Below, one piece after another: positions 1 to 64,000 of a stretch of 64,000 bases of DNA. This stretch comes from Odoribacter sp. Z80. GTDB lineage: Bacteria; Bacteroidota; Bacteroidia; Bacteroidales; Marinifilaceae. The DNA is taken from NCBI RefSeq assembly GCF_009935865.1, contig NZ_QWEL01000001.1, positions 1 through 64,000 on the forward strand. Direction: 5' to 3'. The notes under the pieces are model-generated. The model saw only the letters and a list, made by a program, of their open reading frames with translations. It had not been told where the DNA came from and searched no databases. Position numbers and translations under genes: made by a program. Within the stretch, counting starts at the first letter, position 1, and each line of letters opens with the position of its first letter.

Positions 1-30
1 CTGAGCAATACTAATGACCCGAAAGTTTAC
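1..30 (+). rRNA. 23S ribosomal RNA, 3' end (partial)
   Basis: The first ~30 bases match the last helix region of bacterial 23S rRNA: a ctgagcaatactaatgaccc segment like the conserved GTACTAATGAACC-type 3' end. The 5S gene follows about 75 bases later, as in a standard rrn operon. The exact 3' end is estimated, and the rest of the gene lies outside the window. Confidence 0.85.
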
Positions 31-104
31 TTGTTAGTGGATGTATATTTTTCTGATGTTTCCGGTGTAATGTCAAATCGAATTGAAAGGCATATGATGG
101 TATT

Positions 105-216
105 AAAAGGTGTCTATAACCTGGGGGATCCACCTCTATCCATTCCGAACAGAGAAGTTAAGCCCCAGCGTGCCGATGGTACTGCCTTCCGGTGGGAGAG
201 TAGGTCGATGCCGAAT
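105..216 (+). rRNA. rrf: 5S ribosomal RNA
   Basis: The conserved 5S core is easy to read: CCATTCCGAACAGAGAAGTTAAGC (only the middle is diagnostic), then GCCGATGGTACTGC and a GGTGGGAGAGTAGGTC 3' arm. Helix I is closed by GGUGUC (109-114) pairing with GAUGCC (207-212), including two G-U pairs, which sets the ends to within a few bases. It lies between the 23S 3' end and a strong terminator, so it closes an rRNA operon. No tRNA gene is seen in the 23S-5S spacer. Confidence 0.95.
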
Positions 217-222
217 TAGTGA

Positions 223-254
223 AGCGAGTTGCAGTGATGCGACTCGCTTTTTGT
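223..254 (+). terminator. Rho-independent terminator of the rRNA operon
   Basis: An 11-bp stem (AGCGAGTTGCA / TGCGACTCGCT, one G-U pair) with a GTGA tetraloop is followed at once by a T run. It sits just after the 5S gene and ends the rrn transcript before the next gene at 280. Confidence 0.9.
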
Positions 255-279
255 TTTGAATATGGAATGAAGAGTAAAG

Positions 280-1044
280 ATGGATTGGAAGGAAATATTT
301 GCCGAGTGGAATCCGTGGCATGGCTGTAAAAAGATTAGTGAGGGGTGTAAACATTGTTATGTTTATCGGCAGGATGAGAGTTACGGTACGGAGATCAGTA
401 GCAGTGAAGTGAGGAAAACAGCAAATTTTGATTTGCCTGTGAAGCGAAGACGTGACGGAAGTTATAAAATCCTGTCGGGTAAGATGGTATTTACTTGTTT
501 TACATCTGATTTTCTGGTGGAAGATGCGGATGAATGGCGGGAAGCTGCCTGGGGGATGATGCGGGAGCGTCATGACCTGATGTTTTTCTTTTTCACGAAA
601 CGAATTACTCGTTTTGCCGAATGTATGCCGAAGGACTGGGGCGAGGGGTATGAGAATGTGATTATTGGTTGTACTGTAGAAAATCAGGCTATGGCGGATG
701 TGCGCTTACCTGTTTTTATGTCTCTTCCCATCAGGCATCGGGCTATTATTGTCGCACCTATTCTGGAGCGTGTTGATTTATCTCCTTGGTTGGATGGACG
801 AATAGAAGAGGTGTCTGTTGGAGGGGAGTCTGGAGTTTTAGCCCGGGTATGTGATTATGAATGGATTTTGGATTTAAGGCGTCAGTGTCTGGAAAAAGAT
901 GTTCCGTTTCGGTTTCATCAAACCGGTGCTAAATTGTTAAAAGATGGCAAGTTATATCGAATCAGGCGACCGTTTCAGATTACACAGGCCCATAAGGCGG
1001 GTATTGACTATCGGATTGGTGAAGATTTTAAACCAGTGTTATGA
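280..1044 (+). CDS. DUF5131 (phage Gp37/Gp68-like) family protein
   Basis: This 254-residue protein begins with the family hallmark WNPWHGCKKISEGCKHCY (residues 10-27), which carries three cysteines spaced C-x6-C-x2-C like a radical-SAM cluster site. A GGESG segment sits near residue 191. These features define DUF5131, often annotated as phage Gp37/Gp68. Homologues occur in phages and on bacterial chromosomes, and no reaction is firmly known. Here the gene stands alone between an rRNA operon terminator and ung, with no phage gene nearby. A cysteine-ligated iron-sulfur cluster and SAM chemistry are inferences from the motif only. Confidence 0.85.
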   Translation: MDWKEIFAEWNPWHGCKKISEGCKHCYVYRQDESYGTEISSSEVRKTANFDLPVKRRRDGSYKILSGKMVFTCFTSDFLVEDADEWREAAWGMMRERHDLMFFFFTKRITRFAECMPKDWGEGYENVIIGCTVENQAMADVRLPVFMSLPIRHRAIIVAPILERVDLSPWLDGRIEEVSVGGESGVLARVCDYEWILDLRRQCLEKDVPFRFHQTGAKLLKDGKLYRIRRPFQITQAHKAGIDYRIGEDFKPVL

Positions 1045-1097
1045 CATAATGAAGAGAAGAGGTTGGGAGAAAGTGATTTCTAAATAAAACAAAAACT

Positions 1098-1760
1098 ATG
1101 AAAGTGCAGATTGAGGAAAGTTGGAGAAGGCAGTTGCAGGGAGAGTTTGATAAGCCTTATTTTGAGCGGTTAGTAAAATTTGTAAAAGAAGAATATGCCC
1201 GTTATACTGTGTTTCCGCCAGGAAAGCAGATTTTTCACGCGTACAATACCTGTCCGTTTGAGAAAGTGAAAGTAGTTATTTTAGGTCAGGATCCGTATCA
1301 TGAACCCGGGCAATATTATGGCTTATGTTTTTCGGTGCTGGATGGAGTGCCTTTCCCTCCTTCTTTGGTGAACATATTTAAAGAAATTCATAACGATCTG
1401 GGATTGCCTGTTCCTCAATCGGGACGTTTGGAACGTTGGGCGGAACAAGGAGTTTTGCTGTTAAATGCAATCCTGACGGTTCGTGCCCATCAGGCCGGTT
1501 CGCATCAGGGAAAGGGATGGGAAGAGTTTACAGATGCAGTAATCCAGCGTTTGAATGAAGAACGTGAACATATTGTCTTTATGTTGTGGGGGGCTTATGC
1601 ACAGAAGAAAGGTGCTTTTATAGACCGCAACCGGCATTGTGTATTGACGGCCTCGCATCCATCCCCTTTGTCGGCTGACCGGGGATTTTTCGGTTGCCGT
1701 CACTTCAGCAAAGCTAATGAGTATTTCCGTAGTAAAGGTCTGGAAGAGGTTAAATGGTAG
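1098..1760 (+). CDS. ung: uracil-DNA glycosylase (family 1)
   Basis: Ung removes uracil from DNA and starts base excision repair in the cytoplasm. The 220-residue length is normal for family 1. The water-activating motif GQDPYHEPGQ has the catalytic Asp at residue 65. The C-terminal HPSPLSADRGFFGCRHF loop carries the catalytic His at 187 and the DNA-intercalating segment. LLNAILTVR (about 121-129) is the uracil-recognition segment. The ATG start gives an N-terminus typical of Bacteroidota Ung. The stop lies 4 bases from the stop of the convergent lipoprotein gene. Confidence 0.97.
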   Translation: MKVQIEESWRRQLQGEFDKPYFERLVKFVKEEYARYTVFPPGKQIFHAYNTCPFEKVKVVILGQDPYHEPGQYYGLCFSVLDGVPFPPSLVNIFKEIHNDLGLPVPQSGRLERWAEQGVLLLNAILTVRAHQAGSHQGKGWEEFTDAVIQRLNEEREHIVFMLWGAYAQKKGAFIDRNRHCVLTASHPSPLSADRGFFGCRHFSKANEYFRSKGLEEVKW

Positions 1761-1764
1761 GAAA

Positions 1765-2301
1765 TTATTTTTGGATATAGATTCCGGCTTTATCCATGTA
1801 TTCATTGTTTTTTATGACCAATGTCCCGTTGTAGCGTAGTTCTTTCACCTGAGCTGTAAAATCTCCTCCGTATACGTCTTCATACTGGAACCGGAATTTT
1901 ACTTCAACCGTATCGATGTCCGTGTGGTTGAAATGGATATAAAAAGAGTGGTTTGTCAGATATTCATATCCCGGGATAACTGTTGTCCAGAAATAGAGTC
2001 CCGTTTCCGGCTCGAAACCGATGGTATTGGCATTTCCATTATAGAAATAGGATTTGCCGTTGTTTTCATATCCTTCAGGAATAGTGGAAGGGCGGAAATA
2101 GGGGGAAGGTTGTATTTCCGTTGTGGGCAATATCTGACCTGCTTTCAGGCCAATTATGCTTTTCCCTTCTTTGTCAACGAAATAGAATTTCCAAGGATTA
2201 CCCAAAAGAAAACAGTCTCCTTTCAGAGGGGGATTTTCACGGGTTTCGTCTTTGCAGGAGAAGGATAAGCAAATCAAAATAAACAGGTAAAATACTTTCA
2301 T
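1765..2301 (-). CDS. small secreted lipoprotein of unknown function
   Basis: I chose the ATG at 2301, not an upstream in-frame codon, because it gives a clean lipoprotein signal: MKVFYLFILICLSFSC with the lipobox cysteine at residue 16. The mature ~160 residues are rich in aromatic and beta-prone segments and look like a single secreted beta domain. I recognise no catalytic motif or family. It is convergent with ung and divergent from the glycan operon that starts at 2508, with a 206-base gap. Function is unknown; attachment to a membrane by lipid is the only supported statement. Confidence 0.75.
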   Translation of the reverse strand: MKVFYLFILICLSFSCKDETRENPPLKGDCFLLGNPWKFYFVDKEGKSIIGLKAGQILPTTEIQPSPYFRPSTIPEGYENNGKSYFYNGNANTIGFEPETGLYFWTTVIPGYEYLTNHSFYIHFNHTDIDTVEVKFRFQYEDVYGGDFTAQVKELRYNGTLVIKNNEYMDKAGIYIQK

Positions 2302-2507
2302 ATTTTTTTCCTTATAGATTTTCCAAAAATAATATATTCCGGAAAGAATCAGTCTTTTGGGTAGCTTTTTTTTATTTGTTTGAAAATATATCTGCATTCA
2401 GGCAGAGAGGTTCAAAACTTTTGCTTAATTTTCTCCTGCAAAGTGTGGTTTGATTTTAGGGAAGGAAGACAGGTGTGGTAATAATAGATATTTCTCAAAA
2501 ATAGAAG

Positions 2508-3914
2508 ATGAAGACCAGAATGTATTATTTAAGAATGGTAGTTTTGTTATTGATAGTAGTGGTTTTCCACGGCCATTCTTTGCCGGTGGAAAAAGGAGAA
2601 AATAAGCGGGTGGAGCAGGTAAACCGGAGCCGGGAAAAAATGACGGCTTTTTTTTCTGCTTATTTGGCTGGTGAAGCGAATAACTATCAGGATAAGATTT
2701 CTTTTGGCTTAGCGGAAGTTCAAAAGGTGAGAAATTTAGTATGGGAAAGTTGGAAAGAGGCAAACAGGCATTTTTCGGAACAGAAATTGCCGGAATTGAC
2801 AGAGCTTAATGGCGAGCATTCCGGACAGTGGCAGTTGCCGGAGAGTCTCGAACCTCATGCCGTTATGCCGTATTATTGGGGATATAAGGGGAAAGGAACT
2901 CCTGCGGAAGGTTATCCTTTGTATTTGTATCTGCATGGTTCCGGGGAGAAAAGCAGGGAATGGGCTACGGGGCTTACGATATGTAAAGGGTTTGATGATG
3001 CTCCTTCTGTGTATTTTATTCCTCAGATACCGAATATGGGAGATTATTACCGTTGGTGGCAGAAATCCAAACAGTTTGCCTGGGAAAAGATGTTGCGTCT
3101 GGCTTTTGTTTCTGGTAAGATCAATCCTGACCGAGTTTATTTTTTCGGAATTTCGGAGGGAGGATACGGTAGTCAGCGTCTGGCTTCTTTTTATGCCGAT
3201 TATTTGGCGGCTGCCGGTCCGATGGCAGGAGGGGAGCCTTTGAAGAATGCTCCGGTGGAAAATTGCAGGAATATCGCTTTTTCTTTACGGACGGGAGCCA
3301 ATGATTACGGATTTTACCGGGATAAACTGACGCGTTATACGAGGGAGGAGTTTGAAAAATGGCAGAAACTTTATCCGGAAAATTTCCTCCATTGGATAGA
3401 GTTGATTCCCGGCATGGGGCATGGCATTGACTACAGGCCCACAACTCCTTGGCTAAAGCAACATGTTCGTGATCCTTTCCCGAAATTTGTCAGTTGGGAG
3501 AATTTTGAAATGGACGGACAATACCGGAAAGGTTTTTATAATTTGTTTGTCAAGGAACGTTCAAATGAAGATGAGCACTCCAGGACTTATTACGAGTTAG
3601 CTATAAAGGGAAATGAACTCACGCTGAAGGTTGAGTTAGTAAGTTATGAAACGGTGGAAACGGACCCTAACTGGGGGATAGCACTAAAATCTGAAAAGGT
3701 CTATCGACCAGCTGATAAAGGGAAAGTGGTTGTTTTTCTCCATGAAGAGTTAGTAGATTTGACCCAAAAAGTGACTTTAACGGTGAATGGCAAAAAGGCA
3801 TTTCAGGGAAAGGTAGAGCCTCAATTGAAGCATATGGTGAACAGTTGTGCTCTGTTCTTTGATCCGCAAAGGCTTTATCCGGCAGCTATAGAGATAGATA
3901 TAGCCGATTTATAA
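2508..3914 (+). CDS. secreted alpha/beta-hydrolase esterase with C-terminal beta domain
   Basis: An uncleaved-looking N-terminal hydrophobic signal (residues ~8-24) is followed by an alpha/beta-hydrolase domain. YLYLHGSGEKS (~138-148) gives the oxyanion region, GISEGGYG the nucleophile elbow with Ser216, and GMGHGID the likely catalytic His305. Residues ~345-468 form a separate beta-sandwich-like tail ending in a TLTVNGKKAF segment. The layout resembles PHB-depolymerase or feruloyl-type secreted esterases of Bacteroidota. It is the first gene of the eight-gene glycan operon, 25 bases before the next. An ester-removing role on acetylated host glycan is inferred from the operon; the substrate is not shown. 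Confidence 0.8.
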   Translation: MKTRMYYLRMVVLLLIVVVFHGHSLPVEKGENKRVEQVNRSREKMTAFFSAYLAGEANNYQDKISFGLAEVQKVRNLVWESWKEANRHFSEQKLPELTELNGEHSGQWQLPESLEPHAVMPYYWGYKGKGTPAEGYPLYLYLHGSGEKSREWATGLTICKGFDDAPSVYFIPQIPNMGDYYRWWQKSKQFAWEKMLRLAFVSGKINPDRVYFFGISEGGYGSQRLASFYADYLAAAGPMAGGEPLKNAPVENCRNIAFSLRTGANDYGFYRDKLTRYTREEFEKWQKLYPENFLHWIELIPGMGHGIDYRPTTPWLKQHVRDPFPKFVSWENFEMDGQYRKGFYNLFVKERSNEDEHSRTYYELAIKGNELTLKVELVSYETVETDPNWGIALKSEKVYRPADKGKVVVFLHEELVDLTQKVTLTVNGKKAFQGKVEPQLKHMVNSCALFFDPQRLYPAAIEIDIADL

Positions 3915-3939
3915 GATAAATAATTTTAAATGGTTTAGG

Positions 3940-6288
3940 ATGATGGTGGTGCGAAATTTGTTTTTGATTCTGTGTTGTGTGGTGGCTGTGGTGTTTCAGG
4001 GAAAAGCTTCCCGGACGGATACCGTTCGGATATTCAGTGAGGCTATGCAGAAGGAAATTCCTGCTTTGGTGATTACACCCGGGGAGTTAGCAATAGGAAG
4101 ACGTTTTCCGGTGGTATATATTTTACATGGTTACGGAGGTAGTTATAAGCAAGGTTGGATAACACAGGTGAAAAATTTGCGGGATTATGCCGAAAAGTAT
4201 GAAATGATTCTTGTGTTGCCGGATGGTGGGGCCAGCTGGTATTTTGATAGTCCTGTAGATTCTTCTTACCGGTATGAGACATTTGTGTCGGAGGAGTTGG
4301 TCCGGTATATAGACAAGCATTATCCGACCGTTCGGGACCGTCGGGGACGTGCTGTTACAGGGAATAGTATGGGCGGGCATGGGGCCTTGTTTCTGGCTTT
4401 CCGGCATACGGACGTTTTCGGTGCAGCCGGTGCCACCAGCGGAGGTGTAGACATCCGTCCTTTTTCTGAAAGGTGGGAGATTGCCAAACGTCTGGGCGCG
4501 TATTCCGAGTATCCTGAGCGTTGGGATGCTCATACAGTCATAGAACAAACCCACCATTTGATACCTGGAGCCCAGGCTATTATTTTTGATTGCGGTACGG
4601 AAGATTTTTTTTATCGGGTGAATTGCGATTTGCATGAAAGACTTTCGGCTTTGCATATTCCTCATGAGTTTATTTCCCGTCCCGGCGCCCATCACTGGAA
4701 ATATTGGAAGGATGCCATACGAAATCATTTTCAGTATTTTGACGATTATTTTTCGGCCCAGGGAGTCAAGGGTATGGCTATGCCTGTTATGGGCTGGAGT
4801 TCCTGGAATACATACCAAGTGAATATCAGCGAAGAATTGATTCGTAGCCAGGCTGACGCTATGGTGGAGAAGGGTTTGAAGGCGGCGGGTTATCAGTATG
4901 TGAATATTGACGACGGTTATTGTGGGGGCCGGGATGAGAGCGGAATGCTTCTGTCCCATCCGGAGCGTTTCCCCCGTGGAATGAGAGTCGTTTCGGATTA
5001 TATCCATGCTTTGGGGTTAAAGGCTGGCATTTATTCGGATGCGGGGGCCAATACATGTGGTTCTATCTATAACGGAGAAAAAACAGGAATCGGCATCGGG
5101 TTTTATCAGCATGAATTTCAGGATGCGAAACGTTTTTTTGACGATTGGAACTTTGATTTCATTAAGATAGATTATTGTGGAGGACAGGTGTTGAAATTGG
5201 ATGAAAAAGAGCGTTACACAATGATCCGGGAGGCGATTGATGCAGTAGGAAGGAAAGACATTACCCTGAATATTTGCCGTTGGGCTTATCCGGGTACCTG
5301 GGCAGAACAGGTGGCTCAGTCGTGGAGAATCAGTCATGATATTGTGCCCAAATGGAGTTCGGTGAAATATATTGTTGCTAAGAATTTATATTTGTCTGCT
5401 TTTGCCCGCAACGGACGGTACAATGATATGGATATGCTGGAAATCGGACGGGGATTGAGTGAAGATGAAGAGCACACCCATTTCGGGTTATGGTGTATTA
5501 TGAGTTCTCCTTTGCTGGCCGGATGTGATTTAACTACTATTCCTCCGGCTTCACTGGCCTTGCTGACGAATCCGGAACTGGTGGCATTGAATCAGGATCC
5601 GTTGGGGTTGCAGGCTTATGTAGCGAAATATGATGGTAAGGGATATGTGTTGGTGAAAGACCTGGAGGAAAAAAGGGGAAAGGTTAGGGCTGTGGCTTTT
5701 TATAATCCGACTGACGAGAAGATAAAGATGCATATTGATTTCCGGGATTTGGAATTGGGAGGGAAGGTATCAGTAAGGGATGTTATCCATCGGAAGGAAA
5801 AGGGAGTATACCGGCAGGAATTACGTCAGGAAATACCGGCTCACGGGACATGTATTTTCCGGTTAGAAGCGGAGAACCGTTATGAACCGGAGCTCTATGA
5901 AGCAGAATGGGCCTATTTGAAACGTTATACAGATTGGGAAAAGGAGTATGCTGCCAAACACGGACATTTGAAAAATGCTTCCGGGCAGGTGGTGGTAAAG
6001 TATTTAGGGCATCATCCGGAGAATTATGCGGAATGGGAGAATGTGTATAGTGAAGGAGGAGGAGAATACATATTGGATTTATTTTATGTGGCTGGAGAAG
6101 ACCGGAGGCTGACTTTAACGGTGAACGGGAAGGAGGTGGAGACTGTTTCGCTGAATTCGGGAAGCTGGGAACAACCGGGCCGGCATTCTTTTACGGTTTC
6201 TTTGCAACCGGGATATAATTGTATCCGGATGGGAAATCCTACCGGTTGGGCTCCGGATTTGGATTGTTTTATTTTGAAAAGAAAATAG
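3940..6288 (+). CDS. esterase - GH27 alpha-galactosidase/alpha-N-acetylgalactosaminidase fusion with C-terminal CBM-like domain
   Basis: This is a 782-residue exported multidomain enzyme. Residues 1-24 are a signal peptide. Residues ~28-270 are an esterase-D-like alpha/beta hydrolase with Ser143 in GNSMGGHG, Asp217 or Asp222 in FDCGTED, and His251 or His252 in RPGAHHW. From about 278 a GH27 barrel begins (MGWSSWNTY, NIDDGYCGG). Its nucleophile is Asp411 in FIKIDYCGG and its acid/base Asp498 in NDMDMLEIG. A GH27 C-terminal beta domain follows to ~640. A CBM35/CBM6-like module starting YEAEWA occupies ~645-782. GH27 enzymes remove terminal alpha-Gal or alpha-GalNAc. Having an esterase on the same chain is unusual and suggests acylated substrate ends. 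The gene is second in the operon. Confidence 0.9.
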   Translation: MMVVRNLFLILCCVVAVVFQGKASRTDTVRIFSEAMQKEIPALVITPGELAIGRRFPVVYILHGYGGSYKQGWITQVKNLRDYAEKYEMILVLPDGGASWYFDSPVDSSYRYETFVSEELVRYIDKHYPTVRDRRGRAVTGNSMGGHGALFLAFRHTDVFGAAGATSGGVDIRPFSERWEIAKRLGAYSEYPERWDAHTVIEQTHHLIPGAQAIIFDCGTEDFFYRVNCDLHERLSALHIPHEFISRPGAHHWKYWKDAIRNHFQYFDDYFSAQGVKGMAMPVMGWSSWNTYQVNISEELIRSQADAMVEKGLKAAGYQYVNIDDGYCGGRDESGMLLSHPERFPRGMRVVSDYIHALGLKAGIYSDAGANTCGSIYNGEKTGIGIGFYQHEFQDAKRFFDDWNFDFIKIDYCGGQVLKLDEKERYTMIREAIDAVGRKDITLNICRWAYPGTWAEQVAQSWRISHDIVPKWSSVKYIVAKNLYLSAFARNGRYNDMDMLEIGRGLSEDEEHTHFGLWCIMSSPLLAGCDLTTIPPASLALLTNPELVALNQDPLGLQAYVAKYDGKGYVLVKDLEEKRGKVRAVAFYNPTDEKIKMHIDFRDLELGGKVSVRDVIHRKEKGVYRQELRQEIPAHGTCIFRLEAENRYEPELYEAEWAYLKRYTDWEKEYAAKHGHLKNASGQVVVKYLGHHPENYAEWENVYSEGGGEYILDLFYVAGEDRRLTLTVNGKEVETVSLNSGSWEQPGRHSFTVSLQPGYNCIRMGNPTGWAPDLDCFILKRK

Positions 6289-6307
6289 TGTTTTAACAAA
6301 AGGCGGA

Positions 6308-8290
6308 ATGAGGTTATATCTATTGCTTTTTGGTTTGTATTTTTTGGCCGGGGAGATGTCCTGGGCTGAAAATCGCTGGAAGATAAATCCCCAGGGAGGA
6401 ATTACCTGGCAGGTGAAGTTACAGGAACCGCACAATGACCATATAGAAATGAGTGGTTTGAAGGTTTCTGTTGTATTTCGTTACGGAGTGACTGCGGAGG
6501 GGAGTTTTTGGCTGGACCGTAGTATGGTGTGGCCGACTTTACGTACTGTTCCGAATAATACCCATGCTTCTTTGATGCGGCATATTGCCTGGGATGTACC
6601 TGCTATGGTCACGGTGAACGGACATGCTTTAAGAAATGAGCAGGTCCGGAATATTACTCTGGATGGTGTGATGACGGTGGAGAGTGATTACAGTGGAGGC
6701 CTGACATTGAAACGGATTTTGTTTCCTTCCGTAGACAAATCGGCTTGTTGCGAGAAATATGTGTTGACGTATACGGAGGCCCGTCCGGTGACCGTTGAGA
6801 TTCCGCAGGTCCGTTCGGAGGCTGTTACCGATGCGAGTCAGGGAGTGGATGGAAGTTATAGGATTGTATCTGTTCTACAGGGGAATGGAACCCGGATGTT
6901 GAAACAAGGTGAACAATGTACCTTTTATGCGGTGCATGCAGCTTACCGGATGGAGGAAGAGGACGGGGAGTGGGATGTGGAGGGAGAGTTGGCGGCCCGA
7001 CGGGATTTAGTGGCAGAATGGCAGGAACATCTGGTGTTTGAGACACCGGATTCGGTGGTGAATACCATGTTTGCTTTTGCTAAGGTGAGGGCAGCTGAGA
7101 GTATTTTTGAAACTAAAGGCGGATTGTTGCATGGCCCTGGCGGAGAGTCTTATTATGCTGCCATCTGGGCGAATGACCAGGCGGAATATGTGAATCCTTT
7201 TTTCCCTTATTTGGGTTATGAAAAGGGCAATCGGTCGGCTTTGTGTGCTTATGGCCATTTTGCCCGTTTTATGAATCCTTCTTATCGTAGGTTACCAAGT
7301 TCTATTATTGCTGAGGGTGAAGATATCTGGGACGGAGCCGGAGACCGCGGAGATGCAGCTATGATTGCCTATGGTGCCGCGCGGTATGCTTTGGCGAGGG
7401 GAGATAAGGCGGAGGCTCTGGAATTGTGGCCTTTGATTGAATGGTGTTTGGAATATTGCCGGCGTCAGTTAAATAAGGAAGGGGTGGTGGCTTCCGATTC
7501 CGATGAACTGGAGTACCGTTTTCCGGCCGGAGAGGCTAATCTTTGTACTTCTTCGCTTTATTATGATGCATTGTGTTCTGCTGTGTATTTGGGGAAAGCA
7601 CTTGGTAAGCCGGTGCGGGAACTGGTTTTGTATTCCCGTCAGGCCAAAGAGTTGAGGAGGAATATGGAAAATTATTTCGGCGGTGAAGTGGAAGGTTTTC
7701 AGACTTATTGTTATTATAAGGGAAATGATTGTTTGCGGTCATGGATTTGTATGCCGTTGACGGTGGGAATATATGACCGGAAAGAAGCTACGGTAGCCGC
7801 TTTGTTTTCTCCCCGTTTGTGGACGGAAAACGGTTTGTTGACACAGTCTGGCAGCAGTACGTTCTGGGACCGTTCCACGTTGTATGCTTTGCGGGGTGTT
7901 TTTGCCTGCGGCGAAACGGAAAAGGCTATGGAGTATCTGCATTATTATTCTACTCAGCGTTTGTTGGGGGAACATGTGCCTTATGCGGTGGAAGCATGGC
8001 CTGAGGGGAACCAGCGGCATCTTTCAGCAGAGAGCGGATTGTATTGCCGGATTATTGTTGAAGGTATGTTAGGCATCCGGCCTACGGGATTGGATTCTTT
8101 TGAACTGACTCCCCGCTTGCCCAGATTGTGGGATTATATGAATCTTCGTCACATCAGGGCTTTTGGCACTACCTGGGACATTTTTGTCAGCCGGGCGGGA
8201 AACGGACTGAAGGTAAAAGTGGTGAAGGAAGGAAAAGTGGTTCGTCAACAGAAGATACACGAAGGGGATTGTCTTCGGGTGAGGTTATAA
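6308..8290 (+). CDS. secreted six-hairpin (alpha/alpha)6 glycoside hydrolase, family not assigned
   Basis: A signal peptide (MRLYLLLFGLYFLAGEMSWA) leads a 660-residue protein. An N-terminal beta-rich part (~25-245) precedes an (alpha/alpha)6-toroid catalytic region. Segments typical of six-hairpin glycosidases are GPGGESYYAAIWANDQAEYV (~282-301), IWDGAGDRGDAAM and HLSAESGLYCRIIVEGMLGI near the C-terminus, with a final small beta domain. Acidic residues in WANDQ and DGAGDRGD are candidate catalytic groups. I cannot place it in a numbered GH family by eye; GH78- and GH95-like families share the fold. It is third in the operon with 19 bases before and 12 after, so it should act on the same glycans. 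Confidence 0.7.
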   Translation: MRLYLLLFGLYFLAGEMSWAENRWKINPQGGITWQVKLQEPHNDHIEMSGLKVSVVFRYGVTAEGSFWLDRSMVWPTLRTVPNNTHASLMRHIAWDVPAMVTVNGHALRNEQVRNITLDGVMTVESDYSGGLTLKRILFPSVDKSACCEKYVLTYTEARPVTVEIPQVRSEAVTDASQGVDGSYRIVSVLQGNGTRMLKQGEQCTFYAVHAAYRMEEEDGEWDVEGELAARRDLVAEWQEHLVFETPDSVVNTMFAFAKVRAAESIFETKGGLLHGPGGESYYAAIWANDQAEYVNPFFPYLGYEKGNRSALCAYGHFARFMNPSYRRLPSSIIAEGEDIWDGAGDRGDAAMIAYGAARYALARGDKAEALELWPLIEWCLEYCRRQLNKEGVVASDSDELEYRFPAGEANLCTSSLYYDALCSAVYLGKALGKPVRELVLYSRQAKELRRNMENYFGGEVEGFQTYCYYKGNDCLRSWICMPLTVGIYDRKEATVAALFSPRLWTENGLLTQSGSSTFWDRSTLYALRGVFACGETEKAMEYLHYYSTQRLLGEHVPYAVEAWPEGNQRHLSAESGLYCRIIVEGMLGIRPTGLDSFELTPRLPRLWDYMNLRHIRAFGTTWDIFVSRAGNGLKVKVVKEGKVVRQQKIHEGDCLRVRL

Positions 8291-8302
8291 GAAATTTTTA
8301 AT

Positions 8303-9946
8303 ATGGATATTATGAAGAAAGTGTTTGTTTGTTTGTTTGTAGTTATTTGGTGTTGTTCTTTTTCACTTCGGGCATCTGATACCGTAAGAATTCGGGAGAT
8401 GCAGATCCCTGTTTTGATAGAGCGGGAGGATAATGTTTTATTTTGTTTTCGGATAGATGCTACTGCCGGGCAGGTTTTTAATGAAATCCGGCTGAATTTT
8501 GGGAAAGAGGTAAATCTGTCTGCTATCCAGGCAGTGAAATTGTATTATAGCGGTACAAGAAGATTAAGTGATAAGGAGAAAAATCTGATTGCTCCGGTGG
8601 AGTATATTTCTGCTCATAATCCGGGAAAGACTTTAGCTGCTAATCCTTCTTATTCTGTGTTGAGGGCTTTGGAGAGTAAACCTCGGCGGGAGATTGTTCT
8701 GAAAGCAGAACAAGAATTGTTTGAAGGGCCCCATTTTTATTGGGTGAGTTTACAGATGAAACCGAAGACTTCGTTGTTTGAGAAAGTGACGGTTTCGGTT
8801 TCTGAGGTAAAGGTTGATGGTCGGAGAGTTCCTTTGTTTTTTCATTCTGAACGGGATATTGAGCATCGGATGGGCGTAGGAGTGCGCCATGCTGGCGATG
8901 ACGGTTCGGCTGCTTTTCGGATTCCGGGGTTGGTGACTACTAATCAGGGCACTTTGTTGGGTGTATATGATGTGAGGTATAATAATAGTGCTGATTTGCA
9001 GGAGCATATCGATATTGGCTTGAGTCGTAGTACTGATGGTGGGAAGACTTGGGAGAAGATGCGTATTCCTGTTTCTTTCGGAGAAACGGGAGGTTTACCC
9101 AAAGGACAGAACGGAGTGGGCGACCCGGCAATTTTAGTCGATACTAAAACCAATTGTGTGTGGATTGTGGCGGCCTGGACCCATGGCATCGGGGGACAAA
9201 GGGCTTGGACGGCTTCCGGTCAGGGAATGGACATGAATCATACGGCTCAGTTGGTGTTGGCAAAAAGTGAGGATGACGGAAAGACCTGGTCGGAACCGAT
9301 GAATATAACGGAGCAATTAAAAGATTCTTCCTGGTATTTTCTGTTACAAGGGCCGGGCAGGGGAATTTGTATGGAAGACGGTACGTTGGTTTTTGCTATG
9401 CAATATATCGGTGCGGACCGGATTCCCAATGCCGGGATCATGTATAGCAAGGATGGCGGAAAGACTTGGAAACATCATCATCATGCGCGTACTAATACTA
9501 CTGAAGCACAGGTGGCTGAGTTGGAGCCGGGTGTGTTGATGCTGAATATGCGCGATAACCGGGGTGGCAGTCGCGCGGTTGCTGTAACAGAGGACCTGGG
9601 AGATACCTGGACGGAGCATCCTTCTTCCCGTAAGGCTTTGCCGGAACCTGTATGCATGGCCAGTTTAATCAGCGTGAGAGCCGGAGATAATGTTTCAGGT
9701 AAGGATTTGTTGTTATTTTCTAATCCGAATACTACTTCCGGCCGGCATCATATTACGATAAAAGCCAGCTTAGACGGTGGTTTGACGTGGTTGCCGGAGA
9801 ATCAGATTTTATTGGACGCCGGAAACGGTTGGGGATATTCCTGTCTTAGTATGATTGACGGGGAGACTGTGGGTATTCTTTATGAGAGTAGTGTAGCCCA
9901 TATGACTTTTCAGGCTGTTAAATTAAAGGATTTTATTTCGTTTTAA
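8303..9946 (+). CDS. nanH: exported sialidase (GH33, BNR-repeat neuraminidase)
   Basis: Sialidases release terminal sialic acid from host glycans. The 547-residue protein has a signal peptide (~1-24), then an N-terminal beta-sandwich (~25-185) of the Bacteroides sialidase type. The catalytic propeller opens with FRIP (Arg206, the carboxylate-binding arginine). Five Asp-box repeats follow: STDGGKTW, SEDDGKTW, SKDGGKTW, TEDLGDTW and SLDGGLTW. A late YESS segment carries the expected catalytic Tyr. An alternative ATG lies at 8312 (MKKVFV); both give a good signal. It is fourth in the operon, matching the place of the BT0455-like sialidase beside hexosaminidase, acetylesterase and mannosidase genes. 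Confidence 0.95.
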   Translation: MDIMKKVFVCLFVVIWCCSFSLRASDTVRIREMQIPVLIEREDNVLFCFRIDATAGQVFNEIRLNFGKEVNLSAIQAVKLYYSGTRRLSDKEKNLIAPVEYISAHNPGKTLAANPSYSVLRALESKPRREIVLKAEQELFEGPHFYWVSLQMKPKTSLFEKVTVSVSEVKVDGRRVPLFFHSERDIEHRMGVGVRHAGDDGSAAFRIPGLVTTNQGTLLGVYDVRYNNSADLQEHIDIGLSRSTDGGKTWEKMRIPVSFGETGGLPKGQNGVGDPAILVDTKTNCVWIVAAWTHGIGGQRAWTASGQGMDMNHTAQLVLAKSEDDGKTWSEPMNITEQLKDSSWYFLLQGPGRGICMEDGTLVFAMQYIGADRIPNAGIMYSKDGGKTWKHHHHARTNTTEAQVAELEPGVLMLNMRDNRGGSRAVAVTEDLGDTWTEHPSSRKALPEPVCMASLISVRAGDNVSGKDLLLFSNPNTTSGRHHITIKASLDGGLTWLPENQILLDAGNGWGYSCLSMIDGETVGILYESSVAHMTFQAVKLKDFISF

Positions 9947-9973
9947 CAGGTATCTGTTGTTTTGTAAACGGTT

Positions 9974-11974
9974 ATGTGGAAGAAGTATATCATTTTTTTT
10001 CTTTGTTGTAGTTTTCCTGTTTTGGGAATAGGAAGTCCTTGCCTGTTACCTTTGCCTCAGAAATATACTTTGACGGATGAACGGTTTGAGTTGGGGGAGG
10101 TTTGTCTTTCCGGGCCTGTTTTACAGGAGCAGTGGAAAAAATTCATAGAGGAGAAAGGGGGAAAAGTTGTCTTACAAGGGAAAAACCGGATTGAAGTGAG
10201 GTTGGTAGCGGAGTTGGAGGAAATACCCGTGAATCAGGATGAGGCTTATCGTTTGCAGGTCACCTCCCGCAAAATTGTAGTAGAAGCGACTACTGAGCGG
10301 GGCATTTATTGGGCGATGCAGACTTTGGCCCAATTGGCTGTCCGGAAAGGAAAGAAAATTTATTTTCAAGGTTGTACCATTGCCGATTGGCCGGCTTTCC
10401 GGGTCAGAGGATTTATGCATGACGTGGGGCGGGGATATGTTTCGGTAGAGGAATTGAAGCGGGAGATTGCTATGCTTTCCTGTTTCAAGGTGAATGTATT
10501 CCATTGGCATTTGACGGAGAATCAGGCATGGCGTTTAGAGAGTAAACGATTTCCGGAATTGAATGACAGCGTAAATATGACCCGTTTTCCCGGTAAGTAT
10601 TATACCTTGGAGGAAGCGAGGGAGTTAGTCGAATATTGCAAGGCTCATCAGGTGTTGCTGATTCCGGAAGTGGATATGCCGGGGCATAGTGCGGCTTTTG
10701 TCCGGGCGTTTGGTCATGATATGCAGAGTCCGGAGGGGATGAAGATTCTGAAAGTGTTGATGGATGAAGTGTGTGAAACTTTTGAGGTACCGTATATTCA
10801 TATCGGGACGGATGAAGTGGCGTTTACTAACCCGGAATTTGTACCGGAAATGGTGGCTTATGTGCGTTCAAAAGGAAAGAAGGTCATTTCCTGGAATCCG
10901 GGCTGGCGGTATCAGCCGGGGGAGATAGATATGACTCAATTGTGGAGTTTTCGGGGAAAGGCCCAGCCTGGCATCCCTGCCGTTGATTCCCGTTTTCATT
11001 ATCTGAATCATTTCGATACGTTCGGGGATATTGTTGCTCTGTATAACAGCCGGATTTATAATCAGGAGTCAGGAAGCGAGGATATTGCGGGTGTGATTCT
11101 GGCTGTCTGGAATGACCGCCTGGTTCCGGATGAGAAGGAATTGATTAGTGAAAATCATTTTTATCCCAATATGCTTGCCATGGCAGAGAGGGCGTGGAGG
11201 GGAGGCGGCTTCCAGTATTTTGACGGTCACGGAGTTATTTTACCTGAGGAAGATACGCCGGAGTTTAAGGCTTTCGCTGATTTTGAGGAACGGATGCTTT
11301 GGTTGAAGAAGCATATATTTCAAGGATATCCTTTTGCGTATGTCCGGCAAACGAATGTAAAATGGAAGATAACCGAAGCCTTCCCGAACGGAGGGGACCT
11401 CACCCGGTCTTTCCCTCCCGAGCAGGAATGGGCGGATGTTTATTATTATGAAGGCAGGCCGTATCAGGTGAAAGAGGCCAGGGGGGCGGGTATTTATTTG
11501 CGTCATGTATGGGGAACATTGGTTCCCGCTTTTTATCCGCAGCCAAAAGAAAACCATACGGCCTATGCTTATACGTGGGTATATTCTCCTAAAACCCAGG
11601 AGGTGGGTATGTGGATTGAGTTTCAGAATTACGGCCGCTCCGAGATGGATTTACCGCCTTTGGCCGGAAAATGGGATTATAAAGGGAGCCGGATTTGGCT
11701 GAATGAGCAGGAGGTTTTGCCGCCACAATGGACGGCAAATCATCGGGAAAAAAGCAATGAGATTGCTTTGGGAAATGAGAATTGTGTGGTGAGGCGGCCT
11801 GTCCTTGTGGTGTTGCAAAAGGGATGGAATAAGGTATTTATGAAATTGCCGGTAGGCAGGTTTTCTACTGATGAGGTTCGTTTGGTTAAATGGATGTTTA
11901 CGGCGGTTTTTGTTACTCCGGATGGAGGTGAGGCTGTGGAGGGTTTGATTTATTCACCGGATAAAATAAGGTAA
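9974..11974 (+). CDS. exported GH20 beta-N-acetylhexosaminidase
   Basis: This 666-residue protein has a signal peptide (~1-20), a GH20b-like alpha/beta domain (~24-140) and a GH20 barrel from ~145. Barrel segments include FHWHLTENQAWRLE, PEVDMPGHS and the catalytic pair Asp280-Glu281 in HIGTDEV. The usual motif is HxGGDE, so one glycine is Thr here; the Asp-Glu pair for substrate-assisted catalysis is intact. The C-terminal ~200 residues form a beta-rich accessory region without a clear family. GH20 enzymes remove terminal beta-GlcNAc or beta-GalNAc. The second GH20 of the operon at 15233 differs in export signal and accessory domains, so the two probably cut different linkages. Confidence 0.92.
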   Translation: MWKKYIIFFLCCSFPVLGIGSPCLLPLPQKYTLTDERFELGEVCLSGPVLQEQWKKFIEEKGGKVVLQGKNRIEVRLVAELEEIPVNQDEAYRLQVTSRKIVVEATTERGIYWAMQTLAQLAVRKGKKIYFQGCTIADWPAFRVRGFMHDVGRGYVSVEELKREIAMLSCFKVNVFHWHLTENQAWRLESKRFPELNDSVNMTRFPGKYYTLEEARELVEYCKAHQVLLIPEVDMPGHSAAFVRAFGHDMQSPEGMKILKVLMDEVCETFEVPYIHIGTDEVAFTNPEFVPEMVAYVRSKGKKVISWNPGWRYQPGEIDMTQLWSFRGKAQPGIPAVDSRFHYLNHFDTFGDIVALYNSRIYNQESGSEDIAGVILAVWNDRLVPDEKELISENHFYPNMLAMAERAWRGGGFQYFDGHGVILPEEDTPEFKAFADFEERMLWLKKHIFQGYPFAYVRQTNVKWKITEAFPNGGDLTRSFPPEQEWADVYYYEGRPYQVKEARGAGIYLRHVWGTLVPAFYPQPKENHTAYAYTWVYSPKTQEVGMWIEFQNYGRSEMDLPPLAGKWDYKGSRIWLNEQEVLPPQWTANHREKSNEIALGNENCVVRRPVLVVLQKGWNKVFMKLPVGRFSTDEVRLVKWMFTAVFVTPDGGEAVEGLIYSPDKIR

Positions 11975-11986
11975 ATATAAAGGATT

Positions 11987-12646
11987 ATGAAAAATTGGAT
12001 ATGGGGAATCGTTTGGATTTGTGCGGGTAGCGTCGGTTTTGCGCAACAATATTCTGCTTTTTATTATCAGAGGGAGACCTTGTTTGAAGAGCTACCGGTT
12101 ACTTCAAAAGATATTGTGTTTTTGGGTAACAGTATTACGAACGGAGGAGAGTGGTGTGAATTGTTCGGTAGTAAGCATGTTAAAAACCGGGGTATCAGCG
12201 GGGATGTTTGCATGGGGGTGTATGAGCGTTTGGATGCGGTTTTGAAGGGGAAGCCGGCTAAGATTTTTTTGCTGATAGGTATTAATGATGTTAGCCGCGG
12301 AACCTGTGCAGATACGATTGTAGCCAGGATAGGGTGTATTGCCCGGAAGATAAAGAAAGACTCTCCGAAAACGGAATTGTATTTACAAAGCATATTGCCG
12401 ATGACCGACCATTATCAGATGTTCGGTAATCACACCAAGCATTGGCAGATGGTAAAAGTCATTAATGAGGGGTTGATGCAGCTGGCAGCCCGGGAGGGGG
12501 TTACTTATGTGGATCTGTACTCTCATTTTGTGGATCCGGCAACGGGAAAGATGCAAACGGAGTATTCCAATGACGGTCTGCATTTATTGGGAAAAGGATA
12601 TGTGAAATGGGCGGAGATTTTAAAACCTTATATCCGGAAAAAATGA
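11987..12646 (+). CDS. exported SGNH/GDSL hydrolase, probable sialate O-acetylesterase
   Basis: A 219-residue SGNH hydrolase with a signal peptide ending near GFAQ (residue 20). Block I is FLGNSITNGGEW with Ser49, block II GISGDV, block III IGINDVSRG, and block V NDGLHLLGKGY with Asp196 and His199. The family hydrolyses small ester groups from sugars. The setting between sialidase, hexosaminidase and beta-mannosidase genes matches the Bacteroides sialate O-acetylesterase EstA (BT0457-type), so release of 9-O-acetyl groups from sialic acid is the best guess. Its TGA stop overlaps the ATG of the next gene (ATGA), so the two are translationally coupled. Confidence 0.88.
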   Translation: MKNWIWGIVWICAGSVGFAQQYSAFYYQRETLFEELPVTSKDIVFLGNSITNGGEWCELFGSKHVKNRGISGDVCMGVYERLDAVLKGKPAKIFLLIGINDVSRGTCADTIVARIGCIARKIKKDSPKTELYLQSILPMTDHYQMFGNHTKHWQMVKVINEGLMQLAAREGVTYVDLYSHFVDPATGKMQTEYSNDGLHLLGKGYVKWAEILKPYIRKK

Positions 12647-15204
12647 GAATTGTACTGTTGTTTATGTTGCTGGCAGCGTGTGGGGGACTTGGAGCACAGA
12701 AGCCGTCCGAAATTGTTTCTTTGCTCCGGAACTGGTATTTTTCTCCGGCCGGGGCCGAAGAATGGCTGGAAGCCGAGGTGCCGGGTACGGTGCATCAAGA
12801 TCTGCTGCGACATCAAATTTTGCCTGATCCGTTTTATGGCACTCACGAAGAAAAGATTCAATGGGTAGAGGAAAAGGACTGGGAGTATAAAACGGTTTTT
12901 ACGGTGACATCAGCCCAATTGGAGCGGGATGCGGCTGTTTTGAATTTTGAAGGGTTGGATACTTATGCGGATGTTTATTTGAACGGAGCCTTGATTTTGA
13001 AGGCTGACAATATGTTTGTGGGGTATCGGGTACCAGTGAAGCCGTTGCTTCGTTGCGGGGAAAATCATTTGCGGGTGTATTTTCATTCGCCAGTGAAACA
13101 AACATTGCCGCAGTGGCAGTCGAACGGTTTTAATTATCCTGCTGATAATGACCACCGGGCGGAAAGATTGAGTGTTTTTACCCGTAAGGCTCCTTACAGT
13201 TATGGTTGGGATTGGGGTATCAGGATGGTAACCAGTGGCATTTGGCGTCCGGTGACCTTGTGTTTTCAAGATGTTGTCCGGATTGAAGATTTGCATATCC
13301 GGCAATTGGAGCTTTCTGAGAATAAGGCCAGGCTTTCCGTTGAACTGGAATTGGAGAGGTTGGCAGAGGGGATGCTTTCTCCTTTGAAAGCGGTTGTGAC
13401 TTATTTTTTACCCGGGCAAGAGCCTGAGCGTATTTTCCGGGATGTGGAATTGGATAGGGAGCGTGTAACGATTTCCATTCCTTGTGAGATAGAGCAGCCG
13501 CAGCGATGGATGCCGAATGGTTGGGGAAAACCGGTTTTATATCAGTTTGAAGTGAAGGTATATAGCGGGGAAGAGGTGGTCGCCGCCAGACAACAACGGG
13601 TTGGTCTGCGGACGGTGAAAGTGGTGAAGGAAAAAGATAAGTGGGGAGAGTCTTTTTATTTCGAGGTGAACGGGGTTTCACTGTTTGCCAAAGGAGCCAA
13701 CTATATTCCGGGAGATGCTCTGTTGCCGGCCATGAGTGCCGAGCGGTACCGCACTTTGTTCCGGGACATCAGGGATGCTCATATGAATATGATACGGGTA
13801 TGGGGCGGTGGTTCCTATGAGGATAACCTCTTTTATGATTTGGCCGATGAGAACGGGATTCTGGTTTGGCAGGATTTTATGTTTGCCTGCACCACTTATC
13901 CGTCAGACCCTGTCTTTTTGAAAAGGGTGGAAGCGGAGGCGGAGTATAATATACGGCGTTTGAGGAATCATGCCTGTCTTGCGATGTGGTGCGGGAATAA
14001 TGAGATTCAGGAAGGTATCCGGTATTGGGGATGGAAGAGCAAGTATACTCCGGCTGTTTATGAAGGGATGTGTGAGGGATATGATTTGTTGTTTAAGGAA
14101 TTGCTTCCTGGTAAGGTCAAAGAATTGGACGGAGATCGTTTTTACATGCCTACTTCTCCTGATACGGCCAATTGGGGACGTCCGGAGAGTTGGAAGTTTG
14201 CCGACAGTCATAATTGGGGTGTGTGGTATGGGCGAAAGCCTTTTGAGAGTCTTGATGAGGAGATTCCCCGTTTTATGAGTGAATTCGGATTTCAGTCTTT
14301 TCCTGAAATGAAAACGATATCTGCTTTTGCTTCACAGGAGGATTACGGATTGGAGTCCCGGGTAATGAATGCCCATCAAAAGAGTACTATCGGGAATGAG
14401 CTTATCCGGACTTATATGGAGCGGGATTATGTTGTTCCGGAGAAGTTTGAGGATTTTGTTTATGTCGGATTAGTGATGCAAGGGCGGGGAATCCGTCGGG
14501 GACTTGAGGCTCACAGGCGTAACCGGCCTTATTGTATGGGTACTTTGTATTGGCAGTTGAATGACAGCTGGCCGGTGGTGTCGTGGTCGGGGATTGATTA
14601 TTACGGGAACTGGAAAGCTTTGCATTATCAGGCGAAGCGTGCTTTTGCCCCGCTTGCCGTGAGTGTACTGCAGGCGGAGGATAGTTTGCAGTTTTGGTTG
14701 CTTTCCGATTTGCCGGAAGCTCATAAAGGGCTTGTATTGGAAGCGGAGTTAACGGATTTTTATGGCCGGGTATTGGGCAGGAAAGTTTTTAAGGCAGATG
14801 TGGCGGCCAATACTTCTGTGCTGGCCGGAGGTTGGGATATGAATGGAATAGAGGTTTTCGATGGGCGGAAGATGTATTTGTCAATGACTTTAAAAGATGA
14901 GTCCGGTAAGAAATGGGTTGAGGAACCTTATTTTTTTGTCCGGCCTAAGGAACTGGATTTGCCGGAGATTGTGGTGAATTACAAGATGAAGGTGATGGAC
15001 GGAGTCTGTGAGGTGGTCTTGAAATCTGCCGGTCTTGCCAAGGATGTGTTTATAGAAGTGCCTGTTCAGGGGGCCCGTTTCAGTGACAATTTCTTTGATT
15101 TGTTACCTGTCACTCCCCGCAAGGTGGTGATTACCTCTCCGGCCTTTAAGAAGGGCGGACAGGCAGGGATAAAGATAAATCATTTGCGGAATACTTATAA
15201 GTGA
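12643..15204 (+). CDS. exported GH2 beta-mannosidase
   Basis: The start is the ATG at 12643, inside the ATGA overlap with the esterase gene. It gives MRIVLLFMLLAAC, a possible lipobox, or a signal peptide cut after GAQ. The 853 residues have the GH2 plan: jelly-roll sugar-binding domain, immunoglobulin-like domain, TIM barrel and C-terminal beta domains. The acid/base is Glu454 in WCGNNEIQ and the nucleophile Glu547 in MSEFGFQ. RVWGGGSYEDN and PYSYGWDWG are typical of beta-mannosidases. It would remove the beta-1,4-linked core mannose left after trimming of N-glycans, in line with the hexosaminidases around it. Confidence 0.93.
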   Translation: MRIVLLFMLLAACGGLGAQKPSEIVSLLRNWYFSPAGAEEWLEAEVPGTVHQDLLRHQILPDPFYGTHEEKIQWVEEKDWEYKTVFTVTSAQLERDAAVLNFEGLDTYADVYLNGALILKADNMFVGYRVPVKPLLRCGENHLRVYFHSPVKQTLPQWQSNGFNYPADNDHRAERLSVFTRKAPYSYGWDWGIRMVTSGIWRPVTLCFQDVVRIEDLHIRQLELSENKARLSVELELERLAEGMLSPLKAVVTYFLPGQEPERIFRDVELDRERVTISIPCEIEQPQRWMPNGWGKPVLYQFEVKVYSGEEVVAARQQRVGLRTVKVVKEKDKWGESFYFEVNGVSLFAKGANYIPGDALLPAMSAERYRTLFRDIRDAHMNMIRVWGGGSYEDNLFYDLADENGILVWQDFMFACTTYPSDPVFLKRVEAEAEYNIRRLRNHACLAMWCGNNEIQEGIRYWGWKSKYTPAVYEGMCEGYDLLFKELLPGKVKELDGDRFYMPTSPDTANWGRPESWKFADSHNWGVWYGRKPFESLDEEIPRFMSEFGFQSFPEMKTISAFASQEDYGLESRVMNAHQKSTIGNELIRTYMERDYVVPEKFEDFVYVGLVMQGRGIRRGLEAHRRNRPYCMGTLYWQLNDSWPVVSWSGIDYYGNWKALHYQAKRAFAPLAVSVLQAEDSLQFWLLSDLPEAHKGLVLEAELTDFYGRVLGRKVFKADVAANTSVLAGGWDMNGIEVFDGRKMYLSMTLKDESGKKWVEEPYFFVRPKELDLPEIVVNYKMKVMDGVCEVVLKSAGLAKDVFIEVPVQGARFSDNFFDLLPVTPRKVVITSPAFKKGGQAGIKINHLRNTYK

Positions 15205-15232
15205 TAATTGTATTAATTTAATATAGAGTGCT

Positions 15233-17557
15233 ATGAGAAGATTAGTTTGTGTTTTTCTGACTGTTTTGTTGCTGAAGTTACTGGTGGCCTGTTGTCCAGA
15301 ACAGAAGACGGCGGATTACCGGGTAGTGCCTTTGCCGCAGGAGATTACTGCCGGGGAGGGAAATCCTTTTGTTTTGAAAGACGGAGTGAAGGTTTTGTAT
15401 CCCGAAGGAAATGACGAGATGCGACGGAATGCTGAGTTTCTGGCGGAATATGTGGCGGAATCTACCGGAAAACATTTGGATATCCAGGCCGGAAATGCAG
15501 GGGAGAATGCTATCGTATTGAGCTTAGGCCTGGAGGCTGGGAAACCGGAGGCCTACCAATTGAAGGTGACCGATAAAGGAGTTACAATATCCGCACCTAC
15601 AGCAGCCGGGGTTTTTTATGGTATTCAGACTTTGCGTAAGTCTTTGCCGGTGGTAAAGGGTGCAAAGATTGTATTGCCTTCCGTTGTTGTCAATGATTCT
15701 CCGCGTTTTGATTATCGTGGAATGATGTTGGATGTGAGCCGCCATTTTTTTACCCTTGATTCGGTGAAGCGGTATATTGATTTGCTGGCGTTGCATAATA
15801 TCAATCGATTTCACTGGCATTTGACAGATGATCAGGGATGGCGGATTGAGATAAAGAAATATCCGGAATTGATAGAGAAGGGATCGAAACGCAAAGAGAC
15901 GGTCATAGGACATAATACGGGAAAATATGATGGAGTTCCTTACGGTGGTTTTTACACTCAGGAGGAGGCGAAGGAGATTGTTGCTTATGCTAAGGAGCGT
16001 TATATTACCGTTATTCCGGAAATTGATATGCCGGGTCATATGCAGGGGGCACTGACTGCTTTTCCGGAATTGGGATGTAGTGGCGGGCCTTATGAGGTTT
16101 GGTCCATGTGGGGTGTTTCAGAAGAAGTGCTTTGTGCAGGAAATGATAAGACGCTTGAATTTATAAAAGGTGTTCTGGGTGAACTGATTGAAATTTTTCC
16201 CTCGGAATATATTCATGTCGGAGGGGATGAATGTCCGAAAGTGAGTTGGAAAAAATGTCCCAAATGTCAGGCTAAAATCAAGGCCTTGGGTTTGAAAACA
16301 GATAAACAGCATACGGCGGAAGAACGTTTGCAGAGTTACTTTATTGCCCAGGCAGAGAAATTTTTGAATGAGCATGGAAGGCAGATTATCGGTTGGGATG
16401 AGATTTTAGAAGGGGGCTTGGCTCCTCATGCGACAGTGATGGCCTGGCGGGGGATTGGTGAAGGAGTGAAAGCGGTGAAACAACATCATGATGCGATTAT
16501 GGTGCCGACATCTTATCTGTATTTTGATTATTATCAGGCAAAGGACAGAGAACAGGAACCGATGGCTATTGGCGGGTATGTTCCTTTGGAGAAGGTGTAT
16601 GGTTTTGACCCTGTTCCGGCGGACCTGACACCGGAGGAGGCCAAACATATTATCGGTACGCAGGCGAATCTGTGGACGGAATATATCCCTTCTTTCAGGC
16701 AGGTGGAATATATGGTTTTGCCTCGTATGGATGCTCTTGCGGAGGTTCAATGGACGGAACCGGAAAAGAAGAGTTTTGAGGATTTTCTGAGCCGTATGCC
16801 CAAAATGTTTGAAATTTATGATTTGGGGCGGTATAATTATGCGAGACATTTGTTTGATGTGAGGGGGGATTTTACGCCTCGTGCAGAGGACGGGGTATTG
16901 GAAATTACTCTGTCTACCTTAGGAAATGCAGATATTCATTATACCTTGGACGGTTCGGAACCAACGGTTCGGTCTCTTAAATATGAAGATGGGATAAAGG
17001 TGAAGGAAGATTGTATTCTGAAAGCTGTTGCTGTTCGTCCCTCGGGAAATAGCCGTGTTCTGACGGAAAAAATTACGATGAATAAAGCGACTTTGAAGCC
17101 CATTACTTTACATCAGCCGGTGAATCAGCAATACGGTTTTAAGGGAGCTCCTACTTTGGTAGACGGTTTGAAGGGGAGTCCTAATTATAAGACCGGGCGT
17201 TGGATTGCTTTTTACAGAAATGACCTGGAAGCGGTGATAGATTTATTGCAACTGACAGAGATTTCGAAAGCCGGTATTGCTACGTGTGTAGAAAAGGGAG
17301 ACTGGATTTTTGATGCTCGCGGAATGAAGGTGGAAATCTCTTCTGACGGAAAAAATTATGTTGAGGTGGCAGCTTTGGAGCTGCCGCCTATGGAGAAAGA
17401 TGCCCGTAACGGGATATATGAGCATGTTTTATCTTTTCCTCCGATGCAAGCCCGTTATGTTAAGATCACGGCTTTGTCGGAAAAGCAGATTCCGGATTGG
17501 CATGGAGGAAAAGGCCACCCGGGATTTTTATTTGTGGATGAGGTCACAATTGAATGA
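15233..17557 (+). CDS. GH20 beta-N-acetylhexosaminidase lipoprotein with CBM32-like domain
   Basis: Residues 1-20 end in LVAC, a lipobox, so this 774-residue enzyme is probably surface or periplasmic lipoprotein. A GH20b domain (~28-160) precedes the barrel: MLDVSRHFF, FHWHLTDDQGWRIEIKKYPEL, PEIDMPGHMQGAL and the catalytic Asp332-Glu333 in HVGGDE. Near the end are a chitobiase-type C-terminal repeat (HYTLDGSEPT) and a discoidin/CBM32-like module (~620-774), which often binds galactose or GlcNAc. It closes the operon: the next gene is convergent, with its stop 10 bases away. It is a full-consensus GH20, unlike the HIGTDE paralogue at 9974. Confidence 0.94.
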   Translation: MRRLVCVFLTVLLLKLLVACCPEQKTADYRVVPLPQEITAGEGNPFVLKDGVKVLYPEGNDEMRRNAEFLAEYVAESTGKHLDIQAGNAGENAIVLSLGLEAGKPEAYQLKVTDKGVTISAPTAAGVFYGIQTLRKSLPVVKGAKIVLPSVVVNDSPRFDYRGMMLDVSRHFFTLDSVKRYIDLLALHNINRFHWHLTDDQGWRIEIKKYPELIEKGSKRKETVIGHNTGKYDGVPYGGFYTQEEAKEIVAYAKERYITVIPEIDMPGHMQGALTAFPELGCSGGPYEVWSMWGVSEEVLCAGNDKTLEFIKGVLGELIEIFPSEYIHVGGDECPKVSWKKCPKCQAKIKALGLKTDKQHTAEERLQSYFIAQAEKFLNEHGRQIIGWDEILEGGLAPHATVMAWRGIGEGVKAVKQHHDAIMVPTSYLYFDYYQAKDREQEPMAIGGYVPLEKVYGFDPVPADLTPEEAKHIIGTQANLWTEYIPSFRQVEYMVLPRMDALAEVQWTEPEKKSFEDFLSRMPKMFEIYDLGRYNYARHLFDVRGDFTPRAEDGVLEITLSTLGNADIHYTLDGSEPTVRSLKYEDGIKVKEDCILKAVAVRPSGNSRVLTEKITMNKATLKPITLHQPVNQQYGFKGAPTLVDGLKGSPNYKTGRWIAFYRNDLEAVIDLLQLTEISKAGIATCVEKGDWIFDARGMKVEISSDGKNYVEVAALELPPMEKDARNGIYEHVLSFPPMQARYVKITALSEKQIPDWHGGKGHPGFLFVDEVTIE

Positions 17558-17567
17558 CAGGGGGAGT

Positions 17568-20381
17568 TTACTTCCTGCAAATGACGGAGTAATTGCATGT
17601 TTTACATCTTTTAGCGACTGTGGTTTGCTTGAAAGGTTCCGGTGAGAAAAAGAGTTCTTCCAGTAGTTTGGTGAGGTAGGTCCGGAATTCTTCTTCATAT
17701 TGCCGGAAATTGGTGATATAGTCTTTGTCGCATTGCAATCGGAAATCGTAGTCTTTGCCAAAAATCAGCTTAGTGTTGTAAATGCCCGGGATGAGCGGTT
17801 CTTCCGAGGGACGGATGTGGTCGAACATCAGGCAATAGAGCATGGTTTGGAAGGCAGCTTTATTGCGGGTGGGATTTTCCGTATCGAATACGGAGGCCAT
17901 GGATTTGAAGGTGGTGGTATCGGTTCCTGTTTTGTAGTCAATGATGCGGATGCCGCTTTTCGTTTGGTCGACCCGGTCGATAAATCCGCCGATGTATATG
18001 GTTGACGCAGATTTTTCTTTGCCAATGGTAAAAGGGGTGTAAAAACGGTTTTCCATAGCCACTATATGAAACGGGCAGATTTTTTTGTCGTAGGAGAACA
18101 TTTTCCGGATGTACTTTTTGATGATGTTCAGAATCAATTCATTGCTGCCATTTTCAAGCAATTTAGAGATTTTCGGCCCATAGATTCTCAGGTAGGAAGC
18201 CTGAATGTGTTCTTCTATCAGGTGGTCGTTCCGGAGCAATGTATCAATGGTGTCTACGGTGATTTGTCCATCGGGAACGGTGGCGTACAGGGATTGGGAA
18301 CATTCGTGAAAGATGTTTCCCAGGAGCCGGTGGTCCAGTTCTTCCGCTATTTCATCTTTTTCTTTTATGCCGGCCACGTATTTAAAATAAAATTTCAGGG
18401 GACATTCCAGGTAAGTATTTAGAGCTGAGGGGGAAATAGCTTTTTCGGAGGAGACCTGATACTCTTTTAGTTTGTTTTGAATTTCTTTCGTTTTTTCTAT
18501 GGTAACCGGCTGTGGGTCGGAAGTTGAAATCTCGTTCTGGAAATTGTTTTCTTTGACCGGAAGTCCTGATTCGTACTTGATTTGGTAGAGGAAACGGCTC
18601 ATTTCACCGCTCAGAAGGCCTTTTGCTCCTGAGGTATAGAGGATTTTGATATTGTTTGCCCTTTGCAGGAGGCGATAAAAATAATAGGCGTACAAGGCAT
18701 CTGCATTTTCAGGTGTCGGGAGACGAAAACCAACTCGTAGATTGTAGGGAATGAAAGATGAAGGAGAGGTATTTTGGGGTAATATGCCTTCATTAGCGGA
18801 TAAAATAATCAGGTTTTTGAAATCCAGCATCCGGGTTTCCTGAAGACCCATTAACTGCAGGCCTTCCAAGGGTTCTCCGGAGAAAGGGATTTTGATATTA
18901 CCGAGCATTTTATGGAGGAGTTGTACATATAATTTTTCGTCGGGGAATATGGCCTCTTCTTCAAATGTGTTTTTGAGGTTCTGGATTTGAGTATAGGTAA
19001 CAAACAGAAATTCTTTTTCAATGGAATCCGTATTTTCTTGCAAAAATTTGGAAATCAGCAGGTTCAGAATCTTCAACAAATAGGTCGGGATATCCTTTTC
19101 TTCGGATGAAAAGATGGCTTGGGCTAACGGGTGAAATTGCAGGCTTTTTTCGGTGATGTAGACGATATTTTTTTGGTGGATATAGTTGGTGATTTGATAA
19201 ATATCATCGGGGCAGAGGTTTTTGATAAACTTGTGGTTCAGGAGTGCGATGACCGGTTTGTAATAATAATAGGTTTCATTTTTTTCCTGTTTGGCAAAAT
19301 TCCTCAAGTCGCACAGTAGTGTGATAAAGGCTGCTACGGCCGTATGGTTAGCGGGGTAGCCCATGGTAATGTTGATTTTTTGAATATACTCCGGTATGGA
19401 GTGCATTACCGGAATCAGTAATTGTTCATCGCAAAGGACGATAGCGGTATTCCGTGGATTTTCTGTGGCCAGGGATTCTGTTAATTGAGGTAATAATTTG
19501 GCTTGTCCGATGGTGGAGGGAACGGTGATGTATTCTATGTTTTTCCTGTTGTAGCGGAAATTGTTAAAGTGGCCGGAATGAATGGCATTCGGGAAAAGTC
19601 GCAGATTTTCCCGAAGGAATAATCCGGCTTCCTGATGTTCTTCCGTGGTGTAATATAAATCATAATCCCAATAAAAAGTCGCTTTATTGAGGTCCCGGTA
19701 GTAGGAAAAAATTTGTTTTTCACATTTATTCAGAGCGTTAAATCCGGCGAATAAAATGTTTTCGGGATGGTTATATTGGTCTATTTGTTCGCAGAAGATC
19801 CTTTCGTTCATACCCTCGTAACAGATTCCTTTTGCCAGAAGGTGTTTTTTGAAATGCTGATAGGTTCCTGCCAGTTTGTCCCAGACATTTAAGAATTTGA
19901 GTTGTTCATTGCTGTATTTCTCAGGATTGAAACTGCTCCAGAATTTTTGGATGGTGGCTATTTGTTCGGGTGTCAGATAGGAAAAATGGTCTTCTATTTT
20001 CTGGAGGGCGACCAGGTTGGAGAATAAATCCCTGGCATCTACCAGATATTTGTCAATATCATCGAAATCGTTGAGGAGCATATTTCCCCAGAAGTAAAAG
20101 TCTTCAAATTTTTCAGCAGAACCCGATATTTCACAATAGGATTTGTATAGTCTGATAGTCAGGGGCAGGGAGTCTGTGTTTTTTAATCCGGTTTGCCGTT
20201 CTATGTATTCCGCCAGGGTTAATATTTCCGGCATCCAGGCCGGTTTGTCCAGTTTTTGGGATAATGCTTCCGTTAGAAACAGTCCTGCCCTTTTGTTGGG
20301 AAAGATAATTGTAAGGTTTTCAAATCGTGTACCGTACCGGTCAATGATATCCTGGGCTAATAACTGGAGAAATGAAGTCAT
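17568..20381 (-). CDS. AddB-like PD-(D/E)XK nuclease / inactivated helicase
   Basis: This 937-residue protein has a UvrD-like N-terminal region (LTIIFPNKRAGLFLTEAL, ~23-40) without a convincing intact Walker A. Its C-terminal PD-(D/E)XK nuclease contains GFIDRVDQTKSGIRIIDYKTG. One cysteine in LNTYLECPLKFYF at the start of the nuclease, and the terminal CKTCNYSVIC, form the C...C-x2-C-x5-C pattern of an AddB-type iron-sulfur staple. AddB acts with AddA in double-strand break resection for recombination. The usual addA partner is not adjacent in this window. The gene is convergent with the hexosaminidase operon and divergent from the nitroreductase gene. Confidence 0.87.
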   Translation of the reverse strand: MTSFLQLLAQDIIDRYGTRFENLTIIFPNKRAGLFLTEALSQKLDKPAWMPEILTLAEYIERQTGLKNTDSLPLTIRLYKSYCEISGSAEKFEDFYFWGNMLLNDFDDIDKYLVDARDLFSNLVALQKIEDHFSYLTPEQIATIQKFWSSFNPEKYSNEQLKFLNVWDKLAGTYQHFKKHLLAKGICYEGMNERIFCEQIDQYNHPENILFAGFNALNKCEKQIFSYYRDLNKATFYWDYDLYYTTEEHQEAGLFLRENLRLFPNAIHSGHFNNFRYNRKNIEYITVPSTIGQAKLLPQLTESLATENPRNTAIVLCDEQLLIPVMHSIPEYIQKINITMGYPANHTAVAAFITLLCDLRNFAKQEKNETYYYYKPVIALLNHKFIKNLCPDDIYQITNYIHQKNIVYITEKSLQFHPLAQAIFSSEEKDIPTYLLKILNLLISKFLQENTDSIEKEFLFVTYTQIQNLKNTFEEEAIFPDEKLYVQLLHKMLGNIKIPFSGEPLEGLQLMGLQETRMLDFKNLIILSANEGILPQNTSPSSFIPYNLRVGFRLPTPENADALYAYYFYRLLQRANNIKILYTSGAKGLLSGEMSRFLYQIKYESGLPVKENNFQNEISTSDPQPVTIEKTKEIQNKLKEYQVSSEKAISPSALNTYLECPLKFYFKYVAGIKEKDEIAEELDHRLLGNIFHECSQSLYATVPDGQITVDTIDTLLRNDHLIEEHIQASYLRIYGPKISKLLENGSNELILNIIKKYIRKMFSYDKKICPFHIVAMENRFYTPFTIGKEKSASTIYIGGFIDRVDQTKSGIRIIDYKTGTDTTTFKSMASVFDTENPTRNKAAFQTMLYCLMFDHIRPSEEPLIPGIYNTKLIFGKDYDFRLQCDKDYITNFRQYEEEFRTYLTKLLEELFFSPEPFKQTTVAKRCKTCNYSVICRK

Positions 20382-20420
20382 TTTCTTATGCCTAAAATGG
20401 GTGATTTTGTATTTTGTTGT

Positions 20421-20428
20421 TATTTTTG
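20421..20428 (+). promoter_or_regulatory. candidate Bacteroidota -7 box upstream of nitroreductase gene
   Basis: TATTTTTG fits the TAnnTTTG -7 consensus of the Bacteroidota primary sigma factor. It lies about 75 bases before the ATG at 20504 in a divergent intergenic region. No well-spaced TTTG -33 box is visible, so confidence is limited. Confidence 0.35.
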
Positions 20429-20503
20429 TTGAGTTTCCCCGGAGTAAATGAGGGAAAGCAAATTTACAATTTTAATTGATTAAAGTATTAACTTTTGAAT
20501 GAG

Positions 20504-21076
20504 ATGAATCTGAAAGACCTGTTAATCAGAAATCGGAGTTACCGCCGTTTTTATCAGCGGGAGAGGATTTCCCGGGATGAGCTGGAGGAGTTGGTGGGTT
20601 TGGTGCGTTGGTGTCCTTCGGGGAGGAATGCACAGCCTTTGCGTTATGTGGTGGCGGAGGAAGAGGAGTTGTGCGGGAGGATTTTTCCTGTGTTAGGATG
20701 GGCAGGGTATTTGAAGGATTGGGCCGGGCCTGAAGAAGGAGAACGGCCTGCTGCTTATTTGGTTCAGTTGTTAGATACGCGGGTGGTGGAGAATTGCTTG
20801 TGTGATGATGGAATCCAGGCCCAGACCATTTTGCTGGGAGCAGTGGAAAAGGGTTATGGGGGGTGTATTATCAAATCTTTTCAGGAGGAAAAGCTGAGGC
20901 AGGTATTGGAAATTCCTTCCTATTTGAAGATCATGTATGTATTGGCCCTGGGCAAACCGAAGGAAGAGGTGGTGGTGGAGCTTATGCAGGGAGAAGATTA
21001 TAAATACTGGAGGGATGCGGATGGGGTGCATCATGTGCCTAAACGTGAGGTAAAGGATTTGTTTTTCGGTCATTGA
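20504..21076 (+). CDS. nitroreductase family protein (flavin oxidoreductase)
   Basis: A 190-residue nitroreductase-fold protein. RNRSYRRFYQRERI near the N-terminus is the usual FMN-phosphate segment, VRWCPSGRNAQPLRYVV the FMN-ring segment, and GYGGCIIKSF...YVLALGKPKEE the C-terminal binding region. These FMN enzymes reduce nitro groups, quinones or other acceptors with NAD(P)H; the natural substrate is not clear. I chose the ATG at 20504 because the only upstream in-frame candidate is a TTG with no ribosome-binding context. It is followed after 12 bases by a FAH-fold gene and is probably cotranscribed with it. Confidence 0.88.
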   Translation: MNLKDLLIRNRSYRRFYQRERISRDELEELVGLVRWCPSGRNAQPLRYVVAEEEELCGRIFPVLGWAGYLKDWAGPEEGERPAAYLVQLLDTRVVENCLCDDGIQAQTILLGAVEKGYGGCIIKSFQEEKLRQVLEIPSYLKIMYVLALGKPKEEVVVELMQGEDYKYWRDADGVHHVPKREVKDLFFGH

Positions 21077-21088
21077 AAAAGAAGGGGA

Positions 21089-21658
21089 ATGAAGATTTTG
21101 TGTGCCGAGTATGGTCCGGACGGGGAGATTAGCATTGTGCCGGTGGGAGATAATGCCTTGTTGCGGAATAATGATGATTTCTATTTTCCTGATTTTACGA
21201 CTGCTTTGAGTTGTTGTCCTCAGGGGGTGGTACGTATCAGCCGTTTAGGGAAATGTATTGCGGAGCGTTATGCAGAGCGTTATTATGAAGAAGTTGGTGT
21301 TGGTATACGTTTTTATGCTGATAGCCTGGAGACTCGTTTGAAAGAGCAGGGATTAGCGGCAGAGATGGCTTCTGCTTTTGATGCTTCGGCGGCAATCAGT
21401 CCTTTAGTGGCTTGTAACGGGGTGGGTGACGGGAGTTATAACCTGAAGGTAAACGGAATTGAAGTTTACAGGGAAGAAGCAAAGCTTTCTGCTGCTTCTA
21501 TTGCGCGCCTGATAGCTGTCGCTTCGGAGTTTTATACTTTGAAGATAGGTGATTTTCTCTATACGGGAGGAAAGTTCCGTTACCGGGGATTGAAAGCGGG
21601 TGACCGTTTACAGATGAGTTTGGACGGTAAGTCTGTATTGGATTTTAAAATAAAGTAA
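21089..21658 (+). CDS. divergent short fumarylacetoacetate-hydrolase (FAH) fold protein
   Basis: At 189 residues this is shorter than most FAH-family enzymes. It keeps the family order: YYEEVGVGIRF (~67-77) where the metal-binding EVELGVVIG motif normally lies, LKVNGIEVYRE (~133-143), SIARLIAVASEFYTLKIGDFLYTGG (~156-180; only the pattern is diagnostic) and AGDRLQMSLDG near the end. FAH enzymes cleave or decarboxylate beta-diketo acids using Mg2+. Here the acidic metal ligands are shifted or partly missing, so activity is uncertain. A purine-rich AAGAAGGGG sits just before the ATG, a rarely good Shine-Dalgarno site for this genome. The upstream partner is a nitroreductase; no pathway is obvious. 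Confidence 0.65.
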   Translation: MKILCAEYGPDGEISIVPVGDNALLRNNDDFYFPDFTTALSCCPQGVVRISRLGKCIAERYAERYYEEVGVGIRFYADSLETRLKEQGLAAEMASAFDASAAISPLVACNGVGDGSYNLKVNGIEVYREEAKLSAASIARLIAVASEFYTLKIGDFLYTGGKFRYRGLKAGDRLQMSLDGKSVLDFKIK

Positions 21659-21689
21659 ATTATGCCTTGAGGCAGTAAAAGTGATAATT

Positions 21690-22985
21690 ATGAAAGGAAT
21701 AGGAGTTATTTTATTATTGGTTGTGTGGTCGTTAAGTGGAATTGCGCAAAAGGGTTATGTGCCTGCGCCGGAAAATCTTAAGGCCCGGAAAGAATTTCAG
21801 GACAATAAATTCGGTATTTTTCTTCATTGGGGATTGTATAGCATGCTGGCTCAAGGAGAATGGGTGATGACAAATCAGAACCTGAACCATCTGGAGTACC
21901 GGAAATTAGCTTCCGGTTTTTATCCTTCCAGATTTGATGCAGCAGAATGGGTGGCTGCTATCAAGGCTTCCGGAGCTAAATATATTTGTATCACTACCCG
22001 GCATCATGAAGGTTTCTCGATGTGGAATACCCAATATTCAGATTATAATATTGTGAAAGCTACTCCTTTTCAAAGGGATATTTTGAAAGAGCTGGCCGAG
22101 GAGTGTAAAAAACAGGGAATAAAATTGCATTTCTATTATTCTCATCTGGACTGGGACCGGGAGGATTATCCTATCGGGCGTACCGGAAGGGGAACGGGAC
22201 GTAGCGGAAAAAGCGATTGGAAGTCTTATTACCGGTTTATGAATGACCAGTTGGCCGAGCTGATTACAAAATATGACCCGGCTATGATTTGGTTTGACGG
22301 TTTGTGGGACCAGGACCAGAATCCGGATTTTGACTGGCAATTGCCAGAGCAGTATGCTATGATACACCGGTTAAAGCCTGCTTGTCTGATTGGTAATAAC
22401 CATCATCAGGTACCTTTTGCCGGGGAAGATATTCAAATTTTCGAGCGGGACCTTCCCGGAGAGAATAAAGCCGGATTGTCCGGACAGGATATTAGTCCGC
22501 TTCCTTTGGAAACCTGTGAGACTATGAACGGAATGTGGGGATATAAGATTGTTGACCAGAATTATAAATCTGTCAAGACTTTGGTGCACTATCTGGTGAA
22601 GGCTGCCGGCCGGAATGCCAATTTACTGATGAATGTAGGACCGCAGGCGAATGGAGAATTGCCGGCAGTTGCTGTGAGCCGTCTCAGGGAAATGGGGGAA
22701 TGGATGAAGGTATATGGGGAGACTATATACGGAACCCGTGGCGGCGATGTCAGTCCGAGGGATTGGGGGGTGACTACCCGTAAGGGAGATAAGTTGTATG
22801 TTCATATTTTGAATTTGGCGGATAAGGGTTTGTTTTTGCCGTTGACGACGGGGAAAGTGAAGAGCGCTGTTGTGTTTAAAGACAGGAAACCGGTAAAATT
22901 CAGACAAGATAAGAACGGGGTTGTATTGGAGTTGGCAGAGGTGCCGGCGGATATGGATTATGTTGTGGAGTTGACATTGAGATGA
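21690..22985 (+). CDS. exported alpha-L-fucosidase (GH29)
   Basis: The ATG at 21690 gives a proper signal peptide (MKGIGVILLLVVWSLSGIAQ); the upstream GTG at 21681 only adds three residues. The 431-residue barrel shows KFGIFLHWGLYS, ITTRHHEGFSMWNT, LHFYYSHLDW and the nucleophile Asp203 in MIWFDGLWD, all GH29 features. A small C-terminal beta domain follows. The enzyme removes alpha-linked fucose from glycan ends or cores, which complements the sialidase/hexosaminidase/mannosidase operon 4 kb upstream although it is not part of that transcript. A His-rich NNHHQVPF loop sits near the active-site side. Linkage preference cannot be read from the sequence. Confidence 0.94.
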   Translation: MKGIGVILLLVVWSLSGIAQKGYVPAPENLKARKEFQDNKFGIFLHWGLYSMLAQGEWVMTNQNLNHLEYRKLASGFYPSRFDAAEWVAAIKASGAKYICITTRHHEGFSMWNTQYSDYNIVKATPFQRDILKELAEECKKQGIKLHFYYSHLDWDREDYPIGRTGRGTGRSGKSDWKSYYRFMNDQLAELITKYDPAMIWFDGLWDQDQNPDFDWQLPEQYAMIHRLKPACLIGNNHHQVPFAGEDIQIFERDLPGENKAGLSGQDISPLPLETCETMNGMWGYKIVDQNYKSVKTLVHYLVKAAGRNANLLMNVGPQANGELPAVAVSRLREMGEWMKVYGETIYGTRGGDVSPRDWGVTTRKGDKLYVHILNLADKGLFLPLTTGKVKSAVVFKDRKPVKFRQDKNGVVLELAEVPADMDYVVELTLR

Positions 22986-23015
22986 TATTAGAATGAACTG
23001 TTTTAAATATGAGAT

Positions 23016-23771
23016 ATGCTTCGGAAAGATTTTAAGATAGAGATATGTACCAATTCTGCGGAGAGTGTCAGAGCTGCAATTGAGGCCGGCGCTGACCGCA
23101 TAGAACTTTGTGCCGGAATGCCGGAAGGGGGAACGACCCCTTCTTTTGGGGAGATTGCTTTGGTCAGGGAGCTACTGCCTCGCGGTATGCATGTGATTAT
23201 CCGTCCCCGGGGCGGGGATTTCCTGTATAGTGAGGAAGAGTGTGATGTGATGATACGGGATATTGATATGGCGAAGAAGTTAGGTGTAGATGGTGTTGTG
23301 TTAGGTTGTCTCACAGCTGAGGGGGATGTAGATGTAGATAAGATGCGGAGGTTGATGGCTGCAGCAGGGGATATGTCGGTGACTTTTCACCGTGCTTTTG
23401 ATATGTGCCGGGAGCCTTTGCGGGCTTTGAAGACGATAGAGGAGTTGGGGTGTGAGCGGATTCTTACTTCCGGTCAAAAAGGTACGGCAGAGGAAGGAAT
23501 TTGTCTTTTAAAAGAATTGGTGGCTTGTGCCCGTGAAGTCATTATCATGCCGGGATGCGGAGTGAATGCCGGCAATATTGAAAAGATTGCAAAAGAAACA
23601 GGAGCTTGTGAATTTCATTTGTCTGCCCGGGAAGGAGTGGAAAGTGCTATGATTTATCGTAATCCGGCCGTTTCTATGGGCGGCACCGTACGGATAGCGG
23701 AATATGGCCGTGATGTCACCCGTGCGGAGAAAGTGAGAGAAGCTATCCGGGCCTTGGAGGAGGTCCGGTAG
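23016..23771 (+). CDS. cutC: CutC family protein (copper homeostasis / TIM-barrel)
   Basis: The 251-residue protein opens with KIEICTNSAESVRAAIEAGADRIELC, the CutC signature, and includes GTTPSFGEI, VIIRPRGGDF, TFHRAFDMC and GCGVNAGNI. CutC was named from copper tolerance phenotypes in E. coli; the biochemical role of the barrel is still unclear. In Bacteroidota it is often found beside glycan genes, as here directly after the fucosidase (30 bases), so a sugar-related role is equally possible. Cysteines at ~10, ~26 and others could bind metal. It is convergent with the transglutaminase-like gene. Confidence 0.9.
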   Translation: MLRKDFKIEICTNSAESVRAAIEAGADRIELCAGMPEGGTTPSFGEIALVRELLPRGMHVIIRPRGGDFLYSEEECDVMIRDIDMAKKLGVDGVVLGCLTAEGDVDVDKMRRLMAAAGDMSVTFHRAFDMCREPLRALKTIEELGCERILTSGQKGTAEEGICLLKELVACAREVIIMPGCGVNAGNIEKIAKETGACEFHLSAREGVESAMIYRNPAVSMGGTVRIAEYGRDVTRAEKVREAIRALEEVR

Positions 23772-23782
23772 CTATCGGAATA

Positions 23783-26416
23783 TCAGAGTTTGTGTATGGT
23801 TTTTATGAGTTGTTCGCCTAATCCGATGGTATAGCCCTGGGAGATAAAGACAATCCGGTTGAAGGTGTCTGCTATGATAAAGATGGGCAGGGCGTTGTGG
23901 GATAGTTTCAGGTTTTCAGTAATCATTTTTTGTATGGTGTTGTTTTGGTCCACACCGAAGGTGACGGTGGCTGGTAGTTCCGGAAATTCTTCCACATGGA
24001 AACTTTGCAATTGCTGTTCATTGGGGAAGAGCAAAACCATCCGGTGTCCCCAGGTTTCAAATTCACTTTTGAGTGCTGCAATGTCGCGGAGGGCATGGTT
24101 GGTAGGTTCCTGCCGGGCTCCCAGAATACCGAGAATGAAATAGCCCCGTCCGGTAGTTTTTAATATGCTTTGCGGTTCTGTTGCTCCTTGCGGGAGAAAC
24201 AGGGATTCTGAATTCAGCGTGCCGATTACTTTTATTACATCCGGATTTTCGCGCATCTGTAATTTTATTTTTGTGGTTTGTCCCGGGGCAATGTTGAAGA
24301 ATGTGGTCTGGTTGAGCACACCCCCGTTGGCCAGGCGGGTACCGGTGACCAGCATATAGTAGCCGGTATCGAGCGGTAGCGGATGTTTAAGCAGATTTTC
24401 CCAATTCGTTGTGCTTTCGGGATAGGCAAGGAGTTGAAAAGTGCCCTGATTGTATTTGGAAAGGGTGAAATGGGTATAGTAAACAGGATTTCCGAGGGCT
24501 TTCACCGGTTGATAAGCAGCCATCAGTTTTCCCTGGGATGTGTTTTCGTTCCGTAAAACAGAGAAATCGACATCCTGCCATTCTCCGTCTTTTCCGGCAT
24601 ATTGGGTCTTGCCGGTAACCTCGTCGATACGTGATGCTATTCCCAGGCTTCTGAGTACGGCTACGTAGAAGATATTTCTTGAATGCCGGTCGGCCCGCCT
24701 GGCTTTCCAGACTCCTTGCGGAGTCATGGGAATATTTTGTGGGTTTAATTCATCCAGAAGTGTGATATTTTCAGAACACCATTCCGTCCAAACACTGGGA
24801 TTTTCCTGGATTTCTGCGGCTAAACCGGGTGAAATGGCTTGTTGGAAGAACTGTTTGTAGGCGGTAAGCATTTCGTTGGCTATGCGCGGATTGAGTATGT
24901 AGTTGTTATGGTGGGGAGAGGTACCTGATGGCGTGTTTTGCAGGTGATCTTCCAGGATTTCTGCCGGAGTATCCCGCAGGTCTTTGGCTGAAATGACCTG
25001 TAGCAGTTGCAGGGCCAGAGGCCGTTGTCCTTCCGGTGTTTTTTCCAGAAAGTGAATGAGTTGGTCATGGTTACCCCGGGAAGCTATAAGCAGGGATGTG
25101 AGCGGTTCGGCCTCCAGTCCCATTTGTTCGGCTATGGGAAGAACTTTTTCTGGAGTCATAAAGGTGGCAGTATAAGCGTTTCTGATGGAATCTTCCCGGA
25201 GCAGACGGCATGCGTTTTGGGTTTGTTGTTGGGAAGATACCTGAACCGGTTTTGCATTTTCTGCCGGAGGGACAATATCCAAGTCGAAAGAGGCCATTTC
25301 GCCGGCTTGTTTATCCAGGGGAATGGTGATAGCGGTATCGCGGGCAAAGGACAGTTTACCAAATCCGAATTGCTGACCGTCCGTTGCCCAGATGAGCATA
25401 TCTCCTTTTCCGGCTGACAGTGAGGTTTGCCCTTTCTCGTCGGTTTGCCGGGTGGCTACAGTATAAAATTCTGCATAATTGTAAATTTTAAACTCGACTT
25501 TGGCATTTTTGACCGGCATGTTACGGGGGTCTGTCACAGTGATAACTGCACGTGTTGCGGGTGCGTAATTGTTTATTACATTGATTTCCGTATAGCCTTC
25601 TGTCTGGCTCATGACTTCTTCCGGTCCGGTATAACGGCCGAAGACTTTGGTGTGCATCAGCATTCCCCGGCTGGCAGGTGCATTGAACCAACCGAGGTCA
25701 AGCACCGGTTCCGGTTCACAGGCTCCCAGAAAGTGCCATTGTCCGTCGACCCACGCTTCAACCCACGCATGGTTGTCATCGGTGTGGGCCCAGCGGGGGG
25801 TATATACCTGACGTGCGGGGATGCCTACTGAGCGAAGTGCGGCTACGAAGAATGTAGATTCTTCCCCGCAGCGTCCGTAAGCTGTTTTTACGGAAGCTAA
25901 AGGAGAGCTGGTCCGGGAGTCGGACGGAGTATAAATTACTTTTTCGTGGCACCAATGGTTGACTTCGAGAACGGCTTCGTAGAGCGAAAGTTCTTTTACC
26001 CGGTCTTTTAATTCTTCGTAAAATATTTTCCGGGATTCATCCAGATTTTCGTTATTGACGCGTATGGGTAAAACAAAATGACGGAATTCCCGGGCAGGAA
26101 TATTTTTTCCCCAGGGCATTTCCTCTCTGGCCTTGAGTGTATAACGGACGTTCATTAAATAGTAGTCTCCGCTGTAATCGGTGATGTCTCCAATGGGCAT
26201 ATAAGCATACAGAAACATCAACGCTTCACGTTCTTCCGATGTCATAGGAGTAGAGAAAATCTGAAACAGGTTACCTTCGGGTAATGCTTTCTGTTTGTTT
26301 GCAAAATCTTGCGCAACGTTTTTCAACTCGGTAGCATCGGAGAATAGATGCTGTTCTTTACAGGAAACTATGGTTAATAATAGCAGTCCTGTTATCAGTT
26401 TATACGTGAAGTTCAT
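23783..26416 (-). CDS. large transglutaminase-like lipoprotein with a degenerate second copy and thioredoxin-like C-terminus
   Basis: This is an 877-residue lipoprotein (MNFTYKLITGLLLLTIVSC, lipobox Cys19). The first transglutaminase-like domain has Cys183 in YGRCGEESTFF and His216 in DDNHAWVEAWV. The third catalytic position reads ACEPEP, a change from the usual Asp. A beta-sandwich segment with TDPRNMPVKNAKVEF follows (~285-370). Around 590-640 the helix FYVAVLRSLGIASR repeats the first domain's FFVAALRSVGIPAR, but its catalytic Cys is replaced by a charged stretch, so this copy looks inactive. The last ~110 residues resemble a thioredoxin-fold domain without CxxC. Protease- or amidase-type cleavage is possible; the substrate is unknown. 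It is convergent with cutC. Confidence 0.8.
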   Translation of the reverse strand: MNFTYKLITGLLLLTIVSCKEQHLFSDATELKNVAQDFANKQKALPEGNLFQIFSTPMTSEEREALMFLYAYMPIGDITDYSGDYYLMNVRYTLKAREEMPWGKNIPAREFRHFVLPIRVNNENLDESRKIFYEELKDRVKELSLYEAVLEVNHWCHEKVIYTPSDSRTSSPLASVKTAYGRCGEESTFFVAALRSVGIPARQVYTPRWAHTDDNHAWVEAWVDGQWHFLGACEPEPVLDLGWFNAPASRGMLMHTKVFGRYTGPEEVMSQTEGYTEINVINNYAPATRAVITVTDPRNMPVKNAKVEFKIYNYAEFYTVATRQTDEKGQTSLSAGKGDMLIWATDGQQFGFGKLSFARDTAITIPLDKQAGEMASFDLDIVPPAENAKPVQVSSQQQTQNACRLLREDSIRNAYTATFMTPEKVLPIAEQMGLEAEPLTSLLIASRGNHDQLIHFLEKTPEGQRPLALQLLQVISAKDLRDTPAEILEDHLQNTPSGTSPHHNNYILNPRIANEMLTAYKQFFQQAISPGLAAEIQENPSVWTEWCSENITLLDELNPQNIPMTPQGVWKARRADRHSRNIFYVAVLRSLGIASRIDEVTGKTQYAGKDGEWQDVDFSVLRNENTSQGKLMAAYQPVKALGNPVYYTHFTLSKYNQGTFQLLAYPESTTNWENLLKHPLPLDTGYYMLVTGTRLANGGVLNQTTFFNIAPGQTTKIKLQMRENPDVIKVIGTLNSESLFLPQGATEPQSILKTTGRGYFILGILGARQEPTNHALRDIAALKSEFETWGHRMVLLFPNEQQLQSFHVEEFPELPATVTFGVDQNNTIQKMITENLKLSHNALPIFIIADTFNRIVFISQGYTIGLGEQLIKTIHKL

Positions 26417-26468
26417 GGAGTTTGCAGAATATCCGTAAAGATGATTATAAATAGTTGGGGAGTCCAGG

Positions 26469-26540
26469 ATGACAGACTATGATTTTTACGATAATTCCGT
26501 GATTGATCCCAACGGAAATATCGTAGAAATGATGGTTTGA
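26469..26540 (+). CDS. possible 23-residue ORF or gene remnant
   Basis: An ATG-started frame encodes 23 residues (MTDYDFYDNS, then VIDPNGNIVEMMV) before a TGA, in the 131-base gap between two minus-strand genes. An in-frame stop lies upstream (26448). The DxNGN stretch looks protein-like and faintly recalls the first residues of thioredoxin-fold peroxidases, but it is too short to assign. It may be chance. Confidence 0.2.
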   Translation: MTDYDFYDNSVIDPNGNIVEMMV

Positions 26541-26547
26541 ATTTCTT

Positions 26548-28233
26548 TTATTTTATATTGATGTTGTTATATAGGAAACGTTTAATTTTATGAGTGGGAG
26601 TTTTCTCAAAAGGTTCATGTTGGACCATGACCAATTGGAGTTTTGAGAAATTGTTCACCCTGGAATTGACATATTCGAAGAGTTCTTTCTTTTGTTCTTC
26701 GAGGTAGTCGTTGATAGCTGTTTTGTAGTTACCCGCTTGGTTTTTCAGTTTTTGGTACTGTTTTTCCAATTCTTCCATATTAAAGTGTACCATGGCAACA
26801 AGTTTGCCTTTGGATTCAACTACCAGAGATTCGTTTACAAAACGGAAGTTATTGATAATGGATTCAATTTCTTCCGGATAGATATTTTCTCCGGACGCTC
26901 CTAAAATCATGGTTTTAATCCGTCCCCGGATAGATAACCTTCCTTTTTTGTCGAATGAGCCGAGGTCACCTGTTTTAAACCATCCATCATCGCTAAGGAC
27001 TTCTTGTGTCAGTTGGGGCTTTTTATAATAGCCTTTCATGACGTTGGGGCCTTTAATCCAGATTTCGCCCTGTCCTGTCTGGTCGGGTTCGTGGATTTTG
27101 ATTTCCACACCTTCCATAACGGGTCCCACTCCTTGCAGGAAAGTGGCATGTGGGGCAGAACCTGCTGCCATAGGTGAGGTTTCCGTCAGTCCGTAACCAA
27201 TGGCATAAGGAAATTTGGCTTCTTGTAGGAAGCGTTCTACTGTCGGGTCGAGCTTTGAACCGCCAATACCGAAGAAAATGATTTTTCCTCCGAAGGTTTG
27301 CATTAGTTTTTTTCCTGCCAACCAATTAAATAATTTGCGGGTAGGTGCAAAATTATAGAGGGCTTTCATCAAAGGCGATGAGGTAAATTTAGGCAGTACC
27401 TGCGTTTTATATATTTTCTCAATGATTAAGGGTACGGACAACATCACCGTAGGCCTTATTTTTTGCATGGCCGGAACCAGTAGTTTGGGAGTCGGCACAC
27501 GATCCAGGTAATAAATCTGGGCTCCGAACATAACAGGAAGCAACAGGCCTAACGTATTTTCATAAGTGTGTGCTAAAGGCAGTATGCTTAGAAAACGGTC
27601 TTCAGTGCTGATGGATTGAATGGTAGAACATTGATGGGCATCCCATACCAGGTTGCGGTGGGTGAGTTCCACTCCTTTAGAAAAACCGGTGGTTCCCGAA
27701 GTGTATATAATGGAAGCCGTATCTTCTTCTTCCACTTGTATTTCGGGCAGAGGAGTAAAGTTGTTTAAAGGGATGTCATTTTCCAGTTTGTCTATTTCCT
27801 CCACCGGATGACCTTCCGGAATACGGGCAAAGGTATTCATCAGGACTTTCTGTTCCAGGAAATCGGTTTTAATATCCGCTACCCATTTGTACAGCAATTT
27901 GGATACAAAAATGATTTTAGCCTCCGAGTGTTCCAGAATATTTTGGATTTCCGGGGTATTGAATCCCGGCAGAATCGGCACTGCAATAGCGCCTATCTGG
28001 GCAATAGCGAATTGAGTGATTCCCCAATTGGGCATGTTTGCACTTAGAATGGCTACTTTATCGCCTTTTTGGATTCCGGATGCAATGAGATAGTTGGATA
28101 TGGAAAAAACTTCGTTATAGAAGTCCTGGTAAGTGCGTCGTCCGCTTTGAACAAAGTTCAAAGATAAATTATTTTTGAATTTGGAGCAACTGTTGGAAAG
28201 CAGTTGTGGTAAAGTCAATCTCTTTAAGAACAT
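26548..28233 (-). CDS. long-chain fatty-acid-CoA ligase family (AMP-binding)
   Basis: The 561-residue protein carries the adenylate-forming P-loop IIYTSGTTGFSKGVELTH (~172-189), FGIGGSKLD, AIGYGLTETSPMAAG and the hinge motif GWFKTGDLGSFDKKGRL. The C-terminal SRVNNFSKL and THKIKR segments hold the usual lysine region. It would activate fatty acids with ATP and CoA, for phospholipid remodelling or import. It lies 175 bases downstream of pepD on the same strand, beyond a large hairpin. The fatty acid specificity cannot be read directly. Confidence 0.9.
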   Translation of the reverse strand: MFLKRLTLPQLLSNSCSKFKNNLSLNFVQSGRRTYQDFYNEVFSISNYLIASGIQKGDKVAILSANMPNWGITQFAIAQIGAIAVPILPGFNTPEIQNILEHSEAKIIFVSKLLYKWVADIKTDFLEQKVLMNTFARIPEGHPVEEIDKLENDIPLNNFTPLPEIQVEEEDTASIIYTSGTTGFSKGVELTHRNLVWDAHQCSTIQSISTEDRFLSILPLAHTYENTLGLLLPVMFGAQIYYLDRVPTPKLLVPAMQKIRPTVMLSVPLIIEKIYKTQVLPKFTSSPLMKALYNFAPTRKLFNWLAGKKLMQTFGGKIIFFGIGGSKLDPTVERFLQEAKFPYAIGYGLTETSPMAAGSAPHATFLQGVGPVMEGVEIKIHEPDQTGQGEIWIKGPNVMKGYYKKPQLTQEVLSDDGWFKTGDLGSFDKKGRLSIRGRIKTMILGASGENIYPEEIESIINNFRFVNESLVVESKGKLVAMVHFNMEELEKQYQKLKNQAGNYKTAINDYLEEQKKELFEYVNSRVNNFSKLQLVMVQHEPFEKTPTHKIKRFLYNNINIK

Positions 28234-28328
28234 TCTAATTTAGCTTGCAATTTATCTGCAAAGATACAATTTTTCTTTGGAATACAGAATCAGTTCCGTT
28301 AAATATGCTGAAAATAATTGAAAGACAA

Positions 28329-28384
28329 AGCCTTTTCACGCAGTTTCAGGTTTGGGAAATGGTCCTGAAAATCGTGAAAAGGCT
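28329..28384 (-). terminator. long two-part hairpin, probable terminator after pepD
   Basis: A perfect 12-bp inverted repeat (agccttttcacg 28329-28340 / cgtgaaaaggct 28373-28384) encloses a second 7-bp stem (tttcagg / cctgaaa) and a 13-base loop. It lies 24 bases after the pepD stop in the minus direction and is followed by a moderately T-rich stretch. It separates pepD from the acyl-CoA ligase gene. Confidence 0.55.
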
Positions 28385-28407
28385 AATCAGTAGAGAATAA
28401 GTGGGTT

Positions 28408-29868
28408 TTATTTCCGGGGAATATCTTTTAAGGTGGCTTTTAAATATTCCCAGAATTTTGCGACCGAAGGTATGTTTGCCCTTTCATCGGGAGAATGGGG
28501 GGAACATAAAGTCGGTCCGAAAGAAATCATATCCCAATTGGGGTATTTAGAGCCAAGAAGTCCGCATTCCAGCCCGGCATGAATGGCCATGATTGCCGGT
28601 TTTTTCCCGTACAATTTTTCATAGACATGCTGCATTTCGTGGAGGATAGCTGAGTCGGGATTAGGTTTCCAGCCCGGATAAGCTCCGTCAAAACTTATTT
28701 CGTCAGCATCGGCCAGTTCAAAGACAGCCTGTATGGATTGGGCCAGTGCTTCTTTGGCGGTTTCTACGGAAGAGCGCAGTAATGTTTTGATGAAAATTTT
28801 TCCGTTTTCGGATTGTACGATAGCCAGGTTATTTGAAGTTTCCACTGTATCGGGCATTGAGTCAATCATCCGGACAGCTCCGTTCGGGCAGGCCAGAATA
28901 GAATTGATGAGCCGGAATTGGGTACATGTGTCTATGACGAAGGCCGGCATACCGGTGTTTTCTGCAATGAGTTGCAGATTGGGTTCTTTAGCTCCCAATT
29001 CAGCTTTGTAAATAGCTTCAGCTTCTTTTAATGCAGCTTCCAGACGGGCGGTATTGGCTGCAGGCAGAATAACAACGGCAAAAGATTCTCGTGGAATGGC
29101 ATTTCGTAAAGTTCCTCCACTGATACTGGCCATTCGTAATCCGAGGTCTTTGGTGTAAGTTTTAAGAAAGCGGAATAACAATTTATTGGAATTGCCCCTG
29201 CCGAGGTTGATGTCCATTCCGGAGTGGCCTCCTTTCAGTCCTTTTACTCCGATGCGATAGGCTTTACTATCGGCCGGTACGTTTTCTTCCTTGTATTTGA
29301 ATTGGATGGTGGAGTCTATACCGCCGGCGCAACCGACATATAATTCACCTTCGGTTTCCGAATCGAGGTTCAAAAGAATTTCTCCCTTCAGCATACCGGC
29401 TTTGAGTCCGTTGGCTCCGTCCATTCCGGTTTCTTCGGTGGAGGTGATTAATACTTCCAGAGGCCCGTGGGGAATGTCAGTAGAGGTCAGGATGGCCATA
29501 CAGGCTGCCACGCCTATACCATTATCTGCTCCGAGGGTAGTGCCTTTGGCTTTTACCCATTCTCCGTCAATGTAAGTTTCAATCGGGTCGTTTTCAAAGT
29601 CGTGGACTGTATCTTCATTTTTCTGAGGAACCATATCCAGGTGACCTTGCAAAATGACGCCTTTCCGATTTTCCATTCCCGGGGTAGCCGGTTTTGTCAT
29701 AATGATGTTTCCGGTTTCATCTATTTTTGCTTCGATGTGGTTTTCTTCGGCCCATTCGAGCATGAATTTCCGTGCTTTTTCTTCATGATTGGAGGGGCGC
29801 GGTACTTGTGTCAGCTTATAAAAATTCTGCCATATTTCTTTGGGTTGCAGATCTTTGATAGAGTTCAT
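28408..29868 (-). CDS. pepD: aminoacyl-histidine dipeptidase (Xaa-His dipeptidase, PepD)
   Basis: A 486-residue M20-family metallopeptidase. LQGHLDMVPQKN carries the first metal-binding His/Asp, GADNGIGVA the bridging Asp region, TSTEETGMDGA the catalytic Glu pair, and HSGMDINLGRGN the lid-domain substrate motif. IHAGLECGLL holds a late ligand. The enzyme splits dipeptides, classically Xaa-His, in the cytoplasm. It follows DPP IV by 23 bases on the same strand, so the pair could form a peptide-use unit: DPP IV releases dipeptides outside the cytoplasm and PepD splits them inside. Confidence 0.95.
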   Translation of the reverse strand: MNSIKDLQPKEIWQNFYKLTQVPRPSNHEEKARKFMLEWAEENHIEAKIDETGNIIMTKPATPGMENRKGVILQGHLDMVPQKNEDTVHDFENDPIETYIDGEWVKAKGTTLGADNGIGVAACMAILTSTDIPHGPLEVLITSTEETGMDGANGLKAGMLKGEILLNLDSETEGELYVGCAGGIDSTIQFKYKEENVPADSKAYRIGVKGLKGGHSGMDINLGRGNSNKLLFRFLKTYTKDLGLRMASISGGTLRNAIPRESFAVVILPAANTARLEAALKEAEAIYKAELGAKEPNLQLIAENTGMPAFVIDTCTQFRLINSILACPNGAVRMIDSMPDTVETSNNLAIVQSENGKIFIKTLLRSSVETAKEALAQSIQAVFELADADEISFDGAYPGWKPNPDSAILHEMQHVYEKLYGKKPAIMAIHAGLECGLLGSKYPNWDMISFGPTLCSPHSPDERANIPSVAKFWEYLKATLKDIPRK

Positions 29869-29891
29869 ATTTTTTATAATATAAATGGTTA

Positions 29892-32087
29892 TTATTGCAT
29901 ACGTTCTTTGAGGTACTTTACGAAACGGCTGTATAGTTGAAGGGTGGTATTCCCTCCGTTGATGTTGTGGTTCCGGTTGGTATATATGGCCATGTCGAAT
30001 TGCTTGTTGGCCTGTACCAGGCGTTCGCTCAGTTCGTACGTATTTTGTACGTGAACGTTATCATCGGCGGTTCCGTGACAGAGCAAGAGGTTTCCTTTCA
30101 GTTGCCCGACGTAATTCATCGGAGAATTTTCGTCATATCCTTTTTCGTTTTCCTGCGGTGTGCGCATGTACCGTTCAGTATAGATAGAGTCGTAATAGCG
30201 CCAGTTGGTTACCGGAGCAATGGCAATAGCGGTAGAAAATACATCGTGTCCTTTCATGATACACAGGGAAGACATAAATCCTCCGAAGCTCCATCCCCAG
30301 ATGCCGACACGCTGAGCATCAATATCCGGTTGTTCTGCCAGGTATTTGGCTGCTGCGATGATGTCGTCACTTTCCAGTTTCCCGAGTTGTCTGTAAGTGC
30401 ATTTCCGGAATTCTTCTCCCCGGGCTGCAGTGCCCCGGGGGTCTATGCAGGCTACTGCGAAACCTTCCTGAACCAGGTAGTTGAGCCAACTGATGCTCCA
30501 GGAGTTTCTTACTTGCTGGGAATTAGGACCACTGTATTGGGTAATTAATAAAGGATATTTTTCTCCGGCCTTGCTGTTGAGCGGTTTCATAATCCAGGCA
30601 TTCAGCATGGTTTTTCCGTCGGCAGCAGGAATTTGTATGTATTCTCTTTTTGCCAGATTGTATTTCCGGGTTGTCTCCCGGACCTGTTGGTTGTCTTCCA
30701 ATACCCTGACCGTTTTGCCTTTGGCGTTGTATAATGTGATTACCGGGGGCATATCACTGTTGGAGACGGTATTGATATAGTAATTGAAGTTTTTGCTGAA
30801 ACTGACTTCGTTCCATCCTTTGGTGGGGGTCAGTTTCTTTTTCAATCCTTTTTCATTGATGCTGTAGATGTATTTTTCTAAAGGAGATTCTTCGTAGGAA
30901 GAATAGTAAAATAATTTGCGGGCAGGGTCATAGCCGTAGAAGTTGGCTATGTCGTAATTTCCTTTGGTGAGTGCTTGTTTTTCTTTTCCGCTGATGTCGT
31001 ACAGGTATAGGTGCATGTATCCGCTTTTCTCACTGGTGATGACGAATTGAGTTCCGTTATCCAGAAAAACCAGGTTGTCGAAGTTGCTTTCGTCGATATA
31101 GTATTTATTTTCTTCCCGATAGAGAGGAGTGGCAGAACCTACTTTTGCATTGGCTAAAAGGATTTCCATTTTGTTTTGATGGCGGTTCAGGCGTATGATG
31201 GCCAGTTTTTTAGGGTCTTTGGTCCAACGGATACGCGGAATGTAGATGTCTTCCTCTTCTCCGGTATCCATTTTCAAGGTGGTGCGGTCGTTTACATCGT
31301 AGACATACACGGATACTTTAGAATTTTTTTCTCCTGCCTTCGGGTATTTATAGCTGTAGTTGGAGGGATAGAGTTCGTTTTCTTTCAGGGAAGGATTACG
31401 GCCTTCGAACATATTCATCTGAAATTCCCGGACTTCTGCTTCGTTGAATTTGATGTAAGCCAATGCCGAACCGTTGGGAGCCCATTCAAATGCTTTGTTG
31501 AAGGCGAATTCTTCTTCATATACCCAGTCTGGTGCCCCATTGATGATGTAGTTGTATTTTCCGTCGTTGGTAATTTGACGTTCCGAACCGAAGCGGAGGT
31601 CGTGGATGAAAAGGTCGTTATCCCGGACGAAAGCTATCCGGCTGCCGTCGGGAGAAAAGGTGGCCAATCGTTGGCTGCCTCCTTCCGACAAAGGTTTGAT
31701 TTCTTTGTTTTTAAAGTCAAAAACATAATAATCAGCTGTAAATGAACGCCGGTAAATGGTTTTTTTGTTCGTGCAGAGCAGTATCCGGCTTTCGTCGGCA
31801 TTGAATTCGTAATCGTTGATGTATTTGACCGGGCAATTTTCCAATTTATTCAAATCCAGGAGGGTTTGTACCGGAAGTCCCGTTTTGTAGCTGTATTTCA
31901 CTATCTGGCTTCCATTTCCTTCAAGCAGGGTGTAATGTTCTCCGTCATTCATGGAACGTAGTCCATAGACTCCCTTGGTGTAAAAGGTTCCGTTTACAAA
32001 TAGATCGTTCAGGCTTAATTTTTGCTGTGCAGATAATGAGCTGCAAAAAAGAATGATTGCCAGTAGAATTTCAGAAAATTTTCTCAT
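29892..32087 (-). CDS. exported dipeptidyl peptidase IV (S9 family)
   Basis: The 731-residue protein begins with a signal peptide (MRKFSEILLAIILFCSSLSA). An eight-bladed propeller region includes GAPDWVYEEEFAF, whose EE pair holds the substrate N-terminus in DPP IV. The catalytic domain has GIWGWSFGGFMSS (nucleophile Ser), GTADDNVHVQNT (Asp) and the His in YTNRNHNINGG. DPP IV removes Xaa-Pro or Xaa-Ala dipeptides in the periplasm, typical of peptide-using Bacteroidales. It is divergent from tgt with a 244-base gap between coding starts that contains candidate promoter boxes. Confidence 0.95.
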   Translation of the reverse strand: MRKFSEILLAIILFCSSLSAQQKLSLNDLFVNGTFYTKGVYGLRSMNDGEHYTLLEGNGSQIVKYSYKTGLPVQTLLDLNKLENCPVKYINDYEFNADESRILLCTNKKTIYRRSFTADYYVFDFKNKEIKPLSEGGSQRLATFSPDGSRIAFVRDNDLFIHDLRFGSERQITNDGKYNYIINGAPDWVYEEEFAFNKAFEWAPNGSALAYIKFNEAEVREFQMNMFEGRNPSLKENELYPSNYSYKYPKAGEKNSKVSVYVYDVNDRTTLKMDTGEEEDIYIPRIRWTKDPKKLAIIRLNRHQNKMEILLANAKVGSATPLYREENKYYIDESNFDNLVFLDNGTQFVITSEKSGYMHLYLYDISGKEKQALTKGNYDIANFYGYDPARKLFYYSSYEESPLEKYIYSINEKGLKKKLTPTKGWNEVSFSKNFNYYINTVSNSDMPPVITLYNAKGKTVRVLEDNQQVRETTRKYNLAKREYIQIPAADGKTMLNAWIMKPLNSKAGEKYPLLITQYSGPNSQQVRNSWSISWLNYLVQEGFAVACIDPRGTAARGEEFRKCTYRQLGKLESDDIIAAAKYLAEQPDIDAQRVGIWGWSFGGFMSSLCIMKGHDVFSTAIAIAPVTNWRYYDSIYTERYMRTPQENEKGYDENSPMNYVGQLKGNLLLCHGTADDNVHVQNTYELSERLVQANKQFDMAIYTNRNHNINGGNTTLQLYSRFVKYLKERMQ

Positions 32088-32295
32088 AGTCGTTTTTCAT
32101 CATTTAAATCACCTTCTTTTACCTTTCTTTTGCAGTGTGTTGTTTTTCAATGGTTTGCAAAATATAGGAAAAGATAAGTATTTCAGGTATATTATCTTTA
32201 GTTTTGCGTTTCCAAAGGTTTGAAAAAAAACTTGCTTTTGCAAATGTTTGCGGGAAATAGATTGGGTTTGCCTTTTACCTTTTGCCTTAATTTAT

Positions 32296-32303
32296 TACCT
32301 TTG
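32296..32303 (+). promoter_or_regulatory. candidate -7 box for tgt
   Basis: TACCTTTG matches TAnnTTTG and lies 28 bases before the ATG of tgt at 32332. A second match, TAGTTTTG, sits at 32199-32206. Neither has a clean TTTG -33 box at 19-21 bases, so both are tentative. Confidence 0.35.
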
Positions 32304-32331
32304 CCATCTGAATTTAAGAATATCGGCCAAT

Positions 32332-33465
32332 ATGCATTTTTCTCTTTCGGCGAAAGATAAACGAAGTAAAGCGCGTTGTGGGGTACTGACGACTGCTCAC
32401 GGGGAGATTCACACCCCTATATTCATGCCGGTGGGCACAGTGGGTTCTGTGAAGGCAGTTCATATGCGAGAGTTGAAAGAAGACATCGGGGCTGAGATTA
32501 TATTGGGAAATACTTATCATCTTTATTTGCGTCCGGGGACAGAGATTTTGCAGGAAGCTGGCGGATTGCACCGGTTTAACGGTTGGGACCGGCCTATTTT
32601 GACTGACAGCGGGGGATTTCAGGTTTTTTCCCTGACGGACACCGGGCGGAAAATTACGGAAGAAGGAGTTACTTTCCGTTCCCATATTGACGGTTCCAGG
32701 CATTTGTTTACTCCGGAAGGGGTGATGGATATCCAACGTAAGATCGGGGCTGATATTGTGATGGCTTTTGATGAGTGTCCGCCGGGGACCAGTGATTATA
32801 AATATGCCAAAAGCTCGTTGGAATTAACACAGCGATGGTTGGAGCGTTGTGTGGCCCGTTTTGACGGAACGGAGCCGCTTTACGGATATGAGCAGGAATT
32901 ATTTCCTATTGTTCAGGGATGCGTTTACCGGGATTTAAGGGAGAAGGCAGCTGAGCATGCTGTTTCTCTGAACCGGGCGGGATATGCAATCGGTGGTCTT
33001 GCTGTTGGAGAATCAGCGGAAGAGATGTATGATATGATAGAGGTGGTAAACCGGATTTTGCCTGAAGATAAACCGCGTTATCTGATGGGGGTGGGTACTC
33101 CGGAGAATATCCTGGAAGGGATTGAGCGGGGTGTGGATATGTTTGATTGTGTGATGCCGACACGTAACGGCCGGAATGGTATGCTTTTCACTACCGAGGG
33201 GACGATTAATATCCGGAATCAGAAGTGGGACCGGGATTTTTCTGCGATTGACCCAGGCGGTTTATGTTATGCGGATACGGAATATTCGAAGGCTTATTTG
33301 CGCCATCTGATTAAATCGGATGAAATTCTGGGGCTTCAGATTTGTTCTATCCATAATCTGGCATTTTATCTTTGGCTGGTGAAGGAAGCCCGCCTTCATA
33401 TTGAGAAAGGGGATTTTGTAGACTGGAAATCGGGAATACTTCCCAAAATAACACGAAGGCTCTAA
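32332..33465 (+). CDS. tgt: queuine tRNA-ribosyltransferase
   Basis: Tgt swaps guanine-34 of certain tRNAs for the queuosine precursor. The start is the ATG at 32332 (MHFSLSAKDKRSKARCG); an upstream in-frame ATG at 32248 would add 28 unlikely residues. The 377-residue protein has LTDSGGFQVFSL with the base-recognition Asp, MAFDECPPG, IGGLAVGE and LMGVGTPENIL, plus the nucleophile in VDMFDCVMPTRNGRNG. The zinc site is seen as CYADTEYSKAYLRHL and the late ICSIHN. It is followed after 22 bases by the LptF/G permease gene, a common Bacteroidales pair. Confidence 0.96.
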   Translation: MHFSLSAKDKRSKARCGVLTTAHGEIHTPIFMPVGTVGSVKAVHMRELKEDIGAEIILGNTYHLYLRPGTEILQEAGGLHRFNGWDRPILTDSGGFQVFSLTDTGRKITEEGVTFRSHIDGSRHLFTPEGVMDIQRKIGADIVMAFDECPPGTSDYKYAKSSLELTQRWLERCVARFDGTEPLYGYEQELFPIVQGCVYRDLREKAAEHAVSLNRAGYAIGGLAVGESAEEMYDMIEVVNRILPEDKPRYLMGVGTPENILEGIERGVDMFDCVMPTRNGRNGMLFTTEGTINIRNQKWDRDFSAIDPGGLCYADTEYSKAYLRHLIKSDEILGLQICSIHNLAFYLWLVKEARLHIEKGDFVDWKSGILPKITRRL

Positions 33466-33487
33466 TCCGTGAAATGAATGATGATAG

Positions 33488-34567
33488 ATGAAGAAACTGG
33501 ATTTATATATTATTCGGAAGTTTTTAGGAACATTTTTCTTTTCTTTGATTTTGATCTTATGCATTGTTGTGATATTTGATCTTTCAGAGAAACTGGAAAG
33601 GTTTATAGAAAACGAAGCTCCGGTAAAGGCTATTATTTTCGATTATTATCAGAATTTCATTCCTTATTTCGCCAATGTTTTTTCTTCTCTGTTTACTTTT
33701 ATTTCGGTGATTTTTTTCACTTCTAAAATGGCTTATGACAGTGAGATTATCGCTATTCTGAGTACAGGAATCAGTTTCCGGAGGCTGGTGTTGCCCTATT
33801 TGATTTCTGCCGGAGTAATTGCGGGACTTTCTTTTTTGCTGGGTGCTTTTATTATACCCAATGCCAATGAGAAAAGAATAGAGTTTGAGAAGCATTATAT
33901 GGGGAAACGGTATTCGAATACAGAACAGAACATTCATCGTCAGATAGCTCCCGGTACATATATCTATATGTCTTCTTATTCTGTGGTTTCTAATATCGGG
34001 TATGACTTTGCCATTGAAAATTTCCGGGGAGATACGTTGGAGAAGAAGTTGACCTCTTCCCGTATTGTCTGGGACAAGGAACATCGGCGCTGGGTGATTT
34101 ACAATTGGAAATTGCGGGAGATAGACGGGGAGCAGGAAAATTATCAGACCGGTAACCGTCTGGATACGATAATGCCTTTTCAGCCTTCGGAGTTTGCGGA
34201 GAATCCGAAGAAGATCAAGGAGCAATTGACTCTGCCCGAATTGAAGGAATATATCGACCGGATGAAAATGAGAGGAAGTTCGAATGTAATAGAGTTTCAG
34301 ATTGAGAAATATAAGATGACGGCCAATGCTTTTGCTACTTTTATTCTTACGTTGATAGGGGTAAGTATTTCATCCCGGAAGATCAGGGGTGGAATGGGAT
34401 TGCATCTGGGTATAGGCCTTCTGATCAGTTTTTCGTATATTTTATTTATGCAATTTTCTACCGTTTTTGCAACAAATGGGAATATGAATCCGTTATTAGC
34501 CGTGTGGTTGCCTAATATTTTGTTTGCGATAATCGGAGTGTTTGTATATAGGACGGCACCGAAATAG
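33488..34567 (+). CDS. LptF/LptG-family lipopolysaccharide export permease
   Basis: A 359-residue inner-membrane protein of the YjgP/YjgQ type. It starts KKLDLYIIRKFLGTFFFSLILILCIVVIF, a cytoplasmic start plus TM1, with further TM segments near 60-80 and 98-120. A soluble beta-jellyroll periplasmic domain spans ~130-250, and three TM segments lie near 275-355. Such permeases join LptB to extract lipopolysaccharide from the inner membrane. The sequence does not decide between F and G. It is cotranscribed with tgt (22 bases) and precedes rluB by 34 bases. Confidence 0.92.
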   Translation: MKKLDLYIIRKFLGTFFFSLILILCIVVIFDLSEKLERFIENEAPVKAIIFDYYQNFIPYFANVFSSLFTFISVIFFTSKMAYDSEIIAILSTGISFRRLVLPYLISAGVIAGLSFLLGAFIIPNANEKRIEFEKHYMGKRYSNTEQNIHRQIAPGTYIYMSSYSVVSNIGYDFAIENFRGDTLEKKLTSSRIVWDKEHRRWVIYNWKLREIDGEQENYQTGNRLDTIMPFQPSEFAENPKKIKEQLTLPELKEYIDRMKMRGSSNVIEFQIEKYKMTANAFATFILTLIGVSISSRKIRGGMGLHLGIGLLISFSYILFMQFSTVFATNGNMNPLLAVWLPNILFAIIGVFVYRTAPK

Positions 34568-34601
34568 CTATCAGTAAGATAATTGTAATATAACCTAAAA
34601 G

Positions 34602-35798
34602 ATGGAAAGAGATTATAGTAGGAATAAGTTTTCCTATCGGCCCAGAAAAAATGACAGTCGTGAGGACTATCGGGCCAGTAGAACGGATAGACGTGAGAGA
34701 ATAGCAGGCGGGGAACGGAACGAGCGAAGAGGAGTTACGGACAGGCGAGAGTATACATCCGGAGAGCGGCATGGCAGAGGAGCGGAAGGGGTACGGAATT
34801 TTTCCAGAGAGGATTCGAACTGCTATCCCCGGTCGCGGGAGAATAAGCCTTTCCCGGACCGTTTCCGCCCCAGGGAGGAGCGAGAGAAACGCCCCCGCAT
34901 TTTTACCCGGGGAGAAAAAAATATGCCTCAGAGGGGGGAAGAAAAGCATTTTTATAAACGTAACGAGGAGAAACCTTATGTTTCGGCACGAAAGCAGCGT
35001 CCCATTTCTGATGTCGATAAGGAGGAGTTGAGACAAAAACATTACAGCAAAAAGAAAGTTTTACAGCATCGGTTGAAGCGGGAGGATGAAAATACGGAAT
35101 TGCGTTTGAATCGTTATATCTCCATGGGAGGAGTATGTTCCCGGCGGGATGCGGATGAGTTGATTCTTTCCGGCAGGGTGAAGGTAAACGGCACAGTGGT
35201 GCAGACTGTCGGGATTAAAGTCAGTAAAAAGGATGCGGTAGAGGTGGATGATGTGCGGATTTTCCCGGAGAGGAAAGTTTATCTGGTTTTGAACAAACCG
35301 AAGGATTATGTGACCACAGTGGAAGACCCTCTGGAGCGTAAGACGGTAATGTCTTTGATTGAAGGAGCCTGTAAGGAAAGGATTTATCCGGTGGGACGAC
35401 TGGACCGGCAGACAACCGGGGTATTGCTTTTTACCAATGACGGGGATTTGGCTAAGAAACTCACTCATCCGAAATACGACCATAAAAAGATATACCATGT
35501 ATTTTTGGATAAGCCTTTAATGGAAAAAGATTTGGAGGCTATTGCCACGGGCATTGATTTGGAGGATGGTTTTATAAAGGCGGATGAGATTAGTTATACT
35601 TCTCCGGATTGCACGGAAGTAGGGATAGAGATTCATTCCGGAAAGAACCGTATTGTAAGACGTATATTTGAGCATTTGGGCTATGAGATTGTGAAGTTGG
35701 ACCGTGTCTATTTTGCTGGTATAACTAAAAAGAATATCCTCAGAGGGAGGTGGCGTTTTTTGAATGCCAGGGAAGTGAATATGTTGAAAGTGTATTAG
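34602..35798 (+). CDS. rluB: 23S rRNA pseudouridine synthase (RluB/RsuA family) with long basic N-terminal tail
   Basis: The 398-residue protein has an unusual first half: residues 1-~155 are disordered, dominated by Arg, Glu, Asp and Gly in RRE/RGE-like strings. An S4 RNA-binding domain follows (LRLNRYISMGGVCSRRDADELI, ~167-188). The catalytic domain has GRLDRQTTGVLLFTNDGDLA with the conserved catalytic Asp in GRLDRQTTG, and KNRIVRRIFEHLGYEI near the end. The enzyme makes pseudouridine in 23S rRNA. Such charged N-terminal extensions are common in Bacteroidota RluB and probably bind RNA or ribosomal proteins. Confidence 0.93.
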   Translation: MERDYSRNKFSYRPRKNDSREDYRASRTDRRERIAGGERNERRGVTDRREYTSGERHGRGAEGVRNFSREDSNCYPRSRENKPFPDRFRPREEREKRPRIFTRGEKNMPQRGEEKHFYKRNEEKPYVSARKQRPISDVDKEELRQKHYSKKKVLQHRLKREDENTELRLNRYISMGGVCSRRDADELILSGRVKVNGTVVQTVGIKVSKKDAVEVDDVRIFPERKVYLVLNKPKDYVTTVEDPLERKTVMSLIEGACKERIYPVGRLDRQTTGVLLFTNDGDLAKKLTHPKYDHKKIYHVFLDKPLMEKDLEAIATGIDLEDGFIKADEISYTSPDCTEVGIEIHSGKNRIVRRIFEHLGYEIVKLDRVYFAGITKKNILRGRWRFLNAREVNMLKVY

Positions 35799-35813
35799 TT
35801 TTGAACGGATAAC

Positions 35814-36323
35814 ATGGAGGGTGTTTGTGCGTGGTATGCGGTTTATACAGTATCCCGTGGTGAAAAAAAAATAAAAGAGCGTCTTGACAGTCAGGGGATA
35901 GAGAACTACCTGCCTTTGCAAACGGAGTATCGGATGTGGAGTTCCCGCCGGAAGAAAGTTTCGGTCCCTTTGATTACGGGGTATATTTTTGTGTATATTT
36001 CGGAGGCTGATTTTATTTCTGTGTTGAGGACGCCCGGGGTAGTTTCTTTTTTGAAAGAGAAAGGGAGGGCTATTGTTATACCTGCAGCCCAGATAGAGCG
36101 TTTGCGTTTTGCAGAAAACAACTGGGAGGAGCCGATTGAAATTTCTTATGAAGAAATTCCGGAAGGAGCTTTGGTGGAAGTGGTCAGGGGGAAACTGAGC
36201 GGATTGCAGGGAGAGATGGTGAAAATTCAGGACAAGTATCGGATGGTGCTTCGTCTGGATCGTTTGGGGTGTGCTTTACTGTCTGTTCCGATCAGTTGCG
36301 TTGTGAAAGTGAAAAACTCATAA
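35814..36323 (+). CDS. UpxY-type (NusG-like) polysaccharide antiterminator
   Basis: The 169-residue protein has a NusG N-terminal fold: WYAVYTVSRGEKKIKERLDSQGIENYLP, then SVPLITGYIFVYI and VLRTPGVVSFL. A KOW-like end has GALVEVVRGKLSGLQGEMVKI. UpxY proteins let RNA polymerase read through the leader of surface-polysaccharide operons in Bacteroides. It lies 15 bases after rluB and 77 bases before the polysaccharide export gene. No upxZ partner is visible. Its target may be the operon just downstream. Confidence 0.9.
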   Translation: MEGVCAWYAVYTVSRGEKKIKERLDSQGIENYLPLQTEYRMWSSRRKKVSVPLITGYIFVYISEADFISVLRTPGVVSFLKEKGRAIVIPAAQIERLRFAENNWEEPIEISYEEIPEGALVEVVRGKLSGLQGEMVKIQDKYRMVLRLDRLGCALLSVPISCVVKVKNS

Positions 36324-36350
36324 AAAAAGGTTTTATTATTTGTTTTTCTG

Positions 36351-36358
36351 TATTTTTG
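36351..36358 (+). promoter_or_regulatory. candidate -7 box for the polysaccharide export gene
   Basis: TATTTTTG fits TAnnTTTG and lies 43 bases before the GTG start at 36401. TTTG occurs 8 bases upstream, too close for a standard -33 box. It sits between the UpxY gene and its probable target operon. Confidence 0.35.
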
Positions 36359-36400
36359 TTCTTGTCATTGTAATGTAGTTCACGATTAAATAAAAGGAAA

Positions 36401-38836
36401 GTGAGAAGAGTTTTTTTATTGGTGTTTTTTGTCGTTTTTGGAGCAGGTGCTTTTGCTCAGATGAGTGATGAGCAGGTTGTTAATCTGCTGCAAAATGCCC
36501 GTAATAAAGGTATGGGGCAGGAGGAAATGTTGTTGATGCTGACTCAGAAAGGGGTGACGAAAGAGCAGTTGCTGAGGATCAAGGAGAAATACACCCAGTC
36601 AAAGAATAAACAGGGAGCAGCGGAGACTTTTACGGAGCGGATGCGTGTGAAGGAGAATAATGTCGAGCCTCAGAAGAAGACGGATGAACTGAAAGAGGAT
36701 AATTCGGAAACGGTGTGGTTGGATTCGTTGGATATGTCCGATGAGATTGAAGTGCAAAAGGTGGAAAAGGAAAAAGAGATTTTCGGGCGGAATATTTTCA
36801 ATAACCGTTTACTGACTTTTGAACCTAATCTTAATATGGCTACGCCGGAGAATTACGTACTGGGACCCGGGGATGAAGTGATTGTGGATATTTGGGGGGA
36901 TGCCGAACAAAGTTTCAGACAGCAGATCTCCCCGGATGGGATGGTAACGGATTCTAAAATCGGGCCTGTCTACCTGAACGGACTGACCGTAAAGGAGGCA
37001 AATATGCGTTTAAGGAATGCATTTGCTGAAATTTATTCTACGATGAAGGGAGAGCGGCCTACGACTTTTCTGACTATGTCTCTGGGGCAGATTCGCAGCA
37101 TCCGGGTCAATGTCATGGGAGAGGTGGAGGTACCCGGAACTTATACGTTGCCTTCTTTGGCTTCTTTATTCCATGCTTTGTATAGTGCGGGGGGAGTGAA
37201 TGACATCGGTTCCTTACGGACTATTCAGGTAAATCGTGGAGGACGCCGGTTGGCGGAGATAGATGTTTACGATTATCTGTTGCAAGGCAAGAATACTCAG
37301 GATATTCGTCTGGAAGACGGTGATGTTATTGTGGTTTCTCCTTATCAGAATTTGGTTGAGTTGACGGGTAGGGTAAAACGGCCGATGATTTATGAACTCA
37401 AGGATGAGGAGAATATGGAGCAGTTGCTGTCTTATGCCGGAGGTTTCAGGGGGGATGCTTATAAAAAGACATTACGGGTTATTCGTAAAAGTGGCCGGGA
37501 ATATCAGGTTTATAATGTGGATGAGAGGAATTTTGACCGTTTTGTTTTGACGGACGGGGATGAAGTCAGTGTGGATTCCGTGGTTAACCGTTTTGAGAAT
37601 AAAGTGGAAGTTAACGGGGCAGTTTTCCGGAGTGGTTTATATGCTTTGGATGAGCAGGTAGGTACGGTAAAACAGTTGATAGACAAGGCGGAAGGAATAC
37701 GGGAGGACGCTTTTCTTAATCGTGCCGTGTTGTACCGGGAACGTCCTGACCGCTCGCTGGAGGTGGAAGCTCTGGATATTGCCGGCATTATAGAAGGAAA
37801 AACAGAGGATATTTCTTTGCGGAAGAATGATGTGCTTTATATTCCTTCGATATTTGATTTGCAGGAGGAATATGTGGTGAATCTGCATGGAGAGGTTGGG
37901 GTGCCCGGTACGTATAAGTATGCAACGGGAATGACCGTGGAGGATTTGATTGTTCAGGCCGGAGGATTGAAGGAGGCTGCTTCGGTTGTGAAGGTGGACG
38001 TTGCCCGACGGATCAAGAATCCGAAGAGTACTTCCAATGAAAATGTTTTGGCGGAGAATTTTACTTTGACCTTAAAAGACGGTTTGATGGTGGACGGGAA
38101 GGATAATTTTGTATTGATGCCTTTTGATGAAGTCTACGTGAGGCGGTCTCCGGGGTATCAGGTACAGCAGAATGTGGAGGTAAAGGGTGAGATCCTTTTC
38201 GGAGGGACTTATACTTTGTCTAAAAAAGGAATGCGTTTGTCGGACTTAGTCAGGCAGGCCGGAGGTTTTACTTCGGAAGCTTATGTTTCCGGAGCCCGTC
38301 TGACCCGTAAATTGGATGATGATGAACGGGCCCGTCTGGAGTCTTTATTGAAGTTGAGCGAACAAAGCGGTAGGGATTCCGTTGACAAAAAACATTTGGA
38401 TATAGGCGATCATTATTATGTGGGGATTGATTTGAAAAAGGCAATGGAATCTCCGGGCTCTGAATATGATATTGTGTTGCGGGAGAATGATGTGTTGTTT
38501 GTGCCGGAATATGTAGGTACAGTGAAAATCAGTGGAGCTGTGATGTATCCGAATACAGTTGTTTATGAGAAAAATGTTCCGTTGAAACATTATATCAGCC
38601 AGGGAGGAGGGTTTGCTGACAGGGCTAAGAAGCGAAAAGTTTTTATTGTTTATATGAACGGTATGGTTGCGAAGGCTAAAAATGGCAGAAGATCTCAGGC
38701 AGCTCCGGGATGTGAGATTATCGTACCGATGAAATCTGCCAAAAAACGAATCGGATTAACTGAGATTATGGGTATTGCCAATTCTACGACTTCTATGGCT
38801 GCTTTGGTAACTTCTATTATTAATAGTACGAAATAA
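36401..38836 (+). CDS. polysaccharide export outer-membrane protein (Wza-like) with several SLBB repeats
   Basis: I take the GTG at 36401 as start, because it gives a full signal peptide (RRVFLLVFFVVFGAGAFAQ) behind an AAAAGGAAA site. The first ATG would remove the whole signal. The 811-residue protein has a helical, charged stretch to ~125, the poly-export domain with NYVLGPGDEVIVDIWGDAE (~147-165) and about six SLBB segments with repeated motifs such as VNVMGEVEVPGTYTLPS and LHGEVGVPGTYKYATG. It would build the outer-membrane exit channel for a surface polysaccharide. It is followed after 5 bases by a Wzz-like gene. Confidence 0.93.
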   Translation: MRRVFLLVFFVVFGAGAFAQMSDEQVVNLLQNARNKGMGQEEMLLMLTQKGVTKEQLLRIKEKYTQSKNKQGAAETFTERMRVKENNVEPQKKTDELKEDNSETVWLDSLDMSDEIEVQKVEKEKEIFGRNIFNNRLLTFEPNLNMATPENYVLGPGDEVIVDIWGDAEQSFRQQISPDGMVTDSKIGPVYLNGLTVKEANMRLRNAFAEIYSTMKGERPTTFLTMSLGQIRSIRVNVMGEVEVPGTYTLPSLASLFHALYSAGGVNDIGSLRTIQVNRGGRRLAEIDVYDYLLQGKNTQDIRLEDGDVIVVSPYQNLVELTGRVKRPMIYELKDEENMEQLLSYAGGFRGDAYKKTLRVIRKSGREYQVYNVDERNFDRFVLTDGDEVSVDSVVNRFENKVEVNGAVFRSGLYALDEQVGTVKQLIDKAEGIREDAFLNRAVLYRERPDRSLEVEALDIAGIIEGKTEDISLRKNDVLYIPSIFDLQEEYVVNLHGEVGVPGTYKYATGMTVEDLIVQAGGLKEAASVVKVDVARRIKNPKSTSNENVLAENFTLTLKDGLMVDGKDNFVLMPFDEVYVRRSPGYQVQQNVEVKGEILFGGTYTLSKKGMRLSDLVRQAGGFTSEAYVSGARLTRKLDDDERARLESLLKLSEQSGRDSVDKKHLDIGDHYYVGIDLKKAMESPGSEYDIVLRENDVLFVPEYVGTVKISGAVMYPNTVVYEKNVPLKHYISQGGGFADRAKKRKVFIVYMNGMVAKAKNGRRSQAAPGCEIIVPMKSAKKRIGLTEIMGIANSTTSMAALVTSIINSTK

Positions 38837-38841
38837 TTCTT

Positions 38842-39981
38842 ATGGCAAATCAAATCGAGAATCGAGCAGAAAATGAGATAGACCTGATAGAAGTGTTCGG
38901 TAAACTTTGGGACAGACGTAAGTTTATCCTGAAAATAACCGTTGGTTTTATGGTTTTTGGGGTCTTGGTGGCTTTATTTTCGTCTAAAGAATATACGGCG
39001 GGTTGTACTATTGTCCCTCAGACCGGAGAGAAAGCGAGTACAAGCGGTTTGGGCGGATTAGCGGCTATTGCCGGAATCAATCTGGGAAATATGAGTACCA
39101 GCGATGTGCTGTCTCCCAAAATTTATCCGAAGGTATTGGCCAGTGTTCCTTTTCAGAAAGAATTGATGCGGACGCCGGTGAAGTTTGAAGGGATTGAAAG
39201 TCCTGTTACTCTGATGGATTACTATACTGATGAACGGTATAAAAAGTTTTCTTTTGGGGGCATGGTTCTGAAGTATACGATTGGTTTGCCGGGAGTGATT
39301 ATCCGGGCTATCCGGGGAGAACGTCCCGATCCTGTGGTGGAAACAGGTGATAGTAAAATACAGACTTTGTCTAAAGAGGAATATGAGTGTAGTAAGATTC
39401 TGAAGGGGAATGTGTCTGTGGTCTTGAATGAAAAAGAAGGTTATGTAACAATTGCGGCAGTTATGCCTGAGCCTTTGGCTGCTGCTCAGGTTGCTGCTCA
39501 GGTGCAATCTATGCTCCAGCATTATATTACCGAGTTTAAAATAGAGAAAGCCCAGGCTCAGCTTGATTTTGTCGAGGGGCACTTCAAAGAAGCGAAAGAG
39601 CAATTTGAGCAGAAACAAGAGGAATTGGCTGTTTTTCAGGATGCCAACCGAAATTCAGCTTCTGCTGCCGCCCGTGCCATGGAAGAAAGGCTTTCCAATG
39701 AATACAATGTTGCTTTAGGAATATACAGTGAATTGGCAAAGCAAAGGGAACAGGCCGGAATCCAGGTAAAAGAGAATACTCCGGTATTTACGATTGTGGA
39801 ACCTGTGACGGTACCGACTGAGTGTTCCAAACCCAAACGGGGACTTATTTGTGTGGCTTTTACTTTCTTAGGTATATTTTCGGGAATCGCCCTGGTATTG
39901 GGATTGCCTTATGTCGCCCAGTTGACTGGCACGAAGCGATTGGCAGGCTGGTTGCCCGGACCAGAGAAGGAAAAGGTGTAA
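38842..39981 (+). CDS. Wzz-like polysaccharide chain-length / co-polymerase protein 1
   Basis: The 379-residue protein has an N-terminal cytoplasmic start and TM segment (~28-50), a periplasmic region with coiled-coil helices (~240-300) and a C-terminal TM (~338-360) preceded by FTIVEPVTVPTECSKPKRG, the proline-rich segment of Wzz/GNVR proteins. LGGLAAIAGINLGNMS in the periplasmic part is characteristic. It lacks a Wzc-type kinase domain. It sets chain length with the polymerase. It follows the exporter gene after 5 bases and is separated from its paralogue by the 169-bp inverted-repeat element. Confidence 0.92.
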   Translation: MANQIENRAENEIDLIEVFGKLWDRRKFILKITVGFMVFGVLVALFSSKEYTAGCTIVPQTGEKASTSGLGGLAAIAGINLGNMSTSDVLSPKIYPKVLASVPFQKELMRTPVKFEGIESPVTLMDYYTDERYKKFSFGGMVLKYTIGLPGVIIRAIRGERPDPVVETGDSKIQTLSKEEYECSKILKGNVSVVLNEKEGYVTIAAVMPEPLAAAQVAAQVQSMLQHYITEFKIEKAQAQLDFVEGHFKEAKEQFEQKQEELAVFQDANRNSASAAARAMEERLSNEYNVALGIYSELAKQREQAGIQVKENTPVFTIVEPVTVPTECSKPKRGLICVAFTFLGIFSGIALVLGLPYVAQLTGTKRLAGWLPGPEKEKV

Positions 39982-39988
39982 AAAATAC

Positions 39989-40157
39989 GGTATTTATATA
40001 CATATTAACATTGAATGTTGGGAGTCTTTTATTTATGCTGGCAGCTCCGGTCAGTTGCTCCGACATTGTAAACCGTTCTTTCACTGCTCTTGGGGACCGA
40101 CCAGTGGGCGTCGCGGAACAATATCATGGGTTGTGTGCAAAGATGTATATAAATACC
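39989..40157. repeat. 169-bp intergenic element bounded by perfect 15-bp inverted repeats
   Basis: GGTATTTATATACAT (39989-40003) and its exact reverse complement (40143-40157) flank 139 bases. The interior holds a near-perfect palindrome AACATTGAATGTT (40007-40019), a TTCACTG/CAGTGGG stem and an ATTGT/ACAAT helix, so the transcript could fold as a closed multi-branched structure. No open frame, promoter box or clear target-site duplication is seen. Possible readings are a small MITE, a structured RNA or a recombination unit. Confidence 0.6.
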
Positions 40158-40178
40158 TATATTAAGTAATAAAGTAAG

Positions 40179-41231
40179 ATGAGAAATGAAGAAGTCGATT
40201 TAATCGAAGTGCTTGTTAAATTGTGGGGGCGTCGCCGGGTGATTTTGTGCTGTTCTTTGGTGTGTTTGGTTGTTGGTGCGGCGGTTGCTTTTTTTTTACC
40301 GAAAGTATATACAGTAGAATGTACGCTGGGATTGGAGGTAGAGGATAATACCACACGAGTCAGTGTGGAGGGGATGTCTGCGTTTCAGACTATGAATATG
40401 GATGAGGGCCGTTATTCCCGGCTTATTACTCCCGGGATGTATCCTGATATTCTTTTCAGTGTTCCTTTTCAAAAAGAATTGATTTATACGCCTCTTTTTT
40501 CAGACAAAGAAGGAAAGTTTATCTCTTTCTATGAGTATTTTCTCCGGCATAATAGTTTGAAAGAGGAAGCAGAGGAAAAATCTGGGAATGCACTGGAAAA
40601 TCCGGTAATAAAATTGACAGCCTTGGAAAAGAGTTGCTTAGATTATTTGAGAGAACGGATCGAAGTGAAGGTGAATAGCAAAGAGAGAAATCTGAAGTTG
40701 AAAGTAACCTTGCCAAAGCCTGAAATTGCAGCCGGTTTGGCCCAACAGATTCAGGAGATGTTACAGGTATATATTACGCGTTTCAGAGTGGCTAAGGCCC
40801 AGGCGGCCCTTGATTTCATAGAAGAGCGATATAGTGAGGTGAAAAACGAACTGGCCAAAAGACAGGAGGCGTTGATCGGATTTAAAGAGAAGCATGATAA
40901 CCATCGTTCTCTTCAATATGAAGTTGAGGAGAAAATATTACTGAATGAGTATGAGTTGTTTTTCGGTCTGTATTCAGATATTGTGAAGCAACGTGAAAAA
41001 GGGAAGATTCAGGTCAAGGAAAATATGCCCGTACTGACGGTGATTGAACCGGTTGTTTTGCCTACTGTTCCGTCAAAACCGCAGAAAATGCTGATTATGG
41101 CGGTTTCTCTCATTTTAGGTCTTTTTCTTAGTTGCGGATGGGTTTTATGTCAGCCTTTATTTGCTGAGTTTTCGTCTTACAGAAAGAAAGCTCCTACTGT
41201 TTCCATCGGACGGGTGAAGAAGATTTCATGA
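40179..41231 (+). CDS. Wzz-like polysaccharide chain-length / co-polymerase protein 2
   Basis: The 350-residue protein has the same plan as its upstream neighbour: N-terminal cytoplasmic segment, TM (~19-43), periplasmic coiled coil (~190-260) and a C-terminal TM with VLTVIEPVVLPTVPSKPQK in front. The two share blocks such as RNEEVDLIEVLVKLWGRR / ENEIDLIEVFGKLWDRR and the IQVKEN...IEPV segment, so they arose by duplication. The periplasmic middle differs. No kinase domain is present. Having two tandem Wzz genes may give two chain-length classes, which is inference. Confidence 0.9.
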   Translation: MRNEEVDLIEVLVKLWGRRRVILCCSLVCLVVGAAVAFFLPKVYTVECTLGLEVEDNTTRVSVEGMSAFQTMNMDEGRYSRLITPGMYPDILFSVPFQKELIYTPLFSDKEGKFISFYEYFLRHNSLKEEAEEKSGNALENPVIKLTALEKSCLDYLRERIEVKVNSKERNLKLKVTLPKPEIAAGLAQQIQEMLQVYITRFRVAKAQAALDFIEERYSEVKNELAKRQEALIGFKEKHDNHRSLQYEVEEKILLNEYELFFGLYSDIVKQREKGKIQVKENMPVLTVIEPVVLPTVPSKPQKMLIMAVSLILGLFLSCGWVLCQPLFAEFSSYRKKAPTVSIGRVKKIS

Positions 41232-41529
41232 GACCATCTTAAAATTCTGGTTGCCCTATACTATATTGATTGTATAACCATGTTGGGAGGACACTCCGTC
41301 GGTCAGCACCTCCTGAATGATTATAATTTTAGAATACCTCCAGGACTTTCTAAATTATTTTCGATTGACAGGTTTGATTTGTTTAAAAAAGTTGTTTTGA
41401 GGAGTGAAACAGGAATAAAGAATATTTTTATAACTTTTTTAAAGCGAAAAAGAGGGGTTGTTTTATAAAAGTATGTATTTTTGTAAAAACGACTTGTGAG
41501 AAAATTGTTGGTTGTAATTTTTAGGAAAG
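41232..41529 (+). other. 298-bp non-coding gap between wzz2 and the WecA-like gene
   Basis: No convincing gene is seen. A 62-codon frame at 41280-41468 has no recognisable family or start signal. Two short blocks, ATGTTGGGAG (41280-41289) and CGGTCAG (41300-41306), also occur in the same order in the element after the first wzz gene. A weak GGTT(gccc)TATAC / GTATAACC hairpin ends at 41278. The right end, AT-rich, holds a TATTTTTG promoter-like box. Confidence 0.4.
41476..41483 (+). promoter_or_regulatory. candidate -7 box for the WecA-like gene
   Basis: TATTTTTG matches TAnnTTTG and lies 46 bases before the ATG at 41530. A TTG occurs at 41458-41460, 15 bases upstream, shorter than the usual 19-21. 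An independent promoter here would separate the WecA-like gene from the export operon. Confidence 0.4.
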
Positions 41530-42615
41530 ATGCTGAGTTTTTTACCAGATAATTTAAGATTTGTTTTTTCCATCATATTGGCTTTACTAATTGGTTGGAA
41601 TCTTCGGATCCCGGTATTTAAAATAGCTATATTGAGGAATTTTGTCGATAAGCCGAATAAACGTTCCTCTCATACGGGTTGTGTTCCCAATATCGGAGGA
41701 ATTGTGGTTTTTCTGGCATTTTTGTGTTCTTTCCTGATTTTTGTGAGGTTTAATGTCCAGAATGAATTTCAGTATGTTGTATTGGGGGCGATATTGATTT
41801 TTCTTGTCGGTATTTACGACGACTTGCTGGAAATATCTCCCCGTAAAAAAGTGAAGGGTGAGATGTTGGGGGTATTGGCATTGATTATCGGAGGGGGATT
41901 TTACCTGAGTAACTTGCATGGATTTCTGGGATTTGATGTGATTTCTCCCTGGGTGGGAGTTCCGTTGACTTTTATTGGATTGGTAGGTTTGATTAATGCC
42001 ATTAATCTGATTGACGGAATTGACGGTTTATGTTCGGGAGTTGCATTGATGGATTGCATGTTTTTCGGTTTCTGTTTTTATTATTTCGGCAGTATAGAAT
42101 ATACTTTGATGTGCGGTGTGCTGAGTGCTTCTATCGTACCTTTCTTTTTTGTGAATCTTTTCGGGAAGCGTTCGAAGATGTTTATGGGAGATTCCGGAGC
42201 ACTTATGGTCGGTTTTTTGTTGGGTGTTATGGCCATCAAGTTTTGTGAAGTGGATGTTGCTGTGCGCGGAACTTTTTCTGTGGGTGCTGCTCCGGGGGTT
42301 GTTTTTAGTGCTTTGGCCATACCTATTCTGGATACGCTGCGTCTTTTTGTGGCTCGTTCTCTGCGGGGAGCTTCTCCCTTTTCACCGGATAGGCGGCATT
42401 TCCACCATAAATTGTTGATTATTTATGATGGAGTGCACCGGAAAGCTACTTTTACCATATTGATTTTGAATCTGGGATTTATTTTATTCGGTCTGTGCGG
42501 CAGGAATTGGCCCAATGAGGTATTGGTGGTAGCTGATATTGTTTTGTTTTCTTTGATGTTTTATATTGTTGATTTTATATCCAAAAGAAAGTTGGCCCGG
42601 CAAAATGCCAGATAA
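41530..42615 (+). CDS. WecA/MraY-type undecaprenyl-phosphate sugar-1-phosphate transferase
   Basis: A 361-residue multi-pass membrane enzyme (about ten TM segments). Diagnostic parts are NKRSSHTGCVPNIGG, GIYDDLLEISPRKK (the Asp pair), NLIDGIDGLCSGVAL, FMGDSGALMVGF and the RRHFHHKLL loop. It transfers a sugar-1-phosphate from a UDP-sugar to undecaprenyl phosphate to start a surface-polysaccharide unit. The start has AGGAAAG in front of the ATG. No dedicated glycosyltransferase follows; a terminator lies after the stop and then the dTDP-rhamnose genes begin. Confidence 0.93.
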   Translation: MLSFLPDNLRFVFSIILALLIGWNLRIPVFKIAILRNFVDKPNKRSSHTGCVPNIGGIVVFLAFLCSFLIFVRFNVQNEFQYVVLGAILIFLVGIYDDLLEISPRKKVKGEMLGVLALIIGGGFYLSNLHGFLGFDVISPWVGVPLTFIGLVGLINAINLIDGIDGLCSGVALMDCMFFGFCFYYFGSIEYTLMCGVLSASIVPFFFVNLFGKRSKMFMGDSGALMVGFLLGVMAIKFCEVDVAVRGTFSVGAAPGVVFSALAIPILDTLRLFVARSLRGASPFSPDRRHFHHKLLIIYDGVHRKATFTILILNLGFILFGLCGRNWPNEVLVVADIVLFSLMFYIVDFISKRKLARQNAR

Positions 42616-42640
42616 AAGTAAAAAATAATTTATATTTGAT

Positions 42641-42668
42641 ACCCGGAACGATTTCCGGGTTTTTAATT
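42641..42668 (+). terminator. Rho-independent terminator after the WecA-like gene
   Basis: An 8-bp stem ACCCGGAA / TTCCGGGT with a 4-base loop is followed by TTTTTAATTTT. It separates the transferase gene from rmlA, whose ATG is at 42685. Confidence 0.85.
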
Positions 42669-42684
42669 TTATAGAGACACAAAT

Positions 42685-43557
42685 ATGAAAGGGATTATAT
42701 TAGCCGGTGGTTCAGGTTCTCGTTTATACCCCATTACGAAGGGGATTTCCAAGCAATTGTTACCAGTCTATGACAAGCCGATGGTTTATTATCCCCTGTC
42801 CGTATTGATGCTGGCTGGTATCCGGGATATATTGGTTATTTCAACTCCTCAGGATTTACCTTCTTTCCGGCGTCTTTTGGGGGATGGTCAGAGTTACGGT
42901 ATTCGTCTTTCTTATGCTGAACAGCCAAGTCCGGGCGGTTTGGCCCAGGCTTTTCTTATCGGTAAGTCTTTTATTGGTGAAGATTCGGTTTGTCTTGTTT
43001 TAGGAGATAACATATTTTACGGTCAAGGTTTTACGAAGATGTTACAGGATGCCGTCAAAGCGTCAGAGCAGGAAGGAAAAGCCACGATCTTCGGTTATTA
43101 TGTGAATGATCCGGAGCGATATGGTGTGGCGGAATTTGACGAAGAAGGAAAAGTAAAGAGCATAGAAGAGAAACCCTCGCATCCCGCTTCAAACTATGCC
43201 GTGGTGGGGTTGTATTTTTACCCGAATCGCGTTGTGGATATAGCGGCTTCTATCATACCTTCCCAGCGTGGGGAGCTGGAAATTACGGATGTGAACCGGG
43301 TATTTCTGGAGCAGGATATTTTGCAGATGAAATTGTTGGGACGTGGCTTTGCATGGCTGGACACGGGGACTCACGACTCTTTATCGGAGGCTTCTACGTT
43401 TATTGAAGTGATAGAAAAGAGGCAGGGGTTGAAGATTGCCTGCTTAGAAGAGATTGCTTTCCGGAAAGGATGGATTGGGAAAGAGCAGTTGGAGGTTTTG
43501 GCAGAGCCGATGAAGAAAAATCAGTATGGACAATATCTTTTGAATTTACTGGCATGA
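42685..43557 (+). CDS. rfbA: glucose-1-phosphate thymidylyltransferase
   Basis: RmlA joins dTTP and glucose-1-phosphate, the first step to dTDP-L-rhamnose. The 290-residue length is typical. It opens with the nucleotide-binding [20 protein letters not shown], with [22 protein letters not shown] behind it, then [27 protein letters not shown] and [11 protein letters not shown]. Its TGA overlaps the ATG of rmlC (ATGA), so the pair is translationally coupled. It starts the block rmlA-C-D-B, a complete pathway. Confidence 0.97.
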
Positions 43558-44114
43558 AAATAACGGGGACGGAAATAGCCGGGGTCTGGGTATTGGAACC
43601 TTGTGTTTTCAGAGACGAAAGAGGATATTTTTTTGAAAATTTTTCCCGGCGGATATTTGAAGAGACTATCGGAAAGGTTGATTTTGTACAGGAGAATGAG
43701 TCGTGTTCGTCTTACGGGGTCGTAAGGGGATTGCATTATCAACTGCCTCCCTATACCCAGGCAAAGTTGGTGAGGGTGGTAGAAGGACGTGTATGGGATG
43801 TGGCTGTCGATTTGCGTAAAGGTTCTGCAACTTTCGGGCGTTATCTGGCAGTGGAACTTTCCGGAGAAAATAAAAAGCAGTTTTTTATACCCCGCGGTTT
43901 TGCCCATGGGTTTGCTGTGTTGAGTGAGGTGGCTGTATTTCAATATAAGTGTGATAATTATTATGCTCCGGAGGCTGAGGGAGGAATCCGTTTTGATGAT
44001 CCGCAACTGGGAATAGACTGGCGGGTGGAGCCGGAGAAAAGGATACTTTCAGAGAAGGATTTGAGGCTGGAGGGTTTTGATAGGGCGTTTGTCTTTGAGG
44101 AAAATGGATTATAA
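43554..44114 (+). CDS. rfbC: dTDP-4-dehydrorhamnose 3,5-epimerase
   Basis: The start is the ATG at 43554, inside the overlap with rmlA; a longer frame back into rmlA is not used. The 186-residue cupin has the family pattern [33 protein letters not shown] with the catalytic His, [36 protein letters not shown] (Tyr/His site) and YKCDNYY. It epimerises C3 and C5 of the 4-keto sugar, third step of rhamnose synthesis. The next gene, rmlD, starts 24 bases on. Confidence 0.96.
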
Positions 44115-44138
44115 TTTGTTTTGTCTTATCGGTAGTTT

Positions 44139-45002
44139 ATGGCAAATATATTAGTAACCGGAGCAAACGGGCAACTGGGTTCTGAGTTGAGAAAGAAAGG
44201 TTTTTCTTTCCTGGATGAGGTATTCTATACAGATAGGGATGAGTTGGATATAACCGACTATGAGCGTGTTGAAAGGTTCGTAAAATCCAGGGAAATAGAT
44301 ACAATTATCAATTGCGCTGCTTATACGGCAGTCGAGAAGGCTGAAGATGAATCCGGACAAGCGGTCCTTCTGAATGTTCACGGTGTGGCAAACCTGGCTC
44401 AGGTAGCGAAGAAAGAGAATTGTTTGTTGATCCATCTTTCAACAGACTATGTGTTTGACGGGAAAGCGACGGAGCCTTATACAGAGAAGGCTGTTACCGG
44501 TCCGCTGAGTGTTTATGGGAAAACCAAACGGGCCGGGGAAGAAGCGATTCTGCAATCCGGTTGTTTTTATATGATTATCCGTACTTCCTGGTTGTATTCG
44601 GTGACGGGCAATAATTTTGTAAGGAATATTTTAAGTCTGGCAAAAGAACGCCCTGAAATTCAGGTGGTTCAAGACCAGATAGGTACCCCTACTTATGCCG
44701 GAGACCTGGCAGCTGCAATTGTTGCTATTATGGAGAATGACGAGCGCATAGAGCATGAAGGGATATATCATTACAGTAATGATGGTGAATGTTCCTGGTA
44801 TGATTTTGCAACGGAGATTGTCCGGCAGAGTGGTCTGGATTGTAAGATTCAGCCCATCGCCACTGCAGCATATCCGGGTAAGGCCGTGCGGCCTGCTTAT
44901 TCGGTATTGGATAAGAGTAAAATCAGGAAGGTATTCGGGGTAACGGTACCGGACTGGAAGGAAGCGTTGGGAAGAATGCTGAAGGAGATGCAGAGTTTTT
45001 GA
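44139..45002 (+). CDS. rfbD: dTDP-4-dehydrorhamnose reductase
   Basis: A 287-residue short-chain dehydrogenase/reductase. The NAD(P)-binding start is ILVTGANGQLGSEL; INCAAYTAVEKAEDE, STDYVFDG and VYGKTKRAGEE (the Tyr-x3-Lys pair) follow, then IIRTSWLYS. It reduces the last 4-keto sugar to dTDP-L-rhamnose. It is 24 bases after rmlC and 39 bases before the rmlB ATG, in an uninterrupted operon. Length and motifs are standard. Confidence 0.96.
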   Translation: MANILVTGANGQLGSELRKKGFSFLDEVFYTDRDELDITDYERVERFVKSREIDTIINCAAYTAVEKAEDESGQAVLLNVHGVANLAQVAKKENCLLIHLSTDYVFDGKATEPYTEKAVTGPLSVYGKTKRAGEEAILQSGCFYMIIRTSWLYSVTGNNFVRNILSLAKERPEIQVVQDQIGTPTYAGDLAAAIVAIMENDERIEHEGIYHYSNDGECSWYDFATEIVRQSGLDCKIQPIATAAYPGKAVRPAYSVLDKSKIRKVFGVTVPDWKEALGRMLKEMQSF

Positions 45003-45041
45003 TGGAAATACGGAAAATGGATGATTTTCTTTTAGTTGGAT

Positions 45042-46091
45042 ATGAAGAATATTTTAATTACCGGAGGGGCCGGCTTTATCGGTTCTCATTTGGTCCGGTT
45101 CATGGTTTGTAAATACCCGGAATACCGGATTATTAATTTGGATAAATTGACTTATGCCGGGAATCTGGAGAATTTAAGGGATATTGAGGAAATGCCGAAT
45201 TATGTGTTTGAAAAGGCAGATATTTGTGATTTTCCGGTTGTGCAGAGCCTGTTTTCAAAATATGAGGTAGAGGGAGTGATTCACCTGGCAGCAGAAAGCC
45301 ATGTGGACCGTTCTATTAAGGAACCCTTTGCTTTTGCACAGACCAATGTCATGGGGACTTTGTCTTTGTTGCAGGCGGCCAGGTTGGCCTGGGAAGGAAA
45401 ATGGGAAGGAAAGTTGTTTTATCATGTTTCTACCGATGAGGTGTATGGGGCTTTAGAACCGGGTGAGGGATTGTTTACGGAGATGACCAAATATAGTCCG
45501 CATTCACCTTATTCTGCTTCCAAGGCTGCTGCAGACCATTTTGTCAGGGCTTATCATGATACGTACGGATTACCGGTAAAAATTTCCAATTGTTCGAATA
45601 ATTACGGAGCTTATCAATTTCCGGAAAAGTTAATCCCGTTGTTTATCAATAACATCCGTCATAATAAGCCGTTGCCGGTATATGGGAAGGGTGAGAATGT
45701 GCGGGACTGGCTTTTTGTGGAGGACCATGTGCGGGCTATTGATTTGATTTTTCATGCAGGAAAGAACGGTGAGACTTATAATATCGGAGGTTTTAATGAA
45801 TGGAGGAATATTGATTTAATCCGGATCTTGGTAGAGGTTACCGACCGTTTGTTGGGGCGTCCGGAAGGAGCTTCCCTGGGTTTGATTACTTATGTACCGG
45901 ACCGTGCCGGACATGATTTGCGTTATGCGATAGATTCCACCAAATTGAAGAATGAATTGGGGTGGGAGCCTTCTTTGCAATTTGAGGAGGGGATAGAAAA
46001 AACCGTGAGGTGGTATCTTGACAATCCGGAATGGTTGGATAAAGTGACCAGCGGAGAGTATCAGAAATATTATGAAATGATGTATAAATAA
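45042..46091 (+). CDS. rfbB: dTDP-glucose 4,6-dehydratase
   Basis: The ATG at 45042 gives MKNILITGGAGFIGSHLVRF; a TTG two codons earlier is an unlikely start. The 349-residue extended SDR shows VIHLAAESHVDRSI, STDEVYGAL, YSPHSPYSASKAAADHFVRAY with the catalytic Tyr-x3-Lys, NCSNNYGAYQFPEKLIPL and RDWLFVEDHVRAI. It forms dTDP-4-keto-6-deoxyglucose, the second step of the rhamnose pathway. It ends the rml block; menF begins 45 bases downstream on the same strand. Confidence 0.97.
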   Translation: MKNILITGGAGFIGSHLVRFMVCKYPEYRIINLDKLTYAGNLENLRDIEEMPNYVFEKADICDFPVVQSLFSKYEVEGVIHLAAESHVDRSIKEPFAFAQTNVMGTLSLLQAARLAWEGKWEGKLFYHVSTDEVYGALEPGEGLFTEMTKYSPHSPYSASKAAADHFVRAYHDTYGLPVKISNCSNNYGAYQFPEKLIPLFINNIRHNKPLPVYGKGENVRDWLFVEDHVRAIDLIFHAGKNGETYNIGGFNEWRNIDLIRILVEVTDRLLGRPEGASLGLITYVPDRAGHDLRYAIDSTKLKNELGWEPSLQFEEGIEKTVRWYLDNPEWLDKVTSGEYQKYYEMMYK

Positions 46092-46136
46092 AAGGGCAGG
46101 ATATGCCCGGCTGTTTTTATAAGATTTACGGTTGAA

Positions 46137-47216
46137 ATGAATATTGCCGAAGCTCAGACTTTGTGTTTGCAGAGAAATATACCTTTCTACTCTTACCGTT
46201 TGCCCGGAATGAGGGAGGTACATTGGGGAGCCCAATTGCAGGGAGAAGTTGCAGAATTCAAGGAGATGAGGGGACAGGAGGAGGGATTTGTCATTGTTCC
46301 TTTCCGGGAGTCGCCCCGGGATCCTGCCTTGTTTATACGTCGGGATTTGGCTTTTGTCGATGAGTGCAGGATACCGCATGCAGCCGATTTGTTGAAGCAA
46401 CACCGGAGGGGAGCAGTGTGGAATAAGGGGCCTTTGCCCGGAGTCAGTCAGGCGGAGTACTATCGTCAGGTGACCGCTGTGATTGATATTTTAAAACGAG
46501 GTGAGGTTTCTAAAATGGTATTATCGCGGAGTATACAGGTGGAGGCCGAAGCACTTCGTTTGGCACCTGTATGGTTTGAGAGATTGGCCGGCCGTTATCC
46601 GGAGGCTTTTGTGTTCTTGGTATCCGTTCCGGGAGTGATGGCATGGATGGGGGCTTCTCCGGAAATCTTTCTCCGGCAGGGTGCAAAAGGAATGGAAACG
46701 ATGGCTTTGGCCGGTACCCGTGCCTGTGGTACAGGGGGCGCATGGGGTGAGAAAGAGACGGAAGAGCAGCAGATTGTCAGTCGTTATATCGGGGACCTGC
46801 TGGATGGGTTTGGAAAGTGGGACGTGAAGGGTCCTTTTACCAGGAAGGCCGGAAAGATAGAACATTTATGTACCGCTTTTTTTCATGCCGGGCACTTATC
46901 CCGGGAGGATGCCGACTGCATCAGGAAGCGACTGCATCCGACGCCGGCGGTAGGCGGTTTTCCTGTCCGTCAAGCTTTACAATACCTGGAACAGACAGAA
47001 AGGTATAACCGCAGGTATTATGCCGGATATCTCGGGCCGGTTGGAAATACTGACGAGTTTCATTGGTTTGTAAATCTCCGGTGTATGGAAATTTTTCCTC
47101 AGGCGGTATCTTTATATGTCGGGGGAGGTATAACCGTTTTATCGGAGCCTCGTAAGGAATGGGAGGAGACGGAATTGAAATCCCGGACCTTGCTGGACAT
47201 CCTCGCTGATGTTTAA
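46137..47216 (+). CDS. menF: isochorismate synthase (menaquinone pathway)
   Basis: MenF converts chorismate to isochorismate, the entry to menaquinone. The 359-residue protein is a chorismate-binding domain with a short N-terminal part. KMVLSRSIQVEA, VMAWMGASPEIFLRQ, TMALAGTRACG, EEQQIVSRYI (catalytic Glu) and HPTPAVGGFPV with the late YAGYLGPVG give the metal- and substrate-binding order of the family. Spacing to menD is 30 bases. The five men genes share one direction and close spacing, so they form an operon, perhaps read from rmlB. Confidence 0.95.
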   Translation: MNIAEAQTLCLQRNIPFYSYRLPGMREVHWGAQLQGEVAEFKEMRGQEEGFVIVPFRESPRDPALFIRRDLAFVDECRIPHAADLLKQHRRGAVWNKGPLPGVSQAEYYRQVTAVIDILKRGEVSKMVLSRSIQVEAEALRLAPVWFERLAGRYPEAFVFLVSVPGVMAWMGASPEIFLRQGAKGMETMALAGTRACGTGGAWGEKETEEQQIVSRYIGDLLDGFGKWDVKGPFTRKAGKIEHLCTAFFHAGHLSREDADCIRKRLHPTPAVGGFPVRQALQYLEQTERYNRRYYAGYLGPVGNTDEFHWFVNLRCMEIFPQAVSLYVGGGITVLSEPRKEWEETELKSRTLLDILADV

Positions 47217-47246
47217 ATGAACTTTTAATTTTGTTTTGTTTGTAAG

Positions 47247-48959
47247 ATGGATTCAGGAAGGAATATGGCTGGCTATACTTCTGATAAAGAGGGAATTTAT
47301 ATATTGGTAGAGTTATTGGTGAAGAAAGGAGTAAAAAGAGTGGTGCTTTCTCCGGGGTCACGTAATGCTCCTTTGATTATGGCTTTTGCCAGGGATAAAA
47401 GGATAAGGCATTATGTTGTATTGGATGAGCGGAGTGCCGCGTTTATGGCTTTGGGAATGGCGCAGCAGTCGGGGGAGGCGGTGGCGATAGCTTGTACTTC
47501 CGGTACTGCCCCGTTGAATTATGGTCCTGCTATTGCCGAAGCTTATTACCAGCGTTTGCCTTTGATTGTGATTACGGCCGACCGGCCTCAGGAGTGGGTT
47601 GACCAGGATGATAGTCAGACTATACGTCAGAATGGGGTGTTTGCCAATATTGTAAAGGATTCCTGGCAGGTACCTGCGGAACTCCGGGGAGAGGAGGAGC
47701 GTTGGTATGCGAATCGTTTGATAAATGAGGCTATAAACTGTGCTTTGAAGGGCCGGCGGGGGCCGGTGCATATCAATGTCCCTTTACGTGAGCCTTTGTA
47801 CGGGCAACGTATTTATCCGGAAGAAACGGTGCGGTCAGTAGAATTTTTGGAATCGGCTCCGACTCTGGCTTCTGAAACGTGGGATTCTATTACGGAGCGT
47901 TTTCAGGCCTGCCGGAAGGTTATGGTCCTTGCGGGTCTTCACTTGCCTGATTGCCGTTTGAAAGAGAGTTTGGATAAGTTGGCTGCTTTGGATCAGGTGG
48001 TGGTTTTATCTGAGAGTCCTGCCAATTTGGGAAGTGGCCGGCATATTGCGACTATTGACAGGGTGTTGGCAACGGTCCAGGAAGAAGAAAAGGCGGATTT
48101 GGCTCCGGATTTGTTGATTACTTTCGGTGGACCTTTGATTTCCAGATATGTGAAAGCTTTTTTGCGTCAATATAAGCCTGCAGAACATTGGAGTGTAGAT
48201 TGCAGCGAGTGTCCGGCTGATACTTTTAAGGCATTGACTTCTCATATACATTTGGAAGCTGCTGATTTTTTTTCTGCTTTGGGTGAGCGGGTGAAAGGGA
48301 GGGAGAGTGATTATGCTCTTCGCTGGAAGCAGAAGAAGGAGGTGGCTGCTTTTCGTCATGAAGAGTTTGCCCGGTTGGCAGGATGGTGTGACTGGAAAGC
48401 TTTTTCCCTGATATGGCCTGCTATTCCTGCAGGTACGGCTTTGCAACTGGCTAACAGTACTCCCGTTCGCTATGCCCAGTTGTTTACCTGTTCCCGGGTG
48501 GTGCGGGTAGACAGTAACCGGGGAACCAGCGGAATTGACGGTTCTACTTCCACGGCGGTTGGTGCATCGGTAGTGAATGCGGGAATGACTTTGCTGGTGA
48601 CGGGGGATATGAGTTTCCTTTATGATTCCAATGCCTTGTGGAATCCGTATATTCCTGCGCGTTTAAAGATTATTGTGATGAAGAACGGCGGGGGTGGAAT
48701 TTTTCGCTTTATTCCCGGGCCTTCGGGATTGGAAGAGCTGGAAGAGTGTTTTGAGATGACGCAAAAGGTGGATGTGGAAGGTTTTGCCCGCTTGCATCAT
48801 TTCCGTTATTTTTATGCATCGGATGGGGACACCTTAGGGAAGGTATTGCCTGAATTTTTTGCAGAGACGGAGTTGCCGGCAATTCTGGCTGTAGAAACTC
48901 CCGGGCGTGAGAATGCTGAGATGTTGAGAGCATATTTCGGGAAATTGCAGCATGGATAA
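47247..48959 (+). CDS. menD: SEPHCHC synthase (2-succinyl-5-enolpyruvyl-6-hydroxy-3-cyclohexene-1-carboxylate synthase)
   Basis: A 570-residue thiamine-diphosphate enzyme that adds succinic semialdehyde (from 2-oxoglutarate) to isochorismate. The N-terminal domain has VVLSPGSRNAPLIMAF, LDERSAAFMALGMAQ (with the catalytic Glu) and CTSGTAPLNYGPAI. The C-terminal ThDP/Mg site includes VRVDSNRGTSGIDGSTSTAVGAS and LLVTGDMSFLYDSNALWN followed by MKNGGGGIFRFIPGP. It is second in the menaquinone operon. Confidence 0.96.
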   Translation: MDSGRNMAGYTSDKEGIYILVELLVKKGVKRVVLSPGSRNAPLIMAFARDKRIRHYVVLDERSAAFMALGMAQQSGEAVAIACTSGTAPLNYGPAIAEAYYQRLPLIVITADRPQEWVDQDDSQTIRQNGVFANIVKDSWQVPAELRGEEERWYANRLINEAINCALKGRRGPVHINVPLREPLYGQRIYPEETVRSVEFLESAPTLASETWDSITERFQACRKVMVLAGLHLPDCRLKESLDKLAALDQVVVLSESPANLGSGRHIATIDRVLATVQEEEKADLAPDLLITFGGPLISRYVKAFLRQYKPAEHWSVDCSECPADTFKALTSHIHLEAADFFSALGERVKGRESDYALRWKQKKEVAAFRHEEFARLAGWCDWKAFSLIWPAIPAGTALQLANSTPVRYAQLFTCSRVVRVDSNRGTSGIDGSTSTAVGASVVNAGMTLLVTGDMSFLYDSNALWNPYIPARLKIIVMKNGGGGIFRFIPGPSGLEELEECFEMTQKVDVEGFARLHHFRYFYASDGDTLGKVLPEFFAETELPAILAVETPGRENAEMLRAYFGKLQHG

Positions 48960-48989
48960 ATGTGATATGAAGATTGTGTATATTTACAA

Positions 48990-49820
48990 ATGATAAACGA
49001 TATGGGAAGAGAATGGAAAACAATTAAAGAATACGAAGATATCGAGTTCGGTTTTTTCGAAGGTATTGCAAAAATCACGATTAACCGGCCCCAGGTGTAT
49101 AATGCTTTTCGTCCGCAAACGAATAAGGAAATGTTGGATGCGATGCATATTTGTCGTGAACGGAATGATATAGGCGTGGTGGTACTGACCGGAGCCGGGG
49201 ATAAGGCTTTTTGTTCCGGTGGAGACCAGCATGTGAAAGGTGTTGGCGGCTATGTGGATGAAGATGGGGTTCCACGTCTGAATGTTCTGGATTTGCATAA
49301 AGCAATTCGCTCTTTGCCTAAACCTGTGATAGCGATGGTGAATGGTTATGCCATAGGTGGCGGGCATGTGTTACATGTTATTTGTGACCTGACTATTGCT
49401 TCTGAAAATGCCCGGTTCGGACAGACCGGCCCCAAAGTGGGCAGTTTTGACGGAGGTTTCGGTTCTTCCTACCTTGCCCGTTGTGTCGGACAGAAAAAGG
49501 CCCGGGAAATCTGGTTCCTTTGCCGGCAATATACCGCAAAAGAAGCGGAAGAAATGGGAATGGTAAATAAAGTGGTGCCATTGGAACAATTGGAGGATGA
49601 GACCGTGGATTGGTGTAAGACGATTATGAAACGCAGTCCGATGGCTATCCGGATGATTAAGCGGGCATTGAATGCTGAATTGGACGGACAGCACGGTTTG
49701 ATGGAGTTTGCCGGGGATGCTACTTTGATGTATTACTTGATGGCTGAGGCTCAGGAGGGGAAAAATGCTTTTCTGGAGAAACGGGATCCGGATTTTGAGC
49801 AATTTCCGAAGTTTCCGTAA
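48990..49820 (+). CDS. menB: 1,4-dihydroxy-2-naphthoyl-CoA synthase
   Basis: The 276-residue crotonase-fold protein cyclises o-succinylbenzoyl-CoA. [43 protein letters not shown] (oxyanion loop), [24 protein letters not shown] and [18 protein letters not shown] with the catalytic Asp mark MenB. The ATG at 48990 is used; another ATG follows at 49002, so the start may be 4 codons later. It lies 30 bases after menD and 11 bases before menC. Confidence 0.96.
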
Positions 49821-49831
49821 TTGTTTCTGTT

Positions 49832-50854
49832 ATGCTTAGAGCCTCCTGGCAAAAATATTGTTTACACTTTAAGGAACCTTCCGGAACTTCCCGTGGGATT
49901 TTAACCGATAAGGAAACTTACTTTATTCGGATATGGGAAGAGTGTCAGCCCCGGGTTTGCGGGTTGGGGGAGTGTGCCCTTTTCCGGGGATTAAGTGCTG
50001 ATGACCGGCCCGGGTATGAAGAAAAGTTGCGGGAGGTGTGTTGGCATATCGGCGATGTGACTTCATCCGATTTAAGGGAATGGAGTTCAATCCGTTTTGG
50101 TGTGGAGATGGCTATGCGTGATTTGATAAACGGGGGACTTCATCTCTATTACCCATCTCCTTTTACGGAGGGGGAACAGGCGATTGAAATCAACGGTCTT
50201 ATCTGGATGGGAGACCGGAGTACGATGTTGCGGCGTATACAGGAGAAGCTGACTACCGGTTTTCGTTGTATAAAATTGAAAATAGGGGCTATTGATTTTG
50301 ATGCTGAATTGTCTCTGTTGAAGTATATCCGACAGAGTTTTAGCCGGGATGAGGTGGAGTTGAGGGTTGATGCCAACGGAGCGTTTGCGCCTTCGGAGGC
50401 GTTGGCAAAACTGGGGGCTTTAGCCCGTTTTGAATTGCATTCTGTGGAACAGCCGGTACGTCAGGGGCAATGGGAGATAATGGCCGGGCTGTGCCGGAAG
50501 ACAGAGGTTCCGATTGCCTTGGACGAAGAGTTGATAGGAGTGGATTTTGCGGACCGGAAACGTTTGTTGCTGGAAACTGTCCGACCTCATTATATTGTCC
50601 TGAAACCAGCTTTATGCGGAGGGTTCTCGGGGGCTGAGGAATGGATTCGACTGGCCGGTGAATATCAGACGGGATGGTGGGTGACTTCGGCATTGGAATC
50701 GAATATAGGATTAAATGCATTGGCGCAATGGACAGCTACTTTGGGAACAGATATGCCGCAGGGATTGGGAACAGGGCAGTTGTTCACCAACAATTTGCCG
50801 TCTCCTTTGGTTCAGGTGGGCTGTCAGTTGAGAATGGAAAAAAATAGTTTCTGA
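49832..50854 (+). CDS. menC: o-succinylbenzoate synthase
   Basis: A 340-residue enolase-superfamily enzyme that dehydrates SEPHCHC-derived SHCHC to o-succinylbenzoate. The barrel has FRCIKLKIGAIDFDAEL with the first catalytic Lys, ELRVDANGAF with the first metal Asp, HSVEQPVRQG with Glu, IALDEELIG with Asp/Glu and YIVLKPALCGG with the late Lys. The order matches MenC. It is 11 bases after menB and 7 bases before menE. The protein is somewhat short for the superfamily but usual for Bacteroidota. Confidence 0.93.
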   Translation: MLRASWQKYCLHFKEPSGTSRGILTDKETYFIRIWEECQPRVCGLGECALFRGLSADDRPGYEEKLREVCWHIGDVTSSDLREWSSIRFGVEMAMRDLINGGLHLYYPSPFTEGEQAIEINGLIWMGDRSTMLRRIQEKLTTGFRCIKLKIGAIDFDAELSLLKYIRQSFSRDEVELRVDANGAFAPSEALAKLGALARFELHSVEQPVRQGQWEIMAGLCRKTEVPIALDEELIGVDFADRKRLLLETVRPHYIVLKPALCGGFSGAEEWIRLAGEYQTGWWVTSALESNIGLNALAQWTATLGTDMPQGLGTGQLFTNNLPSPLVQVGCQLRMEKNSF

Positions 50855-50861
50855 GTTTGCT

Positions 50862-51905
50862 ATGGTACTGCGTTTAAACGGAAAGGAAGTTGTGATTCCT
50901 GAACAGTTACATCAGGTGGAAGATGTTGCTTTACGGGATTTTCTGTACGAATGGACCAATGAACAGCCTGATGTAGCGGGTCATACTTCGGGCTCGACCG
51001 GTGTACCTAAGGAAATTTGTTTAAGAAAAGAGGATATGCAGGCTTCTGCCCAAATAACCAATGAGTTTTTCGGAATAGGGCAGGCTTCTGTACTTTTGTT
51101 GTGTTTATCTGTTTCTTATATTGCCGGAAAGATGATGGTGGTGCGGGCTTTGGAAGCGGGGGCGGAATTATGGTGTGTGCAGGTAAGCTCCCATCCGTTA
51201 AGGGAGTTGAGAAATTCCGGATTTTACTTGGCCGGGGGAGCGGAGAAAAAGATAGATCTGGCTGCCATGGTACCTTTACAGGCGGAGGAGACACTGAAGG
51301 TTGCTGAAGAAAAGAAAGAATTTATCCGTGTCAGGCAATTGCTGATTGGCGGAGCACCGGTTTCTTCCCATTTGGAGCAACAATTGCAGCTATTGCCTGT
51401 GCATTGTTATGCCACTTATGGTATGACCGAAACTGTTTCTCATGTTGCTTTGCGCCGGATGGACGGCCGGAGTGAGTACGATGCTCTTGGGGAAGTCAGT
51501 TTTTCATCGGATTGTCGCGGTTGCCTTGTCATTCATGCACCTCATTTGACGGGCCGGAAGTTTGTCACCAATGATATGGTGGAATTGAAAGATGAGCGGC
51601 ATTTTCGGTGGTTGGGCCGTTATGACCATGTCATTAATTCCGGTGGTATTAAATTTTTTCCGGAGGTGATTGAAGGAAAAATCGCCTCTTGTTTTTCTTG
51701 TCGTTATTTCATTACTTCTTTACCGGATGAGCGTTTGGGAGAGCGCATCGTTCTTGTGATTGAGGGTAAGCCGCAGGAGGATGAATCATTGTTGATGAAA
51801 AAACTAAAATTATTTCTCGTGGCTTACGAGATGCCGAAGGAAATCCTGTATCTGCCGCATTTCCGGGAAACATTTTCCGGTAAGATTATTCGTAAAATTA
51901 TCTGA
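50862..51905 (+). CDS. menE: o-succinylbenzoate-CoA ligase (short Bacteroidota form)
   Basis: A 347-residue adenylate-forming enzyme, shorter than the ~450 residues of typical MenE because much of the N-terminal domain is missing. The P-loop reads GHTSGSTGVPKEI, followed by SVSYIAGKMMVVRALEAGA, YATYGMTETVSHVALR and the hinge WLGRYDHVINSGGIKFFPEVIE. The C-terminal FRETFSGKIIRKII ends with the catalytic Lys region. It activates o-succinylbenzoate with CoA. It is the last gene of the men operon; menH and menA are not in the window. Confidence 0.94.
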   Translation: MVLRLNGKEVVIPEQLHQVEDVALRDFLYEWTNEQPDVAGHTSGSTGVPKEICLRKEDMQASAQITNEFFGIGQASVLLLCLSVSYIAGKMMVVRALEAGAELWCVQVSSHPLRELRNSGFYLAGGAEKKIDLAAMVPLQAEETLKVAEEKKEFIRVRQLLIGGAPVSSHLEQQLQLLPVHCYATYGMTETVSHVALRRMDGRSEYDALGEVSFSSDCRGCLVIHAPHLTGRKFVTNDMVELKDERHFRWLGRYDHVINSGGIKFFPEVIEGKIASCFSCRYFITSLPDERLGERIVLVIEGKPQEDESLLMKKLKLFLVAYEMPKEILYLPHFRETFSGKIIRKII

Positions 51906-52021
51906 CGTTTATTTAGGTATTTATATACAGTTTATTCATTCATTTGTATTCAATATAAGGGTGTTTCCGAAACTTATCCTCTGCTTTGCCGTTATTAAGG
52001 TCATAAACCAAACAGAGGAAT

Positions 52022-53518
52022 ATGAGAACTTTTAAAAATCGGATGCAGACTTTTGCTATTAAGCAATTATTGAAGTACGTAGAGAGAGATCCGGAGGCCA
52101 ATGCTTCAAAAGCCTTGAAGCTCATTCGGAAAATAGATATAGACGGAACTTACGGCGAATCCTGGAATGAATTGGAGAAGTGTCTGGAGGACCCGGAGAA
52201 CAACTGGACCCGCTTGGTAAAAAAAGCTTATACCGAATGGGACCCGCACGTCAGGAAAAAAGTATTTGAAAATTTGATTTGTAATGCGGCCCTGATTGGT
52301 AACAGTGCTATAAAGGTGACTTCCAAGAAATACGGGGTGAATGTCCCCTGGACCATTCTGATGGACCCGACTTCGGCTTGTAACCTGAAATGTACGGGAT
52401 GTTGGGCTGCTGAATACGGGCATCAGATGTCGATGGATTTTGATACCTTGGACCGAATCATCACGGAAGGCCGGGAACTGGGTATTTACATGTATATTTT
52501 CTCCGGCGGAGAACCTTTAGTCAGGAAAAAAGATATTATCCGTTTGTGTGAGAAACATCCGGAATGTTATTTCCTGGCTTTTACCAATGGCACATTGATA
52601 GATGAGGCTTTTGCGGATGAAATGCTTCGTGTGGGTAATTTTGCTCCTGCCATCAGTGTCGAGGGGTATGAAAAGGAGACTGATATGCGCCGGGGGAAGG
52701 GAACTTTTCAGGCTGTTATGAAAGCCATGGAAATATTGAAACGCAAGCACCTGCTTTTTGGAATGTCCACTTGTTATCATCGGCAGAATGTGGAGGTTGT
52801 GGGTTCTTCTTCCTATCTTGATTTTATGATAGATAAAGGGGCTGCTTTTGTCTGGTATTTCACCTATATGCCCGTAGGTACTGATGCGGTGCCTGATTTG
52901 ATGGTGACTCCGGCACAAAGGAAATTTATGTATGAACAAGTCAGGATGTTCAGAAAGACCAAGCCGATTTTCGCTATGGATTTCTGGAATGACGGCGAAT
53001 ATGTCCGGGGGTGTATAGCCGGAGGCCGGTATTATTTTCATATCAATGCCAACGGAGATGTAGAGCCTTGTGCTTTTATTCATTATTCTACGGTGAACAT
53101 AAAACAGGTTTCTTTGCTGGAGGCTTTGAGATCTCCTTTATTTAAAGCATATCAACAGGGGCAGCCTTTCAATGATAACCATCTGAGGCCTTGTCCTTTG
53201 TTGGATAATCCCCATCGCTTGAAAGAAGTTGTGCATGCTTCCCGTGCTTATTCAACGGATATGCTCAAGCCGGAAGATGTGAGTGTCCTGACCGGTAAAT
53301 GTACTTCTACTGCGGAAAAATGGGCCGTGGTTGCCGATCATATTTGGTATTCCAGACCTGGGAATGGAGAGAAAACACCGGAGGTAACTGACCGTGACGG
53401 GCGTAATCCGGAGAAATTTGAAAAAGAACGGAAAGACAGAGAGGCCGGACGGGCTGACCAGAATAAAGAGCGGGAAGAAGAAAAGTTAAAGAAGGAAGAG
53501 AAAGCTTTGACTTTGTAA
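52022..53518 (+). CDS. radical SAM protein with SPASM-like cysteines and charged C-terminal tail
   Basis: The 498-residue protein has a helical lead-in (1-~105), then the SAM cluster motif CNLKCTGCW (Cys120, Cys124, Cys127). FSGGEP at 160-165 is the usual SAM-binding turn. Further cysteines at 331, 350 (NANGDVEPC) and 391 (LRPCPL) suggest an auxiliary iron-sulfur cluster as in SPASM or twitch domains. The last ~45 residues are Glu/Lys/Arg-rich and look like a coiled tail. Such enzymes often modify peptides or build cofactors. No precursor peptide or maturation partner is near it. It stands alone with no clear operon neighbour, so the substrate is unknown. Confidence 0.82.
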   Translation: MRTFKNRMQTFAIKQLLKYVERDPEANASKALKLIRKIDIDGTYGESWNELEKCLEDPENNWTRLVKKAYTEWDPHVRKKVFENLICNAALIGNSAIKVTSKKYGVNVPWTILMDPTSACNLKCTGCWAAEYGHQMSMDFDTLDRIITEGRELGIYMYIFSGGEPLVRKKDIIRLCEKHPECYFLAFTNGTLIDEAFADEMLRVGNFAPAISVEGYEKETDMRRGKGTFQAVMKAMEILKRKHLLFGMSTCYHRQNVEVVGSSSYLDFMIDKGAAFVWYFTYMPVGTDAVPDLMVTPAQRKFMYEQVRMFRKTKPIFAMDFWNDGEYVRGCIAGGRYYFHINANGDVEPCAFIHYSTVNIKQVSLLEALRSPLFKAYQQGQPFNDNHLRPCPLLDNPHRLKEVVHASRAYSTDMLKPEDVSVLTGKCTSTAEKWAVVADHIWYSRPGNGEKTPEVTDRDGRNPEKFEKERKDREAGRADQNKEREEEKLKKEEKALTL

Positions 53519-53575
53519 TGAGAATTTTTGAAAGATACCGTGGATTCTGCCTCTTTCCGGAGGGCAAGCGCAGGG

Positions 53576-54766
53576 TTATTTTTTATGTGTTTTAATCAGT
53601 ACTTTTCGTTCATTCGCCAAGGTGGTGGCAAACAGATAAAGATTGCCACCATCTTTTATTCCTGAACGTTTCCGGATGTCTGCGACGGAAAGGGGAAAAT
53701 TGCGGGTGGTAAGATTGGCCTGGGGAATCAGCCGGTTTGCCTGTCTGAGCCATTTCCCTGAAAATTCCCAGATATCTTCAATTTCAAAACACCGTCCCGG
53801 AAAATCTTCGACAAGAGCGGCGGAGGTGTAAAGATGGCTGTGGCGGTGAAGTTTTTGAATCCCGTACCGCTCTGCAACTAATTTAAAAGCACCGCTTTTG
53901 AGTAAAGCTGCATGGGGTTCGTAAAGATAAATACCCGGTTTTCCGGTAGTTATGCAAGGTATTTCTTTTTCTTCTTTCAGGTGGAAGGTAAAAACCGGAT
54001 TCTTTCGGTCAGGCCGTAAATCTGTTGCAAAAATTTTCACTTCTTCTGCCGGAAGAAAGGGGGGGGTATTTTCTAATATGAAAAGCAATTCCTTGCATTC
54101 GTTTTTAACCGAGAGAACATGTATTTCCCGGGTTTCCGGCAGGAGTCTGAGGGTTTCTTCCAAATCGGCCATCGGGGAGATTTTCAGGATTAACCGATTT
54201 GTATTCTCTAATAAAAGAGGTTTTAGTTGTAAGATATCCGGTTCGTAATCTGTCAGGGCAAAAGCCCTTTTATTGTCGTTTTGTCGCCGGGCCGGGTCGA
54301 TATAGAATGTGTCGGCTTTCAGTGTACCGGCTATTTCCCGGATATCCGCATGGACGACCCGGATGTGAGAGGTCCCTAAAATGTCAAAATTATGTCTGGC
54401 GGCTTCGCAGTAGTTGGAAAAACGTTCGACATAGGTGGCTGAGGATGCTTTCCGGGCAAAATAGTGACAGTCGACCCCTAAACCTCCCGTGAGGTCGCAA
54501 AAACTCCGGCCTTTCAGCAATTGTTGTTTATAAAGTGCGGTTTGCTCTGAAGAACATTGTTCCGCAGACAATCGGGAAGGGTATACCAAATCTTCTTTTG
54601 CATACCAGGAAGGCAATTTGTCCTGAATTTGGTGGCGGGCTGTGATTTGTGTGACGGCCCAGGGCATATCTATTTCCGGGAAGCGGGAAGCTGACAGCAG
54701 CAAACGGTCGGGGTTGTCGTTAAAGTGTTCCCGGATAAATGATTTTAATGCTGTGGACAAAAACAT
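53576..54766 (-). CDS. class I SAM-dependent methyltransferase with THUMP-like domain
   Basis: A 396-residue protein. CDLTGGLGVDCHYFARKA (~93-110) is the SAM-binding loop and FYIDPARRQNDNKRAF holds a DPAR variant of the DPPY catalytic motif, suggesting action on a nucleic-acid base or nitrogen. The C-terminal ~100 residues correspond to the THUMP-like domain found in this Bacteroidota family. RNA methylation is likely; the target is not known. It lies between the convergent radical SAM gene (57 bases) and the nhaD gene on the same strand (62 bases). Confidence 0.83.
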   Translation of the reverse strand: MFLSTALKSFIREHFNDNPDRLLLSASRFPEIDMPWAVTQITARHQIQDKLPSWYAKEDLVYPSRLSAEQCSSEQTALYKQQLLKGRSFCDLTGGLGVDCHYFARKASSATYVERFSNYCEAARHNFDILGTSHIRVVHADIREIAGTLKADTFYIDPARRQNDNKRAFALTDYEPDILQLKPLLLENTNRLILKISPMADLEETLRLLPETREIHVLSVKNECKELLFILENTPPFLPAEEVKIFATDLRPDRKNPVFTFHLKEEKEIPCITTGKPGIYLYEPHAALLKSGAFKLVAERYGIQKLHRHSHLYTSAALVEDFPGRCFEIEDIWEFSGKWLRQANRLIPQANLTTRNFPLSVADIRKRSGIKDGGNLYLFATTLANERKVLIKTHKK

Positions 54767-54828
54767 AGGCTGTCAGATTTGACGGCAAAGATAATGGAAG
54801 TCCGGGAGTATGCCAAATGACCGTTATT

Positions 54829-56235
54829 TCATATCAGGTAATATACTCCTATGCCTGCCAGAAAACCGACCAGGGCTATCCAGGTGATGTGTTTCAGATA
54901 CCAGAGAAAATTAATTTTTTCCAGTCCCATGACGACTACTCCTGCTGCGGAACCGATAATCAGGATGCTTCCGCCCGTTCCGGCGCAATAGGCAAGCAAA
55001 TTCCAAAAATCCCCGTCCCGAACAAAACTCATCAGATAGTGTGCATTCGGGAGGTTGGAAGTCACGGCTTCCGTTGTAAGAGGATACATGCCCATCGCTG
55101 CGGCAACCAAAGGAACGTTGTCTATGATGGATGAAAGTAAACCGATAAATAAGTTGATGAGGTAGATATTGTGAAGGTGGGTGTTGAGCCAGGAGGCGAA
55201 ATAATGAAGGATGCCCATTGCTTCCAGTGCGGCTACTGACATCAGAATGCCCAGAAAAAACAGGATCGTGGAGAAATCTACTTTGGATAAAATATCGCTT
55301 ATCCGGTAGTGCGTACCCGGATTTTTTGCTTGTAACCGGTTATTCAGTTGGTCTGTATAAATCCAGAAAACGCCCAGCGTCAGCATTATACCGGCAAAGG
55401 GAGGAAGAGCTGTAACGGATTTAAAAACCGGTACAGCCAGTAAGCAGAGCAATCCGATGACCAGAATTTGATTCCTCAGTTTTTTGTCAGGAACCACAGA
55501 AGATTCGTTATTTCCGGAGGAGGGTAAGGAGGAGATGTTTCCTTGTAGGGACAACGAACTTAGGAATACAGGGATTGCCAGGGCGATAAGGCTGGGTAGG
55601 AAAATGCTTTTCATAATCCCTCCGGAGGAGATGTTTTCATTAATCCACAGCATGATGGTGGTGACATCTCCGATGGGAGTCCATGCACCTCCGGCATTGG
55701 CTGCAATGATAATGATACTTCCGAATATCCAGCGTTCCTGCTGATTGCTGAGGAGTTTTTGTATCAATAACATCATGACGATTGCTGAGGTCATGTTGTC
55801 CAGTACGGAGGACATGAAGAAAGTGAGCAGTCCGATCAGCCAGAGGAGTTTCTTTTTGCTTCGGGTGGTGATTCTGCCGGTGATAGCATCAAAACCGTGG
55901 TAACTGTCAATGACTTCGACAATGGTCATGGCACCGAGTAAATAAAACAGTATCTCTGAAATATTTCCCAACTGGTCTATGATTTCCAGGTTGGTAATAT
56001 AATTCCGGATTTGGGTTTGCAGGGGAAGGGCTGCATAGTCCGGATGGGCAGCAATGAATGCCCGGAAAGCGGCTGGGTCGGCAGCAATGATTTGGGAGGG
56101 GTCCGAGAATATGTAAAGGGTCCATAAGAGGATTCCCAGCGTTAAGGCTATGGCTGTTTTGTTGATGTGGATTTTGTTTTCCAGGGCGATAAAGAGATAG
56201 CCGAGGACAAACACAATGAGCATGGCTGTAATCAT
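54829..56235 (-). CDS. nhaD: sodium:proton antiporter (NhaD type)
   Basis: The 468-residue protein begins at the ATG at 56235 (MITAMLIVFVLGYLF); an upstream frame extension lies across the promoter of the next divergent gene and is rejected. It has about 12 TM segments. VLDNMTSAIVMMLLI and AANAGGAWTPIGDVTTIMLW in the middle and IDNVPLVAAAMGM later are NhaD/ArsB-type helix-break motifs; the AGTGGSILIIGSAAG stretch sits near the end. It would exchange sodium for protons across the inner membrane for pH and sodium balance. The gene is divergent from the small membrane protein gene at 56364. Confidence 0.92.
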   Translation of the reverse strand: MITAMLIVFVLGYLFIALENKIHINKTAIALTLGILLWTLYIFSDPSQIIAADPAAFRAFIAAHPDYAALPLQTQIRNYITNLEIIDQLGNISEILFYLLGAMTIVEVIDSYHGFDAITGRITTRSKKKLLWLIGLLTFFMSSVLDNMTSAIVMMLLIQKLLSNQQERWIFGSIIIIAANAGGAWTPIGDVTTIMLWINENISSGGIMKSIFLPSLIALAIPVFLSSLSLQGNISSLPSSGNNESSVVPDKKLRNQILVIGLLCLLAVPVFKSVTALPPFAGIMLTLGVFWIYTDQLNNRLQAKNPGTHYRISDILSKVDFSTILFFLGILMSVAALEAMGILHYFASWLNTHLHNIYLINLFIGLLSSIIDNVPLVAAAMGMYPLTTEAVTSNLPNAHYLMSFVRDGDFWNLLAYCAGTGGSILIIGSAAGVVVMGLEKINFLWYLKHITWIALVGFLAGIGVYYLI

Positions 56236-56336
56236 ATCTTTGAGTGTAAATACTGAACTTGTTGTTGTACGGGGAAATGAAAAAGGATGTTTGTCTTCAT
56301 TTTGGAAAAAGGGATTTTTTTTCCGGCAGAATGTTT

Positions 56337-56344
56337 TATATTTG
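56337..56344 (+). promoter_or_regulatory. candidate -7 box for the small anchored protein gene
   Basis: TATATTTG matches TAnnTTTG exactly and lies 20 bases before the ATG at 56364. A TTTG at 56301-56304 is too far upstream (32 bases) for a good -33 box. Confidence 0.45.
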
Positions 56345-56363
56345 TCCTGGTAAAACCGGAGCA

Positions 56364-56765
56364 ATGAAACGTATTGTTTTAGTCATATTCTTGTTGGGAA
56401 TTATCGTATGGGGATGGAGTACGGTACGGGAGGACTTGACTCCGGCGGAGGGGACAGAAAATACCCAACCAGTGCCGGCTTCGGAGGCCAGGCAAGATGT
56501 AGACCGGCTCATCGGTGTATTGAGAGAGGCCAATCGTTTTGCCGAAGTTTGTGCTATACCTTCAAATTCTGTACCTTCAAATTTAGTCAGGCGTTATCGT
56601 CCGGCGGGTTTTCTTTTCGATCATCTGTCTGTTTGTGTGAAAACGGGATTGTACCGGAATTTTAATCTTACCTTAAAAACTTTTCTTGAGCTTTCGCAGG
56701 CGTATGCAGCCCATTTGAAGACGATGGGATACTATGTTTATGTTTTGCGAAGGATTATTATTTAA
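56364..56765 (+). CDS. small membrane-anchored or secreted protein of unknown function
   Basis: The ATG at 56364 gives a 133-residue protein with a single N-terminal hydrophobic helix (KRIVLVIFLLGIIVWGW) and an extracytoplasmic part. No family is recognised. A 12-base unit occurs twice 15 bases apart (56557 and 56572), giving the in-frame repeat PSNSV/PSNLV. A TATATTTG box 20 bases before the ATG supports an independent promoter. It is divergent from nhaD and followed 126 bases later by a two-TM protein gene. Confidence 0.7.
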   Translation: MKRIVLVIFLLGIIVWGWSTVREDLTPAEGTENTQPVPASEARQDVDRLIGVLREANRFAEVCAIPSNSVPSNLVRRYRPAGFLFDHLSVCVKTGLYRNFNLTLKTFLELSQAYAAHLKTMGYYVYVLRRIII

Positions 56766-56891
56766 TTGTTTTATTTCTCTTCTGGAGATTTGTTCCGGTT
56801 GACGATGAAGCGTCCGGAGCAGAAATTTTATGTGTCCGGATCTGACCCGGATTTATTCTTTGTTTTGTTCAACAATTAAATCAATCGTTTT

Positions 56892-57422
56892 ATGGAAAAG
56901 TTTAAAAAACTTCAGGAAGATATTCAAGATGCAAGTAATCAGGAGGTTGTAAGAAAAACAGCCGTTTCAGGTGTAGCGGTGGGAATATTGTCAGCAGCTA
57001 TCGTTTGTGCTATTATCGGAAAAATGTTTGATGACCCTAATTCGGCAGTTCCCACCTTTTTGTTTACTCTGGCTGTTTTCTTGTTTCTCGGCGGGATTAT
57101 TAAATTGTTTGTCAGCCGTAGTTATTATTTACACCGTCCTTCCCGTAGCCGTTTGCAGGCTTTGACTATTTATTTTGATATTCACGACGGCAATGACTTG
57201 CAAACTTGCATGGAGATGAAGAGATTTGATGAATTGTCCCGTTTTAAACGTGAAAAGGACACCGGTGTAAAATTGGAGGCTATGATTGCTTCGAAGGGAG
57301 ATTTTGCTGCCGTGCAAATTTCAGAGTATATACCGTATACTTATGAAGCTGTTACGCCTGTTATGTGTTTTTACGGAGAAGACGCACGGGCTTTGCGGGC
57401 TTCTGTCGGAGCAGTAAAGTGA
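56892..57422 (+). CDS. two-TM membrane protein of unknown function
   Basis: The 176-residue protein starts with a polar segment (EKFKKLQEDIQDASNQEVVRK). Two TM helices follow (~25-45 and ~55-75), then a soluble C-terminal domain with SRLQALTIYFDIHDGNDLQTC and FAAVQISEYIPYTYE. I recognise no named family. It is followed by a strong bidirectional terminator and a convergent HTH gene, so it ends its transcription unit. The DFAAVQISEY stretch recalls small ligand- or nucleotide-binding folds, but this is weak. Confidence 0.7.
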   Translation: MEKFKKLQEDIQDASNQEVVRKTAVSGVAVGILSAAIVCAIIGKMFDDPNSAVPTFLFTLAVFLFLGGIIKLFVSRSYYLHRPSRSRLQALTIYFDIHDGNDLQTCMEMKRFDELSRFKREKDTGVKLEAMIASKGDFAAVQISEYIPYTYEAVTPVMCFYGEDARALRASVGAVK

Positions 57423-57427
57423 TGTTT

Positions 57428-57466
57428 TGAGCAAGGGGCAAGTTTGCCTCTTGCTGTTTTTATTTT
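57428..57466. terminator. terminator between convergent genes
   Basis: A 12-base inverted repeat AGCAAGGGGCAA (57430-57441) / TTGCCTCTTGCT (57444-57455), with one G-U pair, is followed by a T run. It ends the membrane protein gene at 57422. The convergent HTH gene stops at 57460, inside the T run. Confidence 0.85.
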
Positions 57467-57864
57467 TTCAGGGTACCGATTTGTTTCTTTACTTTCCGGA
57501 GTTCGTTACGGATTAGTTCCATGTCTTTGCGTAAGGTAAGATATTGGTCGTCGTTGTTTTGCAGTTTCCGGAAAATTTCTTTGAGGTAATACAGCTCACC
57601 GTTTTCTTTGTTTTCAGACGTTTTATCTTTATCTTCAGGTATTTCCTTGATAATACCTTCTATCAATAATTGTTCGAGGCTAATCTCCAGGAGTTCGCAG
57701 ATTACTTTTATTTTGGTATTATCTGCCTTTTTTACTTTTCCATTCAGGTAATTGCCTATGGTAGTGGCAGAAATTCCTGTTTTTTGATGAATTGTATATC
57801 CTGTTTCTTTTTTGAGCTTCATGAAGTGGAGAAGCCTTTTTTGAATTTCAGGGGTTAATTCCAT
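57460..57864 (-). CDS. XRE-type HTH regulator with coiled-coil tail
   Basis: A 134-residue protein. The N-terminal HTH includes YTIHQKTGISATTIGNYLNGKVKKADN (~18-44) and ICELLEISLEQLL. Residues ~75-134 are charged and heptad-like (LKEIFRKLQ, LRKDMELIRNELRKVKKQI), a probable dimerising coiled coil. On the minus strand, TACTTTTG (57890-57883) is a TAnnTTTG box 19 bases before the ATG. The gene lies back to back with trxB in a 214-base gap. Target genes are unknown; a link to trxB is possible by position. Confidence 0.82.
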   Translation of the reverse strand: MELTPEIQKRLLHFMKLKKETGYTIHQKTGISATTIGNYLNGKVKKADNTKIKVICELLEISLEQLLIEGIIKEIPEDKDKTSENKENGELYYLKEIFRKLQNNDDQYLTLRKDMELIRNELRKVKKQIGTLKK

Positions 57865-57882
57865 AGTTTATCATTTTGGTTG

Positions 57883-57890
57883 CAAAAGTA
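57883..57890 (-). promoter_or_regulatory. candidate -7 box for the XRE-type regulator gene
   Basis: On the minus strand TACTTTTG matches TAnnTTTG and lies 19 bases before the ATG at 57864. No TTTG is seen at the ideal -33 distance. Confidence 0.45.
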
Positions 57891-58041
57891 ATATATCTTT
57901 TCCATTTTGCCTGTACACAAATATACGGATAATTTATGATATTTTATTGGGTCGGTTCAGGGGAAAAATGACCGTCGGTAAATTAACTTTTTTTTAACCG
58001 CCGGTATATGAAAAAAGATAGGATGCGCTCATTAAAATTAA

Positions 58042-58049
58042 TAGTTTTG
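58042..58049 (+). promoter_or_regulatory. candidate -7 box for trxB
   Basis: TAGTTTTG fits TAnnTTTG and lies 30 bases before the trxB ATG at 58079. A near-repeat ACCGTCGGTAAATTAAC / AACCGCCGGT upstream (~57970-58008) could hold regulator contacts; this is unproven. Confidence 0.4.
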
Positions 58050-58078
58050 TATCGAGTTAATAATATTATTTAATAGTT

Positions 58079-59041
58079 ATGGCAGAAAATAATACAGTAG
58101 AAAAGATAAAGTGTGTTATTGTGGGTTCGGGTCCTGCCGGTTATACTGCGGCTATCTATGCGGCCCGGGCTAATCTGAAACCGGTTCTTTATACAGGACT
58201 CCAGATGGGAGGACAATTGACCACTACCACTGAAGTAGAAAATTTCCCGGGGTATCCGGAAGGTGTGACGGGGCCGGTGATGATGGAGGATATGCGCAAA
58301 CAGGCAGAGCGTTTTGGTACAGATATTCGTTTTGGCATTGTGACGGATGTGGATTTCTCCGGTCGTTCTCATAAACTAACCATTGACGGGGAGAAGCAGA
58401 TTGAGGCAGATGCTGTGATTATTGCAACGGGAGCTTCGGCCAAATACCTGGGTTTGCCTTCCGAAGAGAAGTTCAGGGGAATGGGTGTCAGTGCCTGTGC
58501 TACGTGCGACGGTTTCTTCTATCGTGGAAAAGACGTTGCTGTTGTCGGAGGCGGTGATACGGCTTGTGAGGAAGCCACTTATCTGGCCGGTTTGTGCCGT
58601 AAGGTCTATCTGATTGTACGCAAACCTTACCTGCGGGCTTCAAAAGCGATGCAGCAGCGGGTGTTCAACACCTCTAACATTGAAGTGTTGTTTGAACATA
58701 ATACGCTGGAATTGTACGGGTCGGATATGGGAGTAGAAGGAGCCCGTTTGTTGTACCGTAAGGGAGAACCGGATGAAGCTGAAAAGGACATCAAGATCGA
58801 CGGTTTCTTTTTGGCGATAGGCCACCATCCGAATTCTGAGGTGTTCCGCAAATATGTACATGTGGATGAGCAAGGTTATATTCTTACGGAAGGTGCTTCA
58901 ACGCGTACGAATGTGCCTGGTATTTTTGCTGCCGGTGATATCATGGATCCGGTTTATCGTCAGGGAATTTCTGCTGCCGGTATGGGCTGCCGCGCTGCTA
59001 TTGATGCAGAACGTTATATTGGTGAACTGGAGAGCAATTAA
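58079..59041 (+). CDS. trxB: thioredoxin-disulfide reductase
   Basis: A 320-residue FAD/NADPH enzyme that keeps thioredoxin reduced. GSGPAGYTAAIYAARANL (~16-33) is the FAD site. The redox pair is Cys140 and Cys143 in ACATCDGFF. VVGGGDTACEEA binds NADPH, and ASTRTNVPGIFAAGDIMDP the FAD ribityl segment. GGQLTTTTEVENFPGYPEG is standard. It stands as a single gene: a TAGTTTTG box lies before it and a 14-bp perfect terminator hairpin after it. Confidence 0.97.
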   Translation: MAENNTVEKIKCVIVGSGPAGYTAAIYAARANLKPVLYTGLQMGGQLTTTTEVENFPGYPEGVTGPVMMEDMRKQAERFGTDIRFGIVTDVDFSGRSHKLTIDGEKQIEADAVIIATGASAKYLGLPSEEKFRGMGVSACATCDGFFYRGKDVAVVGGGDTACEEATYLAGLCRKVYLIVRKPYLRASKAMQQRVFNTSNIEVLFEHNTLELYGSDMGVEGARLLYRKGEPDEAEKDIKIDGFFLAIGHHPNSEVFRKYVHVDEQGYILTEGASTRTNVPGIFAAGDIMDPVYRQGISAAGMGCRAAIDAERYIGELESN

Positions 59042-59047
59042 TTTAAA

Positions 59048-59096
59048 TGTTGCGGTTACAACCGGGATTCTCTGCTGGTTGTAACCGCAATTTCAG
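59048..59096. terminator. strong terminator after trxB
   Basis: A perfect 14-bp stem TTGCGGTTACAACC (59050-59063) / GGTTGTAACCGCAA (59077-59090) with a 13-base loop sits 8 bases after the trxB stop. The T run after it is short (TTTCAG). The minus-strand gene also ends nearby (59150), so it may act in both directions. Confidence 0.75.
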
Positions 59097-59149
59097 ATTT
59101 TAAACGAGGTTATTTTTGTATATGGGTAGTGTGCTGTAAGCGGTGGCTT

Positions 59150-60151
59150 TTATTTTATGGTAACCAGGGTTGCGCCGTAGCCATATTGCTTGAAAGAAGC
59201 ATCCTGATGGTGATGGCGTTTGTATTTTGTCTGAAGTTCCCATTGTATTCTTTGCCTTAGAATGCCATCTCCTTTTCCATGAATAAACACTATTTTTTGT
59301 CCGCGGCGTAGTTTGTATTCTTCCATCGTTTTGCGGAAAGTTTCCAGTTGGTATTCCAGAATGTCTTTATTATCCATTCCCGCAGTTGTTTCCAGCAATT
59401 CCCGGCAGTGAAGGTCTATTTCTATCAGGTTGCTGTTGGTTGGCCGGGAGTTCCGGGAAGGAGCAGGTTTTTCCGCTGTTTTCTTTTCTTTGATAGCCTC
59501 TTCCAGTTCCTTTTCGTTGATTTCCTCTGTTATGATGAGGTGTTTTTGTTCCAGTGGTTTCAGTATTGAAATTTTTTCGAACCAACGGGAATGTTTATAT
59601 GAACCCGATTTGCAAAGCATTGGTGGGTTAATTTTTATTTCTGTCTCAACGGCTTTTTTTAAGGCTGTTTTTCCTTTCCGGAAGAATATGGCCTGAATGT
59701 TTATGCTTTTGATGTTTGTATCTATTTCTTTCAGGGAGTAGGTTCCGATGGGGCAGGTGGAATCCGGGGAACAGTTGCCGGCGAGGATTCCGGTGTATTG
59801 ATTGTCTTTACAAAAAGATACGGAGAACAGACATGTTTGTTCCGTGTCGTTGACAACGTATAAATCATATCGGGACTCTGTCAGATTGTGAAAATTATCG
59901 GGAACCAGGGCCAGATAGATTGTATCGGAAGAAACGGTAGGCACTGCTTTTTGACCGGGCACTGCCTGTCCGGAAAGGGGAGCTTTTTCAAAATCCGTAC
60001 GGATGACGACCAGGTCGTTGACGGATGCCGGGATTTCGAATCCGTATTCATCCACATATACGTTTACGGTGGAATGGTCCACGATTGCGGTTACCTTTCC
60101 TTCTAATTTTTCGGTCAGAAATCTGACCATATCACCTATTCGGATATTCAT
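59150..60151 (-). CDS. DUF2027 / Smr-domain protein
   Basis: The 333-residue protein begins MNIRIGDMVRFLTEKLEGKVTAI, the SH3-like DUF2027 start of Bacteroidota. A charged linker (EKKTAEKPAPSRNSRP, ~226-241) leads to a C-terminal Smr domain with IDLHCRELL (~249-257), IVFIHGKGDGILRQ and a final GYGATLVTI. Smr domains nick DNA or cleave RNA and recently act in ribosome rescue. Which nucleic acid is cut here is open. It is followed on the same strand after 28 bases upstream by a NifX-like gene, whose stop lies at 60180. Confidence 0.88.
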   Translation of the reverse strand: MNIRIGDMVRFLTEKLEGKVTAIVDHSTVNVYVDEYGFEIPASVNDLVVIRTDFEKAPLSGQAVPGQKAVPTVSSDTIYLALVPDNFHNLTESRYDLYVVNDTEQTCLFSVSFCKDNQYTGILAGNCSPDSTCPIGTYSLKEIDTNIKSINIQAIFFRKGKTALKKAVETEIKINPPMLCKSGSYKHSRWFEKISILKPLEQKHLIITEEINEKELEEAIKEKKTAEKPAPSRNSRPTNSNLIEIDLHCRELLETTAGMDNKDILEYQLETFRKTMEEYKLRRGQKIVFIHGKGDGILRQRIQWELQTKYKRHHHQDASFKQYGYGATLVTIK

Positions 60152-60179
60152 ACAGATGCAGGCAGTTATGTTCTTTTTG

Positions 60180-60581
60180 TCAGAGTACTTTAAAGCTTAA
60201 AGGTTTTTGGGGGTGGTGTCCGCTGCATTCGTGCTGTTCATCGTGGTGATTGCAGGTCTCTCCGGAATCTTTAATTTTTCCCTGGAGCCAATCTTTTACA
60301 ACCGCTTCGACAGGTCCGCTGCAACCCCTGATAACCTGGATGTGGTGGGCTTCCAATACATTCTTTGCTCCTTCTCCCATGTTGCCTGCCAGCAGGAGGC
60401 TTACTCCTTTTTCTTCCAGCACGCCTGCGATATTTGATTTACAACCGCAGCCTTCGGGAGAGGCCTGAGTTTCCCTGTCTGCGATTTGTTTGTCTTCGCT
60501 GATGGTGAAAATGGTGTAATATTCACAGTGACCGAAATGGTCATCTACCGACTGGTTGCGGGTTGGGATAGCTATTTTCAT
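60180..60581 (-). CDS. NifX/NifB-like dinitrogenase cofactor-domain protein with Cys/His-rich tail
   Basis: The ATG at 60581 (MKIAIPTRNQSVDDHFGHCEYY) is preferred to an upstream start that adds 10 residues. The 133-residue protein has the NifX fold pattern (VDDHFGHC near the start, LLLAGNMGEGAKNVLEAHHIQVIRG), a CGC pair at 45-47 and a tail with CNHHDEQHECSGHH (110-123). Such proteins bind iron-molybdenum or other metal clusters. No nif gene is near it, so a metal-carrier role in another pathway is inferred. It lies 45 bases from the peroxiredoxin gene. Confidence 0.78.
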   Translation of the reverse strand: MKIAIPTRNQSVDDHFGHCEYYTIFTISEDKQIADRETQASPEGCGCKSNIAGVLEEKGVSLLLAGNMGEGAKNVLEAHHIQVIRGCSGPVEAVVKDWLQGKIKDSGETCNHHDEQHECSGHHPQKPLSFKVL

Positions 60582-60626
60582 AGTAGAACGGATTTTGATG
60601 CAAAGATACAATTTAATTGTAAAGGA

Positions 60627-61316
60627 TTATTTCTCCGGTAATTTTTTCAGGCAGAAAAACCAGTCTGAACAATGATTGTCAGAAGTATTGCATTGCATTC
60701 TTTTTTCGGCATCGTCGTAAGTGGCAGGGTTGGGGAGGATGACTTCTTCTCCGGGGATCCAGTCGGCAGGCAGGGCCACGCCATATTGGTCGATGGTTTG
60801 CAGTCCGATTAGAACCCGCTTCAGTTCGGTGAAATTTCTTCCCAATGCCATGGGATAATAAATGATAGCGCGGATGATGCCCTGAGGGTCAATAAAGTAT
60901 ACGGCCCTCACTGTCTGGGTAGTGCTTTCTTCGGGTTGCAGCATCCCGTATAATTGGGCAATTTCGGCACTTAAATCGGCAATTAACGGAAACCGGATAT
61001 CTAAATTTTTGATCCCCTTGTATTCAATTTTTTCTTTAATGGTTCTTAACCAGGCGATGTGACTATACAATCCGTCTACTGAAAGTCCTATCAACCGGCA
61101 ATTTAATGCTTCAAATTCTTTAGCCATACTTCCGAAAGCGATAAATTCTGAAGTACATACCGGTGTGAAGTCAGAGGGATGGCTGAACAGAATGATCCAT
61201 TGGCCGTTGAAGTCTACGGGGAAGTGAATCTTTCCCTGGGTGGTGACAGCATCGAAAACGGGTGCCTGATCTCCGATGCGGAGAGGCGGGGTATTGATTT
61301 CTTCGGTATTCATCAT
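60627..61316 (-). CDS. 1-Cys type peroxiredoxin (Prx6 family)
   Basis: The 229-residue protein has the peroxidatic Cys54 in HPSDFTPVCTSEF, then ALNCRLIGLSVDG, FPLIADLSAEIAQLYGM, VRAVYFIDPQGIIRAIIYY and a C-terminal PADWIPGEEVILP, which matches Prx6-type enzymes. It reduces peroxides in the cytoplasm. An additional Cys-rich C-terminus (CNTSDNHCSDWFFCLKK) is unusual and could serve as a resolving Cys. It is on the same strand as the NifX-like gene, 45 bases away, and divergent from pldA. Confidence 0.92.
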   Translation of the reverse strand: MMNTEEINTPPLRIGDQAPVFDAVTTQGKIHFPVDFNGQWIILFSHPSDFTPVCTSEFIAFGSMAKEFEALNCRLIGLSVDGLYSHIAWLRTIKEKIEYKGIKNLDIRFPLIADLSAEIAQLYGMLQPEESTTQTVRAVYFIDPQGIIRAIIYYPMALGRNFTELKRVLIGLQTIDQYGVALPADWIPGEEVILPNPATYDDAEKRMQCNTSDNHCSDWFFCLKKLPEK

Positions 61317-61437
61317 TTCCTAAATTAACGGTGATAGGTTAATATTAAATACGGGGTGAATCAGGAAAAAGTTTGTCTTTCTCCGGCGAACCTTGGAGGG
61401 GGAGGCCCGTACAATTTAAAAATATCAAAATAGATTT

Positions 61438-62289
61438 ATGGTCCGGAAGAATTTTTGGATATGTTTGTTTTTGTTGGTATGTAGGAGTGTGTTGTGGGGA
61501 CAGTTAAATGGGCAGGCGGAAAATGCGGTTGGCGTTCAGTCGGAGGATTCTTTGATGGAAGCGTTGGGTACGATACCTGCATTTACTATTTATAAGGATA
61601 ATTATGTGGTGACCGGAACGAGTTTTAAGGGAGGCAAAATCACCAAATACAATTCAGATGCTAAGTTTCAGATTAGTTTACGTCATCGGTTGTTCCGGAA
61701 TTTATTGCCTTTCCGGCTGTATGTCTTTTTGACTTACACTCAACTTTCTTTTTGGAATATTTACCGGGAGTCGGCGCCTTTTGCTGAGACGAATTATAAT
61801 CCGACCTTGGGGGTGGGACGGAATTTTATCCGGAGAGGCCGGATCGAGGGCATCGGAATGATACAATTTGAACATGAGTCTAACGGCCGGGACAGTATTC
61901 AGTCCAGAAGTTGGAACCGGCTTACTTTTACAGGAATTTATATGCCCGATGCGAATTTTTCTTTTCAGGTGAAGGCTTGGATTGCTATGATGTTTTCCCG
62001 TTATAATCCTCATCTTACGCAATATGCCGGCATAGGCCATGTGGGGATGACGTATGTCAACCGCCGCAACCGTTTTCAGGGGACGGTCCTGATGATAAAG
62101 AGGGGAGGCTGGAATCTGAATGCAAACTGGCGTTTGGGCATAGCCTATCGTTTGTTTCGGAGAGATAACCAGTTTTTGTATTTGCAGTTCTATAACGGTT
62201 ATGGGGAAAGGATGCTCGAGTATAATCGTTTTTGTCGCTATTTACGCATCGGATTTATGATAAAACCTCATTCTGTAAGTATATTTTGA
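61438..62289 (+). CDS. pldA: outer-membrane phospholipase A (OMPLA)
   Basis: A 283-residue exported beta-barrel lipase. A signal segment (~1-22) is followed by the barrel. The active site is FEHESNGRDSIQSRSWNRL, with His146, Ser148 and Asn160, corresponding to His142, Ser144 and Asn156 of E. coli OMPLA. TNYNPTLGVG precedes it and QFYNGYGERMLEYN (~248-261) matches the calcium-site strand. It hydrolyses phospholipids in the outer leaflet and acts in envelope stress. It is divergent from the peroxiredoxin gene. hutU follows 112 bases later. Confidence 0.9.
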   Translation: MVRKNFWICLFLLVCRSVLWGQLNGQAENAVGVQSEDSLMEALGTIPAFTIYKDNYVVTGTSFKGGKITKYNSDAKFQISLRHRLFRNLLPFRLYVFLTYTQLSFWNIYRESAPFAETNYNPTLGVGRNFIRRGRIEGIGMIQFEHESNGRDSIQSRSWNRLTFTGIYMPDANFSFQVKAWIAMMFSRYNPHLTQYAGIGHVGMTYVNRRNRFQGTVLMIKRGGWNLNANWRLGIAYRLFRRDNQFLYLQFYNGYGERMLEYNRFCRYLRIGFMIKPHSVSIF

Positions 62290-62401
62290 CGGGTGATATC
62301 TTTTTGATTAATTGAAATATTTTAGCCTATAATCATTTTAATTTATTATATTAGCAGGCAAAAAAGTTTACTATTGAAATGATATTTTAATATTTGTCCT
62401 T

Positions 62402-64000
62402 ATGAATCTGAAGGAATTTCAACAAGCTATCCGGGAAGGGATTCCGGCTGAGTTGCCTGCACCGAAACCGTATGATCCGGAGATAAACCATGCTCCCAAG
62501 CGGAAAGATATATTGACTGCAGAAGAAAAGAAACTGGCTGTCCGGAACGCTTTACGCTATTTTGCGCCCCGGCATCACGCTGTCCTGGCTCGTGAGTTTG
62601 CCGAAGAATTGGAAAAATACGGCCGTATTTATATGTATCGTTTCCGGCCTGATTATGAGATGTACGCCCGTCCGATCGAAGATTATCCGCACAAGAGTTT
62701 GCAGGCTGCAGCTATTATGCTGATGATTAACAATAACCTGGACAAAGCAGTGGCCCAACATCCGCATGAATTGATTACTTACGGAGGAAACGGAGCGGTT
62801 TTCCAGAATTGGGCCCAGTATCGGCTGACCATGAAATATTTGTCGGAAATGACAGATGAACAGACGTTGGTGATGTATTCCGGTCATCCGATGGGATTAT
62901 TTCCTTCCCACAAGGATGCTCCCCGGGTGGTGGTGACCAATGGCATGGTTATTCCGAATTACTCAAAACCGGATGATTGGGAGCGTTTTAATGCTTTGGG
63001 AGTTTCTCAATACGGTCAAATGACAGCCGGTTCTTATATGTATATCGGACCTCAGGGAATTGTACACGGCACGACTATTACCGTATTGAATGCCGGGAGG
63101 AAGATTTCGAAGCGGGGAGAAGGCCTGGCAGGGAAATTGTTTGTTACCGCAGGCTTAGGCGGGATGTCCGGAGCTCAGCCCAAGGCCGGCAATATTGCGG
63201 GATGTGTCAGCATTACTGCTGAAATCAATCCGAAAGCCACTCAGACGCGTTATTCCCAGGGGTGGGTGGATGAAGTGATTGGCGAGCTGGATGTTCTGGT
63301 TGAACGAGTCCGGAAGGCTAAGGCGGCTAAAGAGGTGGTTTCCATTGCTTATCAGGGAAATGTGGTGGATTTGTGGGAGCGTTTGGCAGAGGAAGACATT
63401 GTCGTGGAGCTGGGTTCTGACCAGACCTCTTTGCACAATCCGTGGGCCGGGGGATATTATCCGGTGGGTCTCAGTTTTGAAGAAAGCAAACAGATGATGG
63501 CTGAGCAACCGGAATTGTTTAAACAGAAAGTACAGGAATCCTTGCGCCGTCATGTAGCTGCTATCAACCGTTGTGTGGAGCGTTTCGGTACCTATTTCTT
63601 TGATTACGGAAATGCTTTCTTGCTGGAGTCATCCCGTGCGGGTGCGGATATATTGAAACCGAATGGTGATTTTAAATATCCGTCATACGTTCAGGATATT
63701 ATGGGGCCGATGTGTTTTGATTACGGTTTCGGTCCGTTCCGTTGGGTATGTACCAGCGGGAAACCGGAAGACCTGGCTAAAACGGATGATTTGGCCTGCC
63801 GGGTGCTGGAAGAATTGGCTGCCGATTCTCCCGAGGAGATACAACAACAGATGCATGACAATATCCGGTGGATAAAGGCTGCTGCTGAAAATCATCTGGT
63901 GGTGGGGTCTCAGGCCCGTATTTTATATGCGGATGCGTTGGGTCGTCTGCGGATTGCCGAGGCTTTTAACAAGGCTATCGAATGGGGTGAAATTTCGGCT
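62402..64000 (+). CDS. hutU: urocanate hydratase (partial, runs off the right edge)
   Basis: Urocanase adds water to urocanate in histidine breakdown, using tightly bound NAD. The frame opens at the ATG at 62402 (MNLKEFQQAIREGIPAELP) and is unbroken to the window end (533 codons; full length in Bacteroidota is about 670). Key segments are LITYGGNGAVFQNWAQY, MYSGHPMGLFPS, YIGPQGIVHGTTIT, FVTAGLGGMSGAQPKAGNIAGCVS and SDQTSLHNPWAGGYYPVG. The last 60 residues seen are still helical. No other hut gene is in view; hutI, hutG or hutH are expected beyond the edge. Confidence 0.95.
   Translation, partial: MNLKEFQQAIREGIPAELPAPKPYDPEINHAPKRKDILTAEEKKLAVRNALRYFAPRHHAVLAREFAEELEKYGRIYMYRFRPDYEMYARPIEDYPHKSLQAAAIMLMINNNLDKAVAQHPHELITYGGNGAVFQNWAQYRLTMKYLSEMTDEQTLVMYSGHPMGLFPSHKDAPRVVVTNGMVIPNYSKPDDWERFNALGVSQYGQMTAGSYMYIGPQGIVHGTTITVLNAGRKISKRGEGLAGKLFVTAGLGGMSGAQPKAGNIAGCVSITAEINPKATQTRYSQGWVDEVIGELDVLVERVRKAKAAKEVVSIAYQGNVVDLWERLAEEDIVVELGSDQTSLHNPWAGGYYPVGLSFEESKQMMAEQPELFKQKVQESLRRHVAAINRCVERFGTYFFDYGNAFLLESSRAGADILKPNGDFKYPSYVQDIMGPMCFDYGFGPFRWVCTSGKPEDLAKTDDLACRVLEELAADSPEEIQQQMHDNIRWIKAAAENHLVVGSQARILYADALGRLRIAEAFNKAIEWGEISA

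Follow-up and report, generated by a model that had tools for sequence, protein, structure and literature searches.

A predicted esterase joined to a GH27 domain and a CBM35-like module in Odoribacter sp. Z80

The window analyzed here, a stretch of 64,000 nucleotides from Odoribacter sp. Z80, contains a single frame of 782 codons without an internal stop that appears to encode an esterase, a GH27 barrel and a carbohydrate-binding module in one polypeptide. The locus raises the question of whether this join is real and, if it is, what the two enzymes might do together.

Architecture of the fused gene and its junction

The original prediction, made from the letters of the DNA, that one polypeptide holds an esterase, a GH27 domain and a C-terminal CBM-like domain is borne out by the frame and by Pfam and, for the CBM, by relatives and structure (Table 1). 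Residues 33–261 match the Pfam Esterase profile with 102.4 bits against a cut-off of 22, and the Melibiase_2/GH27 profile scores 168.6 bits against a cut-off of 23. The C-terminal ∼130 residues match CBM35/CBM6-like domains weakly at the level of sequence (Pfam CBM_35, E 0.04, below the cut-off; PDB entries 5x7o, E 6.6e-7, and 2w47, E 0.005); the equivalent domain of relatives is clearer (CBM_6, E 4.8e-6 for L107, E 3.5e-4 for L035), and Foldseek pairs the domain with the modular Xyn30D (4qaw). The structure model of the GH27-CBM half is of high confidence, and its Foldseek matches are alpha-galactosidases and the beta-L-arabinopyranosidase SaArap27A; the esterase half of the model has pLDDT below 50 and is unusable. 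A hydrophobic leader opens the fused protein, as it does the standalone esterases, and the fused protein is presumably secreted.

Table 1. Features of the fused gene and its neighbors, in window coordinates.
Feature	Coordinates	Strand	Basis or description
Upstream gene, distant alpha/beta-hydrolase esterase-like protein	2508..3914	+	Relatives 49–64% identical in four genomes
Fused gene	3940..6288	+	782 aa: signal peptide-esterase-GH27-CBM35-like
Signal-peptide-like N terminus	3940..4011	+	Residues 1–24; hydrophobic run then GKA-S (sequence)
Esterase domain (PF00756, CE1-like)	4012..4758	+	Residues 25–273; Pfam E 4.7e-29
Predicted esterase nucleophile Ser143 (GNSMG)	4366..4368	+	Invariant in 8 standalone relatives
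Esterase Asp222	4603..4605	+	Invariant in 8 standalone relatives; aligned with 7xrt/5vol
Esterase His251	4690..4692	+	Invariant in 8 standalone relatives; aligned with conserved His of 7xrt/5vol
Junction	4753..4782	+	Residues 272–281, SAQGVKGMAM; standalone esterases stop and standalone GH27s start here
GH27 barrel (Melibiase_2)	4783..5598	+	Residues 282–553; Pfam E 2.4e-49, confident model, Foldseek 3a21/6f4c/1uas
Asp325, GH27 specificity position	4912..4914	+	Alignment with GH27 structures and relatives
Predicted GH27 nucleophile Asp411	5170..5172	+	Alignment with solved GH27s
Arg447 (CRW)	5278..5280	+	Invariant in GH27 subgroup
Predicted GH27 acid/base Asp467	5338..5340	+	Alignment with solved GH27s
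Melibiase_C beta sandwich	5647..5865	+	Residues 570–642; Pfam E 1.9e-7, above cut-off
CBM35/CBM6-like domain	5887..6285	+	Residues 650–782; PDB, relatives, model, Foldseek
Downstream gene, conserved protein	6308..8290	+	No Pfam family; weak GH65-C match in relatives
Sialidase (BNR, GH33-type)	8303..9946	+	Pfam; 65–71% in congeners
GH20 hexosaminidase a	9974..11974	+	Pfam
SGNH/GDSL esterase	11987..12646	+	Pfam
GH2, mannosidase-type Ig domains	12607..15204	+	Pfam
GH20 hexosaminidase b	15233..17557	+	Profile scan

The esterase ends at about residues 271–273 and GH27 starts at 282, with about ten residues between them; standalone esterases stop at about residue 273, and standalone GH27 proteins begin at about 281 after a leader of their own. 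A frameshift or a misreading of two genes, a possibility raised with the original prediction, is ruled out within the limits of what sequence can show: the join is in frame at a domain boundary, and neither alternative frame of the junction holds a remnant of a GH27 signal peptide. Judged from the letters, an indel could not have produced this join, but it could have arisen if the intergenic stretch and the signal peptide had been cleanly lost. That an assembly or sequencing artefact joined the two genes is very improbable. It would agree with the occurrence of the fusion in one genome only, one that lies in 47 contigs, but the join coincides precisely with the domain boundary and leaves no stranded signal peptide in any frame, the genes on either side run in the same direction and are closely packed, genome completeness is 99.8% and contamination 0.05%, and both genes stand side by side in none of the best 80 GH27 relatives. 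On present evidence the fusion of the two enzymes looks real, and a fusion of two secreted carbohydrate enzymes is probably a species-level feature.

Predicted active sites and specificity

The first half combines the PF00756/CE1-like profile match with a Ser-Asp-His triad, which alignment with the solved esterases 7xrt and 5vol places at S143-D222-H251. Ser143 and His251 had been named correctly at the outset; His252, offered as an alternative to His251, is variable among the eight standalone relatives. The closest PDB entry is 7xrt, a "ferulic acid esterase" (E 4.6e-28). Both 7xrt and 5vol have the CE1-like fold and the triad in common with the esterase half, but they are standalone and show only a distant likeness to it in alignment. 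Standalone CE1-like esterases of Bacteroidales (L005, L006, L170) are ∼45–55% identical over residues 5–275 and have the same triad; they differ in stopping, at ∼275 aa, where the fused protein continues, and in having Leu, Phe or Tyr in place of Asn at residue 142. Since the annotation of these closest solved structures is ferulic acid esterase, acetyl specificity of the predicted esterase half is an assumption.

The second half likewise joins a profile score above the cut-off to the catalytic Asp pair of GH27. Asp411 and Asp467 align with their counterparts in 1uas, 6f4c and 3a21 and are invariant in 27 relatives, and Asp467, which lies in SWRISHDI, has the catalytic Asp of both rice alpha-galactosidase and SaArap27A as its counterpart. 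The original pairing of Asp411 with Asp498 thus stands for Asp411 as the nucleophile and fails for Asp498, which sits in the conserved sugar-contact motif YNDMDM, the acid/base being Asp467.

At the GH27 specificity position, Asp indicates alpha-D-galactosidase and Glu or Ile beta-L-arabinopyranosidase (PMC4598101). The fused protein has the alpha-galactosidase-type residue there, Asp325. The alpha-galactosidases of rice and tobacco (1uas, 6f4c) have the GH27 fold, the catalytic Asp pair, the DD sugar-binding pair and the Cys pair in common with the GH27 domain of the window, but they carry CEW in place of CRW and lack both esterase and CBM. SaArap27A (3a21), the top Foldseek match, also has extra C-terminal beta domains after GH27, but it has Glu at the position of Asp325, CNW in place of CRW, and CBM13, and no esterase. 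The CRW motif is present in the fused protein and all 27 relatives, whereas CEW stands there in the GH27 structures from plants and Bacteroides used in the alignment. Arg447 lies near the expected O2 pocket, where it is matched by none of the five aligned solved GH27s and takes the place of the Glu that characterizes alpha-galactosidases at the CEW position.

The small Ser and Ala that give room for the N-acetyl group in alpha-N-acetylgalactosaminidases are absent as well, Arg447 and Tyr450 occupying their positions, and position 450 is Tyr or Phe in the GH27 subgroup. The human equivalents of Arg447 and Tyr450 are presumably Glu203 and Leu206 in GLA and Ser188 and Ala191 in NAGA. The targets suggested at the outset were O-acetylated alpha-GalNAc or alpha-Gal at mucin or blood-group-like ends. 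Because Arg447 and Tyr/Phe450 stand in place of the small residues that accommodate N-acetyl, alpha-GalNAc appears disfavored as a GH27 substrate, and alpha-Gal would be a tentative candidate.

Distribution of the fusion and of its parts

No second copy of the fusion turned up in the 56 remaining genomes of the family, in 392 further genomes sampled from the order, in 394 sampled from the phylum (these samples overlap, some genomes falling in more than one) or among the best 80 GH27 relatives on GTDB-type contigs, and a search of viral contigs was without a match. No published report of a GH27-esterase fusion was found in a search that lay mostly outside the subscription literature. Elsewhere the GH27-CBM part (50–60% identical) and the esterase (45–55%) are separate genes. 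Two congeners with GH27 carry it unfused, and in a quick GH27 tree the window protein lies on a long branch, the GH27s of these congeners grouping with Bacteroides sequences instead. Standalone GH27-CBM35-like proteins of Phocaeicola vulgatus ATCC 8482 (L056) and Phocaeicola massiliensis (L047) show 58% identity across the GH27, Melibiase_C and CBM regions and have the same invariant CRW, Asp411 and Asp467, but have no esterase attached or in the flanks examined.

Occurrence in a single genome means that no conservation backs an advantage of the bifunctional protein. It also agrees, as do the clean end-to-start join and the freedom with which GH27s of the order swap partners (NPCBM, GH16, GH43, CBM), with a chance rearrangement that joined two halves serving different glycans, each with its own target bond, and that gave rise to no cooperative function. 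This explanation is nevertheless unlikely, since both predicted active sites are intact and no similar esterase gene lies in the flanks (up to 6 kb) of the best 80 GH27 relatives, so that a simple deletion between neighbors is undocumented. The two activities do occur together elsewhere, as indicated by genome G120, in which a separate esterase gene (51% identical) and a separate gene for a different GH27, ∼5.6 kb from each other, belong to a single co-directional CAZyme cluster with GH92, GH38, GH43 and SGNH genes, and by L164, in which a standalone esterase stands beside GH92 and SGNH genes. The co-directional cluster at L170:223-14457 comprises an unfused esterase, an unfused GH27, GH92, GH38, GH43, a GH78-like protein and SGNH.

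A new GH27 partner fits the evolution of the family, since GH27s of Bacteroidales are often multi-domain (NPCBM-Ig-GH27, GH27-GH43, GH27-CBM-GH16). Long GH27 frames of the order (650–980 aa) were considered as further esterase fusions and rejected, their N-terminal parts having no match to the esterase profile; in the ten scanned, these parts hold domains of NPCBM type, of Ig type or of no identified family, and a GH43 domain closes one of the frames. In another Bacteroidales genome GH27 is fused to a GH43 domain (L221:643-3570). In ruminant-gut Bacteroidaceae, close relatives of the GH27-CBM part have long C-terminal extensions: L089:5932-10158 and L103:5938-8793, the two that were domain-scanned and both fused to GH16, and frames of 1405–1421 aa in L093, L105, L106, L109 and L118.

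Gene neighborhood and proposed function

The neighbors at 2508–17557 all lie on the same strand as the fusion with short gaps, and no SusC or SusD was found among those scanned. A sialidase, two GH20s, an SGNH esterase and a mannosidase-like GH2 in this set favor a host-glycan setting for the fused protein. The sialidase and GH20 hexosaminidase b are adjacent in two congeners, and the other cluster genes were therefore probably gathered around or between these two. In its listed form the GH2 frame shares some sequence with the final part of the SGNH gene, and the true GH2 start is probably at 12643. For the downstream conserved protein (660 aa), neither Pfam nor NCBIfam nor the PDB gave a match above the cut-off, and a profile search against the PDB returned nothing credible; copies 39–68% identical occur in about 15 Bacteroidales genomes, in tandem in G079 (L136, L148) and embedded in a longer frame in G064 (L144). 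It is a candidate for an uncharacterized glycoside hydrolase family.

Genes found next to the esterase relatives encode, among others, GH92, GH3, SGNH, SASA and sulfatase proteins; the GH27 relatives have a mixed set of neighbors (GH2, GH43, GH78, GH31, SusD, SASA) that gives no pointer to host glycans. Against a host-glycan role stands the fact that the best solved relatives of the esterase are named ferulic acid esterases, after a plant substrate. A plant-glycan enzyme would remove feruloyl or acetyl groups together with alpha-Gal, or another pyranoside, from side chains of pectin or arabinogalactan, and the beta-L-arabinopyranosidase fold nearest in Foldseek (3a21), the GH43, GH78 and GH2 genes near GH27 relatives and the fusions of GH27 to GH16 or GH43 elsewhere are consistent with such a role. 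It is nonetheless improbable, given that the immediate neighbors are a sialidase, two GH20s and SGNH and that Asp325 argues against beta-L-arabinopyranosidase.

The preferred reading, to which a probability of roughly 0.55 is assigned, is a secreted bifunctional enzyme, de-esterifying and of alpha-galactosidase type, acting on a decorated host glycan. The fused gene, its domains and residues, its neighbors and the lack of the fusion in the genomes searched are direct observations; we infer secretion, activity, the acyl group, the substrate and the cooperation of the two halves. The CE1-like serine esterase half would take an acyl group, acetyl or similar, off a sugar by means of its triad and so remove ester caps that stand in the way of exo-acting enzymes, and the retaining GH27 half would cut a terminal alpha-D-galactosyl-type residue, with Asp411 and Asp467 in their predicted roles. 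The CBM35-like domain may keep the enzyme close to the glycan, on which the exported protein would work with the neighboring sialidase, hexosaminidases, SGNH esterase and mannosidase-like enzyme. A narrower proposal, in which ester removal is followed by cleavage of one and the same acylated alpha-linked sugar at a host-glycan end in an Arg-based (CRW) GH27 pocket of undescribed specificity, is highly tentative and rather doubtful.

The fusion looks like an unusual combination of well-known parts, not found elsewhere in the genomes searched. The CRW signature marks a widespread GH27 subgroup of Bacteroidales, no characterized member of which was found in this analysis. If the halves act in sequence on one sugar, their action would show that gut glycans bear an acylated alpha-galactosyl-type cap, and the fused protein would be a ready-made tool for removing it.
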